A stretch of DNA of 64,000 bases from Thomasclavelia spiroformis DSM 1552 (GTDB taxonomy: Bacteria; Bacillota_I; Bacilli_A; Erysipelotrichales; Coprobacillaceae). A program made the position numbers and the translations under genes. The notes below the pieces were generated by a model. It worked only from the letters and a program-made list of their open reading frames with translations, was not told where the DNA came from and made no database searches. Shown here piece after piece: positions 1 to 64,000 of this stretch; position 1 is the stretch's first letter, and each line of letters starts with the position of its first letter. The stretch covers positions 2,429,596 to 2,493,595 of the forward strand of contig NZ_CP102275.1 in the NCBI RefSeq assembly GCF_025149465.1. The letters run 5' to 3'.

Positions 1-143
1 ATTTTCATAGGGGTAATCAATGCTTGATTACCATCACGTAAATCAACAGAAACCCATATTGGAGCTTTTTCAATCTGTTTATCAGGCCAAGTACGTTCTT
101 TAAAACTGATTGGTTCAAATCTCTTATACTTTTGATATTTCAT
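1..143 (-). CDS. leuA: 2-isopropylmalate synthase, N-terminal fragment (runs off the window)
   Basis: Reading the minus strand from the ATG at 143 gives [20 protein letters not shown] and then the block [16 protein letters not shown], the conserved start of the long-form LeuA, where the Asp-Leu-Arg-Asp stretch lies in the TIM-barrel active site. The enzyme condenses acetyl-CoA with 2-ketoisovalerate, the first committed step of leucine synthesis, in the cytoplasm. Only about 47 residues are inside the window. A strong AGGAGG ribosome binding site lies 9 bases before the ATG. The T-box directly upstream carries a leucine specifier, which supports the assignment independently. Confidence 0.9.
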
Positions 144-188
144 TACTTTCTTTCCTCCTATTCTTTCATAATAAATACTTATAAAAAA

Positions 189-482
189 ACTCTCGCACTC
201 AAAATGACATACAAAATCATTTTGAGGACGAGAGTATACTAACCCCGTGGTTCCACCTCAATTCGCTAATACCTCACGATATTAACCTCAGTAAGTACGC
301 TATTATTCATAGTTCATACTCTTGCTAGATAACGGTTGCATTCCGTAGCCACCTACTAAATTCAGCGCTCCACTCAAGGATGAGTTCAATAAACTATCAA
401 TAATCCTTTCCACCACCCAGGATTTCTCTATAATCAATACATTTATTTACTAGTTCCTATCAAAGTATTTAAGTTATGTTAT
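189..482 (-). promoter_or_regulatory. T-box riboswitch, leucine type (CTC specifier), before leuA
   Basis: On the minus strand the leader contains the T-box core AGGTGGAACCACGG (246-260), followed by a long hairpin and a T-run (arms ACTCTCG... and ...CGAGAGT, 189-235), which is the leader terminator. Upstream, the stem I region holds an AGAGA motif and the segment GGTGGTGGAAAGG, then GAACTCATCC, where CTC is the likely leucine specifier codon. Uncharged tRNA-Leu binding would favour the antiterminator and switch leuA on. The specifier assignment comes from motif spacing, not from folding. Confidence 0.9.
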
Positions 483-489
483 TGAACAT

Positions 490-518
490 ATAATAGTCCT
501 TAATTCAATTTAAGTCAA
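490..518 (-). promoter_or_regulatory. sigma-A promoter of the leuA T-box leader
   Basis: On the minus strand TTGACT (513-518) and TATTAT (490-495) are separated by 17 bases. The predicted transcription start, near 482, would give a leader of about 340 bases that contains the whole T-box. Confidence 0.7.
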
Positions 519-637
519 CCTTTTTAAACAATTTTATTAATATTAATCATTTTTCTAAATCCAAAAAAGCATCTTTCAATTTCTAAAAACTCTCAATATA
601 TCAAATTAATCACGAAAAATAACGTCTTTTTTTTAAA

Positions 638-1678
638 TTATTTTTCCATTGCCAATTCAATTAATTTATCCAATAAATCAGAATAACTAATTCCAAAATC
701 ATTCATCAATTGTGGATACATTGAAATTTTTGTAAAACCTGGCATCGTATTTATTTCATTTAAATAAATATTATTCGTTTTCTTATCCAAGAAAAAATCA
801 ACTCTACTTAATCCATGACCATCAACTGCCTTAAAGGCTTTAATTGCATATTCTCTAATTTTCTCTTGAATTTTTTCGTCAACTAATGCCGGTATACATG
901 TCTTACTTTCAGCATCCTCATATTTAGATTCAAACGTATAAAACTCACCATGAGGCATAATTTGACCAACTCGAGAAACAATTACATCATCATTACCTAA
1001 AACAGCTGTTTCTAACTCAATACAATCAATATTCTCTTCTACAACAATATGACGATCATATTTAGCAGCTGCTTCTAGTTTACCAATTAAATCTTCTCGA
1101 TTATCACAACGATAACATCCTAAACTTGAACCTGAACGACTAGCTTTAATAAAACAAGGCATTCCTATTTCATTTACAATATATTCTTCAACATCATAAA
1201 TTTCTTCAAAATCTTTTGTTATAATTACCAATCTATTATCATAACGTTTTTTTACATACGCTGATTTAACTTGTGGAATTTTAACTGTATCTAGAATTTT
1301 TTTTGTATATATCTTATCCATTGAAACACTCGAACATAATACACGTGCTCCTACATATGGTATTTTAGTTAATTCAAATAATCCTTGAATCGTTCCATCT
1401 TCACCATATAAACCATGTAAAACTGGAAAAGCAACATCATGCTCTTTTAATAATTCAAAAACATTTTCAACTTCAACACTATTATCAAGCCAACTATCTA
1501 ACGATAAATCATCTTGATCATGATTCAAACGATACCACTTACCATCTAAATCAATCCCAACTAAAGTAATATCATACTTATCATGATTTAAATTATTTAA
1601 TACTGACGTACAAGACATTCTAGAAACAATATGTTCACTTGATTGTCCCCCACATAAAACTAATAACTTTTGTTTCAC
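638..1678 (-). CDS. ddl: D-alanine--D-alanine ligase
   Basis: ATP-grasp enzyme that joins two D-alanines for the peptidoglycan stem peptide. It has the N-terminal GGQSSEHIVS signature with the catalytic-type Glu at about residue 15, the ATP-binding KASRSGSSLG segment, the omega-loop EFYTFESKY and the C-terminal NEINTMPGFT metal/substrate loop. The length of 346 residues is normal. The omega-loop keeps a Tyr, which in this family goes with D-Ala-D-Ala rather than D-Ala-D-Lac products. The gene overlaps the murF gene that precedes it by four bases (ATGA), so the two are translationally coupled, and MurF uses the dipeptide that Ddl makes. Product specificity is inferred from the family. A D-Ala-D-Ser activity cannot be excluded by eye. 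Confidence 0.93.
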   Translation of the reverse strand: MKQKLLVLCGGQSSEHIVSRMSCTSVLNNLNHDKYDITLVGIDLDGKWYRLNHDQDDLSLDSWLDNSVEVENVFELLKEHDVAFPVLHGLYGEDGTIQGLFELTKIPYVGARVLCSSVSMDKIYTKKILDTVKIPQVKSAYVKKRYDNRLVIITKDFEEIYDVEEYIVNEIGMPCFIKASRSGSSLGCYRCDNREDLIGKLEAAAKYDRHIVVEENIDCIELETAVLGNDDVIVSRVGQIMPHGEFYTFESKYEDAESKTCIPALVDEKIQEKIREYAIKAFKAVDGHGLSRVDFFLDKKTNNIYLNEINTMPGFTKISMYPQLMNDFGISYSDLLDKLIELAMEK

Positions 1679-3027
1679 ATTAATTTCTCCTTCATCAAAG
1701 CAACAACATTACCTAATTTCATTCCATTTGATCCTTTAAACAAAATAACATCATTACTTTGTATAATTTTCCCTAAATAATTTATCACTTCTTCATTACT
1801 ATTACAATAACAAATCTGTTTAACACCTGCTTTACTAGCAGCATCAATAATATATTTAGATTCCTTGCCAACTGCAACTAAAATATCAATTTTATTTTTA
1901 GCTACATACATTCCAATATTACGATGTAATTGTTCACTATACTTTCCTAATTCCAGCATATCTGCTAAAACTGCAATTTTTCTTCGCGTATATGTAGCTA
2001 GAACATCAATACTTGATTTCATCGAATCCTCACTTGCATTATATGTTCCATCGATTAAAGTAATGTTATTTTTTAACTCCACAATATCCATTCTATTTCT
2101 AGTAAGTTCAAATTCTTTAACCCCTTTAATACATTGCTCAGGTGAAATATCTAGTTGTAAACCAATTGCAATTGCAATCAACGCATTCATTACAAAATGC
2201 TTACCCGGAACAGGAACATCAACAAAATAAACCTTTCCTTTATATTCAAAATTAAAGGTGCTTCCCTCATCACTTAAAACCACATTATTTGCCTTAAAAT
2301 CAACTCCATTGTCAATCCCTACTCTAATCAAATTCAATCGACCAACTTCTACAGTTGATAACATATCATTGTCATTATTAATAACAAGCATACTATTATC
2401 ACTCATACCATTAATAATTTCCATTTTAGCTTTTAAGATATTTTCACGACTTCCAAGTTCACCAATATGAGCAGTACCAACATTAGTAATAGCACTAATA
2501 TCAGGACAAGCAATCATTGACAATTCTTCCATTTCTTTTAAATGATTCATTCCCATTTCTAAAACCATTACTTGTTCATCTTTTAGTCTTAAAATAGTCA
2601 AAGGTAGACCAATTGCATTATTATAATTACCTTCTGTTTTTAAAGTTTTATACTGTTGTTTAATTACACTATAAACCATATCTCGTGTACTTGTCTTACC
2701 AACACTACCAGTAATTCCTACAACTTTTACCTTACGATGTTTTCGTAAATAATGTGCCATATCCTGAAGTGCTTTTAATGTATCTTTAACCTTGATAATA
2801 ATATGTTCACTATCATCAATATCACGGCCACTAATCACCGCACTAGCACCATTTTCAAAAGCATTTTTAATAAAATCATGTCCATCAAAACGCTCTCCAA
2901 TTATTGGAATATACATCATTCCTGGACTAACTTTTCGACTATCTTGACTAAAACCTGTAATTTCCTGATTACTATTACCACAAATCAATTTACCACCTGT
3001 AGCTTCAACTATTTCACTTACCCTCAT
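1675..3027 (-). CDS. murF: UDP-N-acetylmuramoyl-tripeptide--D-alanyl-D-alanine ligase
   Basis: Mur-ligase that adds the D-Ala-D-Ala dipeptide to the UDP-MurNAc-tripeptide in the last cytoplasmic step of precursor synthesis. It has an N-terminal substrate domain with the SQDSRKVSPGMMYIPI motif, the P-loop GITGSVGKTSTRD at about residue 105, EMGMNHLKEMEELS, the NYNNAIGLPLT segment, and a C-terminal domain with DGTYNASEDSMKSS and the late FKGSNGMKLG motif. At 450 residues it is full length. It is the first gene of the ddl pair and lies just downstream of the zinc-ribbon membrane protein gene. Confidence 0.95.
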   Translation of the reverse strand: MRVSEIVEATGGKLICGNSNQEITGFSQDSRKVSPGMMYIPIIGERFDGHDFIKNAFENGASAVISGRDIDDSEHIIIKVKDTLKALQDMAHYLRKHRKVKVVGITGSVGKTSTRDMVYSVIKQQYKTLKTEGNYNNAIGLPLTILRLKDEQVMVLEMGMNHLKEMEELSMIACPDISAITNVGTAHIGELGSRENILKAKMEIINGMSDNSMLVINNDNDMLSTVEVGRLNLIRVGIDNGVDFKANNVVLSDEGSTFNFEYKGKVYFVDVPVPGKHFVMNALIAIAIGLQLDISPEQCIKGVKEFELTRNRMDIVELKNNITLIDGTYNASEDSMKSSIDVLATYTRRKIAVLADMLELGKYSEQLHRNIGMYVAKNKIDILVAVGKESKYIIDAASKAGVKQICYCNSNEEVINYLGKIIQSNDVILFKGSNGMKLGNVVALMKEKLM

Positions 3028-3036
3028 ACTAACCCC

Positions 3037-4164
3037 CTAAATTTCAAAACCTATTCCATCAGATATATCATTAGTATCTAATAACTGCCTTTTACCATCT
3101 AAACTAATCATCTCATAAGTAATACTACTATCACCCATTCCACGAGCTAATATCAAAACCTTATCCCCAACAACTTCAAAAATTATTTCTCCTGTCATAT
3201 CCATTGTATATAACTTCTTAACCTTTTTGCCATTTAAAGACATTGTATAAATTGTATTACTATCTTGAACAACAAGTGTCTTATCTACAATATTAATTAA
3301 TTGTAATCCATTACTTTCATAAATCAATTCAGCTTTTCCACTATCATCAACCTTTACTAATCCATCATTAGTAATACAATATAAACACTCACCATCATAT
3401 GTATACATATTTGTATTAGTCGCCATTTCTTTTCGATCACTACCATCTAACGCTAGAGAAACTAATACATCATCTTGGTTAGTATAATATATTCTTTCTT
3501 TTTCGCTATCAACAATTAAATTATATGAAATTTCATTATTAATTTTGATATTACTATTATCATCTAAGTTAAAACAATGGATAGTTTCACCATCACTATC
3601 ATCTTGATAATAAATCATATTTTCTATCTTATGAACATAAAATACATTCTTCAATAGAACATTTTGTTCCTTAGTATCTTTATTAATTCTAACATAATTA
3701 TTATTTTCATCTACAAAATAATAATTATCATTATCTTCACTAAAATCAGTCAAATTAATATCTAAAACTTCTTCCTTAGAACTCAAATTCTCATCAAAAA
3801 CATATAATTTACCATTTGCAGCTAAATAAACACCATTTTTATTAACATAACTATATGCTAAATTATTAATATTAGTTGCTTGAGCAAATTTATTTGTTTG
3901 CTCGTTAATTTTAATATTTACATCTTCAACATTTTTAGTAGCTTCTTTATTGGCAACCTCAATAGGATGATTAGATAAATAATTTCCCATTAATCCAGTT
4001 AACACAACTAATATAAAAAAGATAATCCATATTTTTTTATTTTTCCAATAACCATTATCTTTGTGATCACTTTCTTTAATAACTGGCGCCCCACAAACTG
4101 GACACACAGTTTCTTCTTCTAATAACTTTGCTCCACAATTTTTACATATCTTATTATTTTCCAT
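3037..4164 (-). CDS. zinc-ribbon, single-pass membrane protein with an extracellular beta-propeller-like (DUF5050-type) domain
   Basis: A treble-clef style zinc ribbon (CKNCGAKL then CPVCGAPV) fills the first 30 residues. One membrane segment follows (IWIIFFILVVLTGLMG). The remaining 300 or so residues are repeated short beta motifs (ISYNLIVDSEKERIYYTN, VLVSLALDGSDRKEM, TIYTMSLNGKKVKKL), as in DUF5050/propeller domains. This layout places the ribbon inside and the propeller outside. I moved the start to the ATG at 4164, six bases after AGGTG; the GTG three codons earlier lies inside that ribosome binding site. The gene sits ten bases upstream of murF, so read-through into murF-ddl is likely. 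The function is unknown. Proteins of this build are thought to be envelope sensors or scaffolds. Confidence 0.7.
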   Translation of the reverse strand: MENNKICKNCGAKLLEEETVCPVCGAPVIKESDHKDNGYWKNKKIWIIFFILVVLTGLMGNYLSNHPIEVANKEATKNVEDVNIKINEQTNKFAQATNINNLAYSYVNKNGVYLAANGKLYVFDENLSSKEEVLDINLTDFSEDNDNYYFVDENNNYVRINKDTKEQNVLLKNVFYVHKIENMIYYQDDSDGETIHCFNLDDNSNIKINNEISYNLIVDSEKERIYYTNQDDVLVSLALDGSDRKEMATNTNMYTYDGECLYCITNDGLVKVDDSGKAELIYESNGLQLINIVDKTLVVQDSNTIYTMSLNGKKVKKLYTMDMTGEIIFEVVGDKVLILARGMGDSSITYEMISLDGKRQLLDTNDISDGIGFEI

Positions 4165-4244
4165 ATTTATCACCTACTTTTAATGTCTCTATTTTAACAC
4201 AATGATATAACAAAAAATAGACTTAATAAAAAGTCTATTAAAAT

Positions 4245-5171
4245 TTATCTTACAACAACCATATTTATAAGTATACATAAAAATGGAATTGTAATTAACG
4301 AAAATGCTGTCGACATAAAAATAATTTCAACTGCCAATCTTGAATCACCATCATATTTTTCAGCTAATATAGCCGTTGTACTACCTGCTGGCATTCCAGC
4401 TAGTACAGTTGATACTGCCATCACTAATGGAGCTACATTAAATAAAGTACATCCAAATAAAACTAATATTGGTATAACTAACAAACGTATAATTGTATAA
4501 TAAATATTTAATCCACTAATTACATCTTTTAATCTTATTTCACTTAAAATTCCACCAATTACAATCATTGATAAAGCCATTGTACAATTACTTAAAGTCT
4601 CAATTGAAACAACCACACAATTAGGTAATGAAACCTGACTAATCATAATCACTAACCCAATAAAAACAGCAATAATGCATGGATGTGTAATAACCTTCTT
4701 TATTACATCTTTTCCTTTAGCTTCTGTAAAACAAGCAACTCCACCTGACCACATTACAATTCTTTGGGGAATTAAATAAATTGATGCAAACAATAAACCA
4801 TTTAATCCATATAACCCTTGAATCAATGGTGAACCCATAAATCCAGCATTGGAACAAATTGTTCCATATTTCAAAACACTTTGTTTTCTAGGAGATTCTT
4901 TAATAAAAAAATACTTTCCCAAAAACGAACATAATAGTTGAATTACAATCGAAACAATTAAAATTTCAAATCCACTTTTAATAATTTTATCATTCATTTC
5001 TATCATAAACGAATAAATAATATTTGCTGGTAATATCACAAAAATAACTAAATCAGTTAAACTTTTTCTACTTTCCTTAATAATAATATTTAATTTTGCT
5101 AATATATAACCAATGAACATTAAAACAAATATTTCAATTTGCAAATCTATCAGATTATTAAAATTAACCAC
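4245..5171 (-). CDS. AEC (auxin efflux carrier) family transporter
   Basis: About ten hydrophobic segments fill the protein, in the AEC/permease fold used for organic acid or other small-anion transport. Family-typical pieces are the early PANIIYSF, CSNAGFMGSPLIQGLYG in the first half and MPAGSTTAILAEKYDGD near the end, the last resembling the conserved AEC C-terminal crossover. An open frame begins at a TTG at 5204. A GTG at 5171 is preceded by GAGGTG at six bases and is the better start, giving 308 residues. The substrate cannot be told from sequence. The gene is divergent from map, and it ends about 70 bases before the zinc-ribbon gene, which runs in the same direction. Confidence 0.85.
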   Translation of the reverse strand: MVNFNNLIDLQIEIFVLMFIGYILAKLNIIIKESRKSLTDLVIFVILPANIIYSFMIEMNDKIIKSGFEILIVSIVIQLLCSFLGKYFFIKESPRKQSVLKYGTICSNAGFMGSPLIQGLYGLNGLLFASIYLIPQRIVMWSGGVACFTEAKGKDVIKKVITHPCIIAVFIGLVIMISQVSLPNCVVVSIETLSNCTMALSMIVIGGILSEIRLKDVISGLNIYYTIIRLLVIPILVLFGCTLFNVAPLVMAVSTVLAGMPAGSTTAILAEKYDGDSRLAVEIIFMSTAFSLITIPFLCILINMVVVR

Positions 5172-5318
5172 AATAAACACCTCTTGGCAACTATCATAAA
5201 CCAAAACAAAAAATAAATCATCCCCAAAATATCTAAACCATAAAAATATTTCACAAAATTACTTGGTTTTAAAACGCTATTTAAAATGATATACTAAATT
5301 ATAGAAAGAAGGATAAAT

Positions 5319-6152
5319 ATGAATACAAACAAAAATGAATTTCTTGAATTAGATAAAAAATTAGAACTATTAAAACAACAAGGTAAAAAAGTACCCACTA
5401 AAAAAATGATTAAAACCACTCAACAAATAGAAGGAATTAAAAAAGCAGCAATTGTAAACTCTGGTTTACTAGATTATATTGAAAAAAACATCAAAGCAGG
5501 AATGTCTACTGAACAAATTGATATTATGGCAAAAGATTATACAAAAAAACATAATGCCATTTGTGCAGACTATCAATACTGTGGTTACCCAAAGCATATA
5601 TGTGTATCAGTTAATGACGTTGTATGCCATGGAATCCCCAGCGACGATCAAATATTACAAGAGGGAGATATTGTTAATGTTGATGCAACTACCATGGTTG
5701 ATGGTTACTTTGCTGATGCTTCAAGAATGTTTATGATTGGCAAAGTTTCTAAAGAAGCTAAACAATTAGTCGAAGATACAAAAAAAGCTTTAGAAATTGG
5801 AATATCTTCGATCATTCCTTATCAAAGCTGTATTGGTGATATTGGTAGCGCTATTGAAAACTTCGCTAAAGCTCACGGTTACAGTGTTGTAAAAGAATTT
5901 TGTGGCCATGGAGTAGGCTTAGCATTACATGAAGATCCCTATGTTCTTCACTTTAATCCTCATAAACCAACTGAAGTTATTGTTCCTGGAATGGTATTTA
6001 CAATTGAACCAATGTTAAATCTTGGTAGTAGACATGTTTTTGTTGATGCCGATGATGAATGGACGGTATATACTGAAGATGGAAGTCTTTCAGCACAATG
6101 GGAACATACTATATTAATTACTGAAACTGGCGTTGAAATTATATCAAAATAG
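5319..6152 (+). CDS. map: methionine aminopeptidase, type I
   Basis: Removes the initiator methionine from nascent proteins. The pita-bread fold motifs are all present: NDVVCHGIPS, VDATTMVDGYFADASR with the two metal-binding aspartates, CGHGVGLALHEDP with the metal histidine, the FTIEPML glutamate and the final WEHTILIT glutamate. The length of 277 residues includes an N-terminal extension of about 35 residues relative to the minimal enzyme, with no SEC-C or zinc-finger motif visible in it. An AGAAGGA ribosome binding site lies just upstream. The gene is monocistronic, and its stop codon lies in the arm of a bidirectional terminator. Confidence 0.95.
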   Translation: MNTNKNEFLELDKKLELLKQQGKKVPTKKMIKTTQQIEGIKKAAIVNSGLLDYIEKNIKAGMSTEQIDIMAKDYTKKHNAICADYQYCGYPKHICVSVNDVVCHGIPSDDQILQEGDIVNVDATTMVDGYFADASRMFMIGKVSKEAKQLVEDTKKALEIGISSIIPYQSCIGDIGSAIENFAKAHGYSVVKEFCGHGVGLALHEDPYVLHFNPHKPTEVIVPGMVFTIEPMLNLGSRHVFVDADDEWTVYTEDGSLSAQWEHTILITETGVEIISK

Positions 6153-6175
6153 TATCCATAAAGGATACTATTTTT
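6150..6175. terminator. bidirectional terminator between map and the phosphoesterase
   Basis: TAGTATCC and GGATACTA form an eight-base stem around a five-base loop, followed by TTTTTATTT on the plus strand and preceded by the A-run that becomes a T-run on the minus strand. The hairpin contains the map stop codon. Confidence 0.75.
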
Positions 6176-7250
6176 ATTTAACATTAATAACTACATACTC
6201 ACTACGAGCTCCAGTTTTAATAGGATAACGCCACCCAGCTATTCCTGATGATGTAATTGCTGTAAAATCTCCAATCTCTCTACTGCCACTAACTAATGTG
6301 TCACTTGCAAGTGATTGAATAATTCCCATTGGAAATAATTGCCCACCATGAGTATGTCCTGATAATTGTAAATCAACACCAACATCTGCATTCTCATTCA
6401 AATCTAATGGTTGATGATCTAACAAAATTGTATAATTATATTTCTTATCTTCTGGTATTTTTTGATATAATTCTTCAGAAGATAAACGTGGATTATTTCC
6501 CCAGAAACTAGCATCTTTACGTCCAATAATATTAACATCATCCAAACAAACAACTTCATCATCCAAAACTGTTACACCATTATTTTCCAGATTTTCTTTA
6601 ATTTCTTCTGGTCCAAATGTCATTCCTTCATAACGTCCATTATCGTGATTACCATAAACATAATAAATACCTAAATCATTATCAATTGTCGATAAAACTT
6701 TACTTGCTTCAATCATATCTTCCAATGGCGTATTTTCATCAAAAATATCCCCCGCTAAAACAACTATATCAGCATTTAATTCACTCATTTCATCACAGTA
6801 CTTTTTTAATTCATCAATATTTATTGAAGTTGACATATGTAAATCCGCAATTTCAATAATTTTCAAATCATCAATTTTATCACTTGATAATTCATAATTT
6901 GTTGCTACAACATGATTAATATTATAATAACCATATCCTAAAAATAGAACTGTTACTACTATTGGTAATATTCCACTTGTAAAAATAAATTTATACCAAG
7001 AAAATCTTTTCAATCTAATATTTAACAATTCAAACAAAATTGTAATGACTAAAAGATGGTAATAAACAACCCCATATAACTCTAATGTATTCATTGCAGG
7101 AAAAGAAATTATCGCAACAATAATTCCAATGACAATACTATATAAAAGATTAGTATGAATTCCTAATATATTACGTAAAAAACGCGTAATAAAAAATGTA
7201 AAATAAATAATTCCTGGAATAATAGCAATTAACCCCATATATAAGTACAT
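6174..7250 (-). CDS. membrane-anchored metallophosphoesterase (YkuE/YaeI-like)
   Basis: Four or so hydrophobic segments in the first 125 residues anchor a calcineurin-like phosphoesterase domain. Metal-ligand motifs appear in order: IADLHMS (D, H), VLAGDIFDENTP (D), YGNHDNGRYE (N, H), and LSGHTHGGQLFP (H, H). The membrane part plus catalytic part, 358 residues in all, matches the YkuE-type group, some members of which act on lipid or nucleotide phosphates at the membrane. The exact substrate is not evident. It is transcribed convergently with map and stands alone. Confidence 0.88.
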   Translation of the reverse strand: MYLYMGLIAIIPGIIYFTFFITRFLRNILGIHTNLLYSIVIGIIVAIISFPAMNTLELYGVVYYHLLVITILFELLNIRLKRFSWYKFIFTSGILPIVVTVLFLGYGYYNINHVVATNYELSSDKIDDLKIIEIADLHMSTSINIDELKKYCDEMSELNADIVVLAGDIFDENTPLEDMIEASKVLSTIDNDLGIYYVYGNHDNGRYEGMTFGPEEIKENLENNGVTVLDDEVVCLDDVNIIGRKDASFWGNNPRLSSEELYQKIPEDKKYNYTILLDHQPLDLNENADVGVDLQLSGHTHGGQLFPMGIIQSLASDTLVSGSREIGDFTAITSSGIAGWRYPIKTGARSEYVVINVK

Positions 7251-7365
7251 GGCATTTCCTCCTTGTCTATATGAAATATAAATAATTATCTATTTAATTT
7301 AGAATACACCTTAAAGTATACTTTAAATCAATCATTTATGTAAATAAACATTACTATTTAAAAAT

Positions 7366-7388
7366 AAAAATCTCAAAATGAGATTTTT
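7366..7388 (-). terminator. terminator of the activase operon
   Basis: AAAAATCTCA and TGAGATTTTT form a ten-base perfect stem with a three-base loop. On the minus strand it is followed by a T-rich tract. It overlaps the last bases of the activase stop codon. Confidence 0.75.
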
Positions 7389-10300
7389 ATTTTTTATTCA
7401 TATTTTTAAATGCTGTAGACAACATCAACTTAATACGATTTAACTGATTAACTTCACTAGCTCCAGGATCATAATCAATTGCAACAATATTACTTTCAGG
7501 ATAAGCCTTACGTAGAGCTTTAATTGCCCCTTTTCCAGTAACATGATTTGGCAAGCAACCAAACGGCTGCATACAAACAATATTTGGTGCTCCAGATTCA
7601 ATCAATTCAATCATTTCACCAGTTAAAAACCAACCTTCACCAGTTTGATTTCCAATTGATACAATTGTACTAGCTTTATTAGCTAAATGTTCAATTTTAG
7701 CAGGTGGGTCAAAACGTTTAGATTTCTTTAATGCTTTAGACATATCATAACGTAATAAATCAACAAATTTAACTGCTAAATTACAAAGTCTAACTGCATT
7801 TTTTGAAGCATGAAAATGTTTATTTTCAAAATCAGTGCTATAGAAACAATATTGAAAGAAATCAATCAAATCAGGCATTACTGCCTCTCCACCTTCTCGT
7901 TCAATTATATCAACAATTTCATTATTTGCTGTTGGATGGAATTTAACCAATATCTCCCCAACTAATCCAACACGTGGTTTCTTTATATCCAATAATGATA
8001 ATTCATCAAATTCTTTTACGATTTGGTAAACATTCTTTCTAAAAGTAGAAATACTTCCAGTTTTAACATTTTCGTGACAACGTTTAACCCATGATTCATA
8101 TAATTCATTAGCACTTCCTTTTACCGCCTCATATGGTCTAACTCGATATAAAACTCTCATAAACAAATCACCATACATTGCTCCAATAATTACTTTTTTC
8201 ACTAATGGTAAAGTTAATTTAAATCCTGGATTATTTTCAAGCCCTTGTAAATTTGCTGATATTACCGGAATTTGTGACAAGCCAGCATCTTGTAATGCTT
8301 TTCTAATAAATGCAATATAGTTAGTTGCACGACACCCTCCACCAGTTTGTGAAATAATAACTGCCGTTTTTTCTAAATCATATTTACCACTTAATAAAGC
8401 TTCCATTATCTGACCCGTAACTAAAATACTTGGATAACATGCATCATTATTTACATATTTTAATCCCGCATCTACTGCTCCTTTATCAACAGATGGTAAT
8501 ACAACTAAATTATAACCTGATTCTTGCATTGCTGTTTCTACAAATTGGAAATGAATTGGAGACATTTGTGGACAAAGAATTGTATACCCTTCTTCTTTCA
8601 TTTTTTTAGTAAATGGTACTTTTAATGGTTGATATTTTGGATAAATTAGTTTTTTATTTTTGGCTTGTTTTTCAATTGTTGCTTTTAGTGAACGAATTCG
8701 TATACGAATTGCACCTAAATTACTACCTTCATCAATTTTAATCAAAGTATAAATTTTACCACGTGCATTTAAAATTTCAGCTACTTGATCACTTGTTACA
8801 GCGTCTAACCCACAACCAAAAGAAGTTAATTGAATCAACTCAAGATTTGATTTTGAAGCTACATATGATGCTGCACGATATAACCTAGAATGATATGTCC
8901 ATTGATCAACTACCCTTAATTGATCCAAATCTTTATCTAAATGACAAATACTATCTTCAGTTAATACCGCCATACCTTCAGCTGTAATTAAATCTGCTAG
9001 ACCATGATTAATTTCTGGATCAACATGATATGGACGACCAGCTAGAACAATGCCCGTCATATTATTTTCTTTAATATATTTTAAAACAAGTTCTCCTTGT
9101 TCTTGAATATCTTTACGGCATTTTGATAATTCATCATACCCAGCATCAATTGCTTGCTTTAAATCATTATCACTAATATTAAATGCTTCTAATTCATCTT
9201 TTAAATTACTAAATAGTGTCTTAGGATTACTTAAATCTATAAACGGATTACGATATATAATTGAATTATCATCTAAATTATCGACGTTATTACGAATAAC
9301 TTCAGGATATGATGTAACAACTGGACAATTATAATGGTTATTAGCATTATCAAATTCCTTACGTTCATAAGCTAAGCTAGGATAAAAGATATATTTAATC
9401 CCTTTTTCAATTAATGCTTCAATATGTCCATGTGACAATTTAGCTGGATAACATACACTTTCAGATGGAATTGATTCTATCCCTTTTTCATAAATACTTT
9501 TACTAGAACGTGGCGACAAAACAACTCTAAATCCTAATTTAGTAAAGAAAGTATGCCAGAATGGATAATTTTCATACATATTCAATACTCTAGGAATTCC
9601 TACAGTTCCTCTACTTGCCTGTTCTTGAGATAAAGAACGATAATTAAATACACGGCGATATTTATAATCAAATAAATTTGGTAATTTCTTACTTGGTACA
9701 GGAATATTAGCCCCACGTTCACAACGATTACCGCTGATAAATTCACTACCATCATTAAAAATTGAAACCGTCAACATACAATGATTAGTACATTTTTGAC
9801 AATATCTAATTTCACTATGACAACTAAATTTATCTAATTCTTCTTTGCTTAATAATGTCGTTGGTTGTCCTTGATAACTTTCTCTTGCTAATCGTGCAAT
9901 TCCAAATGCTCCCATTAATCCTGCGATATCTGGTCTAATCGCATTAACACCTGCTTCTTTTTCAAAAGCTCTTAAAACTGCTTCATTATAAAAAGTACCA
10001 CCCTGAACTAAAATATTTTCACCAAGTTCATCTTTACTTCTTAATTTAATAACTTTATACAATGCATTTTTAATAACTGAATAAGATAAACCTGCACTAA
10101 TATCTTCAATTTTAGCTCCTTCTTTTTGAGCTTGTTTAACTTTTGAGTTCATAAAAACTGTACAACGGCTACCCAAATCAATTGGCGCTTTAGAATTTAA
10201 AGCCATATTAGCAAACTCACTTACCTCATAACCTAAAGACTTTGCAAATGTTTCAATAAAAGACCCACACCCACTAGAACAAGCTTCATTTAATAAGATG

Positions 10301-11613
10301 TCTTGGATTACACCATCTTTTATCTTGATTGCTTTCATATCTTGACCGCCAATATCCAAGATAAAACTTACATCTTCTTTAAAATAAGTTGCTGCTTTAT
10401 AATGAGCCATTGTTTCAACTTCACTCATATCAACTTTAAAAGCTGCTTTAATCAAGGCCTCACCATAACCAGTAACTCCACTATATGCCAAGTTAACATG
10501 AGGTGGTAAAAGATCATATACCTCTTTGATAATCTTAACAACAACATCTAATGGACTTCCTTCATTAGAATTATAAAATGAATATAATAAAGAATCATTT
10601 TCATCAATTAATACTGCTTTAGTTGTTGTTGATCCAACATCAAGTCCTAAATATACATTACCAATATAACCATTAATATCATTTTTTCTAACTTTATCTA
10701 TATAATGACGATTTATAAATTTATTTCTATCTACATCATCTTCAAATAAAGGTTCCAACGTATTTTCATGGCTTATCATACTATCATCAAGATTATCCAA
10801 TCTCTCTAATAGACCATCAATATCACTAACCTTATCTTCTTCTTTAGCTAACAATGTTGCCCCCATCGCAACAAACAATTGAGAATTATCCGGAAAAATA
10901 ACTTCATCATCTTTAAGATTCAAAGTTTCAATAAAACGTTTTCTTAACTGATCCAAGAAATATAACGGACCACCTAAAAATGCAACTTTTCCACGAATTG
11001 GCTTACCACAAGCTAATCCACTAATTGTTTGATTAATAACTGCTTGGAAAATAGAAATAGCTATATCTTCTTTATTAGCACCTTCATTAATTAAAGGCTG
11101 AACATCAGTTTTTGCAAATACTCCACAACGTGAAGCAATAGGATAAATCATCTGATAATTTTTTGCCAATTCATTCAATCCTGCTGCATCTGTTTGTAAT
11201 AACGAAGCCATTTGATCAATAAACGCTCCTGTACCACCAGCACAAGTACCATTCATTCTTTGTTCTAATGTACCTTGAAAATAAGTAATTTTAGCATCTT
11301 CGCCACCTAATTCAATGGCTACATCACATTCAGGAATATATGTTTCAATTGTCTTTGTACAAGCAATTACCTCTTGAACAAACTTAATTCCTAAATATTC
11401 AGATAGTGATAAACCTCCTGATCCTGTCATCACAGCAACAACTTTAATATTACCGAATTTTTCTTTTACTTCATTAAATAATGTTTTAATTGTTGCCTGG
11501 ATATCTGAATAATGTCTTTCATATTTCGAATAAATACAATTATCATCTTGATCTGTAATATAAATCTTTATCGTAGTTGACCCGACGTCAATTCCCATAA
11601 AATAATTCTTCAT
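7387..11613 (-). CDS. giant 2-hydroxyacyl-CoA dehydratase activase-type protein (two ASKHA ATPase domains, DUF2229, C-terminal HgdB/DCCP-like part)
   Basis: At 1408 residues it carries two BadF/BadG/HgdC-type ATPase domains in tandem. The first begins MGIDVGSTTIKIY and has Cys124 in NGTCAGGTGAF and Cys163 in SRCGVFAKTD, the pair that in HgdC holds a [4Fe-4S] cluster between subunits. The second begins LGLDVGSTTTKAVLID near residue 322 and has ACSSGCGSF and SRCTVFMNS. A DUF2229 region (about 670-890; SIPSESVCYPAKLSHGH) and a C-terminal region (GCGLDAVTSDQV, then GGGCRATNY) follow. Activases of this kind use ATP to fire low-potential electrons into a dehydratase or double-cubane partner. No separate dehydratase gene is in the window, so the partner is unknown or built in. 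It follows a MarR gene by nine bases, in one operon. Confidence 0.85.
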   Translation of the reverse strand: MKNYFMGIDVGSTTIKIYITDQDDNCIYSKYERHYSDIQATIKTLFNEVKEKFGNIKVVAVMTGSGGLSLSEYLGIKFVQEVIACTKTIETYIPECDVAIELGGEDAKITYFQGTLEQRMNGTCAGGTGAFIDQMASLLQTDAAGLNELAKNYQMIYPIASRCGVFAKTDVQPLINEGANKEDIAISIFQAVINQTISGLACGKPIRGKVAFLGGPLYFLDQLRKRFIETLNLKDDEVIFPDNSQLFVAMGATLLAKEEDKVSDIDGLLERLDNLDDSMISHENTLEPLFEDDVDRNKFINRHYIDKVRKNDINGYIGNVYLGLDVGSTTTKAVLIDENDSLLYSFYNSNEGSPLDVVVKIIKEVYDLLPPHVNLAYSGVTGYGEALIKAAFKVDMSEVETMAHYKAATYFKEDVSFILDIGGQDMKAIKIKDGVIQDILLNEACSSGCGSFIETFAKSLGYEVSEFANMALNSKAPIDLGSRCTVFMNSKVKQAQKEGAKIEDISAGLSYSVIKNALYKVIKLRSKDELGENILVQGGTFYNEAVLRAFEKEAGVNAIRPDIAGLMGAFGIARLARESYQGQPTTLLSKEELDKFSCHSEIRYCQKCTNHCMLTVSIFNDGSEFISGNRCERGANIPVPSKKLPNLFDYKYRRVFNYRSLSQEQASRGTVGIPRVLNMYENYPFWHTFFTKLGFRVVLSPRSSKSIYEKGIESIPSESVCYPAKLSHGHIEALIEKGIKYIFYPSLAYERKEFDNANNHYNCPVVTSYPEVIRNNVDNLDDNSIIYRNPFIDLSNPKTLFSNLKDELEAFNISDNDLKQAIDAGYDELSKCRKDIQEQGELVLKYIKENNMTGIVLAGRPYHVDPEINHGLADLITAEGMAVLTEDSICHLDKDLDQLRVVDQWTYHSRLYRAASYVASKSNLELIQLTSFGCGLDAVTSDQVAEILNARGKIYTLIKIDEGSNLGAIRIRIRSLKATIEKQAKNKKLIYPKYQPLKVPFTKKMKEEGYTILCPQMSPIHFQFVETAMQESGYNLVVLPSVDKGAVDAGLKYVNNDACYPSILVTGQIMEALLSGKYDLEKTAVIISQTGGGCRATNYIAFIRKALQDAGLSQIPVISANLQGLENNPGFKLTLPLVKKVIIGAMYGDLFMRVLYRVRPYEAVKGSANELYESWVKRCHENVKTGSISTFRKNVYQIVKEFDELSLLDIKKPRVGLVGEILVKFHPTANNEIVDIIEREGGEAVMPDLIDFFQYCFYSTDFENKHFHASKNAVRLCNLAVKFVDLLRYDMSKALKKSKRFDPPAKIEHLANKASTIVSIGNQTGEGWFLTGEMIELIESGAPNIVCMQPFGCLPNHVTGKGAIKALRKAYPESNIVAIDYDPGASEVNQLNRIKLMLSTAFKNMNKK

Positions 11614-11621
11614 ACTATCTC

Positions 11622-12053
11622 CTACTCCAAATTCCTTTTAACTTTACCAAGTATTTTGATTAAGTCATCGATTTCTTGCTGACTTAAACCTCTAACTAAT
11701 ATTTTTTCTAGTTCATCAATGTGTCTTTCTAAAACTTCACGATGTTCATGAGCTTTTTTAGTTAAAATAATTTTTTTTAATCGAGCATCTCGATTAATAC
11801 TTTCACGTCTTATAAAATCATGTGCTTCTAAACATTTTAAGACACCGGTTGCGCTAGAGCGCCGAATATTAAACTCTAATTCAATATCTTTTTGAAAAAC
11901 ATCATCATTTTGATGTTTATACAAATAAGCTAAAATTAAACTTTGTGGCCCTGTTAAATCATAACATTCATCACCAGAATTAATTTCATTAAAATTTCGC
12001 CCTATTAAATTAGCAAGTACCCTAATTTCCGCCCCTATTTTCTTTTTTTTCAT
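11622..12053 (-). CDS. MarR-family transcriptional regulator
   Basis: At 143 residues it has the MarR winged-helix layout: LTGPQSLILAYLYKHQ, then DVFQKDIELEFNIRRSSATGVLKCLEAHDFIRRE (described here in two parts), and the wing RDARLKKIILTKKA. The C-terminal helices would dimerise. It is the first gene of an operon with the giant activase, and it probably autoregulates through the palindrome that overlaps its own promoter. MarR proteins of this sort often sense small aromatic, fatty-acyl or redox ligands. The ligand here is unknown. ATG start at 12053 with GGGAGTG upstream. Confidence 0.9.
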   Translation of the reverse strand: MKKKKIGAEIRVLANLIGRNFNEINSGDECYDLTGPQSLILAYLYKHQNDDVFQKDIELEFNIRRSSATGVLKCLEAHDFIRRESINRDARLKKIILTKKAHEHREVLERHIDELEKILVRGLSQQEIDDLIKILGKVKRNLE

Positions 12054-12070
12054 AATTTCACTCCCAAAAT

Positions 12071-12086
12071 TGTTAGGTCGCTAACA
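12071..12086 (-). promoter_or_regulatory. palindromic operator, probably for the adjacent MarR protein
   Basis: TGTTAG-CGAC-CTAACA (minus strand) is a perfect six-base inverted repeat with a four-base centre. It begins at the -10 element and extends over the transcription start, the typical place for MarR repression. Confidence 0.6.
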
Positions 12087-12113
12087 TTATATACCATCGT
12101 CGAAAGATGTCAA
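12086..12113 (-). promoter_or_regulatory. sigma-A promoter of the marR-activase operon
   Basis: On the minus strand, consensus TTGACA (12108-12113) and consensus TATAAT (12086-12091) are spaced by 16 bases. This is one of the best promoters in the window. Its last -10 base is shared with the palindromic operator. Confidence 0.85.
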
Positions 12114-12142
12114 CTTTTTAGCTCAGAAACATTTAATAAAAA

Positions 12143-12168
12143 AAGATGAACTTATAAAGTTTCATCTT
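12143..12168 (-). terminator. terminator overlapping the end of the O-antigen-ligase-like gene
   Basis: AAGATGAA and TTCATCTT form the stem. On the minus strand it is followed by a run of seven T. It lies over the last codons and stop of the gene ending at 12152. Confidence 0.7.
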
Positions 12169-13522
12169 CTTTACCAGTATTTATTAAATTTTGATAAACA
12201 AATAGATACCCTAAAAAACACCATGCAAGTGTAGCTGACAAAGAGTAAATATAAAATACCCCATAATCAGATAAACTTCCAATAAATTCACTTAAAACAA
12301 TTACAACAAACATTTGTATAATAAAATATATTGCTTTTCCATGACTTCTTTTTAAAACATTAAAACACATCAAAACACATTTGATAAAGAAAATCACAAA
12401 TAACACAAACCCAATGATTCCTGTAGCTACTAATGTTTCCAAAAAAACATTATGACTATGAACAACTTGTACTGCCCAATATTCTAAAATATTTGTTTCC
12501 TGACTACCAATCTTTTTAAAATTATTAGCTCCAACTCCTATTAATGGGTTTGTTTTCCAAACTTCAAAAGCAGTTTTTGTTAGTGATATTCTTCCATTTG
12601 ATACATCATCAATTATTGTTAATCCTTTGTTAAAGTCTTCTTGATTCCCTGATACTAATAAATGCATCGCTTCTTCAAGCTTACCAATTTGAAAACGGCT
12701 AGTTTCTTCAGTTGTAAATCCTTGAAACATTGGCACAATTTCAGTAATTTGTTGACCAAAAATACTTAAAAAAACAATTATACAAGATAGTGATACTATA
12801 AATAAAACCTTCTTATAAGTTGCATATACTTTCCGTCTAATTAAAAAATAATAAATAATCATTAAAATCATTACAATTAAAATAATTAATGCTGTTCGGC
12901 ATTTCGTTAAAAGAATATATACTATCTGTATTCCAATGTTTATTAAATACCAAAACTTATACTTAAACTTTTGCCTAATTGCAATTAACGCTAAGACAAT
13001 CGTAATACAAGCTAAAAATGCTGCTGGATTACTATTAAAATACACACCACACAATCGACTACCAACCATTCCTAAATTCCATCCATTAGCGACATCTGAA
13101 AAATCAATTACATACATACAAATAGAAACAAACGATGCCACTCCAACTAGAACATTAACCAAAGGAATAATTAACTTAACTTCATCAATAATGTCATTCT
13201 TATTCATTGAGGCTCGATTCCCAAAAATCAGCACATATATAACCATTTGCATTAAAGCGATAACATAAGAATTAAAATCACTATAATTATTTAAAAAAGT
13301 TGCTATTAGTAAAATAATACCTTGCATGACCATCAAAATATTATAATTACTTCTTAATTTAAATTCACCTTTATATAAATCATATCCAATAATTAATATC
13401 GCCCAAATTAATAACGGCACAAACATATAATTTACACCAACACCAAAATAACCTAATGCCAGTGTATTAATAAACATATATACAATAAAACATAACTTAT
13501 AATATTTTCGATTAAAAAGCAT
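12152..13522 (-). CDS. O-antigen ligase / polymerase family membrane protein
   Basis: At 456 residues with about eleven to twelve hydrophobic segments, it shows the WaaL/Wzy pattern: CRTALIILIVM in the middle, a large extracellular loop (about residues 240-340, with VSNGRISLTKTAFEVWKTNP and IGVGANNFKKIG), then VVHSHNVFLETLVATGIIGF, where the His is the conserved catalytic-type residue. Such proteins polymerise glycans or transfer them to a carrier. In a Gram-positive this would be a capsule or secondary wall polymer. It lies next to an LCP ligase, which fits wall-glycan assembly. A second, plus-strand member lies at 23352. Confidence 0.8.
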   Translation of the reverse strand: MLFNRKYYKLCFIVYMFINTLALGYFGVGVNYMFVPLLIWAILIIGYDLYKGEFKLRSNYNILMVMQGIILLIATFLNNYSDFNSYVIALMQMVIYVLIFGNRASMNKNDIIDEVKLIIPLVNVLVGVASFVSICMYVIDFSDVANGWNLGMVGSRLCGVYFNSNPAAFLACITIVLALIAIRQKFKYKFWYLINIGIQIVYILLTKCRTALIILIVMILMIIYYFLIRRKVYATYKKVLFIVSLSCIIVFLSIFGQQITEIVPMFQGFTTEETSRFQIGKLEEAMHLLVSGNQEDFNKGLTIIDDVSNGRISLTKTAFEVWKTNPLIGVGANNFKKIGSQETNILEYWAVQVVHSHNVFLETLVATGIIGFVLFVIFFIKCVLMCFNVLKRSHGKAIYFIIQMFVVIVLSEFIGSLSDYGVFYIYSLSATLAWCFLGYLFVYQNLINTGKEDETL

Positions 13523-13584
13523 TTTTCTCTATCTCCAATTAATAGTCTTATTATACCATGATTATTACAAAATAAAATAAAAAA

Positions 13585-13606
13585 AGGAGTTTGTAATTAA
13601 ACTCCT
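13585..13606 (-). terminator. terminator of the LCP gene
   Basis: AGGAGTTT and AAACTCCT pair around a six-base loop, followed by a T-run on the minus strand. It includes the first two bases of the LCP stop codon. Confidence 0.75.
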
Positions 13607-15098
13607 AATGTGCCAATCCTTCCAATTCACTATCTGTAATCTTTTTACCTTCTTCAACTTTATTAATCAATTTACGAACTCTTTTAATATGGCTATTAAA
13701 TGGCTTCATAACATCAGATTTTGTTCCATACATTGAATAAGTTTCATAACAATCATAATATTCACCTTCAATTTGAACATTGATAATATTCCAGTCAGCC
13801 ATATCATCCAATTGCATATTCAATAAAGAACGAATCTCATCACTTGTCATATCTGTTTCAAAAGTTCCTTCAAGAGCAGTTAATATTCTATCAAAATTAG
13901 TAATAATTTTAGGTGATAATGCTTTATCAATCAAGGCACTTAATACTTTTTGTTGATTTCTTCCACGGGCAAAATCACCTGCTTTTAAACGCTTACGTTC
14001 TCTTACAAAACATAAAGCCATGTCGCCATCCATCTCATTTAATCCTTTTACTATATGATAATTCCCATGCAAAGTATCAAATTCCTCATCAGATTCAACT
14101 GTTATCCCTCCTAAAGCATCAACAATATTAGTCATCCCACTAAAATTAGTTCTTACGAAATAATTGATTTCCATATCTAATAAATCTTGAATCGTATTAA
14201 TTGTTTCAGCCGTACCATAATTACCTGTATGTGTCAGTTTATCTAATTCACCATTACTATGCAAATTGATCTCACAATCACGAGGGATACTTGTCATTAA
14301 AATTTGTTTTGTCTTAGGATTTACAGTAACAATTAAATTTACATCACTACGAGAAACCGTATTTAGACTTCCATAAACATCTATTCCTGTAACATACACT
14401 GAAAAAGGTTTTTCAGTAACATCTGTTTTTTTAGTTGTAACTTCCAATTTAGCGTCATAAGAATAAGATGTAATAATTTTAGTTTCATTATCAAAGTTTT
14501 CATGATTTACTTGAAGTTGACTTCTAAATTGTTCCCCAACAACAATACAATCAACTTCTTTATTATATAAAGCATCAGCTAATTGAATATATGCATCATA
14601 TTTAGTATATTCTTGTTGGCCAATTTCATCTTCCATATCTGCAAGAGCAGTTGTTAAAGTTTTAGAATCTTTTTCATAACAAACCCCAAATTTTTTTCCG
14701 TCTAAACTTTTTTTATTTATATCACTATCTTTTAAAGCAATGACAGAAATTACATATTTTTGACCAACTGCATCACTTACTTTATCAATAAAATTATCAC
14801 TACGAATTAACATTGTACACCCAAGTACCAATGCAATACTAAGCAATAAACTAATAATTTTTGTAATTATACTTCGTTTACTTGTTGCTCCATTTTCTGA
14901 CCTTTTTTCACCACTATAAATAATGCCAAAAAAACTAACTAATAATATTAATAAAGCAATAATTATACCAATTATATATTTCATTGGAATTAATTTTAAT
15001 TTAAAACAAAAATATACTGCAACTATAGAAATTATTAATTGAATTCCTAAAATTACATATTTAGAAGTAATAATTTTAAAAAATTTATTATCTTTCAC
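13605..15098 (-). CDS. LytR-CpsA-Psr (LCP) family wall-polymer ligase
   Basis: Attaches teichoic-acid- or capsule-type polymers from a lipid carrier to peptidoglycan on the outer face of the membrane. The N-terminus has three hydrophobic segments (about residues 10-30, 38-58, 75-98). A region of about 120 residues resembling a periplasmic-binding-type accessory domain follows. The LCP domain then shows TSIPRDCEI with the phosphate-binding Arg, KLTHTGNYG, VDALGGITV, CFVRERKRL and DFARGRNQQKVL. The length of 497 residues is on the long side because of the accessory domain. It is a single gene flanked by terminators, among other envelope genes. Confidence 0.92.
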   Translation of the reverse strand: MKDNKFFKIITSKYVILGIQLIISIVAVYFCFKLKLIPMKYIIGIIIALLILLVSFFGIIYSGEKRSENGATSKRSIITKIISLLLSIALVLGCTMLIRSDNFIDKVSDAVGQKYVISVIALKDSDINKKSLDGKKFGVCYEKDSKTLTTALADMEDEIGQQEYTKYDAYIQLADALYNKEVDCIVVGEQFRSQLQVNHENFDNETKIITSYSYDAKLEVTTKKTDVTEKPFSVYVTGIDVYGSLNTVSRSDVNLIVTVNPKTKQILMTSIPRDCEINLHSNGELDKLTHTGNYGTAETINTIQDLLDMEINYFVRTNFSGMTNIVDALGGITVESDEEFDTLHGNYHIVKGLNEMDGDMALCFVRERKRLKAGDFARGRNQQKVLSALIDKALSPKIITNFDRILTALEGTFETDMTSDEIRSLLNMQLDDMADWNIINVQIEGEYYDCYETYSMYGTKSDVMKPFNSHIKRVRKLINKVEEGKKITDSELEGLAH

Positions 15099-15176
15099 AC
15101 TTCCACCTCAATTCAATTATAGTCTACCCTATAATACCTAAAATATCACTATTCGTCAAATTATAATCATAATTAA

Positions 15177-15200
15177 AAGCATAGACAAACGTCTATGCTT
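15177..15200 (-). terminator. terminator after the sortase gene
   Basis: AAGCATAGAC-AAAC-GTCTATGCTT is a perfect ten-base stem with a four-base loop, followed on the minus strand by TTTAATTAT. It closes the ychF-sortase transcript. Confidence 0.8.
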
Positions 15201-15206
15201 CATAAA

Positions 15207-16013
15207 CTATTCCTCCATTTTATCAACTTTTGGATCTATACCAGCTTTATCTAAAACTGCATGAACAACATTACGTTCACCACTATCACTTCCACGAGAA
15301 GTACAAGTAGATAAAGTAATAACTGGGTTATTCAATGTTTTATCAAAATCAACTTCGATACTACTAGTTTTTAGCATTTCTTCATAAAAAGCTTGAATAT
15401 CAGTAATTGCTGTATTATATAATACACTTTTTTCTGGAATAATATGGGCTGCAACTACTTTATAACGGCTAACTGTTCCATCAGGTAAATAAATGTATAC
15501 ATAAGGATGTTCGTTAGCAAACTCTTGTTTAGTATATGATTTGATATTGTTAAACATTGAGCCATTATTCATATTATGACCATAAATAACCGTATTTAAA
15601 TCAACAAATGGATTTTCATTTTCACTTGCAATAAAAATAGATCCCGCTCTAAATTCTTTTTTATCAATATCACTATGAATATAAGTATCATTAGTTTCAC
15701 CTTGTAAAATTGGATAACTAACTCTTGTATCTGGGATATCTATCCATCCTTTAACATCTGGATTTCTTTTTAAAAGAGCGTCAAAATCAATTTTTTTATA
15801 AGCCCCTTCTTCCTCAGTTGCTTCAGTTACATAAGTTTCTTCAATTTTTTTATTACTATCATCCATCTGTTTATATTCTAAAAAAATAGATCCTAAATTA
15901 TATGCACTATAACAAAAAACACAAACACATATTAATAATACAATTCTTCTTAACAAATCTTTAAAACCAGTTGGTTTAATTCTTTCAACAAAACTTTTTC
16001 TATACTTAGCCAT
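15207..16013 (-). CDS. srtB: class B sortase
   Basis: Membrane-anchored cysteine transpeptidase that cuts a C-terminal sorting motif and links the protein to the wall. The N-terminal membrane segment is at about residues 23-45. The catalytic triad is visible: His146 in VIYGHNMNNG, Cys237 in ITLSTCTSRG and Arg247 in SGERNVVHA. The layout GWIDIPDTRVSYPILQG with a long beta6/7 helix insertion and the TLSTC motif is that of the class B family. The gene starts on the base where ychF stops and has no substrate gene next to it, so it may serve dispersed substrates. Three proteins ending in a KTGD-type signal are found elsewhere in the window. The link is inference. Confidence 0.9.
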   Translation of the reverse strand: MAKYRKSFVERIKPTGFKDLLRRIVLLICVCVFCYSAYNLGSIFLEYKQMDDSNKKIEETYVTEATEEEGAYKKIDFDALLKRNPDVKGWIDIPDTRVSYPILQGETNDTYIHSDIDKKEFRAGSIFIASENENPFVDLNTVIYGHNMNNGSMFNNIKSYTKQEFANEHPYVYIYLPDGTVSRYKVVAAHIIPEKSVLYNTAITDIQAFYEEMLKTSSIEVDFDKTLNNPVITLSTCTSRGSDSGERNVVHAVLDKAGIDPKVDKMEE

Positions 16014-17113
16014 TATACATTAAACTTAAACAACATGATGTCTCCATCTTGACCAACATATTGCTTTCCTTCCTGTCGAATTTTACCAGCTTCTTTTAAT
16101 GCATGTTCGCTGCCGTATTCAACTAAATCATCAAAACTATATGTTTCTGCTTTAATAAATCCTCTTTGAAAATCACTATGAATAATTCCTGCCATCTCTG
16201 GAGCTGTCATTCCTTCTTTAAATGTCCAAGCTCTCACTTCTTGGATTCCTGCTGTAAAATAAGTTCTTAATCCTAGTAATTTATATGCTTCCTTAATTAA
16301 TTTATCAAGTCCACTTTCTTCAATTCCAAGTTCTTGTAAAAACATATCTTTTTCAGCTTTATCCATTCCTACTAATTCACTTTCAATTTTTGCACAAATT
16401 GGTACCACATCAGCGCCCTCATTAGTTGCAAATTCAACAACTTTAACATAATGAGGATTACTATTTGGATCTTCTAAATCTTCTTCTCCAAGATTAGCAA
16501 CATATATAATTGGTTTCATTGTAAGTAAAGTATATTGCTTTACAATAGCCATTTCTTCTTTTGAAAAATCAATTATTCTTGCTGGTTTATTTGCTTCAAG
16601 TGTTGCTTTTAACTTTTCTAAAATTGCAAGTTCAACTTTAGCATCTTTATCACCAGATTGTGCTTTTTTACCTAAACGCCCAATTCTTCTTTCCACTGTT
16701 TCTAAATCTGCAAAAATCAATTCTAAATTAATAGTTTCAATATCTCTAATTGGATCAACATCACCATCTACATGGGTAACATCTTTATCTCTAAAACATC
16801 TTACTACTTCACAAATTGCATCTGTTTCTCGAATATTACCTAAAAATTTATTTCCTAAACCTTCCCCTCTACTTGCTCCTTTTACAAGACCAGCAATATC
16901 AGTAAAACCAAAAGTTGTAGGAACTGTTTTTTTCGGTTTAATTAATTCTGTTAATTTTTCTAATCGATAATCAGGTACTTCTACTACCCCGACATTAGGA
17001 TCGATTGTTGCAAACGGATAGTTTGCTGCTTCTACTTGTGCATTTGTTATTGCATTAAATAACGTCGACTTACCAACATTCGGTAATCCTACAATTCCTG
17101 CTGTTAATGCCAT
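16013..17113 (-). CDS. ychF: ribosome-binding ATPase YchF (Obg/OLA family)
   Basis: At 366 residues, the normal length. The P-loop GLPNVGKSTLFNA is at residues 8-20, the G2/G3 region is NVGVVEVPDYRL and DIAGLVKGASRGEGLGNKFL, the non-standard specificity motif is in IIYVANLGEED, and the C-terminal TGS domain covers IQEVRAWTFKEGMTAPEMAGIIHSDF (cited in part). YchF hydrolyses ATP rather than GTP and acts on the ribosome in start selection and stress. It overlaps the sortase gene by one base, so both are probably read from one transcript, although no functional link is known. Confidence 0.96.
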   Translation of the reverse strand: MALTAGIVGLPNVGKSTLFNAITNAQVEAANYPFATIDPNVGVVEVPDYRLEKLTELIKPKKTVPTTFGFTDIAGLVKGASRGEGLGNKFLGNIRETDAICEVVRCFRDKDVTHVDGDVDPIRDIETINLELIFADLETVERRIGRLGKKAQSGDKDAKVELAILEKLKATLEANKPARIIDFSKEEMAIVKQYTLLTMKPIIYVANLGEEDLEDPNSNPHYVKVVEFATNEGADVVPICAKIESELVGMDKAEKDMFLQELGIEESGLDKLIKEAYKLLGLRTYFTAGIQEVRAWTFKEGMTAPEMAGIIHSDFQRGFIKAETYSFDDLVEYGSEHALKEAGKIRQEGKQYVGQDGDIMLFKFNV

Positions 17114-17303
17114 TTATATCACTCCATTCATATGCTCTTATATTCTACATTAATCTACTATAAAAATGCAAGTTTGTTTACTTAGTTTCCTCTTTTTTAC
17201 ATAATTACTCACTAATAAATATTATAAATAATATTTTAAAATAAAATTTATTCCTATATAATAAAAATATATTTCTTATATCTTATAAAACCTAGGAGAA
17301 CTT

Positions 17304-17783
17304 ATGGAAACTTTTTATCAAACAATATTAACATATATTCATAATCACTCAAAACTAAAAAAAATAATAATTATACTATCTCAGTATACTCCGATAATTA
17401 CTTTTATTGTCTACCCTAGTCTAATTATTTATTTATTTTTTGCAAAAAGTCCCTTGCTTTTAGAAACTATACTCCGTCCACTAAGTGCCTTTATTTTAGT
17501 TACTCTAATTAGAAAAATAATTAATCGTAAACGTCCTTACGAAACAATAGATATTATCCCCCTTAGTAAACATAAACAAGGAGAATCATTTCCTAGTAGA
17601 CATACTGTTAGTGCTTTTGCAATTGCCTTTGCCTGTTTAAATGTAAATGTAACATTAGGCGGTTTCATGGTCATTTTAGCAATTATAATTGCTAGTACAA
17701 GAGTTCTATGCGGTGTACATTATTTAAGTGATGTTATTAGTGCTATAGTAATTGCACTAATAATTGCTTTAATCAAAATATAA
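17304..17783 (+). CDS. PAP2-family membrane phosphatase
   Basis: The 159-residue membrane protein carries the three acid-phosphatase signatures: KIINRKRPYE (KX6RP), ESFPSRHTVSAFA (PSxH with the general acid His) and STRVLCGVHYLSDV (SRX5HX3D, with Thr-Arg here). It probably dephosphorylates undecaprenyl pyrophosphate or another lipid phosphate on the outer leaflet, supplying carrier lipid to wall synthesis. AGGAGAA lies upstream of the ATG. The next gene follows after 15 bases with its own AAGGAG, so the two form an operon. Confidence 0.9.
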   Translation: METFYQTILTYIHNHSKLKKIIIILSQYTPIITFIVYPSLIIYLFFAKSPLLLETILRPLSAFILVTLIRKIINRKRPYETIDIIPLSKHKQGESFPSRHTVSAFAIAFACLNVNVTLGGFMVILAIIIASTRVLCGVHYLSDVISAIVIALIIALIKI

Positions 17784-17798
17784 AAAAAGGAGAATAAA

Positions 17799-18788
17799 AT
17801 GAAACATGATTTAAATATTTGGAAAAAATTATATGATGTAGTTAATCAATGGAAAATAAGTAAACCATGGCAAAAGATTTGGAGTAATGATTGGATTAAA
17901 ATAGATTTATCTGATGATAATTACTATTGTTCTATTATGGGTAAAATGGGTGATTGTATTGGATTATCCATTTACCAAGGTGATGATGGATTAAGGGATT
18001 TAGAATCTCTTTTAATCGAACAGGTAGATTCTAGTGTTACAAATTATATAATGCATGATCAAACTTGCTTAGTTTTTTATTTAGGTAATCGTATTGAAGT
18101 ACCAAAACAGCAAAAAGAAATAATTAAAGAATTAGGTTTAAGATATCGCGGTAATGGTAATTGGCCATATTTTCTATCTTATAAAAAACGCTTTATTCCT
18201 AATCATATCAATGATAGTCAAGCCCGAATTTTAGTTCAAGTAATGCAACAATTACTAGAAATTACTGATTTATATGATAAAAAAGAAATTGATGTTAAAT
18301 TCGATAAAGATGAAATGATAAATGCCTATCAAAAAGGTAATCAGTGGTATTATGAACCTATAATTATCCCTCAATTAGATAAATTTATAAGCGTTGAATT
18401 ATCAGATGAAAATGAAAAACAAAAAATTATTAATCAACATTATAATAACAATAACTTAATTATTGATTTTGTTTATTTAAACACCCCAATAGATGATAAA
18501 AATTACGACCGCCCTGTTAACCCTTTATTATTTATCGTTCTTGATGAAACTTCGCAAATGATTATTTATAATCACATGTTATCTCCAGAAGAAGATGAAA
18601 TTGAAGTTGTCTTATTTTTCTTATGTAGTTATATTTTAGAAGATGGTATCCCGCAAACGATCTTTATTCGTAATCCTAGCATTTGGTGTGCTATCAAAAA
18701 TTTATGTGAATGTTGTAAAATTCATTTACAACTTACACCATTACCAATGATTGATTATATCGTTAATGATATGAAATCAATGTTCTAA
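17799..18788 (+). CDS. DUF7309/DUF6930-like protein of unknown function
   Basis: A 329-residue soluble protein with no signal peptide. The first half (IDLSDDNYYCSIMGKMGD, LSIYQGDDGLRDLE) matches my memory of the DUF7309 pattern, in which an enzyme-like or SMI1-like fold reads IGYCSIMG...ALAVYLG. The second half (LLFIVLDETSQMIIYNHM then DGIPQTIFIRNPS) matches the DUF6930 pattern. These often occur together, sometimes near SEC-C or plasmid-like proteins, and have no known activity. It is co-transcribed with the PAP2 phosphatase gene and followed by a shared bidirectional terminator. The family assignment is from memory of motif shape. Confidence 0.6.
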   Translation: MKHDLNIWKKLYDVVNQWKISKPWQKIWSNDWIKIDLSDDNYYCSIMGKMGDCIGLSIYQGDDGLRDLESLLIEQVDSSVTNYIMHDQTCLVFYLGNRIEVPKQQKEIIKELGLRYRGNGNWPYFLSYKKRFIPNHINDSQARILVQVMQQLLEITDLYDKKEIDVKFDKDEMINAYQKGNQWYYEPIIIPQLDKFISVELSDENEKQKIINQHYNNNNLIIDFVYLNTPIDDKNYDRPVNPLLFIVLDETSQMIIYNHMLSPEEDEIEVVLFFLCSYILEDGIPQTIFIRNPSIWCAIKNLCECCKIHLQLTPLPMIDYIVNDMKSMF

Positions 18789-18801
18789 CTTTATCGTAAA
18801 T

Positions 18802-18832
18802 AAAACAGTAGCAAAGCGCTACTGTTTTATTT
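18802..18832. terminator. bidirectional terminator
   Basis: AAAACAGTAGC and GCTACTGTTTT form an eleven-base stem around AAAGC. T-rich flanks on both strands serve the convergent genes ending at 18788 and 18836. Confidence 0.8.
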
Positions 18833-18835
18833 ATG

Positions 18836-20572
18836 CTAATTATTAATATTAAATTGACTGTTATACAACATATAATAATAACCTTTTTTAGCTAATAAAT
18901 CTTGATGATTCCCTTGTTCTAAAATTTTCCCTTTATCCATTACTAAAATCGTATCTGCATTTTCAATAGTTGATAAACGATGAGCTACAATAAATGTTGT
19001 TCGTCCTTCCATCATGGCATCTAATGCTTTTTGTATCTGCAATTCAGTTCGCGTATCAATAAAACTTGTAGCTTCATCTAAAATCAACATCGGTGGTTTA
19101 GTCAATATGATTCTTGCAATACAAATTAATTGCTTTTGACCCTCAGATATATTTCCACCATTTTCTTCAACCATTGTATCATAACCATCAGGAAGATTTA
19201 TAATAAATTTATGTGCTCTGGCTTTTTTAGCTGCTTCAATAACTTCATCATCAGTAGCATCACTTTTTCCATAAGCAATATTTTCTTTAATACTTCCTTT
19301 AAAAATCCATGTTTCTTGTAATACCATTCCATACATTTTTCTAAGTGAATTACGATCAATTGATAAAGTATTTATATCATCTATTTCAATACTTCCTTTA
19401 TTTTGATCATAAAATCGCATTAATAAATTAATTAATGTCGTTTTTCCACAGCCTGTTTTTCCTACAATTGCAACTGTTTGACCAGGTTTAACCTTTAAAT
19501 TAAAATCTTCAATTAATGGCTCATTTTTATCATAGCTAAAATATACATTATCTAAAACAACTTCTCCTAAAACATTATTAATTTCTATTGTTTCATTTTG
19601 AGAAGTTTCTTCTTTTTCATCTAAAAGATCAAAAACTCTTTGACTAGCTGCTAAAGCTGTTTGCATTTCTGACATTACCGAAGAAATTTCATTAAATGGT
19701 TTTGTATATTGATTTGCATATGTTAAAAAACTCGACAACATTCCTACTGAAAAATGTCCATTTATAACACTTATTGCGCCAAAAACTCCAACGGCTCCAT
19801 AAACTAAATTGTTTACTACTCTTGTTGTCGGATTAATCAATGCTCCATAAAATTGTGATTTAACTCCACTAACATGCATTTTTTGATTTATTTTTAAAAA
19901 ATTATCTTCATTAATATTTTCATAATTATAAGCTTTAATAAGCTTTTGATTACCAATCATCTCTTCGATATATGCATTCATTTCACTTCGAATATCTAAT
20001 TGTTCCTTAAAATAAATATGTGTTCTTTTTACAATTATTGATGCTACTACTAATGATAGTGGTGTTAAAACAATTACTACTATGGCAATCGATAAATTAA
20101 TCAAACACATAATTAAAATAGTCCCAATAATTGTTGCAATTCCTGTAAACAAACTCGTAAAACTTTGTAATAACCCTGTTCCAATTAAATCAATATCATT
20201 AATTGCTCGATTAATAATATCCCCACGGGGGTGTCCATCTAAATACTTCAATGGCAACAAATGAATTTTTTCAAAAACATTATTACGTAAAATATTAGTA
20301 ATATTATATGTAATCTTATTAGTTAACTGACCTAAAAGCCATTGTACAAGTGCTGTTAAAACAATTACTATTGTAATAACAAATAATTTTATAAATAATG
20401 CATTCATATTTACTTTATTCATCCCAATTAATAAATCAATTGCCTGTCCAAATAAAACAGGTGTCAATAAAGTAAACAAAACACTAATTGTAGATAAAAT
20501 AAATATAAACAATAATATATATCGATACGGTTTACAATATTTAATTAATCTTTTAATTACTTTACTGTTCAC
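18836..20572 (-). CDS. ABC exporter, ATPase-membrane half-transporter (second subunit of a heterodimer)
   Basis: Six membrane segments, then a nucleotide-binding domain with Walker A VGKTGCGKTTLI, a signature that reads NISEGQKQL instead of LSGGQ, Walker B LILDEATSFID with catalytic Glu, and the VAHRLS His switch. Paired with the gene before it, this forms a BmrCD/LmrCD-type heterodimeric exporter with one weak ATP site. A TTG-started frame reaches 20599, but the GTG at 20572 lies five bases after GGAGGTGA and is the likely start (578 residues). It overlaps the stop of the upstream subunit by 11 bases. The substrate (drugs, peptides or lipids) is unknown. Confidence 0.9.
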   Translation of the reverse strand: MNSKVIKRLIKYCKPYRYILLFIFILSTISVLFTLLTPVLFGQAIDLLIGMNKVNMNALFIKLFVITIVIVLTALVQWLLGQLTNKITYNITNILRNNVFEKIHLLPLKYLDGHPRGDIINRAINDIDLIGTGLLQSFTSLFTGIATIIGTILIMCLINLSIAIVVIVLTPLSLVVASIIVKRTHIYFKEQLDIRSEMNAYIEEMIGNQKLIKAYNYENINEDNFLKINQKMHVSGVKSQFYGALINPTTRVVNNLVYGAVGVFGAISVINGHFSVGMLSSFLTYANQYTKPFNEISSVMSEMQTALAASQRVFDLLDEKEETSQNETIEINNVLGEVVLDNVYFSYDKNEPLIEDFNLKVKPGQTVAIVGKTGCGKTTLINLLMRFYDQNKGSIEIDDINTLSIDRNSLRKMYGMVLQETWIFKGSIKENIAYGKSDATDDEVIEAAKKARAHKFIINLPDGYDTMVEENGGNISEGQKQLICIARIILTKPPMLILDEATSFIDTRTELQIQKALDAMMEGRTTFIVAHRLSTIENADTILVMDKGKILEQGNHQDLLAKKGYYYMLYNSQFNINN

Positions 20573-22274
20573 ACTTATCACCTCCACGTTGAGAAGCATA
20601 GATTTCTTGATAAATTTTACAATTCTTCATCAATATTTCATGTCTATCAAATCCAACTAACTTACCATGATATAAAACTATAATCTTATCCATATTTTCA
20701 AGTGAGGCAATTCGCTGAGAAACTATGATTTTTGTCATATCCAATTTCTTTAATTCTTGACGTAATCTATAATCAGTAGCATAATCTAATGCACTTGAAC
20801 TATCATCTAAAATTAATATTTTAGGTTGTTTAACTAAAGCTCGGGCAATCGTCAACCTTTGTCTCTGTCCCCCTGATAAATTCTTTCCACCTTGTTCAAT
20901 GAAAGTATCTAGCCCCTTTTTACCTTCAATTAATTCTTCTGCCTGAGCCATCTTTAAAGCCTGAATTAAAAGATTATCATCAGCATCTTTATTTGAAAAC
21001 TGTAAATTCTCGCGAATTGTTCCAGAAATTAAACTTATCGATTGTGGAACATATCCAACAAAACTTCTTAATGTATGCAAATCATAATCCTTAATTGATT
21101 TTCCATTTATTAAAATTTCTCCACTACTCACATCATAAAAACGCCCGATTAAATTTACCAAAGTACTTTTGCCAGCCCCAGTTCCCCCAATAACACCAAT
21201 ACTTTGCCCTTGTTCAATCGTAAAACTTATATCATCTAAAACGTTTCTTTTATCATATGCAAAACTTACATTTTTAAAACATATAATTTCTTTAGTATCT
21301 AACCATTTATCAAAAGTCGCTTCATTTTTAATCTCTGGCTGGGTTTCTAATACTTCAACAATTCTAGAATAGCTAGCTCCTGCTTTATTATAAATCGATA
21401 TTACATTTGCAAAAACAATCAATGCTAGTAAAATTGAATTCATATAATTAACTAAAGCTATTATTTCTCCTTGAGATAAATCTCCAACATTTACTTTAAT
21501 ACCACCAAAATATATGATTAATACAATTGCTAAATTTACAATCAAATATGTAAACGGATTAAGTAGGGCTTGAATTTTACCAACTTTTATTTGAATTTCT
21601 TTTTGATTATCAGTTTCTCTAGTAAATTTACTTACTTCTTTTTTTTGTGAAGCAAATGCTCTAATAACTCTAATTCCGGTTAAATTTTCACGGACGATTA
21701 AACTAATTTGATCTAATTTATGTTGTATATTATTAAAATAAGGAATTGATGTTAAAGTAATTACAAACATTATTATTGCTAATATTATTGCTCCAATAAT
21801 AAAAATTGAAGCTAATGAGCCACTAATAAAAAATGCCAATACCAATGAGCCTATCATGATAAAAGGAGCTCTAGATGTTAATCTAATCGTCATTGCAATT
21901 GCTAATTGAATCTGTACAACATCATTTATTAATCTAGTTACCAAAGTTGGTGTTCCTAATTTATCTAAATTATGATGATCATATTTATTTATCTGGTGAT
22001 ACATATCTTTTCTAAGTTCAGTTCCAACACTTTGCGAAGTTAATGAAGCATAATATTGACAAACCAAAGCAAATAAATATCCAATAATTGCTAAAGCAAC
22101 TAATACTAAACCTTTTATTAAGATATAATTTTTATCATTATTTTTTATTCCTATATCAATTATATCTGCCATTACTAAGGGTACCATTAATTCTAAAAAT
22201 GCTTCGGCAATTTTAAAAATAAAACCAACTGTTGCTGGTAACCAATATACTTTTAGATACTTACTTAATTTCAT
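20562..22274 (-). CDS. ABC exporter, ATPase-membrane half-transporter (first subunit of a heterodimer)
   Basis: A 570-residue half-transporter with six membrane helices and a nucleotide-binding domain containing Walker A IGGTGAGKSTLV and a canonical signature NLSGGQRQR. Walker B is LILDDSSSALD, where Asp replaces the catalytic Glu, and the switch residue in IIVSQRIAS is Gln rather than His. The degenerate Walker B here and the degenerate signature in its partner lie in the same composite ATP site of the assembled dimer, as in known heterodimeric exporters (BmrCD, TM287/288). It is translated in coupling with the second subunit. Confidence 0.9.
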   Translation of the reverse strand: MKLSKYLKVYWLPATVGFIFKIAEAFLELMVPLVMADIIDIGIKNNDKNYILIKGLVLVALAIIGYLFALVCQYYASLTSQSVGTELRKDMYHQINKYDHHNLDKLGTPTLVTRLINDVVQIQLAIAMTIRLTSRAPFIMIGSLVLAFFISGSLASIFIIGAIILAIIMFVITLTSIPYFNNIQHKLDQISLIVRENLTGIRVIRAFASQKKEVSKFTRETDNQKEIQIKVGKIQALLNPFTYLIVNLAIVLIIYFGGIKVNVGDLSQGEIIALVNYMNSILLALIVFANVISIYNKAGASYSRIVEVLETQPEIKNEATFDKWLDTKEIICFKNVSFAYDKRNVLDDISFTIEQGQSIGVIGGTGAGKSTLVNLIGRFYDVSSGEILINGKSIKDYDLHTLRSFVGYVPQSISLISGTIRENLQFSNKDADDNLLIQALKMAQAEELIEGKKGLDTFIEQGGKNLSGGQRQRLTIARALVKQPKILILDDSSSALDYATDYRLRQELKKLDMTKIIVSQRIASLENMDKIIVLYHGKLVGFDRHEILMKNCKIYQEIYASQRGGDKCEQ

Positions 22275-22351
22275 CTAATCCCCTCCATTTATAAACTCAT
22301 TATACCCATTAAAAAATAAAAGCGTCAAAAATCACTTTCACTATAATATTT

Positions 22352-23290
22352 CTAAACACATACATAAATATAACGTCCGAACTTCACATACTCTGTTTTC
22401 TTTCTTAAACAACTGTCAATAATAGAAAAACCAGCTTGTCTAATTTCTTTTGTCATATCTTCAAAAGTTACTATTACCATTTTATCACATATCTTCCGAG
22501 CTGATGCTATTATTTTACATTGCTCATCGTATGTAATTGGTGTATACAAATTATAAGGAATGTCCAATATTGCAACATCATAATATTTATTTAAATCATG
22601 AATACTAGTTCGATTAATTAAGTATTCATCGTAACCAAAATATTTTAGATTTTTTCTAGCTGACCATGATATTTCTCGGGAAATATCATAGCCCTCAATA
22701 TCCAATCCTAGTGCCAACCCTTCAAGAACTACTGTTGCCATTCCACAACAAGGATCAACAAGTTTTACCTTTTTATCATCACTTGCAGCTATATTTACTA
22801 ATGTTCTAGCCAAACGAATATCCAATGAATTAGAAAACGTGTGAGGTTTATTATCATGTTTTTTCCATGAAGGTATCCCATGATGATAATATCCACAAAT
22901 CCAAATATTATCTAATTTAGTAATTGCAATTGTATGCATTGGTTTTGACATATTAACACTACCTTCAATTGCCCATGATATTTCTTTGCACTTTTGTAAT
23001 GTTTCACCATATTCAACATGCGTAATTTCATTTTTTAAATAAATGACTTTAAAATCTTGATAACTTTTATTTAAACTAGCAACTTGTCTAATTAATTCAC
23101 AAAAACTCTGATTCATTCCCCAAATATCAATTTTAGCCTTCATAAAAACACTCTTATTAACATCATAATCTTTATTGCTTAAATAATATTTACTAGTATA
23201 CTCCTGTTTAAACATTGCCCTAAATTCTAAAGCGCATAAATCTTTATCTTCAGGAGGGTAATTAAAAACATATAAAAACTTTTCCATCAA
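22352..23290 (-). CDS. TRM11-like SAM-dependent methyltransferase
   Basis: A 312-residue protein whose second half is a Rossmann methyltransferase with the SAM-binding motif VDPCCGMATVVLEGL (about residue 183) and the catalytic motif written DIPYNLYTP in place of the usual DPPY. The Asn/Asp-Pro-Pro-Tyr class methylates the exocyclic amine of a base, and TRM11-type enzymes act on tRNA guanosine. The N-terminal part lacks an obvious THUMP domain. Substrate assignment is inference. The second start codon (MEKFLYVF) is as good as the first. It is divergent from the O-antigen-ligase-like gene at 23352. Confidence 0.75.
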   Translation of the reverse strand: MMEKFLYVFNYPPEDKDLCALEFRAMFKQEYTSKYYLSNKDYDVNKSVFMKAKIDIWGMNQSFCELIRQVASLNKSYQDFKVIYLKNEITHVEYGETLQKCKEISWAIEGSVNMSKPMHTIAITKLDNIWICGYYHHGIPSWKKHDNKPHTFSNSLDIRLARTLVNIAASDDKKVKLVDPCCGMATVVLEGLALGLDIEGYDISREISWSARKNLKYFGYDEYLINRTSIHDLNKYYDVAILDIPYNLYTPITYDEQCKIIASARKICDKMVIVTFEDMTKEIRQAGFSIIDSCLRKKTEYVKFGRYIYVCV

Positions 23291-23351
23291 TTTCTCCTTA
23301 TTTGTATCTAATTTATAATTATGTTATAGTATCATTACTTGGAGGTACAAT

Positions 23352-24518
23352 ATGCAATATCTAAAAGAAAAATTTTCTAAAGAACAATTATTTATCATTG
23401 CAACAGTTCTTTGTCTATCAACTCCATTTTATATTTGTGTACCAATTTTATTAGTAGAAACTATATACCTATTCTACACTAAAAAAATCACAAATGCTTT
23501 TAAAAATACTCCTAAATCCAAATACTTGATAATTTTCGTACTGATTAGTTTAATTATTTCCCTAATCTATCAAAATTGGATTGGTGTAGGTTGTGTTGCT
23601 TTGATATTTATGTTTATATCATTAATGCTGTATTATCGGCAATATATTAATCAAGATATTTTTGAATTTATTGTTGATTTATTAATTGCGTTATCTGTTT
23701 TATGGGCAATTTATGGATTATACGAACAAACTCAAATTTTAGAACGTTTAGGTTATGATCATTTTACTTTAAAAGTATTTAGTCGTCGCGAAAATCGATT
23801 GAATTCTGTGTTTTTTAATGCTAACTACTATGCCATGATGATTGAATTTATCATCATGATGATCGGTTATAAAATATTTGGAACTAAAAACATTAAAAAA
23901 CAAATTTATTATTTTGTTGTTGCTGGCATTAACTTCTTTTTATTGTATATGACAGGCTGTCGAACTGCACTCATTGCTACAGCCTTTGCAATGATAGTAT
24001 TTTTAATAATTAACCGTAATTATCGAATATGTGCTTTAATTGCTTTAGGATGCGTAATATTAGGGATTTATTTTATAATTAATCCTGAACAATTTCCTCG
24101 TATTGAAAAACTTGTAGATAACTTTTCAGTAAGAACAAAAATATGGCAAGCAGCCATAAAAGGAATCCAAGCTCATCCATTATTTGGTCAAGGACCAATG
24201 ACTTATATGATAATTTTTAAACAATATGCCGGTCACAATACACAACATGCTCATAGTGTCTATCTTGATCCAATTCTTTCTTTTGGTATAGTAGGTATTT
24301 CTGTTTTAATACCATATATTGTTGATAATTGTAAAAGACTATATTTTATATATAAAAGAAAAATAAATTATCGTTACGTTGCTTTAGTTATTTCATGTAT
24401 AGCTGTTATCTTAGTTCATGGTATATTAGATTATACAATTTTTTGGGTTCATACTGGTTTGTTATTTCTATTCATTGCTGCTTCTTTTGAAATGTATAAT
24501 TATGATAATAAAAAATAG
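23352..24518 (+). CDS. O-antigen ligase family membrane protein
   Basis: At 388 residues with about ten to eleven hydrophobic segments, it has the same motif set as the minus-strand protein at 12152: MTGCRTALIATAFAM, an extracellular loop holding GIQAHPLFGQGPMTY, and HNTQHAHSVYLDPILSFGIVG with the conserved His. It likely polymerises or ligates a surface glycan. A GGAGGT ribosome binding site lies directly upstream. It is monocistronic, with a terminator right after the stop. No glycosyltransferase cluster adjoins it. Confidence 0.8.
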   Translation: MQYLKEKFSKEQLFIIATVLCLSTPFYICVPILLVETIYLFYTKKITNAFKNTPKSKYLIIFVLISLIISLIYQNWIGVGCVALIFMFISLMLYYRQYINQDIFEFIVDLLIALSVLWAIYGLYEQTQILERLGYDHFTLKVFSRRENRLNSVFFNANYYAMMIEFIIMMIGYKIFGTKNIKKQIYYFVVAGINFFLLYMTGCRTALIATAFAMIVFLIINRNYRICALIALGCVILGIYFIINPEQFPRIEKLVDNFSVRTKIWQAAIKGIQAHPLFGQGPMTYMIIFKQYAGHNTQHAHSVYLDPILSFGIVGISVLIPYIVDNCKRLYFIYKRKINYRYVALVISCIAVILVHGILDYTIFWVHTGLLFLFIAASFEMYNYDNKK

Positions 24519-24545
24519 GGTGTACTTCATTACCCTATTTTTTAC
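24511..24545. terminator. bidirectional terminator
   Basis: AAAAATAGGGT and ACCCTATTTTTT pair around a ten-base loop just after the plus-strand gene. It also faces the small minus-strand gene ending at 24548. Confidence 0.75.
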
Positions 24546-24547
24546 TA

Positions 24548-24721
24548 TTAATACGAATCTTTAATTTCAACTTTATCTTTTACACAAATAATTCCCATCC
24601 AAACAAAACTAAACGCAATTAATCCAACGATCCATAAAGGTATTCCACATATTATAATTTCACCAATCATAAGTTCAATTAATGTAAATACTATGACTGC
24701 AATTAAACCAAATCTATTCAT
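24548..24721 (-). CDS. small membrane protein of 57 residues
   Basis: An open frame on the minus strand starts at the ATG at 24721, five bases after a very strong GGAGGCGG ribosome binding site, and ends with TAA at 24548. The product begins MNRFGLIAVIVFTLIE and has two hydrophobic stretches (about residues 3-25 and 26-46), then a charged tail KDKVEIKDSY. I recognise no family. The good ribosome binding site, clean two-helix profile and flanking terminators make it a likely real gene. Confidence 0.6.
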   Translation of the reverse strand: MNRFGLIAVIVFTLIELMIGEIIICGIPLWIVGLIAFSFVWMGIICVKDKVEIKDSY

Positions 24722-24810
24722 AAAAACCGCCTCCTATAACAATGTATCTAATTATCCTAATAATATTACATCACATAATTTCCGGTTTTCTTTGTTAAAG
24801 TTATATTAAA

Positions 24811-24839
24811 TTATAAAAAGGCAAACTGCCTTTTTATAA
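24811..24839. terminator. bidirectional terminator hairpin
   Basis: TTATAAAAAGGCA-AAC-TGCCTTTTTATAA is a perfect thirteen-base stem. It lies about 90 bases upstream of the 57-residue gene and about 145 bases downstream of the minus-strand gene ending at 24983, which it probably terminates. Confidence 0.65.
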
Positions 24840-24982
24840 TCAATATACAATTGGTACAAGATTAGTTAATATAGTGTGCATAAAGGTTATAATTTTTTTA
24901 ACTACTTATACCTTATAACTATTATCACACAATAATCCTTTAACTTATATCTTCATTTAGTTAAAATAATGTAAATAATTCA

Positions 24983-25156
24983 TTAGTTAGTCTCATCTTT
25001 ATTTGCAAGATACACAATTCCTAACATCAAAGGCACAAAAAACAATAACATACCTCCCGATAAATTAGTATTTTTAGCTCCACCATAAGCAAAAATACTA
25101 GATATATTACTTCCTATTACCATCAATACTATTAATGCTATCAGTTTACCTTTCAC
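24983..25156 (-). CDS. small membrane protein of 57 residues
   Basis: A short protein with an N-terminal hydrophobic segment (KLIALIVLMVIGSNISSIFA, signal-peptide-like), a Gly-rich turn GGAKNTNLSGG and a second hydrophobic segment (MLLFFVPLMLGIVYLA) ending in NKDETN. An open frame starts three codons upstream, but AAGGAG is only two bases from that ATG. The GTG at 25156 lies eight bases after AAGGAG and is preferred. Family unknown. It lies downstream of the ZIP transporter gene on the same strand, about 85 bases away. Confidence 0.55.
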   Translation of the reverse strand: MKGKLIALIVLMVIGSNISSIFAYGGAKNTNLSGGMLLFFVPLMLGIVYLANKDETN

Positions 25157-25240
25157 TATCATCACTCCTTGATTATATTTTACTAAATCTATAAAACATA
25201 ACCACTATAAACAATTAAAGATTAAGTTAAGATTTTGTTA

Positions 25241-26014
25241 CTACCCCATTGCTACATCAAGGATCATCATTATTACAAAACCAATTGCAAAGCCGATTGT
25301 TGCAATATTACTATGATCTCCTTGACTTGCCTCAGGAATTAATTCCTCAACTACTACATATAACATTGCTCCAGCTGCAAAAGATAAAAAATATGGTAAA
25401 AATGGTGTTACATATGATGCCAATAAAATAGTAATAAAAGCAGCTATGGGTTCTACAATTCCTGAAGCAACCCCATATAAAAAAGCTTTATGTTTTTTCA
25501 TTCCATTACTTTTTAATGGCATAGAAATAATCGCACCCTCTGGAAAATTTTGAATTGCAATTCCAAGCGATAAAGCAATTGCACCAGCAAAAGTTAATTT
25601 TGCACTGCCACTTAACATTCCTGCAAAAACTGTTCCTACTGCCATTCCTTCAGGAATATTATGCAACGTTACCGCTAATACTAGCATTGTTGAATTTTTT
25701 AAATTACTTTTCAATCCTTCTTTTTTATTATCTAAATGCATATGTGGGATAGTATGGTCTAAAACTAATAAAAATAAAATTCCTAGCATCAATCCCACTG
25801 CTGCAGGAACGAAAGATAACCTTCCAAGGTTTTCAGACATATCCATCGCTGGTATTAAAAGTGACCAAACCGATGCTGCCACCATCACCCCTGAAGCAAA
25901 TCCTAATAATATTTTTTGAACTAAAGAGTTCATCTTATTTTTCATAAAGAAAACACAGCCAGCTCCCAATACTGTTCCTATAAAAGGAAGCATCAAACCT
26001 ATAAATATCTCCAT
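25241..26014 (-). CDS. ZIP-family divalent metal transporter (zinc/iron uptake type)
   Basis: At 257 residues with about eight membrane segments, it has the helix IV motif TLHNIPEGMAVG and the helix V motif IAIQNFPEGAIISMPL, whose His, Asn and Glu residues line the binuclear metal site. The cytoplasmic loop DHTIPHMHLDNKKEG is His-containing, as is usual. It most resembles the ZupT/GufA bacterial branch. Metal preference is not certain. Single gene. Confidence 0.92.
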   Translation of the reverse strand: MEIFIGLMLPFIGTVLGAGCVFFMKNKMNSLVQKILLGFASGVMVAASVWSLLIPAMDMSENLGRLSFVPAAVGLMLGILFLLVLDHTIPHMHLDNKKEGLKSNLKNSTMLVLAVTLHNIPEGMAVGTVFAGMLSGSAKLTFAGAIALSLGIAIQNFPEGAIISMPLKSNGMKKHKAFLYGVASGIVEPIAAFITILLASYVTPFLPYFLSFAAGAMLYVVVEELIPEASQGDHSNIATIGFAIGFVIMMILDVAMG

Positions 26015-26081
26015 ATTATCACTCTCTCTAATTTTTTATTATTGTATTATAAAAAATTATTCTTTACAAACAAAACGATTT

Positions 26082-26567
26082 TTATTTTTTAAACTCTAAA
26101 ATCATATCATACCAAACTACTCCACCATGCTTAGAATCAGAAATCCCTAAATTAACATAACCAAACTTTTCATAAAAACCAATTAATTTTTCTTTACAAG
26201 TAAGAATACATCCTTTGCATCCCTTTTCAAAAGTTTCTTTAATTACTGCATCCATTAGTATACTTGCATAACCTTTCCCTTGATATTCAGGTAATGTATC
26301 AACACCAAAAATAGCTTGCCAATCTCCATTAGGATTATGAAGAGTTACATTTTCAAACATTTCATCATTGATTGTTTTTTCATTAGTAATCATTCCATTA
26401 ATAAAAGAAACTATTTGATTATCTACTTCTAAAACCCAAAAACTGTTTGAAAACGTCATGATTCTAGCCTCTAAATTTTCCTTAGAAGCTGCTTCACTTT
26501 CAGGAAAACATTTTAGTTCAAGTTTTGTAATTTGATCAAGATCTTGAATTGTTGCTTTACGTATCAT
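26082..26567 (-). CDS. GNAT-family N-acetyltransferase
   Basis: A 161-residue GNAT fold. It begins MIRKATIQDLDQI, has the acetyl-CoA-binding motif A as LPEYQGKGYASILMDAVI, and then KGCKGCILTCKEKLIGFYEKFGY (cited in part) for motif B. A longer frame starts at a TTG at 26582, but the ATG at 26567 follows GGAGGAAATTATA and is the likely start. The substrate is unknown. The Cys-rich KGCKGCILTCKE turn and the LTCK pattern recall small-molecule acetyltransferases of gut Firmicutes. Confidence 0.85.
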   Translation of the reverse strand: MIRKATIQDLDQITKLELKCFPESEAASKENLEARIMTFSNSFWVLEVDNQIVSFINGMITNEKTINDEMFENVTLHNPNGDWQAIFGVDTLPEYQGKGYASILMDAVIKETFEKGCKGCILTCKEKLIGFYEKFGYVNLGISDSKHGGVVWYDMILEFKK

Positions 26568-26697
26568 TATAATTTCCTCCAAATAAAATTTTTTTTAGTA
26601 TATCATAAAATAATATTTATAAATAGTTACTAGACAAATTTAGCTAGACATCAATAAGAAAAAATGACATAATACATTAGATTAAAAGGAGGATAAA

Positions 26698-27948
26698 ATG
26701 TCTAAGAAAAAAATTATTCAAGTAGAAGAAAAAGTTCCAAAAAAACTACTTTTACCTTTATCATTGCAACATATGTTTGCAATGTTTGGAGCTAGTGTGT
26801 TAGTTCCATTTTTGTTTGGAATTAATCCTGCAATTGTTCTTTTCATGAATGGAATTGGAACATTATTATTTATACTAATTACAAAAGGAAAATCTCCTGC
26901 TTATTTAGGCTCAAGTTTTGCATTTATTGCACCTGCAAATATTGTAATTTCTAAATATGGATATCCTTATGCTTTAGGGGGCTTCGTTGCCGTTGGATTT
27001 TGTGGCTGTTTGCTTGCTTTTATAATCAAAAAATGTGGTACTAAATGGATTGATATTGTTTTACCACCTGCTGCCATGGGACCAGTTGTAGCTTTAATTG
27101 GTTTAGAATTAAGTGCTACTGCTGCTAATAATGCTGGATTATTAGGAAATAATATTGAAGCTGCTAATGTTTGGGTATTTTTAATTACTTTAGGTGTAGC
27201 AATTGTAGGAAATATTTGTTTTAAAAGATTTTTAAGTGTTATCCCTATCTTAATTGCTATTATATGTGGTTACATTGGGGCAATCTGTTTTGGTTTAGTT
27301 GATTTTTCAACAGTTATTAATGCATCATTATTTGCATTACCTAATTTTACTGCTCCAAAATTTGATATCAATGCTATTTTAATGATCTTGCCTGTTCTTT
27401 TAGTTATTACTTCAGAACACATTGGTCACCAAGTAGTAACTGGTAAAATCATTGGACGTGATTTAATCAAAGATCCTGGATTACATCGTTCTTTATTAGG
27501 AGATAATTTCTCTACGATGATTTCTGGTTTGATTGGATCAGTACCGACTACAACATATGGTGAAAACATTGGTGTAATGGCTATCACTGGAGTTTATAGT
27601 GTACAAGTTATTGCAGGAGCTGCAGTTTTATCAATTATTTGTTCTTTTGTTGGACCACTATCTGCATTAATCCAAACAATTCCTGGTTCAGTTATTGGTG
27701 GGATAAGCTTTTTACTATATGGTATGATTGGAACTAGTGGATTAAGAATATTAGTTGATCAACATGTTGATTATTCAATTAATAAAAATTTAATTTTAAC
27801 ATCTGTTGTTTTTGTAACAGGTTTAAGTAGTATTACTTTAAACTTTGGCGGAATTCAATTAACAGGAATGGTATTAGCTTGTATTGTAGCCATGATTTTA
27901 TCATTAATTTTTTATGTGATGGAAAAATTGAATTTGACTAATACGTAA
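26698..27948 (+). CDS. uraA: uracil/xanthine permease (NCS2 / UraA type)
   Basis: At 416 residues with about fourteen hydrophobic segments, it has the NCS2 markers LSLQHMFAMFGASVLVPFLF, AYLGSSFAFIAP, VLPPAAMGPVVALIGLEL, the substrate Glu region ITSEHIGHQ and the family signature in SVPTTTYGENIGVMAIT. This pattern is the uracil branch. It imports a nucleobase with protons. GGAGG lies right before the ATG. No purine riboswitch core is visible upstream. Single gene with a terminator. Confidence 0.88.
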   Translation: MSKKKIIQVEEKVPKKLLLPLSLQHMFAMFGASVLVPFLFGINPAIVLFMNGIGTLLFILITKGKSPAYLGSSFAFIAPANIVISKYGYPYALGGFVAVGFCGCLLAFIIKKCGTKWIDIVLPPAAMGPVVALIGLELSATAANNAGLLGNNIEAANVWVFLITLGVAIVGNICFKRFLSVIPILIAIICGYIGAICFGLVDFSTVINASLFALPNFTAPKFDINAILMILPVLLVITSEHIGHQVVTGKIIGRDLIKDPGLHRSLLGDNFSTMISGLIGSVPTTTYGENIGVMAITGVYSVQVIAGAAVLSIICSFVGPLSALIQTIPGSVIGGISFLLYGMIGTSGLRILVDQHVDYSINKNLILTSVVFVTGLSSITLNFGGIQLTGMVLACIVAMILSLIFYVMEKLNLTNT

Positions 27949-27993
27949 ATTTTATTTTTTTAATATATTATTAATCGGCATTTTAATACATAT

Positions 27994-28032
27994 AAAGCTA
28001 TTGGATATAATAATATTCGATAGCTTTTTTGT
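27994..28032 (+). terminator. terminator of the permease gene
   Basis: AAAGCTAT and ATAGCTTT pair with an extended GAUAU/AUAUUC inner stem, followed by TTTTTTG on the plus strand. Confidence 0.65.
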
Positions 28033-28046
28033 TTACATAATCAAAA

Positions 28047-28082
28047 AGGTAAAACCACTTTTTTATTAAAGTGATTTTACCT
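28047..28082 (-). terminator. terminator of the GH2 glycosidase gene
   Basis: AGGTAAAA-C-CACTTT and AAAGTG-A-TTTTACCT form a long stem with one mismatch. On the minus strand it lies 32 bases after the stop codon and is followed by TTTTTGATT. Confidence 0.7.
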
Positions 28083-28114
28083 ATATTTATAATAGATTTA
28101 AAAATCAAATAATT

Positions 28115-31100
28115 TTATTTATTACTTTTTTTCTTTCTAGAAACAAATAGATATGTAAGAACACTTAATGAAGCTCCTAAACCTGTTATACTTATAAAAC
28201 TAGTTGCATCTCCTGTTTTTACACTTGTAGTATCACCATTATTTACTACATTACTATCATTATTTGATAGAGATGGATTTTTTACTAATTCTGTTAATGC
28301 AGTTTCAATTGCTTTTTCAGCTGCAGTTACATCTTCTATTGTTGCATCAACATTTGCAAATACGTTTTTAGCATTTACAAGTGCTGTATTTAATTTAGCA
28401 TAAGATGCTACTGTATAATCATTAGCATTTAAGCTTTCTGCTTGATTAATTAAATCAGCTAATAAATCTTTATTTGGAATTAATCTTAATTCCAAGAATG
28501 CTTTAACTAATTTAGTATATGTTTCATCTACTTCTTCTTGCATTGCATTTTCATTAGCTAATACAACATTAGCATTATTTAATGCTTCTTCAAATACAAG
28601 CCAAGTTTTTTCACTATAGTCATCTTCATTTAAACCAGTTAACTGTTCAACAAATGCTTGTAATTGTACCTTGTTACCTTTGTAGAATTCTAATTTCCAC
28701 ATTGCATTTGCAAGACGATTAAAGGCTGTATCAACTTCTTCTTGTATTGCATCTGGGTTAGCTAAAACTATTTGAGCTTGAGCAAGTGCATCTTTAAATT
28801 CAGTTACTACTACTGGTATAACATTTTTTAAATCTTCATCAGTTATTGTTTTAGCTAAATCTATTGCAATTGATAACTCAAATTTATTTGCATCTCCTTC
28901 AATTACTCTTTCTTCTAAGTTTTCGTATGCTATTTTTAATGATTGATAAGCTTGATTTACTTCTTCTTGTGTTGCATCAGCATTTACCAATACTTCATTT
29001 GCTTTATCATATGCTTCTTTAAATACTTGATATGACTCAACAGTATATTTATCAATTGAATTAATAGCACTAGTAATTTCTTGACTATCTACATATTCTT
29101 GAAGTTTAGTTTTATCTACTTCTGTTGTTTCTTTATTATACTTAATTGTATAAGTTACAACAGATTTACCATCTTCTGATTTTACAATGATTTTAACTTC
29201 ATCGTTATATACTGGTAAAACTGTGATTGATTCATTGTTTTTAGCACTAGCTTCAACAGTCGGATAATCAATTGTTTTTAAGTTTACAGTATATGTTTTA
29301 GTTTCTTCATTATAACCATCAAAACCTTCAAAGTCTTCAATGTTAGTACCATTTAATTTTAATTCATCAAGATTAGTAGTTGTATTAGCTTCTGTTTGTT
29401 TAACATAATTATATACTTCAACTTCTGTTAAACCGATACATTTACCAGCTTGTGGTGCTTTTAACCAAATTCTTAATTTACTTGTAGTAATTGGTGTTAT
29501 AAATCCATATGGTGTATCACCAGAAGTATATGGTACTTGTGTTATATGTGAAGATTCTATTTCTTTCCATTCATTAGTTTCACCATCAAAGTATTCAAAA
29601 CGAACATTATCATCACCTGGTAAAACACTATATGCATTATCTGTAAAATGCCAAAGTTTTACATTTTGCATTGTATATTCATTTTGCCATTCTAATTGTA
29701 CATAAGTATCTACTGGCGGATTTTCATTTCTTAAAGCCCAGTTTGTCCATCTAGCACTAGTATCTACACTATCATTACTAATTCCATCATTTAATTTTAA
29801 TAGTGAGTCACTGATTGCAACACTTGATGGATCACTAGCCATACCATTTTGCATTCTACCGTTTGTAAAGACAGGCGCATCATGATAATTTTTAGAAGCT
29901 ATATTAGTAGATTCTTCTAATTTAGGTGCTACCCTTATTATTGCTGTAACATTTTTAGTTCCATCTAATACACTTGCAATTCCGTTAATAGTTACAATAC
30001 CTTCATTTGCAAAAGCATTTTCAGAAATATCCCAAGTTACTGGGAAAGCTTCACTATATTTTCCATCTTCATAGAAACCGCGCAATGTTTGTGGTAATTC
30101 TGGTACAACCCCAACATTAGTCACTGTTGAATAATTTTCCATTGCAACTACATTACCAATTACATGAATTGTAATTGATACAATCGCATCACTATCTTGT
30201 AATTTTCCAGTTACTGTAAATTCTCCAACAGTATTTAATTTTGATTTATCATAGCTATCCCATTCTACATTTAATTCTTTTACTTCTCCATTGTTATAAG
30301 TTCCTACAACTGTTTGTGGTAATTCTGGTTCTTGTCCAAGTCCAACATACATATTTTTAGAAATCTTATAACTTTGTAAATAGGTATCTCCTTCAACTTC
30401 AGGTCGTTTTGTATTTACAGTTATACTTGATGATTGTAGACCATCTGAACTTGCAGTTACTGTAAATGATCCTTCATTTTTTGTAGATTGAACAATTACT
30501 AAAGCTTTTCCACTAAAAGCTTTTCTTGAATTTCCTTTATAACTATCTGTGTCACTAGGATTTCCATTATCAACCCCAACAATTTTTCCTTCTCCTTCAA
30601 TTGAAAAATTTATTTTGTTATTAGCTCCAGCAACTATATTATTATTAACATCTTTAACATCAACAGTAATATAAGACAAGCTATTTCCATCTGCCATTAT
30701 TTCTGTTTTATCAGCGTATGCATCTAATTGTGTTGCATCACTATTTGTTGATACACTATCTCTTCCTTCAGTATCACTAATTAAATTTCCAGCTTCATCA
30801 TATGCTTTAGCGCTTAATTTTCCTGCTGCCCAATCAACTTTAAAGCTCGGATAAAATTCTCCATTAGAGAATGTTTGATAAGTATAGCCTAAAGGTGTTG
30901 TATGTTTAGTAGCACTATCTTCACCAATTTTTTTACCATTTAAATACAATTCAACCTTAGCAGCATTAGTAAATACATCTACTTTGATTTTTCCATTTGC
31001 ATCTTTAACAATTTCATTATTATTCCATGTAGACATCAAATGTAAAGTTGTACTATCTTCATCCCAAAGACTTTTGTATAAATAATATGTATCTTTAGGG

Positions 31101-33055
31101 AAACCTGCTGTATCTACAATTCCAAAGAATGAAGATTTAGGTTTTGCTCCTTGACCACTTACTGATCCAGCACCAGTTCCATTCCAAGGCGTAGGTTCTC
31201 CAAGATAGTCAAATCCTGTCCAAACAAATTCACCAGCATTAAAATCATTTTTAATGACAAAACTCCATGCATCGCTAGCTGAATGTCCCCATCCTACTTT
31301 GGCCTCATCATTATCATATTCAGACATTTGTAAATTTGCATTATCTCTACCAGTTACATTATAAATTCCTCGACTATGAACAGCACTTGCAGTTTCAGAA
31401 CCATATATTGGCCAATTAGAATAAGTATTATGCATTGCAACAGTTTGATCGTTACTAGCATAATTCAATCCTACAACACCACCAGATTCATAAATTTTCT
31501 GATCTATTTTACTAATCATCGCATTAGGATTGGTATTTTTTTGATTATCTCCAATAGTTAAAGGTCTAGTAGTATCAATTTCTTGAATCCAATCAATAAT
31601 ATTACTTGCTACATCAATATAATGAGATGTATCCGTATATACTCCTTCTGTTATTTCATTACCAACAGACCACATAATTACACTAGGATCATTTTTAGCT
31701 CCATCAACCATTGCTTTAGTATCAAATTCTCCCCACTGCATTCCTGGTTCACCATTAATAATTTGATTATCCGCAGTAATAGTTTCTTCAAAATGTGACG
31801 TATAATCATTTACATTTCCATTTTTATACTCTGTCCATCCATCAAATGCTTCATTAATTACAAGCATACCATATTCATTACAAATATCTAGTAAAGCTGA
31901 AGCTGCTGGATTATGAGTAACACGAATAGCATTACATCCCATTTCTTTTAATATTTTAACTTGTCGTTCAATTGCGTCACGATTTGCAACCGCTCCAAGT
32001 GATCCTTGGTCATGGTGCATACTTACACCTTTTAATTTCATTTTTTCGCCATTCAATGAAAAACCAGTATCTTTATCAAAGTTATAATAACGGAATCCAT
32101 AATCAGTTTCATATGTATCTAAAACTTCATTATTTTCTAAAATTTCCGTTTTCATTTTGTACATATTAGCGTCATCTACTGACCATAATTCTGGTTTTTC
32201 AACATTCACACTTTGTTCAATATCTTGAGTGCTATCAGCAGCCATTTCTATTTGGCTAGTTGTTGTATTACTTGCAACTTCACCATTTTCATCAAGCAAA
32301 GTATTTTTTACTGTTACTGTCTTAGTTGTATCACTATCATTTTCTACAGTTGTTGTAATATCAACTTCTACTGTTCCATTTTTATTAGCTTCTAAATCTT
32401 GAACAATAATTTGAGTTCCATTATAACCTACATGAACATCATCAGTTACAGTTAAAGTTACATCACGATAAATCCCGCTACCAGAATACCATCTACTACT
32501 TGGAATCTGATTATTAGTTTTTACAACTAAAACATTTTCTGTTTTACCATCACAAATTAATCCATCAGTAAGATCAAATGCAAATGCAGTATAACCATAT
32601 GGATGGTCTCCTAATTTTTTACCATTTAAATATACCTCAGCATTCATATAAGCACCGTCAAATTCAACCATAAGTTGCTTATCTTGATACTTTTCTGGTA
32701 CAACAAATGATTTTCGATACCATCCTACACCTCCAGGTAAAAAGCCACTTTCAGCTTCTCCACTAGTTGTAAATTCTTGATCGATACTATAATCATGTGG
32801 CAAATTAATATTTTCCCACGTTGTATCATTGTAATTTACATCTTGCGCGTTTTCTACATCTCCTCGATGAAATTTCCAATTTTCATTGAATAAGGTAGAA
32901 CGCTGTCCTTCTCCAATAATGTCAACATAAACCTCTTCAGGTTCAGATTGAACAATTTTAGCATCTGGTTTTGCTAAAACATTTACTGGAGCAACTGATA
33001 ACATCATTGTAGCAGTTAATACTACTGACATTTTTTTGTCCCATTTTGTTTTCAT
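28115..33055 (-). CDS. secreted, wall-anchored GH2 beta-galactosidase-type glycosidase with Ig-like, discoidin and FIVAR domains
   Basis: A 1646-residue surface enzyme. Signal peptide at residues 1-28. The GH2 sugar-binding, Ig-like and TIM-barrel domains reach to about residue 700. The acid/base is probably Glu467 in WSVGNEITEG and the nucleophile Glu554 in PIYGSETAS. FVWTGFDYLGEPTPW is family-typical. A DUF4982 region, a Big_1-like domain, two Big_4 repeats (VVGTYNNGEVKEL, LRGFYEDGKYSEA), a discoidin-like domain (TARWTNWALRNENPP context), a cadherin-like sandwich (LDELKLNGTNIEDF) and four FIVAR repeats follow. The end is SVKTGDATSF, a hydrophobic stretch, then SRKKKSNK, a sortase signal with KTGD in place of LPxTG. 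It probably trims host or dietary beta-galactosides. A cre-like site lies in its promoter. Confidence 0.85.
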   Translation of the reverse strand: MKTKWDKKMSVVLTATMMLSVAPVNVLAKPDAKIVQSEPEEVYVDIIGEGQRSTLFNENWKFHRGDVENAQDVNYNDTTWENINLPHDYSIDQEFTTSGEAESGFLPGGVGWYRKSFVVPEKYQDKQLMVEFDGAYMNAEVYLNGKKLGDHPYGYTAFAFDLTDGLICDGKTENVLVVKTNNQIPSSRWYSGSGIYRDVTLTVTDDVHVGYNGTQIIVQDLEANKNGTVEVDITTTVENDSDTTKTVTVKNTLLDENGEVASNTTTSQIEMAADSTQDIEQSVNVEKPELWSVDDANMYKMKTEILENNEVLDTYETDYGFRYYNFDKDTGFSLNGEKMKLKGVSMHHDQGSLGAVANRDAIERQVKILKEMGCNAIRVTHNPAASALLDICNEYGMLVINEAFDGWTEYKNGNVNDYTSHFEETITADNQIINGEPGMQWGEFDTKAMVDGAKNDPSVIMWSVGNEITEGVYTDTSHYIDVASNIIDWIQEIDTTRPLTIGDNQKNTNPNAMISKIDQKIYESGGVVGLNYASNDQTVAMHNTYSNWPIYGSETASAVHSRGIYNVTGRDNANLQMSEYDNDEAKVGWGHSASDAWSFVIKNDFNAGEFVWTGFDYLGEPTPWNGTGAGSVSGQGAKPKSSFFGIVDTAGFPKDTYYLYKSLWDEDSTTLHLMSTWNNNEIVKDANGKIKVDVFTNAAKVELYLNGKKIGEDSATKHTTPLGYTYQTFSNGEFYPSFKVDWAAGKLSAKAYDEAGNLISDTEGRDSVSTNSDATQLDAYADKTEIMADGNSLSYITVDVKDVNNNIVAGANNKINFSIEGEGKIVGVDNGNPSDTDSYKGNSRKAFSGKALVIVQSTKNEGSFTVTASSDGLQSSSITVNTKRPEVEGDTYLQSYKISKNMYVGLGQEPELPQTVVGTYNNGEVKELNVEWDSYDKSKLNTVGEFTVTGKLQDSDAIVSITIHVIGNVVAMENYSTVTNVGVVPELPQTLRGFYEDGKYSEAFPVTWDISENAFANEGIVTINGIASVLDGTKNVTAIIRVAPKLEESTNIASKNYHDAPVFTNGRMQNGMASDPSSVAISDSLLKLNDGISNDSVDTSARWTNWALRNENPPVDTYVQLEWQNEYTMQNVKLWHFTDNAYSVLPGDDNVRFEYFDGETNEWKEIESSHITQVPYTSGDTPYGFITPITTSKLRIWLKAPQAGKCIGLTEVEVYNYVKQTEANTTTNLDELKLNGTNIEDFEGFDGYNEETKTYTVNLKTIDYPTVEASAKNNESITVLPVYNDEVKIIVKSEDGKSVVTYTIKYNKETTEVDKTKLQEYVDSQEITSAINSIDKYTVESYQVFKEAYDKANEVLVNADATQEEVNQAYQSLKIAYENLEERVIEGDANKFELSIAIDLAKTITDEDLKNVIPVVVTEFKDALAQAQIVLANPDAIQEEVDTAFNRLANAMWKLEFYKGNKVQLQAFVEQLTGLNEDDYSEKTWLVFEEALNNANVVLANENAMQEEVDETYTKLVKAFLELRLIPNKDLLADLINQAESLNANDYTVASYAKLNTALVNAKNVFANVDATIEDVTAAEKAIETALTELVKNPSLSNNDSNVVNNGDTTSVKTGDATSFISITGLGASLSVLTYLFVSRKKKSNK
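28280..29125 (-). repeat. four FIVAR repeats of the GH2 protein
   Basis: Residues about 1311-1592 hold four copies of a roughly 70-residue unit marked by the spaced pattern Y/W-x4-F..L..A..V..N..A.QEEVD..Y..L..A...L. Repeats two to four have close counterparts, in the same order, in the protease at 49097-49729. At the DNA level the stretch CTTCTTGCATTGCATTTTCA (plus-strand reading) is identical in both. Confidence 0.8.
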
Positions 33056-33118
33056 TGTTCTATTCTCCTTTTCTTTCCCATAGACAATATAAAATTGTTC
33101 TATGTATAAATCCTATCA

Positions 33119-33132
33119 TGTAAGCGTTAATC
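33119..33132. promoter_or_regulatory. cre-like catabolite control site in the GH2 promoter
   Basis: TGTAAGCGTTAATC fits the Bacillus cre pattern TGWAARCGYTWNCW at 13 of 14 positions. On the minus strand it overlaps the region after a possible -35 (TTGATT), about 64 bases before the GH2 start. This placement would suit CcpA repression of a carbohydrate enzyme. Identity and use are inferred. Confidence 0.45.
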
Positions 33133-33191
33133 AAACAATCTTTTTAATAATATTTATTTGATTTTTATATTTTTCATTATTGATATTATAA

Positions 33192-33205
33192 TTACAACGT
33201 TGTAA
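33192..33205. promoter_or_regulatory. 14-base perfect palindrome upstream of the GH2 gene
   Basis: TTACAACGTTGTAA lies 137 bases before the GH2 start. A close variant with the same AACGTTGTA core lies 161 bases before the protease start at 53551. It could be an operator shared by the two surface-protein genes or part of the ppk1 control region on the other strand. Confidence 0.35.
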
Positions 33206-33349
33206 AATTTTTATATTAATAAAAATAAATCATATACATAAATTTAATAATAATTTTATGTAAAATTTTTATAAAGTAGATAGTTTTCTCGAGGTAATTA
33301 TTTTATAAATATGATATCCAATTATATATTAGAGTAGGAGGGAATTAAT

Positions 33350-35380
33350 ATGTATGGTTGTAAAGAAAATAGAGAACTTTCTTGGTTAAAATTTAATGAT
33401 CGTGTATTAATGCAGGCAAAAGATTCTAAAGTACCACTAGGAGAAAAGCTTAATTTTGTCTCTATATTTTCGTCAAATCTTGATGAATTTTTTATGGTTA
33501 GAATTGGTTCTTTATACGATCAAATGCTTTTCTATCCCGCATCCAGAGATAACAAAACTGAAATGACAGGAGAAGAGCAATTAAAAAGTTGCTTAAAAAA
33601 GATTACTTATCTTAATAAGAAAAAAGATCGCATTTATCATAACATTTTAGATGAATTAAAAACTTATGGTTGGGGAATTTTAAAATATTCTCAATTAAAA
33701 GATAAAAATGATCGTAAATATTTTGAAAACTATTTTGAAAGAGAGATATTACCTCTTATTTCTCCACAAGTAATTTCAAAAAGACAACCTTTTCCTTTTT
33801 TAAATAATCGTGAATTATATATTGTTGTTCAATTAGAATCAAAAAAAGGAAAACGTAAAATGGGAATTGTTTCTTGTGGAAATGCGATGGATGATCGAAT
33901 GCTAGCAATTCCTAGTATGCAAGGTAAGTTTATTTTAGTTGAAGATGTTATATTACATTTTGTTTCAAAAATCTTTGCGAAATATACTATTAAAAATAAA
34001 GCGTTTATTAGAGTTACTAGAAGTGCTGATATTGAAGAAGATGATCATTCACTAGAGGGACATGATGATTATCGTGAAATGATGGAAAATTTAATTAAAC
34101 AACGACGTAAATTAAGTCCGATTCGTTTAGAAATGTCTGAAGGATTAGAAGAATTAGAAATATTGATGCTTATGAATTTCTTAAACTTAAAGAAAAATCA
34201 AATATTTATTAGCACAGCACCACTAGATTTAAAATTTATTAGTCAATTACGTGATAATTTAAAATTTATGCATCCAGAAATGTTTTATAAAAAACTTGAA
34301 GCAAAAAACAGTCCATTAGTTGAAAACAGAGTTCCAATGATTAAACAAATTTTAAAACGAGATATTTTACTTACTTATCCATTTGAATCCATGTCTCCTT
34401 TTTTAAGATTACTTGAAGAAGCAAGCCGAGATCCAAGTGTAGCAAGTATCAAAATGACATTATATCGTGTTGCAAAAAATTCAAAAATTGTTAAATCGTT
34501 GATTAGAGCAGCTGAAAATGGAAAAGAGGTTGTTGTTTTAGTAGAATTACGAGCACGTTTTGACGAAGAAAATAACATTGATTGGTCTAAACGTTTAGAA
34601 GAATCTGGGTGTCGTGTTATATATGGATTAGATGGTTTAAAAGTTCATTCAAAAATATGCTTAATTACTTGTAAAAATAATCAAGGAATTCACTATGTAT
34701 GTCAAATTGGAACTGGTAATTATAATGAAGTAACTTCTAAATTATATACAGATATATCTTTGATGACATCTAAGTATGAAATCGGTGAAGAAATTAATAC
34801 AATCTTTAATCATTTAAGCTTAGGAGAAACTGAAAGTAATACACAATATTTAATGGTAGCTCCTAATTGCATGATTACTAAAATATTTGAATATATCGAT
34901 GAACAAATAGAACTTGCTAAAAGTGGTAAAGAAGCATATGTCGGTTTTAAATGTAATTCTGTAACTAGTAAAAGAATGATTGATAAATTAATTGAAGCAA
35001 GTCAAGCAGGAGTTAAAATTGATATGATTGTTCGTGGAATTTGTTGTATCATTCCAGGGGTACAAGGTTATACTGAAAATATTAGAGTGATTTCTATAGT
35101 AGGACGATATTTAGAACATTCTAGAATTTATATTTTTGGAAAAGGTGATAATCAAAAAGTATATATTTCATCTGCTGATTTAATGACAAGAAATTTAGCA
35201 CGACGCGTAGAGGTTGCTGCACCTATTTTAGATGAAAAAATTAAAAAAAGACTTGTCTCAATGTTTAATACAATGTTAAAAGACAATGTTAAAGCTTGTG
35301 AGCTATTATCAGATGGTAGTTATAAACGAATTAAAAACAAATTACCAGAATTGAACAGTCAAGAATATTTTTTTAAATAA
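33350..35380 (+). CDS. ppk1: polyphosphate kinase 1
   Basis: Makes polyphosphate from ATP and can run backwards. The 676-residue protein has the PPK1 order: N domain (ENRELSWLKFNDRVL, FSSNLDEFFMVRIG), head domain, then two phospholipase-D-like halves. The autophosphorylated His is in GLDGLKVHSKICL and the second catalytic His in RYLEHSRIYIFG. YISSADLMTRNLARRVE is the usual C-terminal motif. An AGGAGGG ribosome binding site lies upstream. A phosphofructokinase gene follows after 25 bases and an unknown gene after a further 14, so they form one operon. Confidence 0.95.
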   Translation: MYGCKENRELSWLKFNDRVLMQAKDSKVPLGEKLNFVSIFSSNLDEFFMVRIGSLYDQMLFYPASRDNKTEMTGEEQLKSCLKKITYLNKKKDRIYHNILDELKTYGWGILKYSQLKDKNDRKYFENYFEREILPLISPQVISKRQPFPFLNNRELYIVVQLESKKGKRKMGIVSCGNAMDDRMLAIPSMQGKFILVEDVILHFVSKIFAKYTIKNKAFIRVTRSADIEEDDHSLEGHDDYREMMENLIKQRRKLSPIRLEMSEGLEELEILMLMNFLNLKKNQIFISTAPLDLKFISQLRDNLKFMHPEMFYKKLEAKNSPLVENRVPMIKQILKRDILLTYPFESMSPFLRLLEEASRDPSVASIKMTLYRVAKNSKIVKSLIRAAENGKEVVVLVELRARFDEENNIDWSKRLEESGCRVIYGLDGLKVHSKICLITCKNNQGIHYVCQIGTGNYNEVTSKLYTDISLMTSKYEIGEEINTIFNHLSLGETESNTQYLMVAPNCMITKIFEYIDEQIELAKSGKEAYVGFKCNSVTSKRMIDKLIEASQAGVKIDMIVRGICCIIPGVQGYTENIRVISIVGRYLEHSRIYIFGKGDNQKVYISSADLMTRNLARRVEVAAPILDEKIKKRLVSMFNTMLKDNVKACELLSDGSYKRIKNKLPELNSQEYFFK

Positions 35381-35405
35381 ATCGTTAAGTTTAAGGAGTG
35401 ATTAA

Positions 35406-36473
35406 ATGAAGGTTGGAATATTAACAAGCGGTGGTGATTGCCAATCACTAAATGCTACTATGCGCGGATTGGCTATGACCTTATATAATAATATTAAAGA
35501 CGTAGAAATAATTGGTTTTCTTTATGGATATAAAGGTTTAATGTATGAGGATTATAAAATAATGAAACCTGAGGATTTTTCTGATATTATTAATATTGGT
35601 GGAACAATTCTTAAAACATCTAGATGTCCATTTAAAAAAATGAGAATAATTGAAAATGGCTTTAATAAAGTTGAAGCTATGAAGAAAACATACAAAAAAT
35701 TAAACTTAGATTGTTTAGTTGTTTTAGGAGGAAATGGTTCATTAAAATCTGCTAATATGTTAGCACAAGAAGGATTAAATGTGATTGGATTACCAAAAAC
35801 AATTGATAATGATACATGGGGTACCGATTATACATTTGGTTATCAATCAGCAATCGATATTGCTACTAATTATATTGATCAAATTCATACAACTGCTGCT
35901 AGTCACAGTCGTGTCTTTATTATTGAAATTATGGGACATAAGGTTGGGCATATTTGTTTATCTGCAGGTATTGCTTCAGGAGCTGATATGATTTTAATCC
36001 CAGAAATTCCATATGATATTGAAAAAATTGCAGATACGATTAAACAACGCCAAGCTAATGGTAAACAATATACTATTATTGCTTGTGCTGAAGGAGCAAT
36101 TTCTAAAAATGATGCTTTACTTAATAAAAAGCATTATAAGTTAAAAGTTGCTGCTCGTGAAGGACTATCAGTAGTTCATGAAATTGCTAATAAATTACAA
36201 AATTATATTGATAGTGAAATAAGAATTGCTTGCCCAGGTCATGTTCAACGGGGTGGGAATCCATGTCCATATGATCGAACAATAGCAACACGTTTTGGAG
36301 TTGAAGGTGCCAAGTTAATTATGGAAAAAAACTATGGAAAACTTGTTGTTTTAAAAAACAATTCTGTTACTTTTATTCCACTAGAAGAATCTGCCGGTAA
36401 ATTGAAATATGTTGATCCTTGTGGTGAAGACGTAAGTAGTGCTAGGTTATTAGGAATTTCATTTGGAGATTAA
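35406..36473 (+). CDS. pfkA: 6-phosphofructokinase (PfkA family) with a non-standard active site
   Basis: A 355-residue phosphofructokinase with ILTSGGDCQSLNATMRG at the start, LPKTIDNDTWGTDYTFG (catalytic Asp134 within PKTIDND) and CPGHVQRGGNPCPYDR near the end. Residues that separate ATP from pyrophosphate users are mixed. Position 111 is Gly (ATP-like, Gly104 in E. coli) but position 131 is Lys (as in pyrophosphate enzymes), and position 110 is Asn where the Mg-binding Asp103 is expected (LGGNGSLKS). Donor use therefore cannot be called by eye. The position between ppk1 and an unknown gene suggests coupling of phosphate stores to glycolysis, but this is inference. AAGGAG precedes the ATG. 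Confidence 0.85.
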   Translation: MKVGILTSGGDCQSLNATMRGLAMTLYNNIKDVEIIGFLYGYKGLMYEDYKIMKPEDFSDIINIGGTILKTSRCPFKKMRIIENGFNKVEAMKKTYKKLNLDCLVVLGGNGSLKSANMLAQEGLNVIGLPKTIDNDTWGTDYTFGYQSAIDIATNYIDQIHTTAASHSRVFIIEIMGHKVGHICLSAGIASGADMILIPEIPYDIEKIADTIKQRQANGKQYTIIACAEGAISKNDALLNKKHYKLKVAAREGLSVVHEIANKLQNYIDSEIRIACPGHVQRGGNPCPYDRTIATRFGVEGAKLIMEKNYGKLVVLKNNSVTFIPLEESAGKLKYVDPCGEDVSSARLLGISFGD

Positions 36474-36490
36474 TTTTTAAGGAGTTTATG

Positions 36491-37414
36491 ATGATTAAGG
36501 AAACAATACTTGAATTAATAAATAATGATTTTATTAATACTGGAAAGATTTATTTTAGTAATAACATTCCTATTCAAATTAGTAATGCTATATATAGTTT
36601 TGGAAGTAATGATATATCAAATATTATTGTTTTTATTGATAATAGTGATAACTTAGATGGTAGTATTGGCTACATTTTTACAGATAATAAGTTATATAGT
36701 AATTTAGGTAGTTTTAGTTATGATCAAATTACTAAATTAGAATTAGAAAAGCATCACAATGATCCTAAAATATCTGCCTATATTACTACTAAAGATAATA
36801 AATATTGTTTTGATAATAAACATTTTAATTCCGAAACACTTTTAAAATTATTTTCAAAAATAACTGATCTTAATATTGATGTTATTTTAAATGATCATGA
36901 AAAAGTTGCTTATTATGTATCAATCGTTTTAAATGATCTTTTAAACGATGAATACGAAGATATCGAATTAACAACTCAGTTAAAAAATAAAATAAACAGT
37001 TTTTTACATGATTTAGAATTAATAGAAAAACTAGATGATTCTCAATATAATGATGAATTAGAACAATTATGTTTACATGCATTAAATTTCTTTGATGAAC
37101 TTGAATTAGATAGTGAAGAAATTGATATTTTAATAGAACTCAAAAAAGATTTTGATAATAAAAAATATCGAAATTCTCAACAAGTTAATGAAAGCAAAAA
37201 ATACTATGATGATTTGATGAATAAATATCTTAATGGAGATCCAAATACTATTAATCAGATGAAAAATGTCATGAAAAATTTAGGTTTAGATGAAAATAGT
37301 TTAAAAGATAAATCTCCTGATGAAATAAATCAATATATCGATAATTTATGTAATAGTTTTGGAATATCTAGACAACAAGTTGATAATCTTGCTAAGAAAT
37401 TTAATTTTAAATAA
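36491..37414 (+). CDS. unknown protein, third gene of the ppk1-pfk operon
   Basis: A soluble 307-residue protein with no signal peptide or membrane helix. The first 110 residues look like a beta-rich domain (ISNIIVFIDNSDNLDGSIGY, then NKYCFDNKHFN). The middle is acidic and helical. The C-terminal 60 residues (MKNVMKNLGLDENSLK and YIDNLCNSFGISRQQVDNL) form a helical pair reminiscent of short protein-interaction modules. Two ATGs in tandem occur. The second, at 36491, has the better spacing to AAGGAG. I recognise no family. Its stop lies 16 bases from the edge of a group II intron inserted on the opposite strand. Confidence 0.65.
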   Translation: MIKETILELINNDFINTGKIYFSNNIPIQISNAIYSFGSNDISNIIVFIDNSDNLDGSIGYIFTDNKLYSNLGSFSYDQITKLELEKHHNDPKISAYITTKDNKYCFDNKHFNSETLLKLFSKITDLNIDVILNDHEKVAYYVSIVLNDLLNDEYEDIELTTQLKNKINSFLHDLELIEKLDDSQYNDELEQLCLHALNFFDELELDSEEIDILIELKKDFDNKKYRNSQQVNESKKYYDDLMNKYLNGDPNTINQMKNVMKNLGLDENSLKDKSPDEINQYIDNLCNSFGISRQQVDNLAKKFNFK

Positions 37415-37465
37415 TATTAAACTAAATTGAATAGGGGCTAAGAATTAAAATCTTTCGCCCCTTTC

Positions 37466-37499
37466 ACAACACCGTGCGTAGGGTTCCCTACACGGCGTT
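37466..37499 (-). ncRNA. group II intron domain V
   Basis: On the minus strand, immediately after the maturase stop codon, ACGCCGTGTAGGG-AACC-CCTACGCACGGTGT forms the compact bulged hairpin expected of the catalytic domain V (arms described separately, bulge near the middle). It is followed by the domain VI stem at 37433-37462. Confidence 0.75.
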
Positions 37500-38918
37500 T
37501 CATAAGTTTATAGAGTTGTAATAATCTAGTGCACTTATAAATCCGTATATTTTTAATACTTCATTTGTAAGTGTCCTTTTTAGTATGAAGCTATTGGCGA
37601 TGTGCCAGTAGCTTTTTCTTGTGTTTGCCCATTCCCATGCCTTACTTTTATTAATACCTAGTTTTTGTAAATTTCTATACCTTGTTCTTACTAACTTCCA
37701 TCTTTTCCAATATATCATTCGTATTCTTCTTCTCATCCATGAGTCTATTTCCCTTAGATGTTTACTCATATTCGCTATCCTATAGTAATTCACCCAACCT
37801 GTAATGTATTCTTTTAACTCTTTAGCTAATTCCTTACTTGATATTGGTCGGTTCCTTTTGGTGATTTCCTTTATTCTCTTTTTCATCTTTTCTTTAGATT
37901 TCTTGTGAACAGTGATTCGTACATTACCACTCTTCTCTATATAAAATCCAAAGCCCAAGAATTTTATATCAGTAATATAGGCTACCTTTGTCTTCTCTTG
38001 GTTCACTTTTACAAATAATTTCTCTTCTAAATATCTTGTCACTGTTTCTTTGACTCTCATTGCACTTCTTTTACTTTTGAATAGTATGACACAGTCATCT
38101 GCGTACCTTACAAATCGATTTCCTCTTCTTTCCATTTCTTTATCAAATTCATTAAGATATATATTTGATAATAATGGGCTGAGTGGCCCACCTTGGGGTA
38201 CTCCTTTTGTAGTTTCTTCAAACTTATGTTTTACTATGACTCCTGCATTGAGATATTTATGTATGAGTGATATAACTCTTCCGTCTTTAATAGTTTGTGA
38301 CAATATCTGTATAAGTCTTGAATGGTTGACTGTATCAAAGTACTTCTCTAAATCTAGGTCTACTGTATATCGATATCCTTCATTGGCGTATTCGACTACT
38401 TTTCTTACTGCTTGATGGGCATTTCTTCTTGGTCGGAACCCATAACTATTGTCACTGAATTGGGGTTCAAATATTGGTGTCAGTACCTGTACTATCGCCT
38501 GTTGTATGACCCTATCCGTCACTGTTGGAATTCCTAACTCTCTTTTCTTTCCGTTATCTTTTGGTATTTCTACTCTTTTAACGGCTTGTGGACTATAATG
38601 TCCCTCCATGATAAGTTTCTTTAGATAAGACCAGTGTTGTGCGAAATGCGTACGAACTTCTGCGACTTGCATTTTATCTACACCACCACTTCCCTTATTA
38701 CTCATAACCCTTTGGATTGCCTTTTCTATATTGGCATCCTCCATAATTGTTTCAAGTAACTTCTCATGTACTACAAATCTATTGGTGTTCTTCGTATGTG
38801 ATATCTCTTGTTTTGATGTAGGATACACTTCTCCACTATTGTCGTATTCCGTACTATCTTCATAGAGTAAGCCTAATGATAGTTGACAGTATCCTATTTT
38901 ATCTTGAGTATCTTTCAT
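37500..38918 (-). CDS. ltrA: group II intron reverse transcriptase/maturase (no endonuclease domain)
   Basis: The 472-residue intron-encoded protein has the RT0-RT7 blocks RELGIPTVTDRVIQQAI, NSYGFRPRRNAHQAV, LDLEKYFDTVNH, KGVPQGGPLSPLLSNIYL and the active-site YADD at 272-275 (RFVRYADDCVILF). LGFGFYIEKSG and the maturase X domain (KELKEYITGWVNYYRI) follow. The end of the protein (AWEWANTRKSYWHIANS) has no HNH endonuclease, as in class C introns that target terminator hairpins and single-stranded DNA. The reading frame is intact. The stop codon abuts domain V. Confidence 0.93.
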   Translation of the reverse strand: MKDTQDKIGYCQLSLGLLYEDSTEYDNSGEVYPTSKQEISHTKNTNRFVVHEKLLETIMEDANIEKAIQRVMSNKGSGGVDKMQVAEVRTHFAQHWSYLKKLIMEGHYSPQAVKRVEIPKDNGKKRELGIPTVTDRVIQQAIVQVLTPIFEPQFSDNSYGFRPRRNAHQAVRKVVEYANEGYRYTVDLDLEKYFDTVNHSRLIQILSQTIKDGRVISLIHKYLNAGVIVKHKFEETTKGVPQGGPLSPLLSNIYLNEFDKEMERRGNRFVRYADDCVILFKSKRSAMRVKETVTRYLEEKLFVKVNQEKTKVAYITDIKFLGFGFYIEKSGNVRITVHKKSKEKMKKRIKEITKRNRPISSKELAKELKEYITGWVNYYRIANMSKHLREIDSWMRRRIRMIYWKRWKLVRTRYRNLQKLGINKSKAWEWANTRKSYWHIANSFILKRTLTNEVLKIYGFISALDYYNSINL

Positions 38919-39323
38919 TTCCAGTTCACCTCCTTATGTTCGGTCCTTCGCTAGATAACCATTACAGTTATCATCATCACTACTATGACCTCGGCTGACT
39001 TCCTAGGACAAACGTTTCCACCATGATTACATTTTCATCATGTTCCTAGGACCTCCCACGGTAAGACATAACACTTTCATCCTATGTACCCACTATCTTT
39101 ACACTGCTTATTCCGTCGTACTATTGGACTTCGATTTGTTTAGCAATCTCATCCGATAAGCTTCTGCCTAAAATAGTTCGTATTCCTTGGGTCAGGACTT
39201 TGCCTCCAACTTCCTCCCGTTCACACCTTACGATGGATACCTTGTCTTCGGCTAGTGGTTGGTAGTACGAAACCCCCACAGTGGACTTTCACCACCTAGT
39301 CTTATGTCATGCGTGGCACACTA

Positions 39324-39355
39324 AAAACGATGTAACGTAAATGCTACATCGTTTT
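39324..39355. terminator. terminator hairpin used as intron target, shared by convergent genes
   Basis: AAAACGATGTA and TACATCGTTTT form an eleven-base stem with a ten-base loop. On the minus strand it ends the propeller gene (the stop codon is inside), and TTTTTA runs straight into the intron 5' end. On the plus strand it would also have ended the ppk1-pfk operon before the intron entered between that operon and the hairpin. Confidence 0.85.
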
Positions 39356-41545
39356 ATTAGTTTTTTTCTTTATAAAATAAATACCCATAATCCCCATCAA
39401 TAAACCAACAATAGGTAATAATACAGTAACTTGATCGCCTGTTTTTATCAAAGTATTTACAGTATTTAAATCTAACTTTTCAGATATGAAATATGTATGT
39501 CCTTCCATTAATGTCATTGTTGTCTTTCCTTCAATCACTTCAACTTCCTTAACATATTCAATCTTTTGATTTTCATTATCATAGTAATATAATCCATATT
39601 GACCATCTGTTAAAGTTGTTTCTGTTTCAAAATTAATTTTTCCCGGGAAATTTCCTTTAAATTCAAAATCCAATATAAAAGCATTTGAGCTTGCATTTTT
39701 TATTATTTGACTATATTTTGAATCATGATTAATTCTATAATTAAAATCTTGAATATTTTTTAAATTTGTACCATTAAAACTAATATGATACGATAAATCA
39801 CCATCCAACATACCATCAACTACATAATCAATATCTTCACCAAAAATATTTTCAAAAACAATCGCCGGAATAATATTATTTTTCAATTGATCAATAATAT
39901 TTTTTGCATCAAGTACATCTTGATAATTTTCTACATAATCCTTATTAATTTGATGAATTTTTTCATAATTACTTATTAATTCATTAACAATAGATTCATC
40001 ATTTTTTGAGATATAATAAATATTTAATTCATTAATGATATCTTCATTTAATTTTTTTATAAGTTTTTCTTGTTCGTCTACAATTTTTTCTAACTCTTTA
40101 ACTTTATCTATTTCTACTACTTGTTGTTTATATTCATCACTTAATTTAGAGTATGCAGATAAAATTTCTTGTAGCTGATTATCTAATTTAATTGATACAT
40201 TATCTTTTGTTGGTAATGAAGCAATTTGCTTATTTAATTTATTAACGATAAGTTGTTCATCTTTTTCAGTTTGGATATTTGTATCAAATCCAAATTTAAC
40301 AATTGTGCCATTTCCATTATATGCATAAAATGCATTTTCATCCATGATAAGATTCCCATTCCAATAATTAGAACTAATTGATGTATCTAATGTATATAAT
40401 GATTGATAATTAGCTGTTTTATTTAATTGATTATCAGTAATATGATATAAATGTGTTTGATGATTTGAATCGTATGCATAATTGATCATGTATAATTGTA
40501 CTTCTTGCTGATTATCATCGCTAGCATATGCAGTTGATAAAATTGGCTTACATGATCCTGCAATATTATCAATTGAATATATTTCTTCTAATGTATTTAA
40601 ATCTAAAACTGTAAATGATATTCCAGCTCCACCGCCAATATAAATTCTTCCATTATAACAAACTGGTGAAGAAGAAAATTGCCCATTAAATTGTATAGAT
40701 TTCTCTAAGGTATTTTCCCTTAAATCATGATTCTCAACTTCAACAGTTACAATATATCCATTTGTATTAGCAGCAACTAATTTATTTGTTTCTTGATCAT
40801 AAAATAGAGAATTAGTTATTTTTCCTATTCCTAAATCCAAAGTATCATAAACTTTATCATCTTTTAAATCATGCAAAACAACTTTTCCATCATATCCTGA
40901 AAAAGCAATGCAGTCATTAATAACAACAGCTTCACTCCAATAATAACCTTGGCCTTGATCATATACCCAATTTAATTCCTTTGTTTCAAACTGTTGTAAT
41001 ATATCTTCATCTTTAGTACTTACACAAATAAATAAATCCCCTTGATTAGATGAATAACCACCAATTCCATAATATAAATATCCATCATGATACGTTAAAT
41101 GTGAAGCTACTTCACCAACTTTTTCGGGAGTTTTTGATACCCAAGTAGATACTAATGTTTTAGCATCAAATGCTTGAACTCTTCCATCTGATAAAGGAAC
41201 AAATATTTGTTCATCACCTGCAGTAATAAATGGTGTATATCCTGTTTTTCCAATCAACTCTACTCGATTTTCGATTTCCATTGTTGACTTATTTATTTTA
41301 AGTAATTCACCATTACTTCCACTACCCCAATCAGCAGTTTTTATTGTATATAAATAATCATCATATAAAACTGGATCTGCTCCATAACCTGATTTTAATG
41401 ACTGTACATTAGTTACTTGTTCAACACTTACTGGTGTTTTTTCTTCTGTAACTTTAGTTTCAATTCCATTTTTTAAAGCAATAACATAGTTATTTGGTAT
41501 AATCAATACGACAATAACTAAAAAGCTTAATAATATTTTCTTCAT
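39344..41545 (-). CDS. secreted PQQ-type beta-propeller protein with a KTGD sorting signal
   Basis: A 733-residue protein with a signal peptide (residues 1-23). About 400 residues of PQQ-like/WD-type repeats follow, with paired phrases such as DDYLYTIKTADWGSG, GDLFICVSTKDEDI, KLVAANTNGYIVTVE and GRIYIGGGAG. A coiled stretch (KELEKIVDEQEKLIKKLNED) and a beta-rich C-terminal domain come next. The last residues read TLIKTGDQVTVLLPIVG, a hydrophobic run, then KKKTNKTM, the layout of a sortase-anchored protein with KTGD in place of LPxTG. As the last gene of the riboswitch-ECF operon it is likely a surface corrinoid-binding or receptor protein. Function is inferred from context. The stop codon is inside a terminator. 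Confidence 0.75.
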   Translation of the reverse strand: MKKILLSFLVIVVLIIPNNYVIALKNGIETKVTEEKTPVSVEQVTNVQSLKSGYGADPVLYDDYLYTIKTADWGSGSNGELLKINKSTMEIENRVELIGKTGYTPFITAGDEQIFVPLSDGRVQAFDAKTLVSTWVSKTPEKVGEVASHLTYHDGYLYYGIGGYSSNQGDLFICVSTKDEDILQQFETKELNWVYDQGQGYYWSEAVVINDCIAFSGYDGKVVLHDLKDDKVYDTLDLGIGKITNSLFYDQETNKLVAANTNGYIVTVEVENHDLRENTLEKSIQFNGQFSSSPVCYNGRIYIGGGAGISFTVLDLNTLEEIYSIDNIAGSCKPILSTAYASDDNQQEVQLYMINYAYDSNHQTHLYHITDNQLNKTANYQSLYTLDTSISSNYWNGNLIMDENAFYAYNGNGTIVKFGFDTNIQTEKDEQLIVNKLNKQIASLPTKDNVSIKLDNQLQEILSAYSKLSDEYKQQVVEIDKVKELEKIVDEQEKLIKKLNEDIINELNIYYISKNDESIVNELISNYEKIHQINKDYVENYQDVLDAKNIIDQLKNNIIPAIVFENIFGEDIDYVVDGMLDGDLSYHISFNGTNLKNIQDFNYRINHDSKYSQIIKNASSNAFILDFEFKGNFPGKINFETETTLTDGQYGLYYYDNENQKIEYVKEVEVIEGKTTMTLMEGHTYFISEKLDLNTVNTLIKTGDQVTVLLPIVGLLMGIMGIYFIKKKTNKTM

Positions 41546-41571
41546 TTTCCTTCTCCTTCATACAAATAATT

Positions 41572-42255
41572 TTAATCTATAAATCCATATTTTAATTTAA
41601 TTCTTTGAAATCTCTTTAACAAAACAGGAACTAAGATCAACAAAAATACAACATTTGAAATAATATAAACAAACATTGTTGGTATTGCTGTAACAATTAC
41701 AGCAATATATCGATATATATTAAAGACCTGATCTAATGATAAAACAGTCCATATATCCATAAATAATGAATATCCTATCCCACAAATAATCCCATAACAT
41801 ACTAATAAAACTTTATTTTCCAACCAATTATTTTTATTCAATATTCCTGCTACAAGCCCGATTAAACCTAAAGCCATCATTTGAAATGGAGTCCATGGAC
41901 CCTGACCAAAGAATATATTTGATGCAAAAGCACTCAATGAACCACATAAAAAACCTATTTCTTGACCAAAAACCATCCCACAAATAATTATCATTGCCAT
42001 CATTGGTTTAAATCCAGGAATTAGGGCAAATAAAATTCTAGAAATAATTGTCAATGTAACCATAATACTTATTACAACAACTTCTCTTGTATGCGGTTTT
42101 CTATTTTCATAGCGGAAATAAAATGGTAAACAAGATAGAAATACTAATATAATTGATATAAAGTTATATCTTCGATTAATAATAGAATTTAGTGTAAGAA
42201 TAATTATTGATAAAATACTTGTAAAAATAATTAGATATTGAAACTTTTTATTCAT
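41572..42255 (-). CDS. ECF transporter S component (predicted cobalamin/corrinoid type)
   Basis: A membrane protein of 227 residues with about six hydrophobic segments. GMVFGQEIGFLCGSLSAFASNIFFGQGPW (cited in part) and FQMMALGLIGLVAGIL are the ECF S-subunit pattern of the HtsT/CbrT-like group. It binds the vitamin and docks on EcfT. An open frame begins at a TTG at 42270, but the ATG at 42255 follows GAGGAT at seven bases and is the likely start, overlapping the ATPase gene by eight bases. The substrate is inferred from the cobalamin riboswitch at the operon head and from the DUF4430 partner. Confidence 0.8.
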   Translation of the reverse strand: MNKKFQYLIIFTSILSIIILTLNSIINRRYNFISIILVFLSCLPFYFRYENRKPHTREVVVISIMVTLTIISRILFALIPGFKPMMAMIIICGMVFGQEIGFLCGSLSAFASNIFFGQGPWTPFQMMALGLIGLVAGILNKNNWLENKVLLVCYGIICGIGYSLFMDIWTVLSLDQVFNIYRYIAVIVTAIPTMFVYIISNVVFLLILVPVLLKRFQRIKLKYGFID

Positions 42256-43795
42256 ATTTGATATCCTCAATTATATTTACATTATCTAAAATCCCTCTAG
42301 TTAATTTATTCATAATCGTTGTATAAAATAAGTTAGAGGAAAAAAATACAGCAGTTTTATCTATTGATTCTATTCTTCCATCAAACATCATTCCTATTCG
42401 CTTCGCATAGCGAGCACAAAATTCTAAATCATGTGAAACAATAATAACAGTTACCTTATTAGCAAGTTTTTCTAATAAATCGCCAATTTTTTCTTTATAG
42501 TAGGCATCTAAGCCTTTAGTTGGTTCATCAAGTAAGATTAATTTAGGATTTCGTGCTAATATTTTAATAAAAGCAACAATTTGCATTTGTCCACCACTTA
42601 AATCATATGGATGTTGTTCTAGTAAAAAATCTAATTTTAAATCATATAACAAATCAATACTTTCTTGATTACCAAGTTCTTCTCTAACTGTTTCTTTTAA
42701 AAACAAAGTCGTAGGATCTTGTGGTAAATAAGCAATAAAATTATTAAATAAATTTTTATCTTTTTTTATTTCTACTTGTTCAACATGAATTTTACCGCGT
42801 TTATAATTTAATAATCCACATATAACTTTCAATAAAGTTGATTTTCCACAACCATTACTTCCAACTATAGCTAAAACTTCATTTTCATACACATCTAAAT
42901 TCAATCCTTTTAAAACTGGGATATCTTCATAGTTAAAATGAATATTTTTTAATTGCAATAATATATTATGTAATTTAAACTCATTTTTATCTAGAACCGT
43001 AAAATTATCTTGATGATCTTTTATCCATTTTCTAACTGATTTAAAATCATATACTATATCTTCAATATTACTTTTATGAAATAACTGCGTAGCAACCGGT
43101 AATGCTTTTTCATAGTTTTTTAATTTTGGTATTCGTCTTGGTGTTCCATAATACTTAATTTCTCCATTTTCTAAATAAATAAGATAATCACATACTTTCA
43201 TTGTTTGTTCTAAATCATGCTCAACAAGTACAACCGTTATATTTAATTCTTCATTAACCCTTTTTAACATTGTTAAAAATTCTTGAGAAGCTATTGGATC
43301 CAATTGCGCTGTTGGTTCATCAAGTAGCATAACTTTTGGTTTCATCGCTACTATGCTTGCTAAATTAACTAACTGTTTTTGTCCTCCAGATAGCTTTGAA
43401 ACATCTTTATATAAAATATCTTGCAAATTAAAAAAATGAACCACTTCACCTACTCGACGTTTCATTTCTTTTAAAGACATGTTCATATTTTCTAAGCCAA
43501 AACTTAATTCATGAATTACTTTATGACTTACTATTTGAAAATCTGGATTTTGAAATATATATCCAATGTCTTCTGGTTGATTAGTTGAATTATTAATAAA
43601 AATATTTCCGGTTATATCACCTTGTGGCATTATTTCTTTTTTTAATAATTGCAATAAAGTTGTTTTCCCACTACCACTTTTTCCACAAATCAAATAAAAT
43701 CCGCCTTCTTCAATTTTAAATGAAATATTTTTTAATATATAATTCTGATTTTTTTGATATCGAAAAGAAAGATTTTCAATCTTATATATATTCAT
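42248..43795 (-). CDS. ecfA: energy-coupling factor ATPase, two EcfA domains fused
   Basis: A 515-residue protein made of two ABC ATPase domains. The first has Walker A CGKSGSGKTTLLQ, Q-loop YIFQNPDFQI, signature KLSGGQKQLV and Walker B VMLLDEPTAQLDP. The second has VGSNGCGKSTLLK, YLPQDPTTLF, DLSGGQMQIV and LILLDEPTKGLD. Both sites look complete. Together they power the EcfT scaffold. In many ECF systems these are separate genes (ecfA1, ecfA2). The fusion and the private T and S genes point to a dedicated, single-substrate (group I) ECF transporter. The gene overlaps ecfT by 14 bases. Confidence 0.93.
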   Translation of the reverse strand: MNIYKIENLSFRYQKNQNYILKNISFKIEEGGFYLICGKSGSGKTTLLQLLKKEIMPQGDITGNIFINNSTNQPEDIGYIFQNPDFQIVSHKVIHELSFGLENMNMSLKEMKRRVGEVVHFFNLQDILYKDVSKLSGGQKQLVNLASIVAMKPKVMLLDEPTAQLDPIASQEFLTMLKRVNEELNITVVLVEHDLEQTMKVCDYLIYLENGEIKYYGTPRRIPKLKNYEKALPVATQLFHKSNIEDIVYDFKSVRKWIKDHQDNFTVLDKNEFKLHNILLQLKNIHFNYEDIPVLKGLNLDVYENEVLAIVGSNGCGKSTLLKVICGLLNYKRGKIHVEQVEIKKDKNLFNNFIAYLPQDPTTLFLKETVREELGNQESIDLLYDLKLDFLLEQHPYDLSGGQMQIVAFIKILARNPKLILLDEPTKGLDAYYKEKIGDLLEKLANKVTVIIVSHDLEFCARYAKRIGMMFDGRIESIDKTAVFFSSNLFYTTIMNKLTRGILDNVNIIEDIKYE

Positions 43796-44645
43796 AATTA
43801 TCTATCATCCTTCCTAATAAAAGTGGTAAAGCCAAAAGCAACAAATAGCCGATATAATACAAAATATCCAATAACCCAAATTCTATCGTTTTAATGATTG
43901 GATAATAATAAAATGATGCATATCTTGTTATATATCCAAAAATAAAAATAAAATCTAATAAAATAATAACTATCAATACTATTTGATCTCTCGATTCAAA
44001 TATATATGTATGAAAGTTAGTTCTTACCTTTTTTCCATATCCTCGTGCTTGCATACTTTTTAAAGTAGTTAATGATGATTCAAAACTCCATGTAAATAAA
44101 ATTAATAAAATATCAAATCCTACTTTTATTCTTGTTATTATATTTCCTTTAGTAATGTCTTTTCCTAATGTTTTTTGAGTCTCAATAATACTTTTTAACT
44201 GTTTAATAAAACGTGGAATCATTGTTAGAATCATGCTAATCATTAATCCAATCGTTGGAAATTTATTTTTAAATAAATAAATTATTTTTTCACTATCTAA
44301 ACACTCATTTAATATTTTAAACCAATTAATCATTGAAATAATTACAGTAGAAAAAACAAAACCATATATAATTGATTCTAAAGTAATTGGTATATATCCA
44401 AAATAAAACAAAATAGTTGCACCAGTATGGACAAAAATAGGATTACTTAAAGCAATAATAAAATAAAATATACTTATACCTACGATATATTGTTTATTTA
44501 CTAATCGTATATCAAAAAGATATGTAAATGATAAAGCACAAGACAGGATTAAAAAAACCGGATGTAACTGAATCATTGTTGTTAAAACTATTGATAAAAA
44601 ATATATAAAAATAATTAACGGATGATATTCTTTAAAACTTTTCAC
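43782..44645 (-). CDS. ecfT: energy-coupling factor transmembrane protein EcfT
   Basis: The 287-residue T component has about five to six membrane segments and the coupling-helix motif SMQARGYGKK (the Ala-Arg-Gly box that engages the ATPases). TLGKDITKGN and RFIKQLKSIIETQ form the second coupling helix. It starts with GTG at 44645, whose G overlaps the TAG stop of the DUF4430 gene, so translation is coupled along the operon. It connects EcfA to the S component for vitamin uptake. Confidence 0.9.
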   Translation of the reverse strand: MKSFKEYHPLIIFIYFLSIVLTTMIQLHPVFLILSCALSFTYLFDIRLVNKQYIVGISIFYFIIALSNPIFVHTGATILFYFGYIPITLESIIYGFVFSTVIISMINWFKILNECLDSEKIIYLFKNKFPTIGLMISMILTMIPRFIKQLKSIIETQKTLGKDITKGNIITRIKVGFDILLILFTWSFESSLTTLKSMQARGYGKKVRTNFHTYIFESRDQIVLIVIILLDFIFIFGYITRYASFYYYPIIKTIEFGLLDILYYIGYLLLLALPLLLGRMIDNYEYI

Positions 44646-45316
44646 TAATATAAATCCCCACTATAACAGCTATAGCGCCATTTCACCTTATCGTTATTAT
44701 TTAATACATGTTCCTTACTTCCTTTATCACCATAAATCCCATTAACTTCATACATCCATCCACCACTTCCATTAAATAATTTTTCAGGTAAGTTATTTAT
44801 TGATTGAATATATCCACCTATCGAAGATAATTGTATTTTTTGCATTTTAGTAACTTTAACAATAACATCAAACACAGTATCACCTTCATTAATACTTACT
44901 TTTTTCTCCGCTAAAATCACACCATTACTAGGTACAAAAGAATGATATTGTTCTGGTAATTCATTTAAATTATTTAAAATAGTTTTACAGTCTATAGATA
45001 AAGTTATATAACGCTTGCCATTAGCTACATTATCATCTGATGTAGGCGTATTATTATCTTGGTTAGTTTCTACTTTTGTTGATTTATTTGTATTTGATTG
45101 CTTTGATTTTGTTTCTTGATTAGATTGTAGCTCTAAGTTTTCTTCTTCATTTTGTTTTAAAACAAAAGTTTTTTTTGATTCTTGTTGAACTTTTGTCTCT
45201 TTTATATTTTTAGAGCTATCAAGATTACTTGAAGATGTTAATGTAATTGCAAAAATTGAACAAAATAATAAACAAATACATATTAATAAACCAACTAATT
45301 TCTTATTTTTAAACAT
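44645..45316 (-). CDS. DUF4430 surface protein, predicted corrinoid-binding
   Basis: A 223-residue exported protein. The signal or anchor is at residues 1-25 (KKLVGLLICICLLFCSIFA), then comes a low-complexity linker rich in Gln, Glu, Asn and Lys, followed by a DUF4430 domain with EGDTVFDVIVKV, FNGSGGWMYEVNGIYGD and NDKVKWRYSCYSGD. DUF4430 resembles the C-terminal domain of transcobalamin and intrinsic factor. The frame stays open to 45409, but that start lies in the riboswitch. The ATG at 45316 directly after AGGGGGGAAC is the real one. First gene of the ECF operon, so it probably catches corrinoid outside the membrane. Confidence 0.82.
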   Translation of the reverse strand: MFKNKKLVGLLICICLLFCSIFAITLTSSSNLDSSKNIKETKVQQESKKTFVLKQNEEENLELQSNQETKSKQSNTNKSTKVETNQDNNTPTSDDNVANGKRYITLSIDCKTILNNLNELPEQYHSFVPSNGVILAEKKVSINEGDTVFDVIVKVTKMQKIQLSSIGGYIQSINNLPEKLFNGSGGWMYEVNGIYGDKGSKEHVLNNNDKVKWRYSCYSGDLY

Positions 45317-45346
45317 TGTTCCCCCCCTAATAAATAATAAATAAAA

Positions 45347-45363
45347 AAGAGCATACTGCTCCT
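45347..45363 (-). terminator. expression-platform terminator of the cobalamin riboswitch
   Basis: On the minus strand AGGAGCA-GTA-TGCTCTT plus TTTTTATTTATT forms a seven-base intrinsic terminator 31 bases before the DUF4430 start. The riboswitch 5' strand contains a related AGGAGCA, so alternative pairing is possible. This would let ligand binding stop transcription. Confidence 0.6.
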
Positions 45364-45397
45364 TTAAAATAAAACTCTTTACATCGAAAAGTTTTAT

Positions 45398-45485
45398 CAA
45401 AAAGGACACCTGACTACTATATAAAATAGATTACAGTTGCGGGACAGTCCTGGAATCTCACCAAAGTTGCTCCTATAATATTAAT
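45398..45485 (-). promoter_or_regulatory. cobalamin riboswitch (short class-II-like)
   Basis: On the minus strand the core motifs appear in order: GGTGAGATTCC, AGGACTGTCCCGCAACTGTAA, then AGTAGTCAGGTGTCC. These match the conserved blocks GGTGxxAATCC, CTGxCCCCGCxACTGT and AGTCAGGxGACC of the cobalamin element. The insertion that carries the long P7-P11 arm of AdoCbl class I is missing, as in the shorter class II type. It precedes a terminator and the DUF4430-ECF operon, and would turn it off when corrinoid is plentiful. Confidence 0.8.
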
Positions 45486-45496
45486 TTTTCAATATT

Positions 45497-45524
45497 ATTT
45501 TATAAGATATTTATTCTATGTCAA
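45497..45524 (-). promoter_or_regulatory. sigma-A promoter of the riboswitch-ECF operon
   Basis: On the minus strand TTGACA (45519-45524) and TAAAAT (45497-45502) are spaced by 16 bases. The start, near 45489, falls just before the riboswitch. Confidence 0.7.
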
Positions 45525-45539
45525 GTTTATCATTATTAA

Positions 45540-45563
45540 AAGAGATTACATCTGTAATCTCTT
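45540..45563 (-). terminator. terminator of the DUF1648 gene
   Basis: AAGAGATTACA-TC-TGTAATCTCTT is a perfect eleven-base inverted repeat, followed by TTTAATAAT on the minus strand. Confidence 0.6.
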
Positions 45564-45607
45564 AATATGAATATGCTTAAAAATATCAATAATCAAATCC
45601 ATTAATA

Positions 45608-46075
45608 TTATTTTGCTTTTTTTATTAAAACAATAAATGATATTAACATTGTTGAAAATAACAATACTAAAAATACTGAAACAAACCATTTTGGTAAGTT
45701 ATACAATGTCGTCGTATTATAAATTAGATAACAAAATATTACAATTATTTCCATCTTTATAATCTTTAACATATTTTTTAATATACAATAAACTCTATCT
45801 TTATTTTCAGCAGTTACACTCACCCCTGTATTCCAAAATTGTGGTATTCTAGTTACTACTGATAAGCCAATATACATAAACCATGTAATTATCAATAAAA
45901 TAAATATTTCAGTTTTATTTCCATATCGATCAATAACTCCTGCTACATCATAATGAATTGGTATTTTTTCAGGTAACTGAATATACATATAAATCGTGTA
46001 TAAAGTTGTCACAATTAATAAAATCATACAAAATACTTCAGCAATAGTATCTAATTTATTATGTTTTATTTCCAT
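45608..46075 (-). CDS. DUF1648 / SdpI-like membrane protein
   Basis: A 155-residue membrane protein with four hydrophobic segments. LPEKIPIHYDVAGVIDRYGNK is the DUF1648 pattern (LPDxIPxHxNxxGxxDxxxxK), also found at the N-terminus of SdpI immunity/permease-like proteins. An open frame starts at a GTG at 46084, but GAGGTG overlaps that codon, so the ATG at 46075 six bases after it is the likely start. No regulator or toxin gene is next to it. Function is unknown beyond the family. Confidence 0.75.
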   Translation of the reverse strand: MEIKHNKLDTIAEVFCMILLIVTTLYTIYMYIQLPEKIPIHYDVAGVIDRYGNKTEIFILLIITWFMYIGLSVVTRIPQFWNTGVSVTAENKDRVYCILKNMLKIIKMEIIVIFCYLIYNTTTLYNLPKWFVSVFLVLLFSTMLISFIVLIKKAK

Positions 46076-46171
46076 AAATAGCACCTCATATAGACTAAAT
46101 CTTATTTACTAATAATATTCTAGTACACTTTATATATATGTTCAATATAATCGATTATCTATAAATAATAA

Positions 46172-46208
46172 AAGCTGTAATACATAACTAAAAATTATGA
46201 TACAGCTT
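46172..46208 (-). terminator. terminator of manA
   Basis: AAGCTGTA and TACAGCTT with an inner TACATA/TATGA pairing, followed on the minus strand by a T-rich stretch 28 bases beyond the manA stop. Confidence 0.55.
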
Positions 46209-46235
46209 GATTTTCATTAGGTATAATTAATCTTT

Positions 46236-47201
46236 TTATCGTACAAATGTTTTAATAAAACTTACTTCTCCGTTTACCTGATAAGCTCCTTCTTGTGCTG
46301 GAATAAATACACTGTCACCTTTTTTTATATCTAAAGTTTTATCATCATAGACAATTGTTCCTTCACCATTCAAAATAGTAAGAGCTTGAAAACTATCAAA
46401 GCTAGCTTGTCCATTATATGATTTAGTTACATCATATCTTTCACAAGTAAAATAATCATTATCAGTAAGTAACAATTTAGTATAACCATCTAGTTTTTCA
46501 ATAGTTCCTTCTGGATCCCCATTTTTTTCACTAGGCACAAGACAAGAAACATCAACTGCTTTATCAATATGTAATTCTCTTGGTTTTCCATCTGCACCTA
46601 AACGTCCAAAATCATATACACGATATGTTGAATTAGAACATTGTTGTATTTCAGCAATAACTGATCCTGCTCCAATTGCATGGATTGTTCCTGCTTTTAT
46701 ATAAAAACAATCTCCTTTTTTTATTGGAACTTTTTTTAAATAATCACAAACAGTATCATCTTCGATGTGTTGTCTAAATTCTTCTTTTGTCATTTCTTGA
46801 TTTACACCATAATATAAAAATGCATCTGGTTCAGCTTCTAAAACATACCAAAATTCATTTTTTCCAAATTCACCTTCATTTTTTAATGCATATTCATCAT
46901 CAGGATGCACTTGAATACTTAATGCTTGTTTTGCATCAATAAATTTAATCATGATAGGAAAATTATCATATTTTTCACAGTTTCTACCCCAAACAGCTTT
47001 TCCTTTTTTTTCTAAATAATCACTAAAAGATAAGCCTTTATATTCACCATTTATAACGATACTGCTACCATCTTTATGATTTGACATTTCCCATGTTTCA
47101 GCAACTTTGTCTAGATCGCTAACCTTATTAAATTTTTCTACTAATTTTCTACCTCCCCAAAGATAATCTTTTATCGCTGGATCCAATTTTAATATTTCCA
47201 T
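46236..47201 (-). CDS. manA: mannose-6-phosphate isomerase, class I
   Basis: Interconverts mannose-6-phosphate and fructose-6-phosphate. The 321-residue cupin protein begins with LKDYLWGGRKL-type sequence (AIKDYLWGGRKLVEKF). The zinc-binding blocks are IDAKQALSIQVHPDDEYA (Gln, His), GKNEFWYVLEAEPDAF (Glu) and KAGTIHAIGAGSVIAEIQQ (His) with YRVYDFGR. Length and motif order match the short Firmicute ManA. A GGAGA-type site lies just upstream. Single gene. It would feed mannose into glycolysis or supply GDP-mannose precursors for glycans. Confidence 0.95.
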   Translation of the reverse strand: MEILKLDPAIKDYLWGGRKLVEKFNKVSDLDKVAETWEMSNHKDGSSIVINGEYKGLSFSDYLEKKGKAVWGRNCEKYDNFPIMIKFIDAKQALSIQVHPDDEYALKNEGEFGKNEFWYVLEAEPDAFLYYGVNQEMTKEEFRQHIEDDTVCDYLKKVPIKKGDCFYIKAGTIHAIGAGSVIAEIQQCSNSTYRVYDFGRLGADGKPRELHIDKAVDVSCLVPSEKNGDPEGTIEKLDGYTKLLLTDNDYFTCERYDVTKSYNGQASFDSFQALTILNGEGTIVYDDKTLDIKKGDSVFIPAQEGAYQVNGEVSFIKTFVR

Positions 47202-47300
47202 ACTTAATCTCCTTTGCTTTGTATTGTTATCTACTAATATTATATTAAATAAACAATTTATGTAAATATTATATATGTGTATTTTAAATAATTTTTTTAT

Positions 47301-48068
47301 TTAATTAGAGATAAAAAGATATTGTTTAAATAAACAATACCTAAATAGCTTAAATTCTTTTTTGTAGTGTAGCCATACTCCAGAACAAGAGAGTATTTTA
47401 GTATCTGTAATTATATATTGTGACAAAACTTCTTGTTTTGAATATGAACTAGTTTCAAAACATAATGTTGCTTTATTTGAAACACTAATATCTGGAGCAA
47501 TAATTAAACTGATTTCATCAACTAGATTTTTATTTACAAAAGAACCGTTTAAAATTCCGCCTCCTTGTAATAAAAGTTTTTTAATCTTACATTTTATATA
47601 AAGGATATCCATTACATGATGCAAATCAATTTTTGTTTCACCACCTAAAATATATGATATCCCAAGTTCTTTTAGATGATCTAGATAACCCATTGAAACA
47701 TTATTTAAAAGTATTACAACAACACTTTTACCTATTAATCTAAAATTATTTAATGATTGTTCTTTCCAATTTAATGTGCCTTGAGGATCAAATACTACTA
47801 TCCATTCTTTATTTTCATTTTCAACAATAAAATCTTCTTTTTCTATATTTTGTTTTGAATCAGTATATATTTGTTTAGGATTACCATAGGTAAAGATTTC
47901 TTTAGCTGTTACACTTCCATAAATAATTCCATCAGCATTAAATTGATTGCTCATTTCTTTATAAATGCTTGATAAGTTTTGTGTATTTTCATCGTGAAAA
48001 AATTGTCCTGAAATTCTTCCGTCGATTGATTGTAACATATGACATATAATGTATGGTCTATTCATCAT
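47301..48068 (-). CDS. RibD-C-terminal / dihydrofolate-reductase-like family protein
   Basis: A 255-residue Rossmann-like reductase similar to the C-terminal half of RibD. The N-terminus IICHMLQSIDGRISGQFF matches the SxDGxIxG pattern. ADGIIYGSVTAKEIF and LLLQGGGILNGSFVNKNLVDE follow, the latter containing the NADPH-binding Gly-rich turn (GGGxLNGxF). Stand-alone members often lack a riboflavin pathway and act as general reductases, and none of the riboflavin genes is near. It lies at the downstream end of a decayed redox-gene cluster (48108-48848). Confidence 0.8.
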   Translation of the reverse strand: MMNRPYIICHMLQSIDGRISGQFFHDENTQNLSSIYKEMSNQFNADGIIYGSVTAKEIFTYGNPKQIYTDSKQNIEKEDFIVENENKEWIVVFDPQGTLNWKEQSLNNFRLIGKSVVVILLNNVSMGYLDHLKELGISYILGGETKIDLHHVMDILYIKCKIKKLLLQGGGILNGSFVNKNLVDEISLIIAPDISVSNKATLCFETSSYSKQEVLSQYIITDTKILSCSGVWLHYKKEFKLFRYCLFKQYLFISN

Positions 48069-48107
48069 ACCACTCCTTATTTATAAGTCTTTGATAATTA
48101 TATTTTG

Positions 48108-48518
48108 TTATTTTCTACCATATAAACTAGACATTGGTATTTTATCTAATATTGCATCTATTTTTGCAATTTCTTCTTTTGTTAAAAGGATATTTGCAGA
48201 ATCTAAACTATAAAATAAACGATCTAGAAATGAAATTAATGTTCCATTTGCACTTGCATAATAAACAGGTGAGCCAATTACAATTCCATCACATTTAGCA
48301 AATTTATCACTAACTTCATTTACAATATCATTAAACACACATTTTCCATCTGTTTTACACTTACGACAGCCAATGCATCCTCTAATATCCTTATTACCTA
48401 CATGGATAATTTCAGTTTCTATCCCTTCTGCTTCTAATGTTTTAGCAACTTCTTCAAGTGCTGTATACGTACATCCTTTTGCATTGGGGCTTCCATTAAT
48501 TAAAATTACATTTACAAA
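48108..48518 (-). pseudogene. flavodoxin/NADPH-dependent FMN reductase, start codon lost and fused to an aldo-keto reductase tail
   Basis: In one open frame the minus strand encodes NVILINGSPNAKGCTYTALE, then IRGCIGCRKCKTDGKCVFND and CDGIVIGSPVYYASANGTLI, the phosphate loop and Fe-S-flavoprotein-type Cys cluster of this family. No ATG, GTG or TTG precedes it in frame, although AGGAG is present at the right distance; the nearby ATG is out of frame and stops at once. After FLDRLFYS the sequence changes to LDSANILLTKEEIAKIDAIL, typical of an aldo-keto reductase C-terminus. I read this as a deletion fusion. It could instead be a genuine chimera with a rare start codon, or the short GTG-started piece at 48338 might be expressed. 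Confidence 0.6.
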
Positions 48519-48527
48519 ATAATTCTC

Positions 48528-48866
<339 letters not shown>

Positions 48867-48884
48867 TTATAAAAAAGCAATATA

Positions 48885-48915
48885 AAAACTACCAAGTGAT
48901 TAACTCGGTAGTTTT
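48885..48915 (-). terminator. terminator of the cell-envelope protease gene
   Basis: AAAACTACC and GGTAGTTTT form a nine-base stem around a thirteen-base loop, with TTTTTATATT on the minus strand, 17 bases after the stop codon. Confidence 0.75.
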
Positions 48916-48931
48916 AAATATTTATTGTATA

Positions 48932-51900
48932 TTAATTATTTTTTCTTTTTTTAAGACAAGCAATTGCACCTAATGAAGCCAATAATCCTAAACTTGTAAA
49001 CATTCCTACTAAGCTTTCATCTCCAGTTTTTACACTTGTAGTTGTATCACCATTATTTACTGGTGTACTTACTGTGTTATCTGCTGGTGTATTTACATTA
49101 GCTTCTAAGCTATTGATCGCTTTTTCTAATGTAGCTTTAGCATTGTCTACTTCTTTTTGAGTTGCATTTTTATTTGTTAATACGTTTTTAGCATTTTCTA
49201 AAGCATCATTTACAATTTGAACTGTTGCTTTACTATAGCTAGCTAAATTTAATCCTTCTGCTTTGTTGATTAATTCTTCTAATAAACTCTTATCTGGAAT
49301 TAATCTTAAATTCAAGAATGATGTTACTAATTCACTGTATGCATTATTTACTTCTTCTTGCATTGCATTTTCATCATTATATACAGCTACTGCTTCAGTT
49401 AACTCTGTTTCAAATGCTGTCCATGTAGCTTCTGTATATTTATCAGCTTCTAATCCACTAACTTTATCGATAAATGCTTTTAATGCTGTTTTATCACCTT
49501 TTTCAAAGTCTAACATATGCATAGAATTTGCAAGTCGATCAAATGCATTATTTACTTCTTCTTGTGAAGCTGTTAAATCATTATAAACTGCATTAGCTTC
49601 ATCTCTAGCAGCTTTAAATTCATCAACTACTGCTGGTACAACATTTTCTAAATCTTCATCAGTGATTGCATTAGCTAAATCTATTGCAATTTGTAAAGCA
49701 GTCTTATCAGCAGTTGTAGCAGAAGCTTCAGCAATATTCATACCATAATCTACAACTTGAACTTCTAAATCATTTACATCAAAATCATCAGATATATTTT
49801 CAATCAAATCATTTAAATTAATAGTTAAATCTGCTTCAGTGTTATTTACACGAATAATATCACTAACACGAGCATCTTTATAATAAACAGCTAAAGCTTG
49901 GATACCAGATCTATCACTTGCATTAATAGTAAGAATTTTGTCATTAGTTAAAGCTAAATCAACTTCTGGTGCAGTTACATCCACATTTACATCAAATGAT
50001 TGTGTTTGAACATTATCAGAATTCATTAAAACATCTAAACATGAATCTTTATCACCATAGTCTACAGAGTTTAGATATTCATATTCTTGTATAGCACGAA
50101 CTTCAAAAGTATAAGTACCTTCTTTTACAAGATTACCATCAGAATCTGTACCATCCCAATACATTTCACGATTATATTTAGTACCATAAGTTAAAGCAGC
50201 TTGTTGAGTTCTATTACCGTCATTAACTTTTGCTTCAAAATATTCATATTCAGGACCAATTACATTAACAACATTCCCATTTTCATCTTTAATTACTACA
50301 CATAGTGCTTTGGCATTACGTAATAAATAAAGCGCTGCATAAGCAATATCATCCTTACCATCTTCATTTGGAGATATAGTAACATAAGAACCATTTAATT
50401 CACCATTTGTACGAAGATCATCTAAATAGCTACGAATTGTATTGTAATAACTTGTAGAAGATCCTCCAAAGTAATCTGGTAAAGATGTTCCTGTAAATTG
50501 ATTTGCACCTAAAACCACATCATATCCATCAACTAAAGAATTTAAAGTTGTTGTATGGAACAATGGATATTTTTCATCAGTAGTATCTAATTCACTGATG
50601 TCATCATAAGCAGTTGCTAAATCAAAGATTGGAGCTGCATTCCAATCACCTCTAAATCCTAAATAAGGAATGCTAAGAGTTTCATAATCAGAATCTACAT
50701 TATCAAAGAAAACAAATCCTTCTAAGAACATACCATTAGGATATTTTTCATCATAAGCTTTCATTGTTTCTTCATTCAAAGTTACACTAACTGTAATTTT
50801 AGTTGAACTATTAGCAGGAACAGAAATTTTTGTTGCAGATGCATCATTACCATAACGGTTAATATTATTAGATTCACTGACAATAGTACCATTAGAAACA
50901 GCAGTAACTTTCATTACACCATCTTCAATTGCATCAATATCTGAACCATAAGTATTAACAGGAGCAATAATAGTGCGTCCATCTGATTCTGTAGTATTAT
51001 CAGTTTGAAGACATGCAAGTACATCAAATGTCTTTGCTACAGAATCGTAGTTATCCATATTAAATGTAATATCAAAAGTTGTACCTAATTTATCACCTAA
51101 TTGTACTTTAGTACGAGGAGAATCTCCAGTAATTGGATCAAATACAGTATCATTACGTAATAAAACCAAGCTATTAATTACATTTTCAATATTAGCCATA
51201 CCAGCACCTTGACGTCTTGGAGAGAAATACAAGTTCTGACGTGTCAAATCTTCTGAACTTACAAATGGTTGATAAGCTATTGCAGTAGAAGCTACTAACT
51301 GATTTATCAATTCAACATATTCATGAGTTCCAGTTTTTACTCCAAAAGTATCAAGATTATCATCTACATACTGTTGAGCAAGAATAAATAATCCTTCTGC
51401 ATTTGGTGAAGCCATAGAAGTACCACTCTTTGAAGATAGTGCAGTATCTGATGATGCTCCTGCAGACCAAATATTTCCTCCTGGAGCCATTACATCTGGT
51501 TTTAAATTCATAGATTCACTTACACCCCAAGAAGTAGAACCAGCTGGTCCGTTATCATTATAATTACGAGTTATAGTTTCAGATTTATCTTCTGAAGAGA
51601 AAGTTACATTTACAGTACCATTAGCAATAGCAGATACTAAAGCATTATAAACATCACTGCTAGTAGCTGTACCAGCAAAAACAGGAATGCTTTCACCACT
51701 TGCACCAGTCCATAAACCATTAGTACCAAAATAATCACTATAATAATCAAAAGTCATATATACGGCCACAGCACCAGCTTTATAAGCATTTTCTTGAGCA
51801 GCTATGATACCTGCTTCATCATAAGGAACATAACCATAAACACGTTTTACTAAAGCTACTTTACCAGTTAAGTCTTGTGTAATGGAAGAACCATCACCAC

Positions 51901-53551
51901 AATCAACTAATTCATAAGTACCATTTAATACTTCACCTAGTGCCGGACTATAAAGATCACTAATCATAATAGTATTAACAGTTTCACTATTTGAATTTAC
52001 AGCAGTAGCAGTAGTTTCTGTGTATTTGTTAATATAAGAATATCCTATACCTTGAGCTGAAGCAACAGTCATAGGTGCGTATAATGAACCAGAGAATCCA
52101 CCTGCTGAACTATTAGGTAATAATGTAGTATATCCATTAACTAGCGCTCCTGGATGACTATCACGAGCATCATTACCTGCAGAAATATTGATAGTAATAC
52201 CGCTAGCATGTGCACGATTATAAGCTTGTTGATATCCAGCTTGAGCGTAAGTATTCATAGTTGTAAACCCATTAGGAATACCAAGAGATAAGTTAAATGC
52301 ATTTACACCCAAAGTAACTGCATCATCCAAAGCAGCAAATACGGCTTCATCAGATTCTTGACCAAAATCATCATTTTCATCAAATACTTTAAAGAACATG
52401 ATTTGAGCATCATAAGCAGCACCTTTAACGCCGGAAATTTCATCATAACCTTCACCGCCATTACCGGCAACAATTCCACTAACATGTGTACCATGACTAC
52501 TAGAATCCCCATCCCATGCATCTAAATCACCGCAAGCATAATCAACAGAGAATGGAACTTTAGAGTTATAATAGAAATCTCCATTTAAAATATCTTGTTG
52601 TACATCTTCTGAAAAACCAGTTTCATCAAAACCATGGAACCAACTTCCCCAACCTTCTACAAATAAGTTTAATGTACTTTGATTTGCTTTAACAACATCA
52701 AGTAAATTTTCTTTTGTTTTATAGTTAGAAAGTAAACCAGCTTCACCAGCTTTTTCTACTTCAGGATCCATATAAGAAAATAATTTATGTGTGTAACGGA
52801 TACTGCTATCAAAAACTCCAACAACTTTGCCCGCACCAGTATAACCAGCTTCCCAAGCTGCTTCAAGCCCCATTTGGCTAGCAGAACCAGCATCAGATTT
52901 AACAGACTTGCTTACATCAATAGCATCACATCCAGTAAGTTCATAATAATCTTCCAAAGATATGTATTCTGCATTTTCTTCTTCTTGCCAATTGGCATCA
53001 TAATTATAAGTTTGTGTCATGTAAACAGATTTTACTCCATCTAACTTTTTGATTTTTTCTATGTATTGATACTCAACTTGTGCTGCAAAACCATTAAGTA
53101 AATTAGTATAGTGATATTTATATACTGTATCAGGAGCAAATTCTGAAATTTCTTTTTTTATTTTATCTTGTTGACTTACCATATCTGCTCGATAAGCAGT
53201 TACAGATTCATCAGTAGAATAAGCAATACTATCATTTTTAAACTTAGTAACATATTCATCTACGTCTAAAGTAGTTTTACCATCTAATTCAACAACTACT
53301 GTTACAATCTCATCCGGTGCATACTGTTTAGTAGAAATTGTTTCTCCTGCAGTAAGCTCATCCAAAAGATTAGCACCACCGCTAGTCGCCGTATTTTCAC
53401 CATTTAATGCTACGCTTGTCGAAACCGACGTACCAAACATTGTTGTTACAGCGAGAATACTTACCAAAAACTTTTTAACTGAATTTTTTTTCATAAATTC
53501 ATCTTCCCCTGGCATAACATTCATGTCTGTTAAATAATCTATAAATGTCAT
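48932..53551 (-). CDS. subtilisin-family cell-envelope protease with FIVAR repeats and KTGD sorting signal
   Basis: A 1539-residue S8 protease of the C5a-peptidase/lactocepin type. Signal segment at about 25-48. The inhibitor-like prodomain (TVVVELDGKTTLDVDEYV, LDGVKSVYM) comes next. The catalytic set is Asp248 (VGVFDSSIR), His353 (SSHGTHVSG), Asn460 (NISAGNDAR) and Ser712 (SGTSMASPNAEG). A protease-associated domain lies between Asn460 and Ser712. An Fn3-like domain and a FlgD-Ig-like segment follow, then three FIVAR repeats and SVKTGDESLVG with a hydrophobic run and KKRKNN. Two starts are possible: ATG at 53551, with a good AAAGGA site, or ATG at 53494, which gives a usual signal peptide. 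It may process host or bacterial surface proteins. Confidence 0.88.
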   Translation of the reverse strand: MTFIDYLTDMNVMPGEDEFMKKNSVKKFLVSILAVTTMFGTSVSTSVALNGENTATSGGANLLDELTAGETISTKQYAPDEIVTVVVELDGKTTLDVDEYVTKFKNDSIAYSTDESVTAYRADMVSQQDKIKKEISEFAPDTVYKYHYTNLLNGFAAQVEYQYIEKIKKLDGVKSVYMTQTYNYDANWQEEENAEYISLEDYYELTGCDAIDVSKSVKSDAGSASQMGLEAAWEAGYTGAGKVVGVFDSSIRYTHKLFSYMDPEVEKAGEAGLLSNYKTKENLLDVVKANQSTLNLFVEGWGSWFHGFDETGFSEDVQQDILNGDFYYNSKVPFSVDYACGDLDAWDGDSSSHGTHVSGIVAGNGGEGYDEISGVKGAAYDAQIMFFKVFDENDDFGQESDEAVFAALDDAVTLGVNAFNLSLGIPNGFTTMNTYAQAGYQQAYNRAHASGITINISAGNDARDSHPGALVNGYTTLLPNSSAGGFSGSLYAPMTVASAQGIGYSYINKYTETTATAVNSNSETVNTIMISDLYSPALGEVLNGTYELVDCGDGSSITQDLTGKVALVKRVYGYVPYDEAGIIAAQENAYKAGAVAVYMTFDYYSDYFGTNGLWTGASGESIPVFAGTATSSDVYNALVSAIANGTVNVTFSSEDKSETITRNYNDNGPAGSTSWGVSESMNLKPDVMAPGGNIWSAGASSDTALSSKSGTSMASPNAEGLFILAQQYVDDNLDTFGVKTGTHEYVELINQLVASTAIAYQPFVSSEDLTRQNLYFSPRRQGAGMANIENVINSLVLLRNDTVFDPITGDSPRTKVQLGDKLGTTFDITFNMDNYDSVAKTFDVLACLQTDNTTESDGRTIIAPVNTYGSDIDAIEDGVMKVTAVSNGTIVSESNNINRYGNDASATKISVPANSSTKITVSVTLNEETMKAYDEKYPNGMFLEGFVFFDNVDSDYETLSIPYLGFRGDWNAAPIFDLATAYDDISELDTTDEKYPLFHTTTLNSLVDGYDVVLGANQFTGTSLPDYFGGSSTSYYNTIRSYLDDLRTNGELNGSYVTISPNEDGKDDIAYAALYLLRNAKALCVVIKDENGNVVNVIGPEYEYFEAKVNDGNRTQQAALTYGTKYNREMYWDGTDSDGNLVKEGTYTFEVRAIQEYEYLNSVDYGDKDSCLDVLMNSDNVQTQSFDVNVDVTAPEVDLALTNDKILTINASDRSGIQALAVYYKDARVSDIIRVNNTEADLTINLNDLIENISDDFDVNDLEVQVVDYGMNIAEASATTADKTALQIAIDLANAITDEDLENVVPAVVDEFKAARDEANAVYNDLTASQEEVNNAFDRLANSMHMLDFEKGDKTALKAFIDKVSGLEADKYTEATWTAFETELTEAVAVYNDENAMQEEVNNAYSELVTSFLNLRLIPDKSLLEELINKAEGLNLASYSKATVQIVNDALENAKNVLTNKNATQKEVDNAKATLEKAINSLEANVNTPADNTVSTPVNNGDTTTSVKTGDESLVGMFTSLGLLASLGAIACLKKRKNN
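49097..49729 (-). repeat. three FIVAR repeats of the protease, homologous to repeats 2-4 of the GH2 protein
   Basis: Residues about 1275-1485 hold three units whose order and phrases (DLANAITDEDLENVVPAVV, NENAMQEEV-like, LNLRLIPDKSLLEELINKAE) follow the GH2 repeats two to four closely. NNGDTTTSVKTGD corresponds to NNGDTTSVKTGD. The cassette probably spread by recombination between surface genes. Confidence 0.8.
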
Positions 53552-55160
53552 ACCTTTTCCTTTCTGTTTAAATTTTGCTTAGAATTATAAAAATGAATAT
53601 ATATTTTGATTTTTTCTTCTAATAGCAAGATTAACTTAGAAAGACTCTTGTTGACTTTGTATATTTTAGTGATAATAATTTACATTTTTCAAACTTTTTT
53701 GATACGCTACTTATAACGTTGTATCTACATAAATACAAAAGTATATGCTTTATACAAAACTTATTTCTATTAATGTTAGTAAATTCAAGTATTGATCACT
53801 AATTCTTATGTAAAATACTTCTTTAACATTTTTTTAAATCAATTCTTTTAAAAATACCAATGCTAGTTCGTTTTGAAACATTCAATCATCATAGAGACAT
53901 TCTTTGCCTTAAATATAATTTTTGTTAAAATCTAAATACACTACATCTCACATGACTATATTGAAAAATTTGATAATGTTGCTTATCTTAAAAATATTAC
54001 TTCTTTTAATAATAAAAGATTAACTATAAATCTTGATGATTCTAGAAATACTGCTATTACTAAATATAAATAATGTGATAACCCTTAAAATATATGCCCA
54101 TTAAACTTATTAAAAATCTTAATTTTTTATTCTCTTTATCTCTAGGATTACATCCACATTAAATAAAACTAATAATATACAATACTTTTATTCTAGCATC
54201 ACGTATAAATTCAAGTTCATATCAATTGTGACAATACAACATTTCCCCAAACAGCATCGTCAAAACAAGACTCTCACTCTCTTCATGAATTTATATATCA
54301 TTGAATACATGTATACAGATTCAGCCACACTCAATCATAATTTTAATAAATGTTAACACGTCTATGATATACACAAAATAAATAATATAGATGAACATTT
54401 ATATAAGCTACAGGAACTATTGTTTTCAATATATATCATTCACTTTTCAAATTCTAATAAGTATCAGCCAACTTTAATAAAATATATTAATTCCTATATA
54501 GTTAGCTTTCTAAAATAAAATGGCACACCTAAAATCTAGTTTTCTATATATAAAATATATTGCACAGATTTCTTAACCCATTGTACCACTTTAATATTTC
54601 GTTTTATCTGCTTCCCCGACATTTTTATATTAAAGCATTTAAAAAACAAACTATGACAAATTTCCCGGACAAATCTGCATTTTTCTCTTCCAAAAGCTTC
54701 TGAGCCATGGGCAGGTAAAATAGAAATATTATAAGTCTACTATATCAAAAAAAAAACAAATCAACAATAAATAATACTACTTTTTTATTATTTTATTATT
54801 TTTTTATTAAAAAATTACCTATTTTTAAAAGTTATTGCTTACATTATTACGCAAAAAAATGTAAAAATATTATTTTAAGTTTTATCTATTTAAGACAATA
54901 TGTAGCTAAAAATAGTTCAATTTTATTTAATCATCATTCCATTCTTGATGATTATATCTCAAATCCTTAAATAAAAATCAAATATACTTTTTATTTTATA
55001 ATTGTATAAATATTTTGTATTTGACATACTACACCTGAATGTAAAGTTATCTGAATTAGTAATAGCTGTTATGGCTAATGTAATCGTTTATTACATATGC
55101 AAATAGCTAGATAGACACTTATAACAATAACCAGCCTAGTGATAAACCACTCTAAAAGTT
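53552..55160. other. gene-free, decayed intergenic region
   Basis: About 1.6 kb with no convincing gene on either strand, very AT-rich and dense with stops. Fragments still look coding-like. On the plus strand at about 53949-54074 the frame reads YIEKFDNVAYLKNITS and RLTINLDDSRNTAITKYK, then stops. On the minus strand near 54650-54720 it reads AQKLLEEKNADLSGKF. I cannot assign either. The first bases hold the protease promoter region and the palindrome variant at 53712. The region could be a deletion scar or a decayed mobile element. Confidence 0.5.
53712..53723. promoter_or_regulatory. imperfect palindrome upstream of the protease gene, related to 33192-33205
   Basis: TATAACGTTGTA contains the same AACGTT centre and nine bases of the GH2 upstream palindrome, at a similar distance (161 bases) from the start codon. 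One base pair is mismatched. Confidence 0.3.
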
Positions 55161-55196
55161 AAAAAAGGTTAGAGCTACCACTCTAACCTTTTTTCA
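55161..55196 (-). terminator. terminator downstream of lysS
   Basis: AAAAAAGGTTAGAG and CTCTAACCTTTTTT form a fourteen-base stem around a six-base loop, the strongest hairpin nearby, 101 bases after the lysS stop on the minus strand. It works in both directions. Confidence 0.7.
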
Positions 55197-55295
55197 TTGA
55201 CATAATGTCATCTAATTTATGAATAGACTATAGCATATAATCTACTTAATTTCAAGTATGCTTATTTTTGGCTATTTTATACTTTCTAATTCAAA

Positions 55296-56795
<1,500 letters not shown>

Positions 56796-56808
56796 CTAAA
56801 TATAAAAA

Positions 56809-57060
56809 ACTTCCATCCCAAAGGGACGAAAGTATCGTGGTACCACCCTATTTCATTAATAAGTCACCTTATTAACCTCATTAACTATCAAATAATAGTC
56901 TTGCCTGTAACGTGGCTCACGTTATCTAATCAATTTAAATATCCTAGATACAGCTCCTAGTCTTTTTTCATTATACCTATCATTATCTCTTTCCACCAGC
57001 CGAGACTCTCTAGAATGATCAAAATACAATTACTCCTCTATTCATCGCCTTTATTCATCA
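56809..57060 (-). promoter_or_regulatory. T-box riboswitch, lysine type (AAA specifier), before lysS
   Basis: On the minus strand the T-box core AGGGTGGTACCACG (56836-56849) precedes an eleven-base hairpin (ACTTTCGTCCC with GGGATGGAAGT, 56809-56833) and TTTTTTAT, the leader terminator. Upstream, the stem I signals are CTAGAGAGTC, GGCTGGTGGAAAGAG and TAATGAAAAAAGACTAGG, where an AAA specifier fits lysine. The gene downstream agrees. The specifier was placed by spacing, not by folding. Confidence 0.88.
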
Positions 57061-57065
57061 TTGTA

Positions 57066-57094
57066 ATCTTAACTTATATTATATATATTGTCAA
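57066..57094 (-). promoter_or_regulatory. sigma-A promoter of the lysS T-box leader
   Basis: On the minus strand TTGACA (57089-57094) and TAAGAT (57066-57071) are spaced by exactly 17 bases. The start would fall near 57058, just before stem I. Confidence 0.7.
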
Positions 57095-57157
57095 TATCAA
57101 TCTTTCTAAACTAATTATTTTAATCCATAAATAAAAAGCCTTATCTATGTAAGACTT

Positions 57158-58576
57158 CTATTTAATATGATCAATAATATGTCGTGCTACAATAATACCA
57201 TTTGCACCAGCTTGAGCTAATCCTCTTGTTAAACCAGCACCATCACCGGCAACATATAAATCATCAATTTCACATTCAAAACCTTCTCGAACTTTTGGAC
57301 GAGCTGAATAAAATTTTGCTTCAACTCCGTATAATAAAGTATGTTCATTGGCAATACCAGGTGTTACTTTATCTAATGCTTCAATCATTTCTATGATTGA
57401 TTTCATCGTGTTATAGGGCAAAACTAAACCTAAATCACCAGGAACAGCTTCTTTAAGAGTTGGAACAGTATAACCTTCTTTTAAACGTTTTTCTGTTGTT
57501 CTTCTACCTCTTTTGATATCACCATATCTTTGAACCATTACAGAACCATTTGATAATTTATTTGCTAAACGACTTACCTCATGAGCAAATTCATTTGGTT
57601 CATTAAAAGGTTCACTAAATGTATGAGATACTAATAAAGCAAAATTAGTATTTTTACTTCCTAATTTAGGATCATGATAAGCGTGTCCATTAGCTAACAT
57701 TGTTCCACTATGATTTTCAATTACAACATGTCCTGATGGATTTGAACAAAATGTTCTTACTTTAGTTCCAACACTTGTATTATATATAAATTTACCCTCA
57801 TATAAACTATTATTAATTTCTTCCATAACAATATTACTTGTTTCCACTCGAACCCCAATATCAACTTGATTATTATAAAGTTCTAAGCCATGTTTTTTCA
57901 ATACTTTTGTCAACCAAGCTGAACCATCACGTCCTGGTGCTAAAACAACTTTTTTAGCATTAATTACTTCACCGTTTTCTAAAATTACACCTTTAGCATG
58001 ATTATCTTCTACTAAAACCTCTTTAACAGCTGTTTTAAACAACATATCAATATGTTCTTTTAATTTAGTAGACATTTCTGTCATTATTCTTAAATTTTCT
58101 TCAGTTCCTAAATGACGAACTTTAGCTCTAAGCAATTTTAATCCAACAGCATATCCACGATGTTCAATTTCTTTGACCTTATCTGTTGTAGGATCTGTAA
58201 TTTCCTTAGTTGCACCATGTTTTAAATAAAGATTATCGACATATTGAATAATATCTTCTACTTCATCTGTAGATAAATAGTCAGTTAACCAACCACCGAA
58301 TTCACTAGTAATATTGAATTTGCCATCAGAATATGCACCAGCTCCTCCAAATCCTGCAGTAATTGAACATGCTGGTAAACATCCAGGCTCATTGTTTTTT
58401 ATAATCGGACATGATTTTATTTTCTTTTCTTTAATTGGACAATGACGATTCATTACATCTTGTCCTTTATCTATAAGCAATACTTTCAATTCTGGTTGTT
58501 TTAGATATAATTCATAACAAGCCATAATTCCTGCTGGACCAGCTCCAACAACCACAACATCATAATTTTTGTTCAT
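57158..58576 (-). CDS. FAD-dependent oxidoreductase of the COG2509 type
   Basis: A 472-residue flavoprotein with the N-terminal dinucleotide motif VVVGAGPAGIMACYE and the following Glu/Asp end of the fold in LLIDKGQDV. A Cys-rich segment (NRHCPIKEKKIKSCPIIKN, then GCLPACSITAGFGGAGAYSDG) is typical of COG2509. YVAGDGAGLTRGLAQAGANG closes the FAD site. Members are called NAD(P)/FAD-dependent oxidoreductases or dehydrogenases with unproved substrate. The Cys pattern suggests a metal or Fe-S site, but I cannot show that. It has no operon partner here. Confidence 0.88.
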   Translation of the reverse strand: MNKNYDVVVVGAGPAGIMACYELYLKQPELKVLLIDKGQDVMNRHCPIKEKKIKSCPIIKNNEPGCLPACSITAGFGGAGAYSDGKFNITSEFGGWLTDYLSTDEVEDIIQYVDNLYLKHGATKEITDPTTDKVKEIEHRGYAVGLKLLRAKVRHLGTEENLRIMTEMSTKLKEHIDMLFKTAVKEVLVEDNHAKGVILENGEVINAKKVVLAPGRDGSAWLTKVLKKHGLELYNNQVDIGVRVETSNIVMEEINNSLYEGKFIYNTSVGTKVRTFCSNPSGHVVIENHSGTMLANGHAYHDPKLGSKNTNFALLVSHTFSEPFNEPNEFAHEVSRLANKLSNGSVMVQRYGDIKRGRRTTEKRLKEGYTVPTLKEAVPGDLGLVLPYNTMKSIIEMIEALDKVTPGIANEHTLLYGVEAKFYSARPKVREGFECEIDDLYVAGDGAGLTRGLAQAGANGIIVARHIIDHIK

Positions 58577-58834
58577 TTGATCGCTCCGTTCTGGGTTTTA
58601 TGCTAACCCTACTAATTATAATCAATATTTTTTTTAATTTCAATATTTTATAATTAACAAGATAAAAACTTACATTATTAAATATTTGCATTTGTATATT
58701 TTTTTTACAAAAGTACATATTATATTTTATAATTCATTTTTATAATAACATTTACACATTTAATTAATCATGATAATATAGAAAAAGTGTGCTTGAAAAG
58801 CACATTAAATTAATTTAAGAAAGGATGTTGAAAT

Positions 58835-60238
58835 ATGCAAAATTTTCTTAGCATATTAAATGAATTCTTATATAGCAATATTTTAATTTTGTTACTTGTA
58901 GTAACAGGTTTATATTTTTCAATAAAAACCAAATTTGTGCAATTTAGATTATTTCCTGAAGGTATTCGTTTATTAAAGGAAAAATCAAAACATGAAAACA
59001 GTGTTTCATCATTTCAAGCTTTGATGATTTCTACTGCTTCAAGAGTTGGTACAGGTAATATTGCTGGTGTTGCTACTGCTTTAGCTGCAGGTGGCCCTGG
59101 TTCTATTTTTTGGATGTGGCTAACTGCTTTTATTGGAGGTGCTAGTGCTTTTATTGAGTCAACTTTAGCTCAAGTATATAAAGAAAAAGATGGCGAGGCT
59201 TTTAGAGGAGGGCCAGCTTATTATATTGAAAAAGCTTTAAAGAAACGTTGGTTAGGAATTGTTTTTTCTTGTCTATTGATTGCTTGTTTTATTTTTGGTT
59301 TTAATCCACTGCAAGCTTATAATGTTAGTAGTGCGGTTGAATATTATTTTGAAAATAATCAAGTAGTAAGTGTTATTATCGGTATTATTTTAGCTCTTAT
59401 AACTGCATTAGTTATCTTTGGTGGTGTACATCGAATTGGAATTATTAGTTCCACTGTTGTTCCAATTATGGCTGTTTTATATATATTGATAGGGCTATAT
59501 ATTACACTTACTAATATTGATAAACTTCCTACAATTTTTGCTGATATATTTAGTCAAGCATTTGATTTTAATGCTATAATTGGTGGGTTTAGTGGTTCTT
59601 GTGTAATGTATGGAATAAAAAGAGGTTTATTTTCAAATGAAGCAGGAATGGGTTCAGCTCCAAATGCTGGAGCTACTGCTGATGTTTCTCATCCTGTTAA
59701 ACAAGGACTAGTTCAAACCATTTCTGTTTTCATTGACACTATTTTAATTTGTTCTACTACAGCATTTATGTTATTAAATTATGGAACAGATTCAGGATTA
59801 ACAGGTATGCCATATGTTCAACAAGCAATTTTTGTAGAGATTGGTGAGTATGGTATACACTTTATAACAATTTCAATATTTTTATTTGCTTTTTCATCTT
59901 TAATTGGAAATTATTGTTATGCTGAAAGTAATCTAAAATTTATTATTAATAATAAAAAGATTTTATTTATTTTTAGAATTATTACTATCATTGTTATTTT
60001 CCTTGGAGCGCAAGCTAATTTTAATACTATTTGGAATTTAGCCGATATATTAATGGGCTTTATGGCTATTTTAAATATTATCGTAATTTTATTTCTTGGC
60101 AAGATTGCTATTAAATGTTTAAATGATTATTGCTGTCAAAAGAAATCTAATATAGATCCTGTTTTTAACCCAGAAAAATTAAATATAAAAGGAACTACAT
60201 ATTGGAATGAAATTAATTTAAAAAAACAAAAAAATTAA
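58835..60238 (+). CDS. AGCS-family sodium:amino acid symporter (alanine/glycine type)
   Basis: A 467-residue transporter with about eleven membrane segments. The AGCS signature RVGTGNIAGVATALAAGGPG is near residue 69, with FWMWLTAFIGGASAFIESTLAQ and DGEAFRGGPAYYIEKAL after it. GMGSAPNAGATADVSHPVKQG is the second conserved loop. It imports alanine, glycine or glutamine with sodium. AAAGGATG lies upstream of the ATG. A strong terminator follows at 60409-60435. Confidence 0.92.
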   Translation: MQNFLSILNEFLYSNILILLLVVTGLYFSIKTKFVQFRLFPEGIRLLKEKSKHENSVSSFQALMISTASRVGTGNIAGVATALAAGGPGSIFWMWLTAFIGGASAFIESTLAQVYKEKDGEAFRGGPAYYIEKALKKRWLGIVFSCLLIACFIFGFNPLQAYNVSSAVEYYFENNQVVSVIIGIILALITALVIFGGVHRIGIISSTVVPIMAVLYILIGLYITLTNIDKLPTIFADIFSQAFDFNAIIGGFSGSCVMYGIKRGLFSNEAGMGSAPNAGATADVSHPVKQGLVQTISVFIDTILICSTTAFMLLNYGTDSGLTGMPYVQQAIFVEIGEYGIHFITISIFLFAFSSLIGNYCYAESNLKFIINNKKILFIFRIITIIVIFLGAQANFNTIWNLADILMGFMAILNIIVILFLGKIAIKCLNDYCCQKKSNIDPVFNPEKLNIKGTTYWNEINLKKQKN

Positions 60239-60408
60239 ATAATTATTTAAAAATAAAAAGAGTAGATTGTTTTTACTCAATAATAGATAACTAAAAATAA
60301 AAGATTTATACTTGTCAATCATTTAATAAGTCTCTATTTAACATCTATCCTAAAGTAAGAAGAAATCCATAAGTCAATGTAATCATTAAGTTAAGGAAAT
60401 AACATTAT

Positions 60409-60443
60409 GGACACTGATACAAAATATCAGTGTCCTCTTTTTT
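60409..60443 (+). terminator. terminator downstream of the AGCS symporter gene
   Basis: GGACACTGATA and TATCAGTGTCC form a perfect eleven-base stem with a five-base loop, followed by TCTTTTTTATTT. It lies 170 bases after the stop codon, so the AGCS transcript would have a long 3' end, or an earlier weak hairpin (GAGTA/TACTC near 60260) is used. Confidence 0.7.
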
Positions 60444-60469
60444 ATTTAAAATTGCTAACATTTAAAAAA

Positions 60470-60832
60470 GTTTAAATCATTGTATTATAACATTAAATAA
60501 TTCTCATTCTCTTTTCGTTGAAAATCTCAATACTGAGTTTATCCTAAATTGTAAACTTAATTTCTCTACTATTATCAATCATATCATTTGTATGGAAACT
60601 GATTCTTTGAAAGATAAATTATTAAAACTGAATGATTATTCTATTGATACTCTTACTGCTTTAGCTTGTATACAGGCCAGAAATAAAATTAAGATTAATG
60701 TTTTTAAATTTCTTTTTGATAATTTTATTAAAAAGACAAACTTATAAAGGTTATTGTCTTTTAGCTATTGATGGAAGTGAAGAACCTATCGATAATACTT
60801 TTTATGACAAGGAAACAACTCTTTTAAAAAGC
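60470..60832 (+). pseudogene. IS4-family transposase, N-terminal remnant (frame-broken)
   Basis: The plus strand still reads FVENLNTEFILNCKLNFSTI, then ICMETDSLKDKLLKLNDYS and LACIQARNKIKINVFKFLFDN, then after a frame break YKGYCLLAIDGSEEPID. This is the order of the N-terminal part of IS4-type transposases, including the first DDE-type Asp region (LAIDGS). Stops and a frameshift show it is dead. The sequence resumes at 62490, beyond the IS110 element. Confidence 0.75.
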
Positions 60833-61005
60833 TAACTATATAAAAATCAAGAGTTTTTGATGAAAAAGTCTGAAAATAATAAGCTTCCTGATTTTATGAA
60901 TCAACTAGTAAAGTTCTTTAAAAAGTGAATATGTATTTGTAGTTTTTGGGCATGATGAAAACTACCTTGAAAAAGGTATTTTTAAAATTTGCATATGGCT
61001 ATTTA

Positions 61006-62190
61006 CTATCTCAGGAGTTCAGGGTCAAACTGCTGACCTGTAGTTAATAGATGATAAATGATTCTAAGCAACTTTCTTACACAATGTCCCTGAGCACAAC
61101 GATGTCCCTTGCCTTGAGAAAGCTTCAATTGATAATACTGTTTGAATACTGGATTATTGTTGATCACAGGCAGTATGATTTGATATAAGGTCTTTCTCAA
61201 GTATTTAGATCCTTTCTTTGTAATAGCGGTATGCTGTGCAGTAAACTGACTGGATTCATAATGCAAAGGAGCGACTCCTGCAAATTTAATGATTTTTCTT
61301 GCGCTGGAGTAGTTGCTTATCTCTCCTAATTCGGCTAAAATAGAGGTACCAGAGAAATGAGAAATTCCTGGGATACTTAGGATAGGAGAGTTGTTTTGAA
61401 CAGAGAACTCTTCTATTTTTTTATCTATTTCAGCGATTTGATCATGAATAAGTTCAATTTGACTAATGAGATGCTTGATTTGAATCACTTCTGCAGATGA
61501 AGAAATGCCTATAGAAGATTTGGCACACTCTTTAAGTTTTTCAGCGGTCAGAGAGATACGACCACCTCTGCCTTTGATGTCAAAACATTTACGAATGGTT
61601 CTGATATCAGCACTGGCGATATTTTCAGCACTGCCAAATGTTTTAAGTACATTCATGTAGACAGTACCATACTTGCACTTGAATAGACTATTAAACTCGG
61701 GAAACACAACATCAATGCATTTTTGTAAACGATTTGTATAGACGTTTATTTCCTTTTTTAAATTATGATGATGTCTAGTCAGCTGTTTTTGTTCATAAAG
61801 GTCGAAACTGTCAACCTTTGTAATACGATACTGTTTCTTACGTTTGGGGGTATCTAAGACGTCGCAAATAGTCAGCGTATCAAGTTTGTCATTTTTCGTG
61901 ATACCACCTTGGAGCTTGCGCGTGAAATCGGTCGTTTTGGGATTGATCAAGGCAACAGTAAAACTTTGATCTAAGAGATACTTTAACAAAGCAAAATGAT
62001 AATGTCCGGTATCTTCCATACCAATCAAGACAGAAGATTTAGAATAAGGTTTAAGTTTTTGAACAAGAAAATCAAATCCTTCTTTATTGTTGGCAAAAGA
62101 AGTAGGCGAAATAATAAGTTCACCTGTATCTTTATCCATGATGCAAAAGAAGTGTCTGTTTTTTCCAATATCGATTCCAACTAACTTCAT
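61006..62190 (-). CDS. IS110-family transposase (intact)
   Basis: A 394-residue DEDD transposase. The N-terminal RuvC-like domain starts LVGIDIGKNRHFFCIMDKDT (first Asp) and has VLIGMEDTGHYHFALLK (Glu) and NDKLDTLTICDVLDT with the second acidic pair. The C-terminal Tnp_20 domain has SIPGISHFSGTSILAELGE, KIIKFAGVAPLHYE and KKGSKYLRKTLYQ, with a Ser in SGTS as candidate nucleophile. The frame is complete, so the element may be active. IS110 elements move without inverted repeats and use an RNA made from their non-coding end. It lies inside the wreck of an IS4 transposase. Confidence 0.92.
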   Translation of the reverse strand: MKLVGIDIGKNRHFFCIMDKDTGELIISPTSFANNKEGFDFLVQKLKPYSKSSVLIGMEDTGHYHFALLKYLLDQSFTVALINPKTTDFTRKLQGGITKNDKLDTLTICDVLDTPKRKKQYRITKVDSFDLYEQKQLTRHHHNLKKEINVYTNRLQKCIDVVFPEFNSLFKCKYGTVYMNVLKTFGSAENIASADIRTIRKCFDIKGRGGRISLTAEKLKECAKSSIGISSSAEVIQIKHLISQIELIHDQIAEIDKKIEEFSVQNNSPILSIPGISHFSGTSILAELGEISNYSSARKIIKFAGVAPLHYESSQFTAQHTAITKKGSKYLRKTLYQIILPVINNNPVFKQYYQLKLSQGKGHRCAQGHCVRKLLRIIYHLLTTGQQFDPELLR

Positions 62191-62489
62191 GATAAAACAT
62201 CCTTTCCTAATAGATTATGTGAAATGGTATCCACAACACTTAGACCACAAAACCTGGTGCAAAATAGGAATTCAAGACTCATCTAACTCATCATTGTTTA
62301 GGAATAAGGTGTGGTAAGATCCTTTCTAAAGTAGTCAAGCCACAAGGAAAAAAATACAAATCTACATTCACATATTCAATATTTTACAGAATAACTTAAA
62401 CGTCATCAACCACGGATAAACAAGGTTGATAGAAAGGAGAAGGTATACTGTAGATGACTATTAAATGAGTCAATTACAATATACCAGGG
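62191..62489 (-). ncRNA. IS110 upstream non-coding end, candidate bridge RNA region
   Basis: About 300 bases separate the IS110 start codon from the point where IS4 sequence resumes. No frame is open through it. In IS110 elements of the non-IS1111 group the longer non-coding end lies upstream of the transposase and encodes the bridge RNA. On the minus strand it contains hairpin-like segments (CTTGTGGC... and ...ACCACACC, GGTTGAT... and ...ATCAACC). Element ends and the guide loops cannot be fixed by eye. Confidence 0.4.
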
Positions 62490-63370
62490 AAAAATATGTC
62501 ATATTAAGCCTTTCACATCAATGCATATTACTTACTATCTTTTGGAGTATACTTATGTCGATAGTACTAGAAAAATAAATAAAAATCGTACTTTTAATGA
62601 CCTTGTTGATAGATATAAAGGTCCTAAAGCCATATTCATAGCTAACAGTGGTCATAAATCCTATAATAATTTTGAGCATGTTGTCAATTCAATAAATAAC
62701 TACCTTATACAAATTAGGAATATAACTTACAACAGTAGTATAATGAGTAGTTTTGAGCCATATTCTGATACTGATAAATTTTATATGAATATTTCAAGAA
62801 TACTGACAATTAAACAAATGAAATCAAGGAAAATCCGCAAATATATAGATTTTTGGCTTCTAAGTGCAACTTTAATTATCTAAGTAAAGAAAAACTATTC
62901 TATAATTTTTGATATAGAATAGTAAGAATAAAGATAACTGAAGATACATATAAAAATGTGTCATAACAAATCTTGATAGAGATGAATTTTCTATAGAAAA
63001 TATAAATGAGCTTTATAATAAAAGATGGGAAATAGAAACATCATCGGACAAATTAAATATGTAATAAGTTTACATGCATTACATTAAAAAAAGGAAACTT
63101 ATCAAACAAGAAATATATGCAAGATTATTACTTTATAATTTTTGTCAAAGAATTGTACAGGATATAAAAATAAAGAACAAGAGGACAAAATATACATATC
63201 AGGTCAAATATCATACATCATAAGAAGATTTTAAAACAAAAAAATGAGTGAAAAAAACACTCATTGAGAACCTGATAGTCAAAAAGATACTTCCTATCCA
63301 ACTAAGAAGAACAAACACACGCCATGTTTCCGCCAAGAAAGTCGTATGCTTCAACTATAGGTTTAATTAA
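62490..63370 (+). pseudogene. IS4-family transposase, C-terminal remnant (frame-broken)
   Basis: The plus strand continues the IS4 pattern: IKPFTSMHITYYLLEYTYVDS, then KAIFIANSGHKSYNNFEHV with the second Asp region changed to NSG. After frame breaks it reads VITNLDRDEFSIENINELYNK and RWEIETSSDKLNM (the YREK-like block, degraded), then TKYTYQVKYHTS-like sequence. The end ILPIQLRRTNTRHVSAKKV followed by VCFNYRFN and TAA at 63370 is the usual IS4 C-terminus. The loss of Asp and repeated frameshifts show it is inactive. Confidence 0.75.
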
Positions 63371-63463
63371 CATATGACTATTATATACCTATGAAAAAGC
63401 AATTTCAAAACTGTATTTTTTGCGTACATAGAATAAAGGCATAAGTATATTCCTTTTTAATAT

Positions 63464-63739
63464 TTAACATTTATTTAATTGTTCTTCTAATTTTTCTATT
63501 TTTTCTTTTAAATTAATAATTTTTTTAATTATTTCTTCAGTCTCTTTATCAAAAATATTATCCTTACAACACATTTCATAATATACTTTTCCTAATTCAA
63601 TAAATTGTTTATCCAAATCAGCTTGAGTACTTTTGATACTTATTTTTATCTTTGCTGTATCAGCCAATTCTGAAGATTTTTCAATTGTTTTTTCTGTAAA
63701 TTTTGCTGCTTTTTTAGTTAAATCATCAAATAAAGCCAT
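63464..63739 (-). CDS. small coiled-coil protein of 91 residues
   Basis: A soluble protein beginning MALFDDLTKKAAKFTEKTIE, with an amphipathic helix, then IKSTQADLDKQFIELGKVYYE and a charged coiled coil IIKKIINLKEKIEKLEEQL, ending NKC. Related proteins in this group often carry a zinc ribbon after the coiled coil. Here the frame stops at the first Cys of where that ribbon would begin, so this may be a truncated version or a naturally short one. A GGAGAT ribosome binding site precedes the ATG. Function unknown. Nothing recognisable lies between it and the window end (63740-64000). Confidence 0.65.
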   Translation of the reverse strand: MALFDDLTKKAAKFTEKTIEKSSELADTAKIKISIKSTQADLDKQFIELGKVYYEMCCKDNIFDKETEEIIKKIINLKEKIEKLEEQLNKC

Positions 63740-64000
63740 ATCTATATCTCCTTTTCAATCATATAATATTTTACCTAATAAATTTAATATTTAGAATATA
63801 AAATAAGTATATTTAATTATATCAAATTATAAATAATAATACTATATAATCAGTAAATAACAATTAGGCTAATAGAAAGATAATTATTATTATATTAAAG
63901 TTAAATATTTTTAGCTTATTTTTGTTATCAGTATTCATTTTATATAAAACATCTAAATTCCCTTTTAAATACAAATAAGAGCAAAATATTCATTTAAATT

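Follow-up and report, generated by a model that had tools for sequence, protein, structure and literature searches.

Thomasclavelia spiroformis DSM 1552 carries, in a 64,000-nt stretch of NZ_CP102275.1 that was analysed as a whole (the window), the genes ppk1 and pfk followed by a third gene, all on the + strand. The gene positions given by an earlier sequence-only reading are correct: the three + strand open reading frames are separated by gaps of 25 and 14 nt. The features of the locus are as follows.

33336 to 33342, + strand: Shine-Dalgarno-like AGGAGGG of ppk1 (sequence reading)
33350 to 35380, + strand: ppk1, polyphosphate kinase 1, 676 aa (Pfam and TIGR03705)
35393 to 35398, + strand: Shine-Dalgarno-like AAGGAG of pfk (sequence reading)
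35406 to 36473, + strand: pfk, PFK-A isoform of the GGNG[ST]xK[ST]/PKTIDND/MGHK clade, 355 aa (PF00365, clade motif, predicted fold)
35733 to 35750, + strand: donor-site motif GGNGSLKS, codons of residues 110-115 (E. coli Asn103, Gly104, Lys107, Ser108)
35796 to 35798, + strand: codon of Lys131 in PKTIDND of pfk (E. coli position 124)
35937 to 35942, + strand: codons of His178-Lys179 of pfk (E. coli 171-172; Arg171 of the MGR motif in other PFKs)
36093 to 36191, + strand: insertion region of pfk, codons of residues 230-262, with near-invariant Lys241
36488 to 37414, + strand: third gene, encoding a 308-aa protein of a family without assigned function; an N-terminal PH-like domain is followed by helices; judged to lie outside the unit

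Gene products and predicted transcription unit

From the short gap between them, their separate Shine-Dalgarno sequences and the terminator scan, ppk1 and pfk are predicted to form a two-gene operon-like unit. The scan of positions 32900-37600 returned no terminator-like sites, where shuffled sequences averaged 0.9. Promoter-like sites at the locus (33 versus 34.4 expected) are uninformative. No riboswitch or other RNA was detected upstream of ppk1; the only matches are fragments of group II introns beyond the 3' end of the third gene.

The first protein is a PPK1. PF13089, PF02503, PF17941 and PF13090 all score above cut-off, and the PPK1 model TIGR03705 gives 751.4 bits against a cut-off of 465.85. 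The two catalytic histidines, His435 and His592 in E. coli PPK1, are present within KVHSK and EHSR. A search of the genome for PPK2 genes returned none at E <= 0.001. In other genomes, ppk1 is sometimes interrupted: G001 has an intact pfk but stop codons inside the ppk1 frame, and ppk1 likewise contains stops in G146 and G021. Sequencing or assembly error is possible in each case.

The third gene, which has its own Shine-Dalgarno-like AGGAG at 36480-36484, had been suggested to encode a regulator or tether of the other two proteins, and its distribution speaks against such a role. It adjoins pfk in only 1 of the 27 genomes of the window's family that carry this type of pfk, namely T. spiroformis DSM 1552 itself. 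It is about equally frequent in genomes that lack PPK1 (9/12) and in those that have it (21/31; Fisher p 0.73), and these two observations rule it out as a ppk1-pfk partner. Two relatives have two other genes between the third gene and pfk, and two further relatives have the third gene at the same place without ppk1-pfk. It is best read as a recent accidental neighbour. The protein has no family match above cut-off. Its model (pLDDT 82.7, pTM 0.62) has a PH-like N-terminal part that finds no Foldseek match at E <= 0.001. In VIA-align, PH-like domains give Z scores of about 7 and a short helical stretch resembling the DnaK lid gives up to 8.1, values that do not establish kinship. This family was aligned from 26 of its 30 homologue loci together with the window's own gene, leaving out an own-genome duplicate, a split gene, one gene with a stop and a near-duplicate.

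A PFK isoform with an unusual donor site

The second protein is a PFK (PF00365, 1.5e-97, 326.7 bits versus a cut-off of 30.9) with a confidently predicted fold (pLDDT 91.5, TM at least 0.8 to PFKs). It falls below the curated cut-offs of both the PfkA model TIGR02482 (265.6 versus 371.35) and the PFK_mixed model TIGR02483 (345.3 versus 430.55). The nearest NCBIfam model that it passes is NF002872, ATP-dependent 6-phosphofructokinase (351.7 bits, cut-off 253). The genome encodes three other PFKs, making four in all: a canonical ATP PfkA (L001), L003 and a PPi-type GGND enzyme (L004). Judged by its sequence, the window PFK is a distinct isoform.

The clade to which it belongs comprises 138 of 141 unique PFKs, with identity of at least 52%. 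Outside this set are L295 (49%, same motif), L156 (49%, GGAGT and Asn at 171) and L003. The donor-site motif GGNG[ST]xK[ST]/PKTIDND/MGHK is invariant in all 138 members. Rules that relate donor choice to positions 104, 108 and 124 (E. coli numbering) and to an insertion are given in section 9 of PMC12203962 and section 12 of PMC10339645. According to those sections, Gly at position 104 makes NTP binding possible; the former adds that Gly occupies position 108 in all solved ATP-PFKs and that Asp104 sets the PPi register in BbuPFK.

Measured against these rules, the clade is mixed. The ATP-like Gly104 is present in 138/138 members and the PPi-type Asp104 (GGDD) is not encountered. Position 108 is Ser or Thr, with Gly in 0/138; this residue larger than Gly, Lys124 in PKTIDxD and the insertion near 220-230 are PPi-PFK-like traits. 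Canonical same-family ATP-PFKs instead show GGDG, Gly108, PGTIDND and MGR, and the region that spans about 33 aa in the clade is about 10 aa long in them. Asn103, Lys107, His171 and the insertion lysine are clade-specific: each of the 22 paralogues compared from the same family, 11 canonical and 11 mixed, keeps Asp103 and Arg171, both of which are replaced in the clade. L003-type paralogues also carry Ser108 and Lys124, which by themselves are therefore not diagnostic of the clade. The net charge of the insertion is about +2.8 in the clade versus about -0.1 in L003-type proteins. Judged from these residues, the predicted donor site fits neither the ATP type nor the PPi type cleanly. Foldseek ranks the PPi-PFK 9cit first by E-value, with ATP-PFKs next and within noise. 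Alignment columns Arg169, Glu229, Arg273, His279 and Arg282 are invariant in the clade, and we take them to be equivalent to the fructose-6-phosphate residues Arg162, Glu222, Arg243, His249 and Arg252 of E. coli PfkA.

Distribution of the ppk1-pfk pair

Within the window's family (43 genomes), ppk1 adjoins pfk on the same strand in all 27 carriers of the clade pfk, and the 15 genomes without a close PPK1 lack the clade pfk as well. The supposition that polyphosphate kinase and PFK genes are rarely paired is not upheld, since this family has the pair as a rule and Lachnospiraceae have it occasionally. Conservation of gene order was expected for all three genes; it holds for ppk1-pfk, whereas the triple occurs in only 1 of the 43 family genomes.

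Elsewhere the two genes tend to occur together even where they are unlinked. In the sister family, PPK1 is found in 31/31 genomes with the clade pfk versus 48/170 without it (Fisher p 3e-15, kinship ignored), and the genes are adjacent in only 2 of the 31. The clade pfk is carried by 269 of 348 sampled Lachnospiraceae genomes. PPK1 accompanies it in 264 of these versus 22 of the 79 genomes without it (Fisher p 6e-41, kinship ignored); the genes are mostly unlinked and are adjacent in 9 genomes. These contingency tests take no account of phylogeny or genome incompleteness. Matches were required to have at least 330 aligned residues for PFK and 600 for PPK1, and one input set comprised 50 of 80 loci. 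In wider samples the clade pfk appears in 9/296 genomes of the class and 8/295 of the phylum, every carrier being from the window's order; the Lachnospiraceae carriers turned up beyond those samples. Within the order, 110 genomes carry PPK1 and 51 of them have no clade pfk, so PPK1 does not require it.

On a careful PFK tree, the adjacency label changes 8 times and both gene orders occur, which makes repeated origin probable; adjacency thus probably arose more than once. The tree holds 43 of 140 PFKs, partly hand-picked and including all 11 adjacent rows from outside the family, plus 3 outgroup sequences, and its long branches L299 and L301 are possibly misplaced. In one genome a gene that is PPK2-like by its sequence directly follows pfk, and a convergent ppk1 lies beyond it. 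Among 74 clustered Lachnospiraceae loci, the clade pfk precedes dnaX, not ppk1, in 68, a placement resembling that of a housekeeping gene. Invariable adjacency in the family, recurrent adjacency elsewhere and co-occurrence where the genes are unlinked bear out the link between polyphosphate and glycolysis genes that the initial reading had drawn at this locus, and we consider it very probable that the clade PFK and PPK1 are functionally linked.

Polyphosphate as a candidate phosphoryl donor

The repeated occurrence of the clade PFK beside or together with ppk1 suggests that it may use polyphosphate instead of ATP. We give a little less than an even chance to the proposal that PPK1-made polyphosphate is its physiological phosphoryl donor. 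The ppk1-pfk unit would then join polyphosphate synthesis to the conversion of fructose 6-phosphate to fructose-1,6-bisphosphate. When ATP is plentiful, PPK1 would store phosphoanhydride bonds as polyphosphate, from which the PFK would phosphorylate fructose 6-phosphate, perhaps also accepting tripolyphosphate or ATP. Drawing phosphate from this store would prime glycolysis without ATP outlay. In the proposed site, Gly104 would leave room in the alpha-phosphate pocket for a third phosphate, Ser/Thr108 would narrow the adenosine pocket, and Lys107, Lys124, Lys172 and the lysine-bearing insertion after the AEG motif would form a basic path for the polyanion. Pair conservation, re-formed adjacency, unlinked co-occurrence and the clade's own donor-site signature are consistent with this model. 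Weighing against it are Gly104, the NF002872 match, the dnaX-linked loci, the PPK1 carriers that have no clade pfk and the stops in ppk1 beside an intact pfk in G001. A broader version, in which the clade is a widespread polyphosphate-dependent PFK that permits ATP-free priming of glycolysis in gut anaerobes and whose gene was several times independently drawn beside ppk1, we hold to be rather unlikely.

A serious alternative, though well short of an even chance, is that this PFK isoform depends on ATP or GTP, with its activity adjusted by polyphosphate, phosphate or PPi, or with its expression coupled to that of PPK1 to match glycolytic ATP supply to polyphosphate synthesis. Adjacency would then reflect regulation, not donor use. 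Retention of the NTP alpha-phosphate site through Gly104, the NF002872 score and the housekeeping look of the dnaX-linked copies favour this explanation, as do published statements that trypanosome PFK is ATP-dependent despite Lys at 124 (PMC12203962) and that T. maritima PfkA is reported to be inhibited by PPi and polyphosphate (PMC10339645). It accounts less readily for a genome that already has L001 and two more PFKs, for the complete absence of the Gly108 described for solved ATP-PFKs (PMC12203962), or for replacement of the otherwise constant Asp103 and Arg171.

A PPi-dependent, reversible PFK tied to PPK1 through the general inorganic-phosphate economy of anaerobes is improbable. Lys124, Ser/Thr108 (a position held by Thr in C. 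thermocellum Pfp), the PPi-PFK-type insertion, an Asn103 in common with L004 (GGNDS) and the top Foldseek match all point that way, but every clade member has Gly104 rather than the PPi-register Asp of BbuPFK, the genome already has L004, and PPi leaves the tie to PPK1 unexplained. Use of another acceptor, such as sedoheptulose 7-phosphate or tagatose 6-phosphate, with PPK1 tied in through stress or carbohydrate regulation, seems very improbable: His171 and further clade-specific residues could be so explained, and use of sedoheptulose 7-phosphate by PFK-A enzymes is described in PMC10339645, but the clade keeps the fructose-6-phosphate residues of E. coli PfkA. Phylogenetic inertia with transfer of a functionally meaningless linked pair is hardly credible, for although the Fisher tests are blind to kinship and ppk1 and pfk move as a pair within the window's family, adjacency changes 8 times in two gene orders and co-occurrence persists where the genes are unlinked.

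If polyphosphate is the donor, the clade would provide a concrete metabolic use for polyphosphate in gut Firmicutes and would put a name to a glycolytic enzyme that consumes polyphosphate in some of the most common gut bacteria. Were ATP the donor, the presence of PPK1 in 98% of the Lachnospiraceae that carry this PFK isoform would still be an unexplained coupling of phosphate storage to sugar flux. No description of a ppk1-pfk pair was found among the open-licence papers searched.

Known polyphosphate-using kinases such as NAD kinase and glucokinase provide a working analogy. Their acceptors differ, glucokinase is of another family, and no membership is claimed, although a GGDG motif is described as common to NAD kinase and PFK in PMC8553519. 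The closest paralogues of the clade (about 40% identity) are the PFK_mixed or 'group III' enzymes (TIGR02483) of the L003 type, which have Gly104, Lys124, Ser108 and an insertion of equal length in common with it but differ in Asp103, Thr107, Arg171 and insertion charge. Canonical PfkA proteins (E. coli, B. stearothermophilus and L001) resemble the clade in fold, Gly104 and fructose-6-phosphate residues; they differ in Asp103, Gly108, PGTIDND and MGR and have no 33-aa insertion. C. thermocellum Pfp and BbuPFK, like the clade, have a residue larger than Gly at 108 and an insertion around 220-230, and BbuPFK also has Lys in PKTIDxD. Both have Asp104, where the clade has Gly.

Thermotoga maritima Pfp, for which we know of no ppk1 adjacency, is likened to the clade by function and not by sequence, polyphosphate use within the clade being a prediction. 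Like the window PFK it is a PFK-A enzyme, and it works best on polyphosphate: a table in PMC10339645 lists Vmax values of 203, 249 and 319 and Km values of 0.067, 0.010 and 0.0038 for PPi, PPPi and poly-P, respectively. These kinetics establish that the proposed polyphosphate chemistry exists.

Gene content of the locus

The locus is part of the window, which spans bases 2429596-2493595 of one contig of 2,528,470 bases. As the sequence-only reading had described, three genes follow one another on the same strand with small gaps (25 nt between ppk1 and pfk, 14 nt between pfk and the third open reading frame).

33350-35380, + strand: ppk1, encoding a full PPK1
35406-36473, + strand: pfk, encoding a PFK-A protein with GGNGS and PKTIDND
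36488-37414, + strand: third open reading frame
37426-39237, - strand: group II intron (Rfam RF02001, RF01998, RF00029)

The intron, which begins 12 nt past the stop codon of the third gene, contains a reverse transcriptase reading frame (37500-38918) and occurs as a single DNA copy in the window. The genome encodes four PFK-A proteins, including the pfk product.

The other three PFK-A proteins of the window genome
L001: canonical ATP type; GGDGS, PGTIDND
L003: 'mixed' type; GGDGT, PKTMDND
L004: PPi type; GGNDS; nearest to solved PPi-dependent PFKs

Linkage of ppk1 and pfk

PPK1 matches occur in 31 of 43 genomes of the family Coprobacillaceae, and 28 of these are close (64-100% identity). Counted at a threshold of at least 68% identity, pfk is present in 27 of the 43. 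In every one of the 27 it comes after ppk1 in the same orientation (in G040 as judged from contig coordinates, with the end of ppk1 and pfk on one contig), which bears out the proposal that the two form a linked unit. The pair is constant while the surrounding genes vary from genus to genus. The 28th close PPK1 gene, that of G005, is cut off by the contig end, and a search for a clade pfk in this genome found none. At this threshold pfk is missing from all 15 family genomes without close PPK1; one of them, G025, carries a 49% relative in which the motif reads GGAGT, and its divergent PPK1 lies elsewhere. In one relative (L065; G001:C1:1901338-1903364) pfk is intact and the ppk1 frame contains several stop codons.

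Co-occurrence extends beyond the family. Among 244 Erysipelotrichales genomes, pfk (E <= 1e-85) was called in 59 and PPK1 (E <= 1e-50) in 110; among 348 Lachnospiraceae genomes, pfk occurs in 269, PPK1 in 286 and both in 264. PPK1 is present in 59 of 59 Erysipelotrichales genomes with pfk (p 3e-26), in 31 of 31 sister-family genomes with pfk versus 48 of 170 without (p 3e-15), and in 22 of 79 Lachnospiraceae genomes lacking pfk (association p 6e-41), all three p-values ignoring phylogeny and genome incompleteness. The best 80 loci from a scan of genome contigs for pfk are, by their titles, almost all from Lachnospiraceae or other Clostridia; PPK1 lies within the examined flank in two of these. 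For 50 of the loci the 50 source genomes were checked, and 47 have PPK1. The ppk1-pfk pair is real, and a functional link between this PFK clade and PPK1 is very probable.

Adjacency outside the family is sparse. In the sister family just two of the 31 pairs, those of G194 and G113, are same-strand neighbours. In another sister-family genome, G117 (L117:235-4350), pfk has a PPK2-like gene immediately behind it and ppk1 in convergent orientation past that gene, placing three polyphosphate-related genes together. In most Lachnospiraceae loci (68 of 74 clustered; L157-L236, for example L171:5001-7663) pfk is immediately upstream of dnaX, in the order dnaX-ybaB-recR. It adjoins ppk1 in eight of 59 PPK1-centred loci, and G828 brings such genomes to nine; one of the nine, G657, has the order ppk1-pfk-dnaX-ybaB-recR.

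A careful maximum-likelihood tree was built from 43 pfk rows, with three mixed-type PFKs as its root. On it the adjacency label requires eight changes, and the adjacent rows that are not from the family occupy seven distinct positions. With FastTree and 140 rows the number is 14, part of which stems from broken contigs. The order ppk1-pfk is found in the family, six Lachnospiraceae and G194, and pfk-ppk1 in three Lachnospiraceae that group together (G669, G939, G996) and G113. With two gene orders, no single simple arrangement has been retained by descent. Adjacency has probably formed more than once. For the ppk1-pfk order, one ancestral operon followed by many losses is a possible though less simple explanation. 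A single PPK1 clade of 65 rows contains every adjacent PPK1.

The third gene

The third gene does not belong to the ppk1-pfk unit. It had been proposed as a possible regulator or tether of the pair, but within the family it adjoins pfk in the window genome only, and homologues occur in 21 of 31 genomes with PPK1 versus nine of 12 without (p 0.73). Two genes, one for a GntR-like regulator and one for a membrane protein as judged from sequence, separate it from pfk in G038 and G039. The simplest account is that these were lost in the window lineage, bringing the third gene next to pfk. Two genomes without ppk1-pfk, G035 and G041, have the third gene beside or near a large secreted-glycosidase-like gene; the same gene flanks ppk1 in the window. 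The family of this protein (window 36488-37414 and homologues L006-L034; about 300 residues, in 30 of 43 family genomes) matches no Pfam family and is predicted to combine a PH-like N-terminal domain with a helical C-terminal half.

Donor site and phosphoryl donor

GGNG[ST]xK[ST] and PKTIDND occur in 138 of 138 unique clade members, and His in the MG[R/H] motif in 137. In E. coli numbering the signature is Asn103, Gly104, Lys107, Ser/Thr108, Lys124 and His171; all 22 same-family paralogues compared (11 canonical, 11 mixed) have Asp103 and Arg171. Relative to these paralogues the clade has its own lysines at position 107 (residue 114), at 172 (residue 179) and, in the insertion region, at Lys241. 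This region spans 33 residues in the clade, 10 in canonical and 33 in mixed proteins, with mean net charges of +2.8, -0.7 and -0.1, respectively. According to two sources (PMC12203962, PMC10339645), Gly104 is required for the NTP α-phosphate, PPi enzymes keep adenosine out by a residue 108 larger than Gly, Lys124 points to PPi without deciding the matter, and an insertion near 220-230 is a feature of PPi enzymes. Set against these rules, the clade residues complete neither the signature of ATP enzymes nor that of PPi enzymes.

The combination of space for a third phosphate, a tighter adenosine pocket and additional lysines is what a polyphosphate site might look like. Polyphosphate is our tentative first choice of donor. 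Against this reading, Ser108 and Lys124 are shared with the mixed paralogues. A close second is an ATP enzyme tuned by, or co-expressed with, polyphosphate. For polyphosphate as the donor there is a precedent in Thermotoga maritima Pfp, for which poly-P gives the lowest Km and highest Vmax in a table of PMC10339645.

Follow-up and report, generated by a model that had tools for sequence, protein, structure and literature searches.

How a Gram-positive gut bacterium might gather vitamin B12 at its surface is the question raised by a five-gene operon of Thomasclavelia spiroformis DSM 1552. In the literature covered, surface capture of B12 is described only for Bacteroidetes and their relatives (BtuG, BtuH, and DUF4465 proteins), and BtuG homologs are reported to be exclusive to Bacteroidetes (PMC6143338). 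In the same literature, B12 import by Gram-positive bacteria is described at the membrane step only, and papers on gut bacteria name no Gram-positive systems other than BtuFCD and ECF-CbrT (PMC6977713, PMC6593275). Gut communities are shaped by competition for B12, and this operon offers testable candidates for the surface step in a Firmicute.

The operon was analyzed computationally in a window of 64,000 nt (GCF_025149465.1, NZ_CP102275.1:2429596-2493595), the whole stretch of DNA under study, to which the coordinates below refer unless another locus is named. Its assignment as a corrinoid uptake operon is well supported, and we propose that it encodes a corrinoid (B12) scavenging system of a B12-requiring gut Firmicute in which a surface capture relay leads to an ECF importer (probability about 0.7).

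A cobalamin riboswitch precedes five tightly packed genes

The features of the operon, in their order on the minus strand, are as follows.

45497..45524, minus strand: sigma-70-type promoter, TTGACA-16-TAAAAT, 11/12 consensus bases, the top promoter match in the region
45364..45486, minus strand: AdoCbl riboswitch aptamer, short P1-reduced form (RF01482, 60.2 bits, cut-off 50)
45345..45365, minus strand: intrinsic-terminator-like hairpin and T tract, a likely transcriptional expression platform
44645..45316, minus strand: gene for a DUF4430 protein (PF14478, 51.8 bits, cut-off 23.8)
43782..44645, minus strand: gene for the transmembrane coupling subunit EcfT (orthologue-family profile and gene order)
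42248..43795, minus strand: gene for a fused double ATPase, EcfA-EcfA' (EcfAA), with two ABC domains (TIGR04520, 331.7 bits, cut-off 315)
41572..42270, minus strand: gene for a CbrT-like S component, the substrate-binding membrane subunit (PF07155, 46.9 bits)
39344..41545, minus strand: gene for a secreted, sortase-tailed beta-propeller (TIGR01167, 20.1 bits, cut-off 15.9)

A preliminary description of this DNA had placed a cobalamin riboswitch and a terminator at the head of the operon. The search with the Rfam cobalamin models bears this out, as RF01482 is matched above its cut-off (E-value of 1.5e-8 in a search across the whole window) and is followed by the hairpin at 45365-45345. The five packed or overlapping genes of that description, including those for DUF4430, EcfT, EcfAA, S, and a propeller with a KTGD tail, likewise agree with the domain matches, and adjacent genes overlap or have at most 26 bp between them.

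The putative ribosome-binding site AGGGGGGG precedes the ATG of the DUF4430 gene at 45316. A GTG at 45409 was considered as an alternative start and rejected because it lies inside the aptamer, whereas a strong ribosome-binding site lies in front of the ATG, the likely start of the gene. Since this ribosome-binding site is downstream of the terminator, the sequence points to premature termination as the most likely mode of riboswitch control, in which low intracellular AdoCbl would let transcription past the terminator.

The ECF transporter is predicted to import corrinoids

The operon combines genes for an S component, EcfT, and a pair of EcfA domains, the arrangement of group I-type ECF transporters, and the order of these genes is kept in relatives. 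The EcfT family profile matches solved EcfT chains (E-value of 9.8e-18); Pfam CbiQ gives no match to the EcfT of the window, though it matches 9 of the 14 EcfT orthologs. In a profile ranking among S components with a solved structure, on which the CbrT-type assignment is based, the top match of the S family was CbrT of ECF-CbrT (6FNP chain A, E-value of 8.3e-11), followed by HmpT (9e-6) and, weakly, by a 5d0y/FolT-type chain (0.08). Both cobalamin and cobinamide are substrates of ECF-CbrT (PMC5997447).

The host genome (2.53 Mb, one contig) encodes MetH, a B12-binding radical SAM protein, and the adenosyltransferase BtuR, and no match to CbiC or CobS was found in it. Judged by this gene content, T. 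spiroformis is a corrinoid user that probably lacks corrinoid synthesis of its own. Elsewhere, a MetH gene adjoins the operon (L014) or BtuR lies downstream of it (L016-L018). Because of the CbrT-like S profile, the riboswitches, and the adjoining MetH and BtuR genes, support for corrinoid as the substrate far exceeds that for any other candidate, and EcfT, EcfAA, and S are predicted with high confidence to form a dedicated corrinoid importer. The preliminary description had also proposed a dedicated transporter, and no clustering of its S component with another vitamin was observed, CbrT being the best match in the profile search.

It might be argued that the transporter imports another vitamin or cobalt and that the riboswitch merely couples it to B12 status, as EcfT orthologs match CbiQ and the S component is named riboflavin-type in Pfam (PF07155) and folate-type in NCBIfam (below cut-off). 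However, the Pfam name spans many S components, the E-value for CbrT is five orders of magnitude better than that for the next S component, and the operon encodes a DUF4430 protein with the fold of B12 carriers. In addition, CbiC and CobS were not found in the host genome, so cobalt for corrin synthesis would be useless. We therefore regard import of another substrate as very improbable.

The closest solved relative of the S family (E-value of 8e-11), ECF-CbrT of Lactobacillus delbrueckii, shares the ECF architecture and transports corrinoid, which is also the predicted substrate here (PMC5997447). The two systems differ in that CbrT has its ECF module in common with other S components (group II), whereas EcfT and EcfAA of the window are encoded with S in a riboswitch operon (group I-like), and in that the CbrT gene cluster, nrdJ-cbrS-cbrT-pduO, contains neither a DUF4430 nor a propeller gene.

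The T. spiroformis genome has a second EcfT-EcfAA-S set, located beside BtuR and a YbaK-like gene (L143:1893-4853; C1:1889892-1892852). It lacks DUF4430, the propeller, and any riboswitch scoring above cut-off, and the conserved GPWTPFQM motif has been lost from its S component. Since the BtuR-linked site holds the full operon in sister species, the window operon may have replaced this eroding copy.

The core of the operon is widespread in Bacillota

Other species of Thomasclavelia share the order DUF4430-EcfT-EcfAA-S-propeller, as do Beduini and a third genus of the family, and as the proteins are only ∼28-59% identical, its retention is not due to chance. Cobalamin riboswitches, called by Rfam models, are present upstream of the orthologous operon at L012, L013, L014, L017, L018, L135, and L138. 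A loose B12-box regular expression was also tried and dropped, as it matched about as often as expected from shuffled sequence and missed known aptamers.

When 84,980 species genomes were scanned by alignment with the S component, 585 relatives were reported, and the best 80 of these 585 were examined. A DUF4430 gene lies beside EcfT or S in 57 of the 63 loci with enough flank, a second, larger DUF4430 protein is encoded in 37 of the same 63, and a propeller is present in just 5 of the 80. The DUF4430-EcfT-EcfAA-S core occurs widely across Bacillota, and a cobalamin riboswitch precedes it in 5 of the 7 genera tested (Viridibacillus, Kurthia, Lysinibacillus, Anaerosalibacter, and Desulfosporosinus). 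The accessory propeller is rarer: it is missing from most genomes with the core operon, and from several Thomasclavelia, and is therefore not needed for import in general. The gene set of the preliminary description stands, but this core, with larger DUF4430 proteins instead of the propeller, had been missed.

The DUF4430 protein has the fold of mammalian B12 carriers

The DUF4430 protein consists of an N-terminal membrane anchor, a low-complexity linker, and a C-terminal domain at about residues 100-220. Canonical lipoboxes occur in orthologs from the same family; none is present at the membrane anchor of the window copy. The GW.Y..N residues of DUF4430 are invariant. A structure model of the domain (pLDDT >90) was compared with the PDB, and the top matches were the mammalian B12 carriers haptocorrin (Z 14.0, rmsd 1.7 over 97 residues), intrinsic factor (Z 13.4), and transcobalamin (Z 11.7-12.6), followed by bacterial 3u7z, which has the same shape (Z 11.1), and then by the next fold at Z 8.6. 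A sequence-profile search of the PDB gave transcobalamin-2 as its sole, non-significant match (E-value of 1.7). The likeness to the carriers, which had been suggested for the C-terminal domain of transcobalamin, is settled by the structural comparison. The C-terminal domains of the three carriers and bacterial DUF4430 (PF14478) thus have a fold in common (Z 12-14).

In intrinsic factor, haptocorrin, and transcobalamin, a beta domain of the DUF4430 type closes over cobalamin. The window protein differs from these carriers in being tethered to the membrane and in having no toroid domain. We consider it likely that its beta domain captures or caps a corrinoid and presents it to the S component. 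If so, DUF4430 would gain a probable function across hundreds of genomes, and a bacterial uptake domain would be linked to the domain that caps B12 in the human carriers intrinsic factor and transcobalamin. In the part of the full-text literature that was covered, we found nothing relevant on bacterial DUF4430 in B12 uptake, and prior mention of the core operon is possible.

Domains found in the larger DUF4430 proteins are of the S-layer, cell-wall-binding, dockerin, or Ig-like kind, and a prenyltransferase-type alpha-alpha toroid is present in 7 of 44. Intrinsic factor and transcobalamin are likewise built from a toroid and a DUF4430 domain, and the same pairing is present in some operons of Clostridia. 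Surface proteins of this kind are encoded upstream of B12-ECF genes in Clostridia and relatives at L058:5403-7514, L074:5919-7523, and L121:1993-6303.

The propeller gene is linked to corrinoid control

The propeller gene was found in 14 genomes, including those of two further families picked up by a propeller profile; relatives came from an alignment-based genome search, and a contig scan with the lone propeller as query returned none. In all 14 genomes, B12-ECF genes adjoin the propeller gene or lie within ∼11 kb of it. Among the 12 with the 5' flank on the contig, 10 have a cobalamin riboswitch above the curated cut-off before the operon or the propeller gene, and an eleventh (L139) has weak matches of 40 and 31 bits. 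The search of the upstream region in Beduini (L015) gave no cobalamin riboswitch. The strongest individual indication that the propeller is a member of this regulon comes from L136 and L137, where its gene is displaced by ∼4 and ∼10 kb from the ECF genes and has a cobalamin riboswitch directly in front of it (two in L136), so the propeller is tied to corrinoid control in its own right. The place given to the propeller in the preliminary description is upheld by this survey of neighborhoods, in which it is kept in the operon of relatives under the control of cobalamin riboswitches.

The propeller proteins of one genus in the window's family carry a DUF4430-like domain at the N terminus (hhalign probability 94%), and at L135 a single protein has both propeller and DUF4430. 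The propeller protein may be one of several interchangeable surface modules of the uptake system.

Two of these loci contain other genes. An apparent FtsX-type permease, its ATPase, and a ∼440-residue protein of no named family are encoded at L136:14741-18292 and L137:2-3182, and in L136 this set sits between a cobalamin riboswitch and the DUF4430-ECF genes. It is possibly an envelope export or hand-over system of the same regulon. A 1633-residue PI-PLC-X protein with a sortase-like tail (L137:7336-12237) is encoded in the interval that separates the propeller gene with its riboswitch from the B12-ECF operon.

The propeller is a predicted surface protein of the eight-bladed type

The propeller protein has a signal peptide, called by eye, a propeller at about residues 40-420, an acidic stalk (421-700), and a C-terminal KTGD sortase signal. 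This signal, IKTGD followed by a hydrophobic stretch and KKK, is a variant motif for which TIGR01167 scores above its cut-off. TGD is invariant across 9 aligned propellers of the window's family, and the host genome has four sortase genes. These features predict a sortase-anchored surface protein that would be attached to the wall.

The best matches of the propeller model (pLDDT ∼80, medium confidence) were the eight-bladed YxaL, Rv3035, BamB, and designed Cake8/Tako8 (Z 31-36), and family searches gave matches of the BamB/PQQ_2 repeat type only, with PQQ_2 matched by 10 of 16 members of the propeller family. In its model, the propeller shares the eight-bladed PQQ-type fold of BamB, YxaL, and Rv3035, whereas context and anchoring differ, and we know of no role for any of these three in vitamin uptake.

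One reading of these matches, and the main rival to corrinoid capture, is that the propeller is a scaffold that keeps the DUF4430 protein, the ECF complex, or both in place in the envelope via protein-protein contacts. BamB is part of the BAM complex, propellers of the BamB/Rv3035 fold are often protein-binding scaffolds, and an Rv3035-FecB complex is in the PDB, which sets a precedent in a mycobacterial envelope for pairing a propeller with a binding-protein-type lipoprotein. Work on the mycobacterial orthologs places FecB and Rv3035 in one envelope-synthesis assembly (PMC12802301). The status of the propeller as an accessory to the core operon also fits a scaffold. However, a capture protein would account at least as well for the separate cobalamin riboswitches of displaced propeller genes, and anchoring to the wall by sortase is not obviously required for a pure scaffold of a membrane complex. 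We consider a scaffold role rather unlikely.

PF16819, which we take to be the Pfam family of BtuG, was matched by 0 of the 16 propeller family members at an E-value of 0.001. An association of PF16819 with BtuG has been reported (PMC13398666). BtuG2 was absent among the 50 propeller structure matches listed, an absence that proves nothing alone. The BtuB-BtuG system of Bacteroides is also a riboswitch-linked corrinoid locus with a surface propeller that has an acidic face (PMC6143338, PMC10404256). BtuG is a seven-bladed surface lipoprotein on a TonB-dependent barrel (PMC6143338), whereas the propeller of the window is, in its model, of the eight-bladed type, has a sortase tail and no PF16819 match, and is encoded with an ECF transporter. 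Because of the modeled fold and the lack of a BtuG Pfam match, the likeness to BtuB-BtuG that had been put forward earlier holds at most as an analogy of function.

The propeller has a pI of 4.4 and is acidic like most of its relatives, and BtuG2 binds corrinoid on a negative face (PMC10404256), a parallel that is suggestive only. We judge the chances that the propeller binds corrinoid directly to be evenly balanced. It could instead dock on protein-bound corrinoid, held by a microbial or host B12 binder, or on a surface glycan, with the DUF4430 protein taking the corrinoid over. Such piracy has a precedent, since BtuG2 strips B12 from intrinsic factor (PMC6143338), and the DUF4430 fold is that of the capping domain of host carriers. 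Against this, absorption of B12 with intrinsic factor in humans is mainly small-intestinal (PMC6977713), and the core operon is also present in Lysinibacillus, Kurthia, and Desulfosporosinus, taxa that are not restricted to animal guts. We consider docking improbable.

In the preferred reading, that of a corrinoid scavenging system with a surface capture relay, the propeller would bind a corrinoid or corrinoid carrier in the wall and hand it over to the membrane-tethered DUF4430 protein, which would capture or cap the corrinoid and present it to the S component, and the dedicated importer of S, EcfT, and EcfAA would carry it across the membrane. A broader proposal, to which we give somewhat less than an even chance, is that Gram-positive bacteria have their own surface B12 capture, arisen independently of BtuG, in which a corrinoid-binding, sortase-anchored eight-bladed propeller and a tethered capping beta domain of the intrinsic-factor type work with an ECF importer, the beta domain of the animal carriers being of the same family. 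Within the partial coverage of the literature, we found neither a wall-anchored propeller in an ECF operon nor B12 capture by a Gram-positive sortase/propeller system.

Other features of the surrounding DNA

Directly downstream of the propeller gene is a group II intron (RF02001, RF01998) with a reverse transcriptase (37500-39237, minus strand). A second copy of the intron, with a split reverse transcriptase and internal transposase ORFs, lies near the eroded ECF locus (L143:8123-11185). The window also encodes a large subtilisin-like protease (48932-53551, minus strand), which has FIVAR-like repeats and a sorting tail, SVKTGD, that resembles the one on Thomasclavelia propellers.
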